Shown here piece by piece: positions 1 through 30,967 of a stretch of 30,967 bases of DNA. The DNA is from Paraphysoderma sedebokerense (Eukaryota > Blastocladiomycota > Physodermatomycetes > Physodermatales > Physodermataceae). Location of the stretch: positions 1 through 30,967 of the forward strand of contig JAHLJZ010000141.1 in assembly GCA_025602915.1 (NCBI GenBank). The letters run 5' to 3'. The notes beneath the pieces were generated by a model. It was given only the letters and a program-made list of their open reading frames with translations. It ran no database searches and was not told the DNA's origin. Position 1 is the first letter of the stretch. Each line of letters starts with the position of its first letter. The position numbers and the translations under genes were made by a program.

Positions 1-84
1 ATCATTAAGTAGTTTATATGGCATAGAACCTCCCGCCATTCGTAAGTCCTGCATCCCAATTATCTTCTGACCATATGACACCAT
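1..84 (-). other. Open frame running off the left edge, possible partial coding exon
   Basis: On the minus strand an ATG at 84..82 opens a frame with no stop to the window edge (28 codons). The translation begins MVSYGQKIIGMQDLRMA and looks protein-like, but it is too short to assign. It lies 22 bp past the stop of the neighbouring fusion gene on the same strand, so it could be a separate downstream gene or chance. No family is recognised. Confidence 0.2.
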
Positions 85-106
85 TCTAGCACATTACTGC
101 ATCTTT

Positions 107-2404
107 TCAAGGCCTGACGAAATTGTCATCTTGACCAGTGACGGTTCTGTTCGCCTTCTCTTCTCCAGTCAGAACGAATCCGCATTCTCTCACTGCTAAA
201 TCAGCATATCTACTTAGTATATGTTTTTGTTCATTCAGTTGGGTTCTTTGAGTATTGTATGCATAATGAACAACCAAAGCTTTTCCAACCGCTGCGCAAT
301 GCCTGCGCAACTTTCTTGGAATCTCGACTGCTATTTCTTTCTCGTCATCTGCCATTGTGATTACTGTATCGGATGAGTTCATCACAATGAAATTAATGCT
401 CCATCTTAAAGTTGCATCGTAAGCGTGAAAATCATAAATGTGAAATTCGTAAGCGCTTGACATATTGTGCTCCATATTGTATAGAAAATTTTCATGACTT
501 AGCATGGCACACTTCCAGTTCTTCCATGCGCATGTTCGTAAATCGAAATCGTCACCATTTAAATATGCAGGATCGCGAGATCGCACCCATGGATCTGACT
601 GTTCAAGTGACGGCTGGTATGGAGCAATCGCGCCCAGAGACCCATGAAGAGGAGCTAAAATTGGGTGATTAATGACATTGGCAGAGAGAAATAGGTAGCG
701 GTCTCGTAATTTTTCGGACAGCATCTCTTCAAATGTTCCGTCTCGAATGTAAATTATGTCATCGTCAATTTTAAAATATAAAGTATTGGGAGTCATCCAA
801 CTGTAATGAGATGAAAAGTCCCATCCTTTCTTGGTTATTTCGACTTTTCTGTAGTAAGGTTGATTCCGCTCGATTAAATAATCTAGAAAGTTCAAATCTG
901 GTATCTTATCTGTCTTGACAACAAAAATGACTTCTGACAGGATACCCCCATTTTTGGCAAGGTTTCGCTCAAGATAACAGTTTAATATTCTGACAGATTC
1001 GCGGCGACCATAGAAAATTACGGCGGATACATTATGAGATCGGAGTTCATGATTATTTGGCAGCGGAACATATGGCTTCAGATAGGAATTAGAAGTTTGT
1101 GTTGGACTGACAGATGAGCTGGAAGATGACATGAGAATGATAATCAAGAGAATGGCATGGAAGCCTGCGGCAAGAAAACGAATGGTCAAAGGGGCCGATT
1201 TATCATCAATCGTAATGTTGCTTTGAGTTCCGTTTATAAATGGCAATAGCTTTCTGCTGTACGTTGAGGCGGTGAATTGTTTCGATAACACGAACAACGC
1301 TAAGAGTGATCCCATAATTCCCAGCGGGTACACGATACTTCCAACCGTAATTTTAGTTGCCGTATACACAAACATCGCGATAATTAATGCACCGGAATAA
1401 TTCAGTGATAGATGAAGAGATGACGATTTTGAAACAAGTCGAGTAAATAGTCTAATGGAAACGGCCATCAATAAAGAATTGGAGAGCAACGTCAACATGA
1501 CGGGTGCTGTGAAGGTAACAGATACGGATTCTATGAGTATTGTAGCCCCCAAGAAAGTCATAGTCGAATAATGAAGCTGCATTTATAACACCGACAGGGG
1601 ATTTAAGGCGGCTATTGGTTAAGTATTGACCAAAGGCATACTGGTACGCAATGAAGAGAGACTTACCACTCGTGTCTGCATTACTGAATCCCAAAGATCA
1701 TGGGACTTTAACTTGATGAGCTCATCAATAAATAGAAAGGTGAAGCCCTGGGCCAATGTACTGGTAATTGAGAATGAAATTCCAGATATAGTATATTGAA
1801 TGAAATTTTCTTTTGACATAGTATAAACTATCAATGCGAAAATGACAGTGGGGATTGGCATCAATGTAGAATGCGATATAAGGGGTTGTACTGGACTTAT
1901 TAACGATAGGAATGACGGAAGAAATGACTGAAAAAAGGACATCAGCGGAATGAAAAAAGCAATCGCATCTCAGAAAATTTCAGTTAACAGTACCTTTATT
2001 AGAAGTATGCCAATAGTCGGGAGTTGAGTGAATGCCATATTTTCAGTGAATATCCACACATTCATAGCCGTGATAACCTTGATTAGAAGAATCCATTCTC
2101 CGTTATAATTTTTGACTTCCAATGATGGCTCACTTTCTGTCTCTTCTTCCCTTGCGAAGTCATTTAATGTTGATTGCATGCTGGAAAAGTTTTTATATGT
2201 GCAACACCCCAGGCGGTGTCGCAATGATTGGATATGGTTGCAATGACGGATAATCCTCTCAATACTTGACGGGACAACAGAGAAAAGGAGGATGAAAAAG
2301 CATGTCGTAAATGTCGAGAGAAGTGGGTAGTGAAAGCTGTGTTGAATCAATCTGGCCGATTCGACTAAGACTAACAGCAATGGTTGGGCGGCGGCAAAGG
2401 ACAT
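107..2404 (-). CDS. Nucleotide-sugar-transporter-like / GT-A glycosyltransferase fusion protein
   Basis: Three exons join in phase 0: complement of 1994..2404, 1667..1927 and 107..1576 (introns 66 and 90 bp; donors GTACTG and GTAAGT; acceptors TTTCAG and TGCAG). The product is 713 residues; an in-frame TAA lies upstream of the chosen ATG. Residues 1 to about 325 are a run of hydrophobic helices resembling SLC35A-type nucleotide-sugar transporters: a helix like GISFSITSTLAQGF followed by DELIKL, then a W..(V)MQ segment, matches the known TM5-loop pattern. One extra helix lies at about 355-373, then a Ser-rich linker. From about 407 there is a GT-A domain with RNLAKNGGILSEVIF and FKIDDDIIYI, where DDD (495-497) is the expected metal/nucleotide-binding motif. 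The last membrane helices and the transferase lie in one uninterrupted exon, so the fusion does not depend on splicing. The extra helix would place the transferase in the Golgi lumen. The transporter identity is by eye and weaker than the GT call; donor sugar unknown. Confidence 0.75.
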
Positions 2405-3256
2405 GAAGGATTAAAAATGATATGGAGCCGAAGACTGAGAAAGGTGTCCGTGTCACTTTATATGATGAATGATGATAATACGAGCTAAAGTTGCAACTTG
2501 CCGTCGAATATCTGGATTCTACTCTCGAACGATACGGCCAACTGAATACTTTCTAACTGAGTCCTGCCTTTTGAAGGCCAGTCAATTACTATCGATTGAG
2601 TGAGAATAGTGATGTGGGGAGGCGGCGGAACGCAGGAATCTTCTCCTTGATTGGGGGGTTGTCCACTTAGATTTCAGCTATGGCAATATGGAGTCACATT
2701 TGATTGTACATACCCAGACAATAGACAGTAGACACTCCTCAGTCCTCAGACCACACAAGCACGTTCTCGGTGGCTCCTGCTTAATAGCCGACATAGTTAT
2801 CAGTGCCTAGGGCCCTAGACCATCCATGGCGAAATGAGGTGATTGAGGTTTCGTCGACTTTGGTATTTTTGTTGCCCACTTTAATGGAGAACATGAGGCA
2901 CACATTGATATATCACTGGCATCGTTGACTATGAAATTATGAATTACCAGGGCCCTAGTGCTGAGTCCGGAAGAAATTGTCAATGCAACATCAAAGCGTC
3001 CAGGGTCGGGACTCAATTGACGCGTCTGTGATGTGTTTGACGCGTCTCTGCGGAAGAACGTCAACCGCGTTTCCGGCAGGACGAAAACGTCGCGGATAAT
3101 GCAGCAGAATACATCCAGAATAGCCAACCACCCCGTTGAACTGGCAGCTCAAAATATACATCGGCTATGTTGTTGCAAATGCAAGTATTTCAGATGATCC
3201 AAATATTTAGAGAAAGGGAACTGATAGTCGTTTAAAGAATTCTTCTACTTTGTGTA
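2405..3256. other. Divergent intergenic region, likely promoters; no convincing gene
   Basis: This spacer separates the divergently transcribed fusion gene and DUF707 gene. A 106-codon frame on the minus strand (2807-3127) resembles no family I know. AGACAGTAGACACT at 2723-2736 recurs at 19060-19073, at a similar distance upstream of another minus-strand gene. Two near-palindromic GGGCCC sites (about 2808-2817 and 2949-2958) face each other. I found no membrane-anchor exon for the DUF707 gene here. Confidence 0.5.
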
Positions 3257-4301
3257 ATGGTCAACGGATCTCCAGCGGTTATTAGCGGACTCTCAACAAC
3301 CGATAGCAACTTTGGATTTACTGCCAGAGAACTCGGTAATATTGAACGCCTTGCAAGTGTATCGCCTCGTAAACCCGTACTTGAGCGAAAACTCGGTTTA
3401 GTAGTGATGTCTGTTGGTCAGAAAGCCAAGCCAAGGGTCGACAAGCTTGTGCGCAAGTTTGGTACAGCCAAATTTTCGTTCATGTTGTTCCATTGGGATA
3501 ATGCAACTTGGGACGAATTTTCGTGGTACAAGGACATCGTGTCTGCGAGGGCCATCGGTCAAACCAAATTCTGGTTTGCCAAGCGGTTTTTGACTCCAGA
3601 TATCGTCCAAGCGTACGACTACATTTGGCTATGGGATGACGATGTTGAATTGGAGGAAAATTTTGATCCTCTTGGTTTCACTGACGTATTGAAGCAATAT
3701 AATATTCACATTGCTCAACCAAGTTTACTTGCCGGCGACCACCATGTCGTCACCCGCCAACAAACTGCTGGTATCGGACGGTTCACAAACTTTGTTGAGA
3801 TCATGTTTCCCATCTTTTCAAGCAGCGCATGGATGTGTGTGTGGTCCCTCATACCATTCGACGTAAAATCAGCCTGGGGTGTAGATGGTGTTTCGTACCC
3901 AGCATGTGGTTCGATGGGCTTTTGTCGCTTTGCAATCATCGACAAGTATCCTGTACGACATATGGACACCAAAAGTTGTAAGTTGGCCGCTTAATAGTTA
4001 ATAACTTAATATGTTGATGGATGTGTATATTTAACTGCCTTTTCGCCATGTAGTCACCGGAAATTTTGCAGCAAATGGTGATGAGGGCAAAGTGTACAAG
4101 TACATGATGTCCACCAAGTGCCGGGATATTGACTCTCTTCGAGCACCCCGGCATCTACAGTTGTTTTGCCGTCTCTGGGGCATGCGTGATCCAATGATAA
4201 CGGCATATGCTACCATAAGAGCGATTGATTCACGAGATAAGGTTACCCAATCATGTCCCAATCCTGATGACTTTCCCGGACTAGAGAACATCGCCGTCTA
4301 G
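3257..4301 (+). CDS. DUF707 family protein, putative GT-A-like glycosyltransferase
   Basis: Two exons, 3257..3977 and 4054..4301, are joined across a 76-bp intron (donor GTAAGT, acceptor TGTAG, phase 1), giving 322 residues. The sequence runs LGLVVMSVGQKAKPRVDKLV, then FSFMLFHWDNATWDEFSW, then YIWLWDDDVELEENFDPLGF with the DDD triad at residues 127-129. This order is the signature of the DUF707 family found in plants and fungi. The family has no settled biochemical role but carries a GT-A-like acidic motif. The C-terminal part (FAANGDEGKV..., WGMRDPMITAYA) is on exon 2. Many family members have an N-terminal membrane anchor, and none is visible here: an in-frame TAA sits 24 bp upstream of the ATG, so a short 5' exon may be missing from this model. 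It is convergent with the CMT1-like gene (391 bp between stops). Family call is strong; the start is uncertain. Confidence 0.85.
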
Positions 4302-4692
4302 TTTACTTGGTGGGGACATTGAGAGTACGATATACGATATAATGTTTGTTGTATATATCTATCGCTATGTTCTTATTTCTGTAAGAAGCAAGCAAATTTG
4401 AGGTTTATTATCTTAGATTTTGCGAGAATACGCCAAGAACGCCAAAAGGCAATATAAATTTGTTTAAACTGATTAACCTCATCTGATGTAAATTTAAACA
4501 TTAGTCGACCCAGGCATATTTAACTAACGTGGACTGCTATTGAATCGCGTTCAACTATGTGAAGTAGATAAATAGAAGGTCATGCCAGTCTTGTTATCCC
4601 CGCATGATCAACATGTGTATGAATATTCATGTATTGAAAATCTGACATATTGAACCCGATTTGGGATAAGCAATACCTCACAAAATTGACAA
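4302..4692. other. Convergent 3' spacer
   Basis: This AT-rich spacer lies between two facing stop codons and probably holds both 3' untranslated regions and polyadenylation sites. I see no gene or repeat in it. Confidence 0.5.
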
Positions 4693-6627
4693 TTACATTT
4701 TAGATTTCGCTGTTATATTGGAAAGCCAATTTTCATATATCGCAGTATGAGGGTCTAAATACCGTGCACCTTTGTGTTTTTGAAGTGGTAGACACAGAAC
4801 AAATTCGGGAAACTTGGTAAAATCAACTAATGCTGTAGTTTCTTCTTGAGAAAAGTTTTGGTTGGGTGGAAATCGTCGGGTGAATTCTGCCTGTGCCTGG
4901 GGTTCTTTCACATTACGGAACGTATTCAATTCGTAGGCAACCTAAATCATTATTAGTTCTTCTATTTTAAATTTCGATGGAACTAAACACTCATATTACC
5001 TTGACACGAGGCACAACCATGATTCGGGTATTACCTTTACCGACGATATCTTTGCAAAGTAAGCTGCATTCGGACTGATCGCACTCTCCCGAAGGCTTAT
5101 CAGCGGATCGAAATTTGATTCCACCGTCAGATCTCCAAACATCAGAATCTACAACCGCCGCACCATTCCAGCAACATGCAACAGGGGTTGGAAGCTGCTT
5201 CTTAAGTCTGAGAGCAGTACCAGGATGATGTGCGAACGTGTCATATAGCGAGGTCAGGTAATTATAGGATCGCCATCCTTCCAAATTTTCTGCAATGGGA
5301 GCATTGATAGTTCGCGGAGGTAGACCTGCCAGATCGCGCTGGACCCAGAGATCATATATCTAAAATAAGCATGTCAGTGTTGTCCGGGGCTTTTTTTCAA
5401 GAGAACAGCTATTAAATCGTACTTACAACGGGGTTATTCCCTTGGTGATAATCTATCCCGCAAGTCAAGGCTGCTTTCTGTTGTTTCGCTTGGAACAACA
5501 ATTCGTACATATCATCCACACAAAACAGCACATCATTTAAGAACAGAATATGGCCAATGAAGTCACCAAATTTTTGAAGTGCTCTGTAGATATGGTCAAT
5601 TGTCCATAATCAGCATTAAAAGGATAGAAATTTATAATCGCCCCTCACCTATTTCGGACTTTAGATAGATATTCAATACGGTGTTCTTCTGGCCCTCTCA
5701 CCATCTCATCCATGATGATAAAATTCTCCACACCAACATTCTGCAATGCATGCTGCAGTATTCGAAGCAGGCATTTGGATTTATCCTTGCTCCCGCTTTC
5801 GTAAATAGATATGGAAAGGGGTGGTGACTCCTGGCCACTAATCGATTCATTCGCCATGACTAGAAAATTGTACATCATGTCCGGGAGGATGTCTTCGTTG
5901 TTATGAAGATTTGCCGCTACATATTTCTTCGATTTCTGAATGTCACGATACCGTGACAATTTTTCCTGTAAAAAATTTAAAGAATGATTTCTGCAATAAT
6001 CATGATGCACATTCTTGAACGTTTGAAGGCGCTTAAATTTCTCTAGATAAAAGGCCAATCTGCCTGATAAATCAACAGCCGGAGCAACTCCGATGCTGTA
6101 GGCGTAGAGCACATCTGCAATTGAGGAGTTTTCACAGTTTATAGTATCAACGATGGGGTGGAGATTTGTTTTGGAACATTCGGAATTCCAGTTGAAGTGG
6201 AGGGTGACTGTGAGGTTGAAGTTAAGATAGAGATAGAGCTAAAATGTGAATGAGCTGGGACAGAGTTTGAAATCTTAGATATTTCAGACGTTTCAGTTGA
6301 GGTCGAGGTTGAGGTCGAGGTCAAGGTTGAAGTCGAGGTTAAAGTTGCGGATGAGGTTGAACCAAGGTGGGACGGCGTAGGGACAGAATTTGAAACCTTA
6401 AAAATTTCCGTTGAAACCGAGGATGAGAGTGAGGTTGAGGTTGAAGTTGAACCAAGATGGGACGAATCGGGAGAAGACTTTCGAATTTTGGAAATTTCAA
6501 TTGAATGGTGAATCAAGGTTGAGGTAGAGCTAAATGCGGGATATGGCCAACGCAGAGACACGATCGTCACAGACGTGAACACAAATGCAGAAATCAAGAC
6601 GACAACTCTGAATCTGCTACTCTTCAT
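4693..6627 (-). CDS. CAP59/CMT1-family alpha-1,3-mannosyltransferase with Ser/Thr-repeat stem
   Basis: The catalytic part is in four exons on the minus strand: up to 5649, 5583..5427, 5359..5000 and 4941..4693 (introns 65, 67 and 58 bp, all GT-AG, with phases that agree). It has the hallmarks of the cryptococcal CAP59/CMT1 family: YVAANLHNNEDILPDMM, SISIYESGSKDKS, GPEEHRIEYLSKVRNRAL, FIGHILFLNDVLFCVDD, NNPVIYDLWVQRDLAG, CCWNGAAVVD and VVPRVKVAYELNT. Members transfer mannose in capsule or wall glycan synthesis. The 5' exon from 6627 encodes a signal anchor (RFRVVVLISAFVFTSVTIV) and a Ser/Thr-rich stem built of three diverged repeats. The stem frame and the catalytic frame differ. A good acceptor (CCTCACAG, catalytic exon from 6207) exists, but I find no consensus donor in the matching phase, so either a poor GTTCAA donor is used or repeat-length change has shifted the frame. 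The gene lies divergent to the TPT transporter, 975 bp away. Confidence 0.85.
6190..6498 (-). repeat. Three diverged Ser/Thr repeats in the CMT1-like stem
   Basis: Units begin at about 6498, 6408 and 6285 on the minus strand with the related starts EISKIRKSSPDSSHLGS, EIFKVSNSVPTPSHLGS and EISKISNSVPAHSHFSS. Each is followed by a run of alternating Ser and Thr (DNA hexamer-like ACCTCG/ACTTCA units). Lengths are about 30, 41 and 32 codons. Such stems are typically O-mannosylated spacers in fungal Golgi transferases. The low-complexity DNA is prone to length change. Confidence 0.8.
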
Positions 6628-7602
6628 CCTAATTTTATAGATATTACAGAGATATAGCGGAGTGCGTAGTGCAGCCCTCACTACAGCTTCACTACTCACC
6701 AGGGGTGTGATTAGGCCTTCTGAACTACCGGAGGTTCGCCAAAATTTTGCCGTTTGACTTGCCAGTGGCCGGCGGCAAGCGTCGATATACAACATACAAA
6801 CATACACTTAATCAGGAATACATTATGATGTCATTCCGGTCACAAGAAGTTACCATTAATCGTAGTTTCTAAGGATCACGCGGCCACACCTTATTTCATT
6901 CTTAACAGAGTTCATTCCACCAATGAAATGCTTCAACGTAACCAAAATTCACCAAGTTCAATCGTTGCTCCCCGCTATCCTTTCTGCGATTCCACAATCC
7001 ACATCGCTCTTCCTCCTGATGCGAGGCGCTTTGTACCTGTTGGTGACATGGGGTCGCCGACGAGCTCTTGAATCGCCGGCATTTGCAGGTGTAATCACAC
7101 CCCTGCTACTCACCCACTGGCCACTGTCGACTGCCGAGGCTCCTGCTATCAGGATTGAGCTACTGTACATCTAATGAGCACCAGCTATCTATAATGCTAT
7201 GTACATCCTGCTATACATATTTGCATTGTCATTTTGTTGTTATCCAAGAAATGGTGTAACACCAAGGCCTGTTATCTTCGCCCGACTGCCGACTGTCTCT
7301 ATCTTGATTTTGCCAATTGCCACAATGTCCCCAATATTAATCCATCACAGCACTGAGCACATCAGTATCACATCTCACATTCCTAATCCTGTCCCCTGAA
7401 TCCAGAATCCTTGCCTCACACTAGTTTCTCAAGTCTCAACATACTCTCAACACTGTCTCAACTCTCAACTCTCGGGCATCTAGTTATGTTTTCAACCTTC
7501 CTGACTGAGCGTTCTGCGGCCTGCCTCGATTCTGGTCAAAAACCCCCCATCTCACACTCCCTCCCATATTTCCTCTGTCGCACTCATTGAGAACAAGTAC
7601 AT
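6628..7602. other. Divergent promoter region between the CMT1-like and TPT genes
   Basis: No gene is supported here. CAGGGGTGTGATTA (6700-6713) is matched in inverted orientation by TAATCACACCCCTG (7092-7105). CTCAAC/CTCTCAA-rich sequence occupies about 7410-7480, upstream of the transporter start. Short frames in both strands around 6923-7174 mirror each other and look like chance. Confidence 0.5.
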
Positions 7603-8981
7603 ATGTCGATTTCAAGAAAACTACATCCAGCAATTTATGTCGCTATATGGATCTCATTTTCGTCAACAGTCATCATCTATAATAAATGGTAAATATTCCT
7701 TGATATGTCTTTGCTCGGCATTCTGCTTGTTAATTCACTAAGACGCTCTCGTATTCAAATATAAAATAATTCAGGATTCTCTCGTCCACAGGGTTGGTCT
7801 CCTCGGTTTCTTGCTCTATTTTTGTTTAAACTATAAATATGCAATGCAGTAAAACTGGAAAATTCCATGACACGCTAAAAGACCACCCTTTCGCAATTTT
7901 CATTTCTGCCATTTGTCTTAGTTCTTATCGTTCTCACCTTAAATTTTTATGTCTTTTTTTGCTTAAACATGACAGTTTCCACTATCCTATTTCTCTTACG
8001 ACATGGCACCTTATCTTTGCAACCATATTGACACAGATCATGAAACGCCATACGAATATGCTACCGGCCGCCAAAAATTCAACAATGACGTGGGACAAAT
8101 ACACCAGAACTGTCGTCCCCATTGGAATATTCTTTTCAGGCTCCTTAATTTTCAACAATAAAGCTTATTTGCATTTATCAGGTATGACTTTAACATCTTT
8201 AACTTTACAAAGATGATCCCAAATCTCACATAATCACGGCGACAATTGCATGAATCTAAATAGTTGCGTTTATTCAAATGTTGAAAGCCGCTACTCCAAT
8301 TGTTGTCTTGCTTTTTTCCTTCATTGCAGGCTTAAAGGAGCCGAATCTTCGACTTTTCCTCAATGTTTTACTAGTTGTTGTCGGTGTTGCAATAGCTTCA
8401 TATGGCGAACTTGAATTCAGAATGACAGGTGAATTTTTTCTGTTGAAGCGTGAAATTTTTTGGCTCCAAAATAAGACACTAATGCCGTGTACTAAGGTTT
8501 CATATATCAATTAATTGGCCTACTCTTCGAATCAGCTCGTTTAGTTCTTGTCCAAAAACTTATGACTGACAAAATGGACCCTTTGTCCTCACTCTATTAC
8601 TTTGCTCCCGTTTGCGCCTTCTTCAATGCCATCGCTTTTCTCAAATACGAATATCCTGTAATTTCTTTTGCTGATATCACCGATCTTGGTTTCTTCGTCC
8701 TGCTTTCGAATGCGTGCATTGCGTTCGGTTTAAACGTCGCAGTCGTCTTTCTGATTGGGTGCACGAGCAGTTTGGTGTTAACTTTGTCGGGAGTCCTCAA
8801 GGACATTTTGTTAATCTGCTTTTCAATGATCATATTTCATTCGAGATCTAGCACAACGCAGATTTTTGGGTACTCGATTGCTTTAATGGCTTTGGTTAAA
8901 TACAAAACTATGAATATGGATGTGCGAAAAGAGTATCTGCGGCTGGTTGGGAAAGATGTATCCACGGCATTACCCAGGTGA
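7603..8981 (+). CDS. TPT-family (triose-phosphate-translocator-like) nucleotide-sugar transporter
   Basis: Five exons, 7603..7688, 7775..7792, 7976..8181, 8264..8428 and 8497..8981, give 319 residues with consistent phases. The spliced product reads KLHPAIYVAIWISFSSTVII, NKWILSSTGFHYPISLTTW, KAYLHLSVAFIQMLKAATP, SYGELEFRMTGFIYQLIG, LLFESARLVLVQKLMTDKMD, SSLYYFAPV and SSLVLTLSGVLKDILLI. These are the landmark segments of the TPT/SLC35 drug-metabolite superfamily in the right order, and the length is normal for the family. About ten membrane helices are expected in the Golgi or ER. Exon 2 is only 18 bp and its downstream donor is the weak GTTGGT, yet it restores the conserved NKWIL...G junction exactly. 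Intron 4 has an ACTAATG branch site. Substrate cannot be read from sequence; the setting in a transferase cluster suggests a sugar nucleotide. Confidence 0.92.
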
Positions 8982-9509
8982 CAAATGTAGATGCAAATGA
9001 TGTTTTTTTACGTCGAAATGCATTTTGGGCTGTCGAATGAAGTTTCGAGGACTGTTCGTTTGTGATTGTAAATTCCGAACTTCATACGTGGAGTATTCCT
9101 GATTAATTATAGCCGTGTCATCATATAAAACAATAATTATGTTGCACCAGATGTCACAATAAAGTGAGTGAGGTGTTGAGCCTCTACCCAGCTGAACAAA
9201 TATTTGGGCTTCAGAGATTGTAGTGTAGTTGTAGACTGAACAAAGTAACGGTGTTCCAGTAATCTTCCAGTTTCTATACACAATTACACATCCATGATCC
9301 ACTGAATTCTTTCTGGAGACAGACTTCAGAGTGCCTCGTCTCCCGAAAGGCCTAACCGTCCTTTTGCTTTCTGCGCTAATTTGGGGAGGTTCGGGGTCGG
9401 CACTCTGCACTCTGCGGTGTGAAATATTTTGTCACACTAAACGACACACTTACTTTGAAAAATAAATCCTGGCAAACCCACAGACAAAGAAAATCGGGAT
9501 TCGTCGATA
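8982..9509. other. Intergenic region between the transporter and the LicD-EEP gene
   Basis: It contains the 3' end of the transporter transcript and the promoter of the LicD-EEP gene. A 146-codon minus-strand frame (8970-9410) overlaps the transporter stop and has no family-like content. I see nothing else. Confidence 0.4.
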
Positions 9510-11683
9510 ATGAAATTGCAATGGAAGTCACGTCCAGCATTTGGGGCGATTGCAATTACGACATTTTTGTACTTTTGGACAATCTATTCGAACATATTAA
9601 GAACATCAGACTTATTTACACCACAGGATGAGGTATATTCACATCAAATCATTAATCAAATATATTGCCTGACGAGCTAATAAGTGACAGGAACTATAAC
9701 TAGGCTCTTCCCACAGTCGTCAACGGTAACATTAGGAATCCTCACACCCTATCCCAGAAGATATTGCACTCGCCGAAACCTCAATTATCATTGGATTCAT
9801 CAGACTCGCATATCGAAGTACCAACCGCCGCCTCTCCAGCCCGCACCGGTGCTATCTCTAATTTGATCAACACCATGGACCACTCGAGTACCTTGTCACA
9901 AACAGCAGTGTTTCCATCGACCCCAATTTCGACGAGTTCACCTTTGGTGACACCTGAGCCCAAGTTATGTGATGAGCCCTCGCTGCCTACAAAGATGTTA
10001 TTAGATGTTTCCAAACGTCCGGTTAATGAGGAGACATTGCCGAAATGGATTGGAGATCTCTGTCCTGAGGTAGCAATACATTTTTCCCGGTTTCCGTATT
10101 TTGCGAATTTCACGGATTTGCCTGTAATGACAACATCATATGCCGCACACTCCGTCTGTGCAATGAAGATAGCAAGTGCAATTGCAGCTGCTGTGGAGGC
10201 GAAAATTTATCTCCACGCAGGTTCTCATCTTGGGGCTATTCTTCATGGGGGCCCCATTCCTTGGGACGACGATGTTGATATGTTTCTCCCATACGATAAA
10301 AAGGAGGAGTTTTTGTCTCGTTGTTCCAAATTAACCAATCTGCATCTACAAATTTCATTGGAATGTGTTGTCGGCTTTAACTCTGTCAAATTTTCCATAG
10401 TATCAGCTGACTCAGTAAAGGGGGAGAAGCCATGGAAATCGCCATTCGTAGACGTATTTTTGTTTCAAATACATAACGGCACCATTTACGAAGTAGATCC
10501 AAACGGCGTCAACCTGGAACAATCCTACAGTCTCCACGATTACTTTCCAACACGGCCCTTCTACTTTGGCGGTGTACAGTTGGATGGACCCAGAGAACTC
10601 ATATCTCTTCGACGGTACAATACCTCTATATGTAAGACTGGAGGTTGGAATCACCGATTGGAAAATTGGCCTAGTTATAATGGTAGCCACCTTGTGGACT
10701 GCTGTCACTTGTCAAATCGATTCCCCTTTATTTATAATCACTCGTTTATCTTTGACGGAAGAACTTCTCATCCCTTAACAGATCTGAGGGCATTTGACTA
10801 CTCCTTTGCGCGAGAAACATGGTATATCCCTGATTCATTAAAGAATGATTGGATCAAAATGGATAAAATTGACGGAGACTATCTGCCTCGCCTACTGCCA
10901 AATGCTAGCACTGTAGAGATCGACAATAGCTTATCAAAATGTCAAAACCGAAACAGTATTACCGTCGTTGAATTCAATGCAGGCCATGGCAGAATGTGGC
11001 GACAGTCTGTTGACATTTTTAAGAAGTTCAACGCAGACGTAATCATACTGAATGACATGGATATTGGAATGGCAAGATCAGATCAGCAGCACACAACTCG
11101 CCTGCTAGCTTTCTCTCTTGGAATGAATTATGCGTGGGGATTGGAGTTTTTCGAACTTACTCGAGGCGACAGACACGAGCAGAATTTAACTGCGGGAATG
11201 ACGAATTTCCTGGGCCTGCGCGGAAATGCGATACTTTCAAAATGTGAGATCATGAATCCAGTGATCTTTCGCAATAACATTGAAGTCTATGCGGATGACT
11301 TCGAGAAGCATTTTGGAAGCCGGATGGGACTGCTTTCTCAAATTTCTGTCGGATCTCATGTGCTTACAGTGGGTTCAATTCAAAGGCTAGACGGATTCAA
11401 GAACGAAATTAAAAACTATATTGGTTCTACGAAAGCAGTCATAGCCGGCAATCAGGCTTGGGATTTTTGCGCGGGGGTGGGACTGGCGCATGTCGATGAG
11501 GAATTACATTTTACTTATCCTGCTTCCTGCAAAGGTAATGGTAGTTGGCGGAGTGACATCATTTGCAGTAACGCCAACATTATTAAAGAAGAGAGCACAA
11601 TCAGGCCTTGCATTGAGCAACATGGTAATGAGATCAGATTATCCGATCACTCTTTGACCAGTGTCGTGATCTCTATAGTTTAA
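9510..11683 (+). CDS. LicD-like nucleotidyltransferase fused to an EEP-family phosphodiesterase domain
   Basis: Exon 1, 9510..9632, encodes a type II signal anchor (FGAIAITTFLYFWTIYSNIL); exon 2 begins at 9758 (or 9761) after a 125-bp intron (donor GTATAT, acceptor CCCAG) and runs to 11683. The product is about 682 residues. A Ser/Thr/Pro-rich stem leads to a LicD domain: HAGSHLGAILHGGPIPWDDD followed by VDMF, with the metal-binding WDDDVD at about 210-215. LicD and fukutin/FKRP relatives move phosphocholine, phosphoethanolamine or phosphoribitol onto glycans. From about 443 to the end an endonuclease/exonuclease/phosphatase fold follows: VVEFNAGHGRMWRQSV, ILNDMDIGMARS, GLRGNAILS, VIAGNQAWDFC and SDHSLT. 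The usual metal-binding Glu (NE.D or QE.D) reads Asp in LNDMD, and the GD(L/Q) Asp reads Asn in AGNQ, so catalysis may be altered; the final SDH is kept. Both domains are in one exon, so the fusion is direct. Confidence 0.88.
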
Positions 11684-12771
11684 TTTATAGGATTAAACCA
11701 TCACTGTATTAAAATATCAATGCTACAATTAAAAGTACTTTACCATTGTGGCTTTCTATACTCTAATGGCTGATCATGGATCCCATTTCTACAAATGCAA
11801 TGTCTGCTGTGAATCCATTTGCAAGAATCTTCTAGCGATAAAGTTCTACAGATTTTATTTATGACGTATCAGCAATACCGTTTCACGAACAACTAGAATC
11901 ATACAATCAGTCACTTGTGATGATGCTTCTGTATGGCAGAAAAGCCTAAAGCATTGATAGGGTTAAAAGAGCGTTAAGAGCTGTTCGTGCAAATCTCTAT
12001 TGAGGAAGACGGTTGTACGGCAAACCAGCTGATTTCCATATTATTGTTGTAAGGGCAAGCCTTTTACAATTACACCATTCAGCTACTTATTGCATTGAGC
12101 AGTGGCAGTTTTCAACAGTCAATGGGTTTTTGAAGAGGATGATTATTGGACTAACTGATATGCATGATATTACCAATTTACCATTTTCATTTTTGTGTCT
12201 GCATATAAATTGCGATAGAAGGTACACCCACATATCATATCTCTAAAGTGCGTAAATATCATTTTAAGCTCGCATATTACAAATAGGTTTTGTTGATCAG
12301 GAGCTAGATATACTTCGCGCATGGTAAATGTAATTCTGATTTTTAGCCCTGGCGTTTAGGCAGCGTCCATTATTAACCGGCATATCATCGGAACCTAGTT
12401 CCTAAAGCGGTAACAGATTAAATGCTGTATTTTGTGCGTAGTCAACTACTTTTCATTGCTCACTCATAGGCTAACGGATTTTTGATGCGGGGCAAAGATG
12501 CCTTCAACGTCGTGATGAATATGCCATAATTGTGGCAGATTGGTACAGAGGGCACAATTCTCAGGCCCAAAATAGAAATAGTTTGAACAAAATGCGCTAA
12601 ATGACTAGTATCAGTATCACTGTTTGGGCTAAGCAATAAAATCAGATCTGTATCCCGAACATACATTGATCTGTTGTAATTAATTCGTCATTTTTGTTAC
12701 ATCATCGAAGTATATGCTGAATTGGGCACAGACGTTACATTTATGATTCACAGCATTAGCCATTTCGCCGA
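11684..12771. other. AT-rich intergenic region between convergent genes
   Basis: It lies between the stop of the LicD-EEP gene and the stop of the first GT31 gene. Short frames at 12013-12246 and 12460-12666 show no conserved content. No repeat or RNA gene was found by eye. Confidence 0.4.
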
Positions 12772-13986
12772 TTAACAATATTTTCCATCCTTTTTCACCT
12801 TCTCCCCTACACTCCTCAGCCCTTCCAAGGTCAAATGATGAATCAAAAATACTGACCCTCTATCTAGTAAGACTTTTTTCCTTTCACACAAATCTTCGGC
12901 ACTTGTAAACAACGCATTTGATCCAGTCCCTGTTATCACATCATCTGAATGTAGCAGTGTGATGCCTAGTCCCGCGACCCAAATTCCCAATGCTGCATCT
13001 TCATTGCTCAGCATATTTAACCATCCGTTTTCATAATTCTCTCCAATCCATCGAGAAACATCGAAGCTCATCAAATACCCGGCCCCAGCCACATAAACAG
13101 GATACCAGTTTGACGAATAGTCACTTTTCCACTTTCCACTTCGAAGCACAGGAGTGTTGACTAACTTGTGTCCTAAAATGATTTTTCGAGGCTCGTATTG
13201 ATACGTCAAATTATATAGCGTCGGAAGCGAAATAAAAACATCCGTATCAGTTTTGAAAAGCCATTTCAAATTTGGAAAGTATGCAGGCTGAACACGCATT
13301 AAGAAATGGTGAATTTGTGCCATCTTGGAGGTCAAGTTTGCATAGGTGTCCTGGTGATTCGGCAGGAATATGATATCTCTGTGGAGCAGTTGCTCCTGCT
13401 TTAGATAGCGCAATCGTTCTGAAGTCATGTTTTGAGTGCCGATGAAGAACAAACGCAAAATAGCATTTGAATTAAAAGTATTGCGGTTCTGGCTTCCAAT
13501 GGGGAGAGTGGTATTATCGTCAATGCTTTCATGCCACTTCTTTGAATCGCTGTTTGGCGACCATGTATCTCGAACGGCATTCCTAAAAGATTCCTCTTTT
13601 TCGCTATCACACGTTAATACAGCCAGTAACAATTCAACTTGCTCCCCTCGCTTACTCTGATCCAACTCATCCAAGATAACCTTATTTCCGAATGCATGAT
13701 ACTGAGATGGGATGGCTCTGTCCAGCACACGTATTTTTGAATGTGTACTCGGATGTCCCAAATTGTTATTTAAGTCGCAGTGACTAGGAGCTTCGGAGTC
13801 TAGATTCCGAAACGTTACTTGTTTATCGGAATTTCCTTCAGGTCGAGCAGCAGAGAATGTTTCAGGGTAAAGGCGATATAGGTAGCCAGCATTTACGAAT
13901 ATTACCGTTATGGTAATTGAAAGTAACAGGAGGATTCTTGTTGGACGAGAGAGAACGGCGAGGTATGGTCTTTGATGTCTCATCAT
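12772..13986 (-). CDS. GT31 (beta-1,3-galactosyltransferase-like) type II membrane protein, tandem copy 1
   Basis: A single exon encodes 404 residues. A short cytosolic tail and a hydrophobic anchor (about 17-36, RILLLLSITITVIFVNAGYL) precede a stem and then the transferase. GT31 landmarks are LLAVLTCDSEKE, FRNAVRDTW (134-142, the R..(I/V)R.TW motif), LHRDIIFLPNHQDTYANLT (the gDi...D.Y.NLT motif), FKTDTDVFI (DTD at 247-249 as the DxD metal site), YVAGAGYLMSFDV and SNEDAALGIWVAGLG (NED at 328-330, the ED.(x)G motif). Length is normal for Golgi GT31 enzymes, which add beta-1,3-linked Gal, GlcNAc or GalNAc. The product is about three-quarters identical by eye to the next gene on the same strand, and upstream sequence is also shared, so the two arose by tandem duplication. 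Confidence 0.92.
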   Translation of the reverse strand: MMRHQRPYLAVLSRPTRILLLLSITITVIFVNAGYLYRLYPETFSAARPEGNSDKQVTFRNLDSEAPSHCDLNNNLGHPSTHSKIRVLDRAIPSQYHAFGNKVILDELDQSKRGEQVELLLAVLTCDSEKEESFRNAVRDTWSPNSDSKKWHESIDDNTTLPIGSQNRNTFNSNAILRLFFIGTQNMTSERLRYLKQEQLLHRDIIFLPNHQDTYANLTSKMAQIHHFLMRVQPAYFPNLKWLFKTDTDVFISLPTLYNLTYQYEPRKIILGHKLVNTPVLRSGKWKSDYSSNWYPVYVAGAGYLMSFDVSRWIGENYENGWLNMLSNEDAALGIWVAGLGITLLHSDDVITGTGSNALFTSAEDLCERKKVLLDRGSVFLIHHLTLEGLRSVGEKVKKDGKYC

Positions 13987-15202
13987 ATATGTAAATGATT
14001 TGCGGTATGGTATAACTGATCAAGGTGGGAATTCTAAAGGAATCATGGATGACACAGACAAAACTATTGCAAATGGCCAATCATTCTTGAATTTTGTAGT
14101 CCTCCTGTCGTCCAAAATCAGTGAATGATTGAAATGAATTTGCGAGGCAGGAGCCAGGAACAGCCAGGAAGAGCCAGGAAGATCACTTCCCGGGGGCCCA
14201 TGCACAAGATTATCGGTCATACTATGAGAATCATACACGCAAGGGAAGCAGCACAGCAGCAATGCTGGTTGGGGTTATATATAGTGGTTAATTGGATGTT
14301 AGAGAGTTGGAAGTTGCACCAGCAAATTGTGGGATGTTGGGAACAGGGAATATGAGGAGGCAATTTTCAAAATGGAATGGAGACATCAAATTCGTGAATT
14401 GTAATAACGTAGGAGCTCAAAACGATTTCATTGCTCCAGCCTCCAAGGGAATTGTCTCTACTTGTTCTATGTTAGATTACATACTTCAACAGACAGTAAT
14501 AGAGGTTTAAATGGACGTTACATCAAATTCAATTAGGTAAGATCAGGCATCATTTTCGAGGAACTATTGATTGCCTTCTGTGCAAGGTTCACAGATTCAC
14601 TACACAATAAAAAGCTTCACTTAGAAACCGCCCTCGGTATTTCAGCGGATAATTTTTAGATTGTACCAAATGTTTCCCTTTTGAATACCAGTATTTTTGA
14701 GAAACCTTAAATGGAATTCTTTCAGTGTATGTGACATGAACCACGATTGTATTCACGCGATAGTTAATTTCATTGCACACTACTACATTTAGAGATCAGA
14801 CATGCTCGGTAATCGTTTTCAGGAGTTAGAGAAGAGGATATGATAGGTTTTGTCATAGAGTTGCTATAAATAACCTCACACCGGCCGAGAATATATGTAT
14901 ATGACGGTTTTCAAAATTAATACCATGAGCGTGGCAATGTTAAACAGGTACTTGTCAGTCTAAAAAATGCAGTATACAAGGGTAATACTGGGAACATCTT
15001 AAAATTGATTTTGACGAACTGGAGCAGTACAACACGAAAGTTCATACTAGGTTGATTGAGATTTATACTGATTGAATTCATATTGGCATTACAAGAACAA
15101 ATTGACAGCAGCGATGATTGACTATTTATTTCAATCATATCGTTATGCAATATTGGATGAGACAAAACGATATGTAACATTCACAGTATGACTGCACGTG
15201 AA
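13987..15202. other. Promoter of GT31 copy 1 plus intergenic sequence
   Basis: The part nearest the gene (about 14100-14240 and 14580-14660) resembles the upstream part of GT31 copy 2. Shared blocks include GCGAGGCAG, GAGCCAGGA, GGCCCATGCACA, ATGAGAATC and CACAATAAAA. Here GAGCCAGGAA-like units are repeated three times at about 14150-14180. The remainder (14660-15202) holds no gene I can support. Confidence 0.5.
14150..14182. repeat. Short tandem AGCCAGGAA repeat upstream of GT31 copy 1
   Basis: Three imperfect copies of AGCCAGGAA at about 10-11-bp spacing are visible. The matching upstream region of GT31 copy 2 has only one (GAGCCAGGAT). This may be slippage after duplication or a multiplied binding site. 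Confidence 0.7.
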
Positions 15203-16426
15203 TTAACAGAATTTCCCATCCTTTCTCCACTTCTCCCCTACACTTTTTAGGCCTTGCAAAGTCAAATGATGGATCAAAAAAACTGATCTAGGATCTAGTT
15301 TAGCCCCATTTTTTGTGCACAAGTCTTCCGCGCTAGTGAATAATCCAGCCCCTGTTATTACGCCATCCGAATGCAGCATTGTGACGTCTAATCCCGTAAC
15401 CCAAATTCCCAATGCTGCATCTTCATTACTGTGCATTTTTAGCCACCCATTATCATAGTTTACTCCAATCCATCGAGAGATATCGTAGCTCATCAAGTAC
15501 CCGGCTCCGGCGACATACACAGGATACCGGTCGGACTGATAATCACTTTTCCACTTTCCGCTCCGAAGCACTGCGGCGTTATAAAACTTGAGTCCTAGGA
15601 TGATTTTTTGAGGTTCATGTTGATAGGTCAAATTGTATAGTGACGGAAGCGAGAGGAAAACGTCTGTATCAGTCTTAAATAGCCATTTCAAGTTTGGAAA
15701 ATATGTAGGTTGAATGTGCATTAGGAAATGGTGAATTTGTGCCATCTTGGAGGTTAAGTCGGCATAGGTGTCTTGGTGATTCGGCAGAAAGATAATGTCT
15801 CGATGGAGGAGTTGCTCCTGCTTCAGATCCCGCAATCGGTCTGCAGTCATGTTTTGGGTACCGACAAAGAATAAACGCAGAGTAGTGTTCGGATTAAAAG
15901 CATTCTGGCTCTGGGTCGTGGTGGTGATATTGGTATGCTCATCAGCGATTCCTCGGTGTTCCTTCCAATTTTGGTCGGATATCCATGTTTCTCGAACTGC
16001 ATTCCTAAATGCTTCTTCTTTTTCGCTATCATATGTTAATACTGCCAGTACCAATTCCGTCTGTTCCCCTCGTTTACTCTCCTTCAGCGAATCTAAGATA
16101 ATTTTGTTGCCAAACGAATAGTACTTCGGTGGGATTATTGTATCCTGCGCAGCGTGAGGTTCCTGTGAATTTATCTCTGTATTTCTATTTGGTGGTTTCT
16201 CTGAATTGTTGTTCAAGTCGCAGTGACATCGATTTCCGGAGTCAGTATCATGAAAACTCGGTGCCCCATTGGAGTTTGATTGAGGTCGAGCGGCAGAGGA
16301 TGATTCAGGGTAAAGGCGATATAAGTAGCCAGCATTCAGAAATAATAGAGATATGGTAACTGAAACTAACAGGAGAATTTTTGATGGACGAGATAGAATG
16401 GCGAGGGATAGGTTTTGCTGTCTCAT
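15203..16426 (-). CDS. GT31 (beta-1,3-galactosyltransferase-like) type II membrane protein, tandem copy 2
   Basis: A single exon encodes 407 residues: anchor at about 17-37 (KILLLVSVTISLLFLNAGYL), stem, then the same motif series as copy 1: VLAVLTYDSEKEEAF, RNAVRETW, HRDIIFLPNHQDTYADLT, KTDTDVFLSL, YVAGAGYLMSYDISRW and HSNEDAALGIWVTGLDV. All catalytic motifs are kept in both copies, with differences concentrated in the stem and in surface positions, so both appear functional. Copy 1 has SNALFTSAEDLC near the C terminus where copy 2 has GLFTSAEDLC, a small indel. The unit-to-unit distance is about 2.43 kb. Sugar specificity is unknown. Confidence 0.92.
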   Translation of the reverse strand: MRQQNLSLAILSRPSKILLLVSVTISLLFLNAGYLYRLYPESSSAARPQSNSNGAPSFHDTDSGNRCHCDLNNNSEKPPNRNTEINSQEPHAAQDTIIPPKYYSFGNKIILDSLKESKRGEQTELVLAVLTYDSEKEEAFRNAVRETWISDQNWKEHRGIADEHTNITTTTQSQNAFNPNTTLRLFFVGTQNMTADRLRDLKQEQLLHRDIIFLPNHQDTYADLTSKMAQIHHFLMHIQPTYFPNLKWLFKTDTDVFLSLPSLYNLTYQHEPQKIILGLKFYNAAVLRSGKWKSDYQSDRYPVYVAGAGYLMSYDISRWIGVNYDNGWLKMHSNEDAALGIWVTGLDVTMLHSDGVITGAGLFTSAEDLCTKNGAKLDPRSVFLIHHLTLQGLKSVGEKWRKDGKFC

Positions 16427-17330
16427 TATTACTGCTTTGAAGGAATGGTACCACTGACCAAGATCGAAAATTATAATGGAATCATGGATGACTCTTTGTA
16501 AAAATATTGTAACTGATCAATCACACTTGGTCTTGAGTCTGTTGGTCCTCCATTCGTCCCATGTCAGGGAGTCCAGGGACACTGAAATGAATGTGCGAGG
16601 CAGTACTCCTGCCGCAGGAGCCAGGATGATGGCCCATGCACATTATTATCTTCATATCATGAGAATCGTGAGTATATCAAAGCGCAACTTGCAAGCACTG
16701 GCAATTTGAAATTTGAATATTGGAAATGGGGATGGTATTCAGAGACTAAAAGAAAAGCATATTTTTCAAAACACGTAAGGGTAAAGAACATTTTCTCGAA
16801 ACTATGAATGGAGGATGATAGCTTTTTGTGCAAGAATCATCGATTCACATAACTACACAATAAAATCTTCATTTAGACTCCTCGGCATATAGGCGATTTC
16901 GGCAATCCTTTTGAAGTCTTAGAGAAGAGGTGGTGCCGTAATGCAGTTGGACTTGTATACGGCCTAAAGTGTGCGACTGTGCACTATCAAGAAGGTCCAG
17001 AGGAAATTGACTTTTGAATGAGCTTCCTTCATTTTTAGGACCTACTCTCATCCATTCGTAATTTTTATCGTTTTTCTTGGTTAATTGTACATGGCCGTGT
17101 TAGAAGATAATCCTGGTACGGTTGTTATATAATTGGTGGAAGATTGTATGAATACTCATACTAGAATTCAGAGACACAGAATTGACGGATCTAGAAATGG
17201 AGCCGGTTGCACAGATCATCACGATCAATTGGATGCTGCGGCCTTCCTGTACACTATCAGGGGTTGAAACCTTTCATGAATAAATAATGGATCGAACTCG
17301 TACATTATGCTCCAATCTAGGTACAATCCT
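16427..17330. other. Promoter of GT31 copy 2 and spacer downstream of the Fringe-like gene
   Basis: Sequence at about 16580-16670 and 16830-16900 is the counterpart of the copy-1 upstream region. I see no additional gene. Frames at 16476-16709 and 16869-17051 carry no recognisable features. Confidence 0.45.
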
Positions 17331-18671
17331 CTATACTTTTGCATAATATAACAAATACTCCATCTCGTACATCGCTTCTGCTGATAGCCAATGGAATGAT
17401 ATCGGGTACTCGATTAATCCCTCAGGCGGCCGCGCAAAGTCAGTTCTCTGACAAGAACAAATCTCAGTTAGAGGAGGAATGAACAGAAAACTAAAGAAAG
17501 AAAATAGACTTACTCTTTATATATTGTAATATGTTACAATTTAAAAAACAGTCAGTTAGCATTACATAAAAAAGATAGCAAAAAAATTTGACAGTAATAA
17601 CATACTTGGAATATATATCCCTGGGCACAGAAACATACATTCCAGGAGCAGCAGTGGCCAGAATTCCCACTTTTGATCCCAAACATATCGATATCACCAC
17701 ATCTTCACCATCTGTTGTGCCCCGGGCGCTAGCGCAATCCGGCAGGTGGGGTTTAACGGCTTGGATGGCAGACTGCGAAAGAATGTAACCAGCTCCGCCA
17801 GAATTTACATTTGAATCCAAAATGGGGCGACCAATATAGTAATGTTGCTTTGGGTTGAAATTTTTCAACAATCGTTTCATGTTTGATGGAATAACAAATG
17901 TATCGTCATCGCATTTATAAAACCATTTCTTGTGCGGAAAATGTGTAGCTGCGTAGATTAAGGCTTGGACTGTTTTATTAATGACTTGGTGATTATTTTC
18001 TTCCGGAATCGGTAAGTTTACGATATCTGTCTGCGGAATAGTCCCTAGTTTTTCTTTTGTGATAAAATGCTTTTGCGGTAATGATGAATCAATGGTAGGG
18101 AATGTGTAGTTTTCGGGTAACCCAGCAACAAAGTAGAGGACAGTCGCATTGGTATGTCTTCTCCAACTATTGTATGAGGCAATTGCACGTTGCCAGGTGG
18201 GAATCGATGATATCACTAGAATTACAATATCCTCTTCATCTACCGAAAATGGTTCTGGTTCCTGAATGAGTGGTTGTTCAGGCAAGATTGTCGTTGGCTT
18301 TGATGAATTGCTATCAATCACTGAATTGATATCTTGCTTCTCAAAATTGTTGTCCTATTAATGATATAGTGGTTATGATCAATGGCAAACCCATTTTAAA
18401 TCCAGTAACGTACCCTCCGTAAAGAACGATCCACTAAGTAGTCACCCTGATTAAAAGTAACCAAAAATCCTGCTAGTACAATTAGACACACTGCACCGTA
18501 AAAGGAAAGTAGCTTGGCATTGAGATTTGTCTTTATGATGGGCTTATTCATAATTTGCGAATGAATACGGTCTGAAGCAGGAAGTTGCCGAAATAAGGAC
18601 GGAATGAAAAAGTCGTTCAAACGCAGATTCCGGAATGCAACCAGCGCGATTGCTTTACAAAGTGGGTTCAA
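17331..18671 (-). CDS. Fringe-like GT31 glycosyltransferase
   Basis: Three exons, complement of 18414..18671, 17606..18354 and 17331..17445, give 373 residues (333 if the second Met at 18551 is the start, which puts the anchor LLSFYGAVCLIVLAGFLVTF near the N terminus as is usual). Core motifs: IVILVISSIPTWQRAIASYN, KKWFYKCDDDTFVI (DDD at about 235-237), YYIGRP, NSGGAGYILS and DGEDVVISICLG. These fit the Fringe/C1GALT1 branch of GT31. The first intron is 59 bp. The last exon restores the family ending EYPISFHWLSAEAMYE and stops at 17331. Its join uses donor GTATGT and an acceptor AG just beyond a more typical GTCAG (sequence GTCAGAG), the only join I found that keeps frame. An unspliced reading would end in an unrelated hydrophobic tail at 17491. 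Lies upstream of, and in line with, the two other GT31 genes. Confidence 0.87.
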
Positions 18672-20244
18672 GAGAATTAATAGGTTCGGCGTAGTTGATC
18701 AAGTATGATGATGGAATGGTAGATACAGATACTATGCGGAACGGAATATAATTCGAAAGAGTCGCACGATGAGTATTGATTTCTAATTCTGGGACATTCC
18801 TTTCAACTGGTACGCATTCCGACAAAATTCCAGAATCCAGCAGATTCCTGCGATGAGTGCGATCAGTGCAGTGCTGAAGCACAACATTCTGACAAGATGA
18901 GTTGTCTGACAGTGTGAACAGTGACACTGGTCTGACAGCGGATTGAGCTCCGCACAGTTCTCACTTCTCAGTCTCACAGACATCTCACTTCTCGTATGAG
19001 ATTGAGAACAGAGAATGTGGACCACTGGATAAGTGGATGCCGGATGCCGATGGTGAGCCAGACAGTAGACACTGAGCCTGGAACTGGAAGGGATGGGGGA
19101 AGGGGGAAGTTATAGGAACTGATGCGGGCAGTGGGCTCGAGCCAACATATATAGTCCGATTAAGAAACACAAGAATATTGATGCTTTAATTCTTATTACC
19201 GTTTACATAGTATAGCATAATACATTATTCTTCCGTCTCCACATGATTACGTGCATCTCAATTGAATAATGCAAACCGCAGTCGCACAGATTCACAGAAT
19301 GACTCCCTCCGAATTAGACAAATGGGAGATACGGGGACGATGCTACGTAGCCGACGACTGATATTGCGTTTGAAATTTTGTGGCAAGACTGATGCAAGAC
19401 ACTCCTTCGATATAAAGTTATAAACCAGGGAGTCGAGACGCAGTTCGTAAGGTTATAAGCATCAGGTCCTCATCTCGAGCATCCCAACTGTCTCTCGCGG
19501 CCTCGCCTCAGGAGAAATTGGATATTGATGAATGATAGAGATGGGGGATAGAGGGATCAATCGATGATAGTGGTTGGGAATGCAGAAATGCAGAATGTAT
19601 CGCATTCTCCTTCCCGTGCAATGTGCATCCCTTGGTATCCCACCGTCAAACTCCCTGTTCGGAGTTCTGATCCGACATCCTCTGTCGGTTCTGCCATCCC
19701 GTCGCTGTCAGATGCTAACTTCTGTCATGCACTTTATGAGGAAAATCTAACCATCTTTCGTTGGTATTGCGTCTACTTTGATTCTGTGCAGAAAGGAAAA
19801 CTGATCTCTCCCTTCGCCACTATAGTCCCATTTTATCCCGTTTATGTCTGCCCGAGGAATCAACGCTCGTAATACATATCAACTGCTTACTTGCTCAAAT
19901 TTGAAATTACATCTCACTCTCTGTAAGGTATTTTCGAGTAGCGGTTATACGCCGTTTCAACCCATCTTAACACAGCGTTCTCATTCCTTCGAACGATGAC
20001 TTCATAATATGACCTTGGCAGACCCTTCCTTTTTCATTTCGGCTACATAAAACCCATATCGAAGCCGCTCAGCGTTGTTAGTAGTTCCAAACAATCCTTT
20101 CTGTAAGTACAACTCAATCAGTTCAACTGTTGCAATCACATTCTTCTTTAAATGCGTTAATTTACCACTCAGTCTTGAATATATTCTTGAAGCTGACCCG
20201 AGCTTTACAATTCTTATAGTTGGCGAACTTAATATTTTTAAACA
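18672..20244. other. Long divergent intergenic region with repeated short motifs
   Basis: It separates the Fringe-like gene (minus) from the CgeB-like gene (plus). Between 18885 and 18995 TCTGACA occurs three times and TCTCACTTCTC twice (18959-18969 and 18983-18993). AGACAGTAGACACT is at 19060-19073. Frames at 18655-18927 and 19564-19872 have no family features. Promoter function is inferred from position. Confidence 0.45.
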
Positions 20245-21678
20245 ATGAATCAACAGATTCGATACAAGAATGACATGCTACCAAGCAGTGAACGTAGCAG
20301 TTTTGGCGGGAAATCAATAAGGGAAGAACATTCTCGTGCCGATGCCAAATTCCAAACGAAATCGAAGTCCCAATATGCCATCCTATTCCGCAGTGTTTTG
20401 ATACTCAAGCGCTCATATCGCCTACTGCTGGTTCTGCTCGTGTTCATGATCATCTTTTTTTTCTCTTTTCGTGCTGTAAATCATGAAATCGAACCGCATG
20501 AACGATTTGGCATACTCTCGACAAACAAAGAACAAGGGAAGATTGAAGCATTCTTTCCATCCAAAAGAATTTCACCCCACTTCTTAAAAAAGAATCGAAA
20601 ACTTAGAATATTGTTTTTAACTCACCGTTACGAATACGTTTCTTTTATGGATCGATCATTTTACTTCCAATACGAAGCTGCTATGCGCCATCCATACGTG
20701 GAAGCAACGCTTTGGGGCCCTGGACTACCAGGCTACAATGCTAACAAGACCCTTTCCGAAAATATAATCGCAAAACATGACTTTATTTTCTATGACATCA
20801 TTTTCCTTTTCGGCCAATGTAAGAATACTGAGTTGAAGGCAATCAGTAATCAGGTTCTAGTTACGATTCGAGAATTTGAGTGCTATGATGGTCGATGCGG
20901 TAATTACATCGAATGGAACAACGCTTCCATTTTTCAGTTGGCGTACATGACAGATATGTCTCACTACAAACAACAATCTTCACGAAGGGTAATTAAACAC
21001 TCTCCCCATGGAGCTGATCCAAGGATCTTCTACAAATCGCCTAAAAGTCACCGAAATATAGAAGTTCTTCTGGCTGGTAGCACCTCTACATTATATCCTC
21101 TCAGAAGACGATGGAAAAAGCTTATTGATGAGGGCGGCATTCGGGGAACTATATTTCATCATAGTGGTTACTTCCCGATTTCCTTTAGCGAAATTAAGGT
21201 CGACGAGGATTGGTCTGAGAAAGAAGAAAGGTTCCTTCAGGACCGTCGGATTCAAGTTGAAAAGTATGCCGATGCCATGAAACGAAGCTTAATCTGTGTT
21301 ATGGACAGCTCGATCTACAGATACTCATTAATGAAATATGTGGAAGCGACGATGGCTGGATGTTTAATTATCGCCGATATACCATACGATAATCCAGATA
21401 TGTTCCGCCAGTTTGTGGTTGAAGTACATGAAGATGATTCGGATGAACTCTTGAAGCAAAAAGTGGAGTATTATCTGACACATCCCGAAGAACGGATAGC
21501 CAGAGTGTTGCGTGGCCAAAATTTAGTCCGGAGCTTTACCTGGGATGTGAGTATTGACCGCCTGATAGAAGCGGCAAATGACTTTAAAAAGGGAAATTAT
21601 GGCATTTATGCCAGTGGTCAATATATTAGAGGGTGTGCTTACAAGAATCCGACAGAGAAAAATCAATGGTGTTCTTAA
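20245..21678 (+). CDS. CgeB-like group-1 glycosyltransferase (Glyco_trans_1_2 type), type II membrane protein
   Basis: A single exon encodes 477 residues. A basic, Ser-rich cytosolic tail is followed by an anchor at about 59-77 (RLLLVLLVFMIIFFFSF) and a GT-B-like lumenal domain: RILFLTHRYEYVSF, ATLWGPGLPGYNANKTL, DIIFLFG, then VIKHSPHGADPRIFY, IEVLLAGSTSTLYPLRRRW, YADAMKRSLICVMDSS and RYSLMKYVEATMAGCLIIAD (358-377). The last is the E..A.GC..I.D(I/L)P signature of the spore-protein-CgeB-like glycosyltransferases, common in chytrids. It is the only full-length copy: codons from residue 290 onward are repeated downstream as part of the 3.7-kb duplication. Its 3' end faces the double-GT4 gene across 413 bp. 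Donor and acceptor are unknown. Confidence 0.88.
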   Translation: MNQQIRYKNDMLPSSERSSFGGKSIREEHSRADAKFQTKSKSQYAILFRSVLILKRSYRLLLVLLVFMIIFFFSFRAVNHEIEPHERFGILSTNKEQGKIEAFFPSKRISPHFLKKNRKLRILFLTHRYEYVSFMDRSFYFQYEAAMRHPYVEATLWGPGLPGYNANKTLSENIIAKHDFIFYDIIFLFGQCKNTELKAISNQVLVTIREFECYDGRCGNYIEWNNASIFQLAYMTDMSHYKQQSSRRVIKHSPHGADPRIFYKSPKSHRNIEVLLAGSTSTLYPLRRRWKKLIDEGGIRGTIFHHSGYFPISFSEIKVDEDWSEKEERFLQDRRIQVEKYADAMKRSLICVMDSSIYRYSLMKYVEATMAGCLIIADIPYDNPDMFRQFVVEVHEDDSDELLKQKVEYYLTHPEERIARVLRGQNLVRSFTWDVSIDRLIEAANDFKKGNYGIYASGQYIRGCAYKNPTEKNQWCS

Positions 21679-24600
21679 GTCAGATGTCTTCCTGATGGAT
21701 TGGGTTTAGGAATAGGTGAAAAATCTCTTTAAGTCATATTCACAAAGATCAGATGACAGTAATAAGTCCAGAATAATATATTTAATTGAACGATATACAT
21801 CCATTCGTCATGCTGTTCAAGCTTTTTTTTTGCAACAATTGCATAGGAGTGAAGAACACTCTCCAATTAAGGTGCTATTAATTTTGCTTCTGAATGGTTT
21901 GATTAAATTTATCCTGTAACATTTCAGCACACGCAGATGTTGTTGACCGATTGATTTGCATATCGTAATCTCACTTTCGAGTTAGAATCACACATACTTA
22001 TAAAAATTAATCACTGTACTGCATTCCCGGATATAATGGATTATGGTATATACTATATTATATTTACATATAGTATGATTACATTATTCTATTAATCGCT
22101 CTCCACAACCCTGATAAGGCTGTCTATGTGCCGCTCCAACATCTCTGACTTCAATGACTTCCTTCTCTGAGGATTCTTATGATAAAGTTTATAAGTCGCA
22201 CCTGGTGGAATATATTTCGGAATTTGGTTATCCTTGCGAACATCCTCGATAATAGTTTGGTGATCCAAACATCGGGTGAGGGCGTATTGAAAAGATTTGG
22301 TATCACTGGGTTCGAAGAAGAAAGATTTTCTGCTGTCAAAGAATTCTGTGAAGGCTGGAATGCGGGAGAGGATCAAGGGAACACGGGTACGCAAGTTCAT
22401 GTGCGGCCAAATTGAAAGTTTCAAAGTCTGAAGCAAAGACTGCTGCTCGAACTTTTCTTGACATCTGCACTAGATCTTTACGAGTAAGCGGATGGAGCAC
22501 GAATTGGAAATGGTGGGTGAGATTTCTTGGAATAAGACTTTGCAAGTATTGACTGGTTGATATTCTGCGTTTTAATAAGACTGTATCTGGACCAGCGAAT
22601 ATAAATCTCCCCCCTTTCAGTTTACTTGACTTCAAGAGAAGGTCTATAACACCGGATACAATAGTTTCCAATCCTTTTACCAATTGCATTCGACCGTAGA
22701 CTAAGAAGACAGGATGATCTGAAGAAACTTCTAATGTTATAGGATTTGTTGAATTGAGTAATTCCTCAAACGGGCGCAGAATTTGCATCATTGGTGGATG
22801 TGATAAAACCATATTATCATCATTGAGCCCATAAACTGTAGAGTAAAATCTTTTCATGAAGGTACTTTGACACCACAGGATATCAGCGGACTCCAAAGCG
22901 TATTGTTCTTGAAGATACATTAGCTTTCTTTCTGCGGTATGTTCTGCTATTGCATTTTCCGATTGATCAATGAGTTGTAGAGTTCCATGTAACCGCACAG
23001 TAATCAGAACCTTTGAAGTACATATTGATGACGAAGAAGTTCGTAGCATACGCCAGCATAATCGAAGCATTCGATAATATCAAAAGGATTTTGGCGATAT
23101 ATTAGATCCAATGCCCTAGCAAATATCCTTGATTTTGTCAAGAAAACTGATTTAGACTCTGATAATATTCCTGCCTGCCTCAGAACTGTCCCTGCATCGT
23201 AAACGGATAATCGGCTGTTTTTGTCAGTGACCTTCTGCACATAGTCGATATAATTTTTTGGCATAGCTTCATTCATATCCACTATCACTACCACATCATG
23301 GCCTGCTTCCAGTAATTCGACAACCAAGCCACTGATCACGACACCTGCTCCTCCGCCAAATGTGCTGATAGGATAAAGTTCGTACGTCACGAAGACAACT
23401 GTTGGCTTCACTTCTTTGAATCGCTGAATATCAACAGGTGGGACACTGACATTCAAGAGGACTGAAGGAAGGCTTGGAAGAGCGGTTTGCGGCATGCCTT
23501 GAATGAAAATTTTCCATTCACGTGATGCCTTAAAATATAGCCAAGGCACTAGTTGTCGCACTCGTCTGGAGATAAAATCATAATTTTCGAGAACTTTACT
23601 TACTTTACCCGCAATGAGGTCTGGTGTATCAAGTTCATTGACCACTAAAAACTCTTCTAGTATTTTGTCTTCTGAATAAATTGCGGAGGTAGCACTGGTC
23701 AAAGCTGGTATGCCAGCGCTTATACTTTCTGTAACCATCATCGGGAAACATTCGGTTAAAGAAATGTACATATTGACATTCATTGAGAGAAGAAGTCGAA
23801 TAAAAACATTGTGTTCGAGGAAGGAACCATGTTGTATGATAGGGGAGGTACAATGACGCAGGTACGGTAATTCCGGTTTCTCCAATACATGAATCACAAC
23901 ATTTGATAGGCTACACAATGCTAAGATTTGAGTTGGAACATTCTTATGTACCATGGATGAGCCGAATACGCCAATATGGTATTTCTTTCGTGAGAGCCGT
24001 GCCTTGTGACTGGGAAGAGTAAGGAATTTGTTGGGAAAGTTCCACACCTCGTAAGCTGGCACACCCAGCGACGTAAACGTCTGACCAAAACCAACCTTTA
24101 CCACTGCAATTCGATTGATAATCCTTCTTTTTTAGGCATCAATCATCTGGTCAACTAGTCCTGCCTCCTGAGGATGAAAAACTTGAGATGGCGACCCATG
24201 ATAAATAACCGCCGTTTTCAATCTAGGCATATATGCTTTAAGTTTTCCCAAAAACTGGATGATACTTGGTGGTATGCCGTTGACGATTAGAAGTTCGAGC
24301 GGAAGTTGACGTAGAAAATGCACCAACAGTTTCTCATGTTTCGTTGATACCACTCCTGGCAATTCCAGCACTGGGATTCCCTGACCATAAGTTGCTTCTC
24401 GAATTCCATGCCACTGAGGATGACAAATATTAATTATCTTTGGCCTCAGTTGAATTAAATTATTCGGTGATACTTCGCTGCTCCTTACAGCAAATCCTCC
24501 GAACGAAAACTGACTCATTAGTGCAGAGTTTGAAGGGGCCCATCCCACGGCGGGTAGCAGGTTGGCTGCTGTATCGAAGACCAAGTGCTGAAAATCGAAA

Positions 24601-24836
24601 ATGTCGACATCTACTAGTTCGGGATGCGAATTATTGGCCGGTTCTTCTTGAATAGGTGCTGTGTAGTTCTCTTGCGCAGCAATAGTAATCGTTGGGGCTT
24701 GGGTACAAGAATCGGGACCGCAATTGTCGAATATCAGAAACGTAAGGAGCCAGCACGCCAAAGCGATTACTATAAATGCCCGGCGTTTACGCAAATTAAC
24801 TGGAGAGGCGTATCTGTGGAACGGAAATTTCATTTG
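21112..24836. repeat. Tandem 3,723-bp direct repeat, copy 1
   Basis: Everything from TGGAAAAAGCTTATTG at 21112 recurs 3,723 bp further on. Every landmark compared is at a constant offset, and all conceptual translations in both strands are the same in the two copies, so no indel is present and no substitution was seen. The unit holds the last 188 codons of the CgeB-like gene, the 413-bp spacer and the whole double-GT4 gene up to its start codon. Confidence 0.97.
22092..24833 (-). pseudogene. Double-GT4 glycosyltransferase gene, disrupted, copy A (upstream region replaced)
   Basis: This is a 2.74-kb reading region without introns, equivalent to about 913 residues: signal anchor (FIVIALACWLLTFLIF), a first GT-B module (IGVFGSSMVHKNVPTQILAL, SLTECFPMMVTESISAGIPA), then a second GT4/GT5-like module (TVVFVTYELYPISTFGGGAG, VRLHGTLQLID, FLVYGRMQLVKGLETIV, FASDFETFNLAAHE). 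It is interrupted by an in-frame TAA after VDQMIDA (24132-24134), a frameshift at about 23010-23030 between YELLRHQ and VLITVRLHG, and a second, compensating frameshift at about 22395 between AAHELAY and TRVPLILS. No intron removes them; a 41-nt GTATGC...AAAG excision at the first frameshift is in phase but would delete conserved VCYELLR. Copy A also lost its natural 5' flank, because the duplication junction lies 1-3 bp from its ATG. All changes are shared with copy B. Confidence 0.8.
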
Positions 24837-25401
24837 GAAAAAGCTTATTGATGAGGGCGGCATTCGGGGAACTATATTTCATCATAGTGGTTACTTCCCG
24901 ATTTCCTTTAGCGAAATTAAGGTCGACGAGGATTGGTCTGAGAAAGAAGAAAGGTTCCTTCAGGACCGTCGGATTCAAGTTGAAAAGTATGCCGATGCCA
25001 TGAAACGAAGCTTAATCTGTGTTATGGACAGCTCGATCTACAGATACTCATTAATGAAATATGTGGAAGCGACGATGGCTGGATGTTTAATTATCGCCGA
25101 TATACCATACGATAATCCAGATATGTTCCGCCAGTTTGTGGTTGAAGTACATGAAGATGATTCGGATGAACTCTTGAAGCAAAAAGTGGAGTATTATCTG
25201 ACACATCCCGAAGAACGGATAGCCAGAGTGTTGCGTGGCCAAAATTTAGTCCGGAGCTTTACCTGGGATGTGAGTATTGACCGCCTGATAGAAGCGGCAA
25301 ATGACTTTAAAAAGGGAAATTATGGCATTTATGCCAGTGGTCAATATATTAGAGGGTGTGCTTACAAGAATCCGACAGAGAAAAATCAATGGTGTTCTTA
25401 A
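24724..25401 (+). pseudogene. 5'-truncated copy of the CgeB-like glycosyltransferase gene
   Basis: From about 24835 to 25401 the sequence repeats codons 290-477 of the CgeB-like gene exactly. The 37 codons in front of it (from 24724) are antisense sequence of the double-GT4 anchor exon and happen to leave the frame open, so a 225-codon chimeric frame exists. It lacks the membrane anchor and the N-terminal GT-B half, so it should be non-functional even if transcribed. No promoter of its own is evident. Confidence 0.88.
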
Positions 25402-25814
25402 GTCAGATGTCTTCCTGATGGATTGGGTTTAGGAATAGGTGAAAAATCTCTTTAAGTCATATTCACAAAGATCAGATGACAGTAATAAGTCCAGAATAAT
25501 ATATTTAATTGAACGATATACATCCATTCGTCATGCTGTTCAAGCTTTTTTTTTGCAACAATTGCATAGGAGTGAAGAACACTCTCCAATTAAGGTGCTA
25601 TTAATTTTGCTTCTGAATGGTTTGATTAAATTTATCCTGTAACATTTCAGCACACGCAGATGTTGTTGACCGATTGATTTGCATATCGTAATCTCACTTT
25701 CGAGTTAGAATCACACATACTTATAAAAATTAATCACTGTACTGCATTCCCGGATATAATGGATTATGGTATATACTATATTATATTTACATATAGTATG
25801 ATTACATTATTCTA
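25402..25814. other. Convergent spacer, second copy (first copy at 21679-22091)
   Basis: This AT-rich 413-bp sequence lies between the stops of the CgeB-like and double-GT4 reading frames. A 67-codon frame at its start is conserved in the two copies only because the DNA is the same. No gene is seen. Confidence 0.5.
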
Positions 25815-28556
25815 TTAATCGCTCTCCACAACCCTGATAAGGCTGTCTATGTGCCGCTCCAACATCTCTGACTTCAATGACTTCCTTCTCTGAGGATTCT
25901 TATGATAAAGTTTATAAGTCGCACCTGGTGGAATATATTTCGGAATTTGGTTATCCTTGCGAACATCCTCGATAATAGTTTGGTGATCCAAACATCGGGT
26001 GAGGGCGTATTGAAAAGATTTGGTATCACTGGGTTCGAAGAAGAAAGATTTTCTGCTGTCAAAGAATTCTGTGAAGGCTGGAATGCGGGAGAGGATCAAG
26101 GGAACACGGGTACGCAAGTTCATGTGCGGCCAAATTGAAAGTTTCAAAGTCTGAAGCAAAGACTGCTGCTCGAACTTTTCTTGACATCTGCACTAGATCT
26201 TTACGAGTAAGCGGATGGAGCACGAATTGGAAATGGTGGGTGAGATTTCTTGGAATAAGACTTTGCAAGTATTGACTGGTTGATATTCTGCGTTTTAATA
26301 AGACTGTATCTGGACCAGCGAATATAAATCTCCCCCCTTTCAGTTTACTTGACTTCAAGAGAAGGTCTATAACACCGGATACAATAGTTTCCAATCCTTT
26401 TACCAATTGCATTCGACCGTAGACTAAGAAGACAGGATGATCTGAAGAAACTTCTAATGTTATAGGATTTGTTGAATTGAGTAATTCCTCAAACGGGCGC
26501 AGAATTTGCATCATTGGTGGATGTGATAAAACCATATTATCATCATTGAGCCCATAAACTGTAGAGTAAAATCTTTTCATGAAGGTACTTTGACACCACA
26601 GGATATCAGCGGACTCCAAAGCGTATTGTTCTTGAAGATACATTAGCTTTCTTTCTGCGGTATGTTCTGCTATTGCATTTTCCGATTGATCAATGAGTTG
26701 TAGAGTTCCATGTAACCGCACAGTAATCAGAACCTTTGAAGTACATATTGATGACGAAGAAGTTCGTAGCATACGCCAGCATAATCGAAGCATTCGATAA
26801 TATCAAAAGGATTTTGGCGATATATTAGATCCAATGCCCTAGCAAATATCCTTGATTTTGTCAAGAAAACTGATTTAGACTCTGATAATATTCCTGCCTG
26901 CCTCAGAACTGTCCCTGCATCGTAAACGGATAATCGGCTGTTTTTGTCAGTGACCTTCTGCACATAGTCGATATAATTTTTTGGCATAGCTTCATTCATA
27001 TCCACTATCACTACCACATCATGGCCTGCTTCCAGTAATTCGACAACCAAGCCACTGATCACGACACCTGCTCCTCCGCCAAATGTGCTGATAGGATAAA
27101 GTTCGTACGTCACGAAGACAACTGTTGGCTTCACTTCTTTGAATCGCTGAATATCAACAGGTGGGACACTGACATTCAAGAGGACTGAAGGAAGGCTTGG
27201 AAGAGCGGTTTGCGGCATGCCTTGAATGAAAATTTTCCATTCACGTGATGCCTTAAAATATAGCCAAGGCACTAGTTGTCGCACTCGTCTGGAGATAAAA
27301 TCATAATTTTCGAGAACTTTACTTACTTTACCCGCAATGAGGTCTGGTGTATCAAGTTCATTGACCACTAAAAACTCTTCTAGTATTTTGTCTTCTGAAT
27401 AAATTGCGGAGGTAGCACTGGTCAAAGCTGGTATGCCAGCGCTTATACTTTCTGTAACCATCATCGGGAAACATTCGGTTAAAGAAATGTACATATTGAC
27501 ATTCATTGAGAGAAGAAGTCGAATAAAAACATTGTGTTCGAGGAAGGAACCATGTTGTATGATAGGGGAGGTACAATGACGCAGGTACGGTAATTCCGGT
27601 TTCTCCAATACATGAATCACAACATTTGATAGGCTACACAATGCTAAGATTTGAGTTGGAACATTCTTATGTACCATGGATGAGCCGAATACGCCAATAT
27701 GGTATTTCTTTCGTGAGAGCCGTGCCTTGTGACTGGGAAGAGTAAGGAATTTGTTGGGAAAGTTCCACACCTCGTAAGCTGGCACACCCAGCGACGTAAA
27801 CGTCTGACCAAAACCAACCTTTACCACTGCAATTCGATTGATAATCCTTCTTTTTTAGGCATCAATCATCTGGTCAACTAGTCCTGCCTCCTGAGGATGA
27901 AAAACTTGAGATGGCGACCCATGATAAATAACCGCCGTTTTCAATCTAGGCATATATGCTTTAAGTTTTCCCAAAAACTGGATGATACTTGGTGGTATGC
28001 CGTTGACGATTAGAAGTTCGAGCGGAAGTTGACGTAGAAAATGCACCAACAGTTTCTCATGTTTCGTTGATACCACTCCTGGCAATTCCAGCACTGGGAT
28101 TCCCTGACCATAAGTTGCTTCTCGAATTCCATGCCACTGAGGATGACAAATATTAATTATCTTTGGCCTCAGTTGAATTAAATTATTCGGTGATACTTCG
28201 CTGCTCCTTACAGCAAATCCTCCGAACGAAAACTGACTCATTAGTGCAGAGTTTGAAGGGGCCCATCCCACGGCGGGTAGCAGGTTGGCTGCTGTATCGA
28301 AGACCAAGTGCTGAAAATCGAAAATGTCGACATCTACTAGTTCGGGATGCGAATTATTGGCCGGTTCTTCTTGAATAGGTGCTGTGTAGTTCTCTTGCGC
28401 AGCAATAGTAATCGTTGGGGCTTGGGTACAAGAATCGGGACCGCAATTGTCGAATATCAGAAACGTAAGGAGCCAGCACGCCAAAGCGATTACTATAAAT
28501 GCCCGGCGTTTACGCAAATTAACTGGAGAGGCGTATCTGTGGAACGGAAATTTCAT
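25815..28556 (-). pseudogene. Double-GT4 glycosyltransferase gene, disrupted, copy B (natural upstream region kept)
   Basis: Sequence and lesions are the same as in copy A: the in-frame TAA at 27855-27857 and frameshifts at about 26735-26755 and 26118. This copy keeps unique upstream sequence beyond its ATG at 28556, so it is the original locus and any remaining transcription should start here. Upstream lies a 12-bp inverted repeat (28702-28713 and 28781-28792). The two GT-B modules in one anchored chain recall bifunctional polysaccharide synthases, though this is inference. Because the flanks of each lesion are well conserved, either the gene decayed recently or the underlying sequence has errors copied into both units. 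Confidence 0.8.
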
Positions 28557-29679
28557 TTGTATGGTGATATAAAATTAATACAGACGGAATACGAGTGGAG
28601 GAAGGCAAAATCTTGGATACAGCCGTTGAAGGCCATGTCGTTGTTGTTTCCCGAGATTGGGAGAGCCTATAGATGGCTTCTCTGTTCTCAGTCCGCACAA
28701 ACTGACCGCTGTATCCCATTTAGATCCAGACAATTCCATATATTGTATTTAGACCGGCACAGAGTCTGAGAGTACAGCCGTACAGCGGTCAGCGGTGGTG
28801 CAGCCTTGCTCATGTCCACTCTCATGTCCATAATAGCTTGTCAAAGCGGGAGACAGGTAGATGGGCAGTAGATTCACTATAATGAGCAATCTGTCTGTAT
28901 CAACTTAGTATAACCACTTTTACAATTAAAGTCCTACCGCGACACTTCATGGCCAAAGTTGATGGTTTGGTTATGAAATGAAAAATCAAGTGACGTTACG
29001 CTTATAATTCCAACATAGTGTTGGGCCCATGACAGGGAATATCGCACTCCAGGCCGAATGGCTTCGTGCGTTGTGTGGCAATGTTGGAAAACCGCCGTTT
29101 GGTGTTATCTCGCAAGTCGACAGTCAATCAGCTGAGCTTGAATTATCACATCAATCAACATGTCTCACTAGCTATACTTAATTCAATTTTCAAATGCGGT
29201 GGCCCAACTTCCGCCCAAGGGGGATACATCTTCCACAGTGTATGTGCAACAGTGCAGGTGCAAATTTGCGACGAGGGATTCCCAAAACTATAGCAGTATC
29301 ATTGAAACATTTTTCGGATCATTTTACAGGAATATAGAACAAAGCACATTGATGTCTGGAGTGTGTCCTGCCGTCGAACTTCCACGATACAGTCGACCGG
29401 ATGATAGTGCCACTTCCACATTCACATCGGACCCTGAAAGAGCAATGTTGGGAAGAAGCATTGTATTGCACACGTACACTTTTCGAATGGCAAGGGAAAA
29501 TTTGACTAAAATTAGGTTGAAAATTTGGTTGATTCATAATTCAATTGTGTACGATAGCAGGCGTGCGTGCGAGTCGTCAGCAAAAAGTCCGCGTTTGGGC
29601 CGCGCATCAGCTGTTGTTTACATCTCAAACAATCGACCTCCTCTCTTGTCGCATCCATCTTTATACACATACATTGACC
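28557..29679. other. Upstream region of double-GT4 copy B and intergenic sequence
   Basis: It contains the perfect 12-bp inverted repeat described separately. A 165-codon plus-strand frame (29199-29696) is longer than most chance frames here but shows no hydrophobic anchor, no acidic transferase motif and no family resemblance, so I do not call it a gene. Confidence 0.4.
28702..28792. promoter_or_regulatory. 12-bp perfect inverted repeat upstream of double-GT4 copy B
   Basis: CTGACCGCTGTA (28702-28713) and TACAGCGGTCAG (28781-28792) are exact reverse complements separated by 67 bp, starting 145 bp upstream of the ATG at 28556. It could be paired regulator sites or the ends of a small element. 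The function is not known. Confidence 0.5.
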
Positions 29680-29859
29680 ATGAAACTCTTTGCTAAACGG
29701 CTACAAATATTGAGGTATAGTGTCTCGGCTTCCTTGGGTATTAGTGTTTTTTACTCTTTGTTGTTGACATTCCATCTGGATTGCGTCCGCCATTCTAGCA
29801 CGACTGTCGTCTCATTCGCATTAATACATCCGATGCCTTCTTTCTCCGTCTATTTCTAA
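29680..29859 (+). CDS. Possible 5' exon encoding a signal anchor; rest of gene unresolved
   Basis: An ATG at 29680 opens a 59-codon frame beginning MKLFAKRLQILRYSVSASLG and continuing with a hydrophobic stretch (ISVFYSLLLTF). This short basic tail plus one helix is how most of the anchored transferases in this window begin. A pyrimidine-rich leader precedes it. No convincing donor links it to a catalytic exon, and no transferase motif follows before the window ends. It may be the start of another anchored enzyme, a remnant, or chance. Confidence 0.3.
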   Translation: MKLFAKRLQILRYSVSASLGISVFYSLLLTFHLDCVRHSSTTVVSFALIHPMPSFSVYF

Positions 29860-29869
29860 TTGTTTGAGA

Positions 29870-30393
29870 TTTCGTGGTTGACTCTGCAATAGCAATGCAA
29901 ACAAAATACGACGAGTTGCCAGGGCAAGGAGTTCTCGTTTACTCTCGATCTGCTTTGACTGTGTTTTGGATATTACCTGTTGTGGAGCACAACTATGAGG
30001 TTCTGAATACGGCGATCAGCAGATTCGCTGCTTTACCTATTCTTTTATTTTCAATTCTGTACTGGCGCTTTTGCTTACATTTTGGTTCTAATTTTTTTGA
30101 CTACGATTCCAACGACAACCTGCCATATAGCTTTCGTGGTTGACTCTGCAAGAGCAATGCAAACAAAATACGACGAGTTGCCAGGGCAAGGAGTTCTCGT
30201 TTACTCTCGATCTGCTTTGACTGTATTTTGATTGTATTACCTGTTGTGGAGCACAACTATGAGAGTCTCCACAAAGTGATTGTCGGATTCAATGTTTTAC
30301 ATATTCTTTACTTTTCATTTGGTACTTGTTGTTGTTTACGTTCTTTTGGTCATAATTTCCTTCAAAACTCCCAACCTCTTCGTCTCCCTATCA
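29870..30393 (+). repeat. Two-copy 262-bp direct repeat with coding-like content
   Basis: Copy 1 starts near 29871 and copy 2 near 30133. The first roughly 100 bp differ at only one or two positions; similarity then falls away but is still visible through about 30080/30345. Copy 1 is open for 89 codons and reads VDSAIAMQTKYDELPGQGVL, VYSRSALTVF and WILPVVEHNYEVLN; copy 2 has a stop after the equivalent of LTVF and continues in another frame as IVLPVVEHNYESLHKVIVGF. The LPVVEHNYE segment looks like the opening strand of a transferase domain, but I cannot name a family. It could be a duplicated, partly decayed exon. Confidence 0.55.
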
Positions 30394-30967
30394 CATGTCT
30401 CGCGAGCCAGTTTTCAGAGATATAGTGTTCATTTATGTTCATAGATGTTTGTGTTCTTAAACAGCGAGATCCGAATCGTCTTCGGGGTAGGGATGAGTCG
30501 CCTCGCCAGCGTAAACAAACAAAAGGAAGCGCTCATGGAGGTTAACTGGGACGAAGTTTATATCTAGATTCCTACACTTCCTGGTAATTCAATAAATTCT
30601 AAATCGAGACTTCTCTCCACTAATGTCAGTGATTCTGCACGACAATATGAATCCAGATTGATTTTGTATGTATACAACCTCTTTTGTGACCTTGGCGAAG
30701 TTGGACCGTCTAACAATAAAAAGTTTAACAAACATAAGCAAATGGTCAATGAACATTGATCCATTTTAGGGATATCCCGATGAAAAGGATTTCAATTTTG
30801 AGTCATTCAAATGATTTGATTCAATTCAAACGTAATGAGAAATACTGAAATAGTTCTAATTTCTTTTGTAATTACAGATACTTCAGCTACAATAAAAGAT
30901 AATGTCAGTTATTGTTAAAGATTGAAGAATCTATTTTTAGCTTTCTATTTTTAGTATAGTTTACAAT
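30394..30967. other. Right-edge region without a supported gene
   Basis: A short open stretch at about 30461-30567 (plus; contains MSRLASVNKQKEALMEVN) is preceded and followed by stops. The last 200 bp are very AT-rich. No gene can be supported; it may be the remains of the gene suggested by the repeat to its left. Confidence 0.35.

Follow-up and report, generated by a model that had tools for sequence, protein, structure and literature searches.

Does a single fungal gene join a nucleotide-sugar transporter to a lumenal glycosyltransferase, and what would its membrane half do for the enzyme? This question arises from a 30,967-nucleotide stretch of DNA (the window), which is contig C141 of the 27.3-Mb genome of Paraphysoderma sedebokerense (Blastocladiomycota), an organism described in the literature as parasitic, with the alga Haematococcus as its host. 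The original prediction had spoken of chytrids, a label that in its strict sense does not fit this blastocladiomycete. Three exons on the minus strand (2404-1994, 1927-1667, and 1576-107) splice into 2142 nt, or 713 codons plus a stop. Exon 1 (1994..2404, 411 nt) encodes residues 1-137, which run from TM1 into the beginning of TM4 and include a long polar loop at 50-100, and exon 2 (1667..1927, 261 nt) encodes residues 138-224, namely, the remainder of TM4 to TM6 and the next loop. Exon 3 (107..1576) carries residues 225-713 and the stop codon and, as had been claimed, holds the last transporter-like helices (TM7-TM10), a linker, the extra helix TM11, a stem, and the GT-A-like domain in one open exon. 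Both introns that had been proposed were confirmed with GT..AG borders at 1928..1993 (66 nt, after K137) and 1577..1666 (90 nt, after codon 224), each in phase 0. In protein-database searches with the whole product or the membrane half, no entry corresponding to the window gene was seen.

The search with the whole product, in which 7997 candidates were scored, returned two matches: P0002, a 719-residue paralogue 62% identical over 97% (NCBI BKA69DRAFT_1081742, a single entry annotated as a hypothetical protein), and P0003, a 395-residue protein related to the transferase half. Contig C40 of this genome (locus L003) carries a gene that encodes P0002 exactly. That gene shares with the window gene the lengths of exons 1 and 2 and the phase of both introns, which follow codons 137 and 224 in either copy, and the intron sequences of the two paralogues show no clear likeness. 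Genome searches using the transferase half (E up to 0.001), an unfused transferase relative (E up to 10), or the membrane half (E up to 10) as the query each found only the two fused loci, a count to be read as a lower bound.

Comparison of the two genes by Nei-Gojobori counts gave pN/pS values, with 95% bootstrap intervals, of 0.44 (0.37-0.52) for codons 1-325, 0.37 (0.25-0.51) for junction codons 326-404, and 0.16 (0.11-0.21) for codons 405-690, figures that are rough because synonymous differences approach saturation (pS 0.66-0.79). Across the junction, third codon positions were the least conserved (34 of 75, versus 45 and 52 at the other positions), as in coding sequence. Both halves and the junction thus look translated and selected, and in-frame purifying selection at the junction argues for a conserved fusion and against a gene-model error. 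The halves do evolve at different rates, with the membrane half being the faster (51% identity over residues 1-325, 80% over 405-690), which could be invoked in favor of two separate adjacent genes wrongly joined in the model, as could Met373, present in the window copy after TM11. This explanation is very improbable given the single open exon, the conserved intron sites, and the identical fusion in a paralogue that NCBI lists as one protein. Moreover, in-frame Met codons are absent from P0002 between residue 301, where TM10 starts, and residue 481, within the transferase domain, and exon 3 of this copy consequently lacks a start codon for a single-anchor transferase. We reject a two-gene artifact in view of the conserved introns, the junction selection, and this missing start codon; the fused gene is real and is kept as a fusion in two paralogues, in agreement with the original prediction.

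The C-terminal half has a confident GT-A-like predicted fold over residues 405-690 (179..1036), although the fold match is unspecific, nucleotidyltransferases tying with glycosyltransferases. The DDD motif (758..766, residues 495-497, corresponding to D491-D493 in P0002) is intact in the window copy and at least 90% invariant in a 30-row alignment, consistent with a metal-binding DxD motif at the expected metal/donor site. These observations bear out the GT-A domain with DDD that had been read from the DNA. Three sequons and five cysteines of the domain lie at corresponding positions in both copies. The fused pair matched no Pfam family above its cut-off, including PF01762 (Galactosyl_T), a family matched at E up to 1 by 6 of 30 family rows, with P0005 alone exceeding the cut-off.

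Among 31 other family members of at least 240 residues, 18 have a predicted N-terminal helix ahead of the transferase domain, and TM11 (1124..1198, residues about 351-375, hydropathy 2.3) corresponds to it in place. TM11, a likely signal anchor, is therefore best read as the original anchor of the enzyme. The product as a whole has eleven predicted helices and not the single N-terminal signal anchor of type-II Golgi transferases. An unrooted tree groups the fused pair and the fragment P0004 with P0021, P0025, and P0032 (support 98/93), and P0025 is unfused and carries its own N-terminal helix, suggesting that the fusion is the derived state. Five distant relatives of the transferase half (L042-L046) were also found in viral contigs, with best segments of 24-26% identity; the one inspected, L043, is unfused and adjoins frames that resemble sugar-nucleotide enzymes by eye. 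Altogether, the reading of the C-terminal half as a probable sugar-transferring enzyme on the lumenal side is well supported by prediction.

Placement of the enzyme in the lumen depends on the helices that precede it. Hydropathy predicts ten helices ahead of TM11, the last four of which (TM7-TM10, residues 225-325, 1274..1576) complete the polytopic domain according to hydropathy and charge pattern. Lys and Arg residues in loops following even-numbered helices total 15 in the window copy and 20 in P0002, versus only 2 and 1, respectively, in loops following odd-numbered helices. This positive-inside pattern predicts that the N- and C-termini of the ten-helix domain are both cytosolic, which therefore places the transferase domain in the lumen. 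The charge distribution thus supports the predicted ten-plus-one arrangement with a lumenal transferase that had originally been put forward, and the ten helices with cytosolic termini agree, by prediction, with the topology of drug/metabolite transporters (DMT). Charged residues within helices that are kept in both copies include E15, R18, K109, E121, K137, and E240. Conservation of intramembrane charge as a sign of transport was dropped, since 9 of 11 charged and 68 of 114 hydrophobic residues inside helices are kept, a difference that is not significant (p = 0.13).

Whether these ten helices form an SLC35-type transporter, as originally claimed, was addressed by family searches. Residues 1-325 of either paralogue matched no Pfam family at E up to 10, in a search whose HMMER filters drop most weak matches, and no PDB sequence in a PDB sequence search. 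Neither paralogue reached the curated cut-off of PF04142 (SLC35A), for which three true members encoded in this genome reach 292-355 bits, or that of PF03151 (TPT). When 5.8 billion proteins were searched by a word-limited method, the membrane half matched only the fused paralogue, with no match within the allowed lengths of 0.55-1.75 times the half (7998 candidates scored), and it had no locus in the viral contigs. Nor did profile tests connect residues 1-325 with the TPT or SLC35A families in any usable way. A segment test linked the membrane half to neither family; in the control, the test linked four of five SLC35A-type proteins to the TPT profile, shuffled sequences doing as well in no more than 6 of 200 cases (14 of 200 for the fifth protein). 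Structure prediction, suggested as a check at the outset, yielded the GT-A-like fold for the transferase but no usable fold for the membrane half, AlphaFold returning a pLDDT of 37.9 and a pTM of 0.23 for residues 1-336 of P0002 alone. The outcome named at the outset as a refutation, a predicted fold unrelated to that of drug-metabolite transporters, was thus not obtained either. Foldseek/VIA on the full model covered in effect residues 384-692, so the absence of a DMT match there says nothing about residues 1-325. A tie of residues 1-325 to SLC35/DMT by sequence or fold is not supported by sound evidence; judged from its sequence, the membrane half is an orphan domain of ten predicted helices, matched to no family.

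This absence of any family match among Pfam, PDB sequences, and proteins would also be compatible with a domain unrelated to SLC35, whether a transporter, a flippase, or a lipid-binding module, that would offer the lumenal enzyme its acceptor, either a lipid or another molecule. Ten helices with a charge pattern placing both ends in the cytosol also occur outside SLC35. We regard such a domain as unlikely, as nothing positive points to any such family, and a shared intron site and motif point instead to TPT genes. Specifically, the phase-0 intron at K137|S138 occupies the same site as the sole intron of a hand-spliced, unfused TPT gene model on contig C1, an exact coincidence that would arise by chance with a probability of a few per cent, by our estimate from a rough count of about 16 DMT introns in the genome. 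Furthermore, the spacing N.A[FY]..L...K[SA]..P (the K-S..P motif) is shared by eye with TPT-type proteins. Together with topology, these hints of SLC35 ancestry for residues 1-325 are weak. In BLAST searches of a small set, the top matches of the window copy, at 29.2 bits apiece, were an SLC35A-type protein and a colinear TPT (best reversed decoy, 25.5 bits), while P0002 reached 27.8 bits against reversed decoys and 22.4 bits against the best real DMT protein. Another candidate, the SLC35A motif comparison YFEKVLK...SLW versus FIDELIK...DLW, looked good by eye and was rejected, with 19 of 300 shuffles as good for the pair and 400 of 500 in the segment test.

The same data allow for a domain that was once a transporter, or is transporter-like, but now anchors, retains, or organizes the transferase in a particular membrane or complex. 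The higher rate at which the membrane half evolves and the lack of an SLC35 signature recognizable by Pfam or the segment test are in line with such a loss of transport. In addition, a lysine of helix 9 that we take to bind substrate in TPT proteins has no apparent counterpart in our hand alignment of the membrane half. On the other hand, a pN/pS of 0.44 sustained over 325 codons suggests more than an anchor, as do the kept intramembrane charges (not significant as a set), and a single helix is the likely anchor in the 18 relatives that carry one. We view a non-transporting role as unlikely.

In the window, the gene adjoining the fused one codes for a DUF707 protein (3257 onward, + strand) and is followed by LicD, galactosyltransferase-like, and group-1/4-like glycosyltransferase genes and an unfused TPT gene. 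The latter (7604-8981, +) is an intron-rich transporter gene within the glycosyltransferase cluster, matching PF03151 at E 8.3e-24 as a hand-spliced model, and has a close copy on contig C11. The LicD-family protein (9704-11683, +; E 1.4e-10) has a long C-terminal part that resembles an endonuclease/exonuclease/phosphatase domain by eye, with no such Pfam match. Two similar Galactosyl_T-type frames lie about 1.2 kb apart on the minus strand (12772-13986 and 15203-16426), and PF01762 was found in the former, the only one of the pair tested. An exact tandem duplication spans 21112-28559 (period 3723 bp, 3725 consecutive identical positions), reflecting either a very recent event or an assembly artifact. 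Within it, three consecutive minus-strand frames (22336-24863) are repeated, perhaps as exons of one gene; the two tested matched group-1/4 glycosyltransferase and starch-synthase-like families. Beside the C40 paralogue, minus-strand frames at L003:1926-3583 resemble a type-II transferase by eye and include an MDTDS motif; neither of the two frames tested matched Pfam.

We propose that the gene encodes one 713-residue endomembrane protein of eleven helices, in which a ten-helix domain with cytosolic ends would precede a type-II-like transferase made of a signal anchor, a stem, and a GT-A catalytic domain facing the Golgi or ER lumen. This architecture of a ten-helix domain plus a lumenal transferase is very likely correct. 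The fusion would have arisen when a polytopic membrane protein was joined ahead of a type-II transferase gene, probably before the gene duplication, and both copies are retained by selection. The transferase would glycosylate an acceptor in the lumen. The ten-helix domain, very divergent and SLC35-like in topology, would serve the same step, most likely by delivering the nucleotide sugar, or carrying the nucleotide back, right where the enzyme works. Taken jointly, architecture, origin, and donor-serving function form an explanation that we favor with a confidence somewhat short of even. Donor transport by the ten-helix domain is in itself a tentative proposal. Equally tentative is the bolder version in which a highly diverged but genuine nucleotide-sugar transporter, kept in two paralogues, is covalently joined to the very lumenal transferase that consumes its cargo, channeling the donor across the Golgi membrane within one polypeptide. 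As a link of residues 1-325 to SLC35 lacks sound support in sequence or fold, the "built-in supply of donor" of the original prediction is treated here as a hypothesis. If true, a natural transporter-transferase fusion would provide a direct test of whether local donor delivery matters, as well as a one-gene tool. Even if no transporter is involved, an orphan ten-helix domain that an early-diverging fungus has fused to what is probably a lumenal transferase offers a defined setting in which to study its function.

The literature covered, which included PMC9368800, PMC6939170, PMC8092308, and PMC6453868 and few subscription journals, yielded no naturally occurring protein in which a nucleotide-sugar transporter is fused to a glycosyltransferase. 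The fused pair resembles SLC35 transporters (PF04142, PF03151, PF08449; DMT) in its about ten helices, with both ends cytosolic by charge, and in one intron site that also occurs in one of the genome's TPT genes, but differs from them in lacking a Pfam match or significant similarity in the segment test. With GT31-like enzymes (Galactosyl_T, PF01762) and type-II Golgi GT-A transferases, it shares the GT-A-like fold, the DDD motif, the likely anchor, and the stem, but has ten extra helices in front. SLC35A2, SLC35A3, and SLC35A4 associate with MGAT glucosaminyltransferases in Golgi membranes, an association proposed in PMC6453868 to make synthesis efficient; those partners are separate polypeptides, identified there by FRET and BiFC interaction screens, whereas the window protein is one polypeptide. 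We regard the latter as a variant lumenal GT-A transferase carrying an orphan ten-helix domain.
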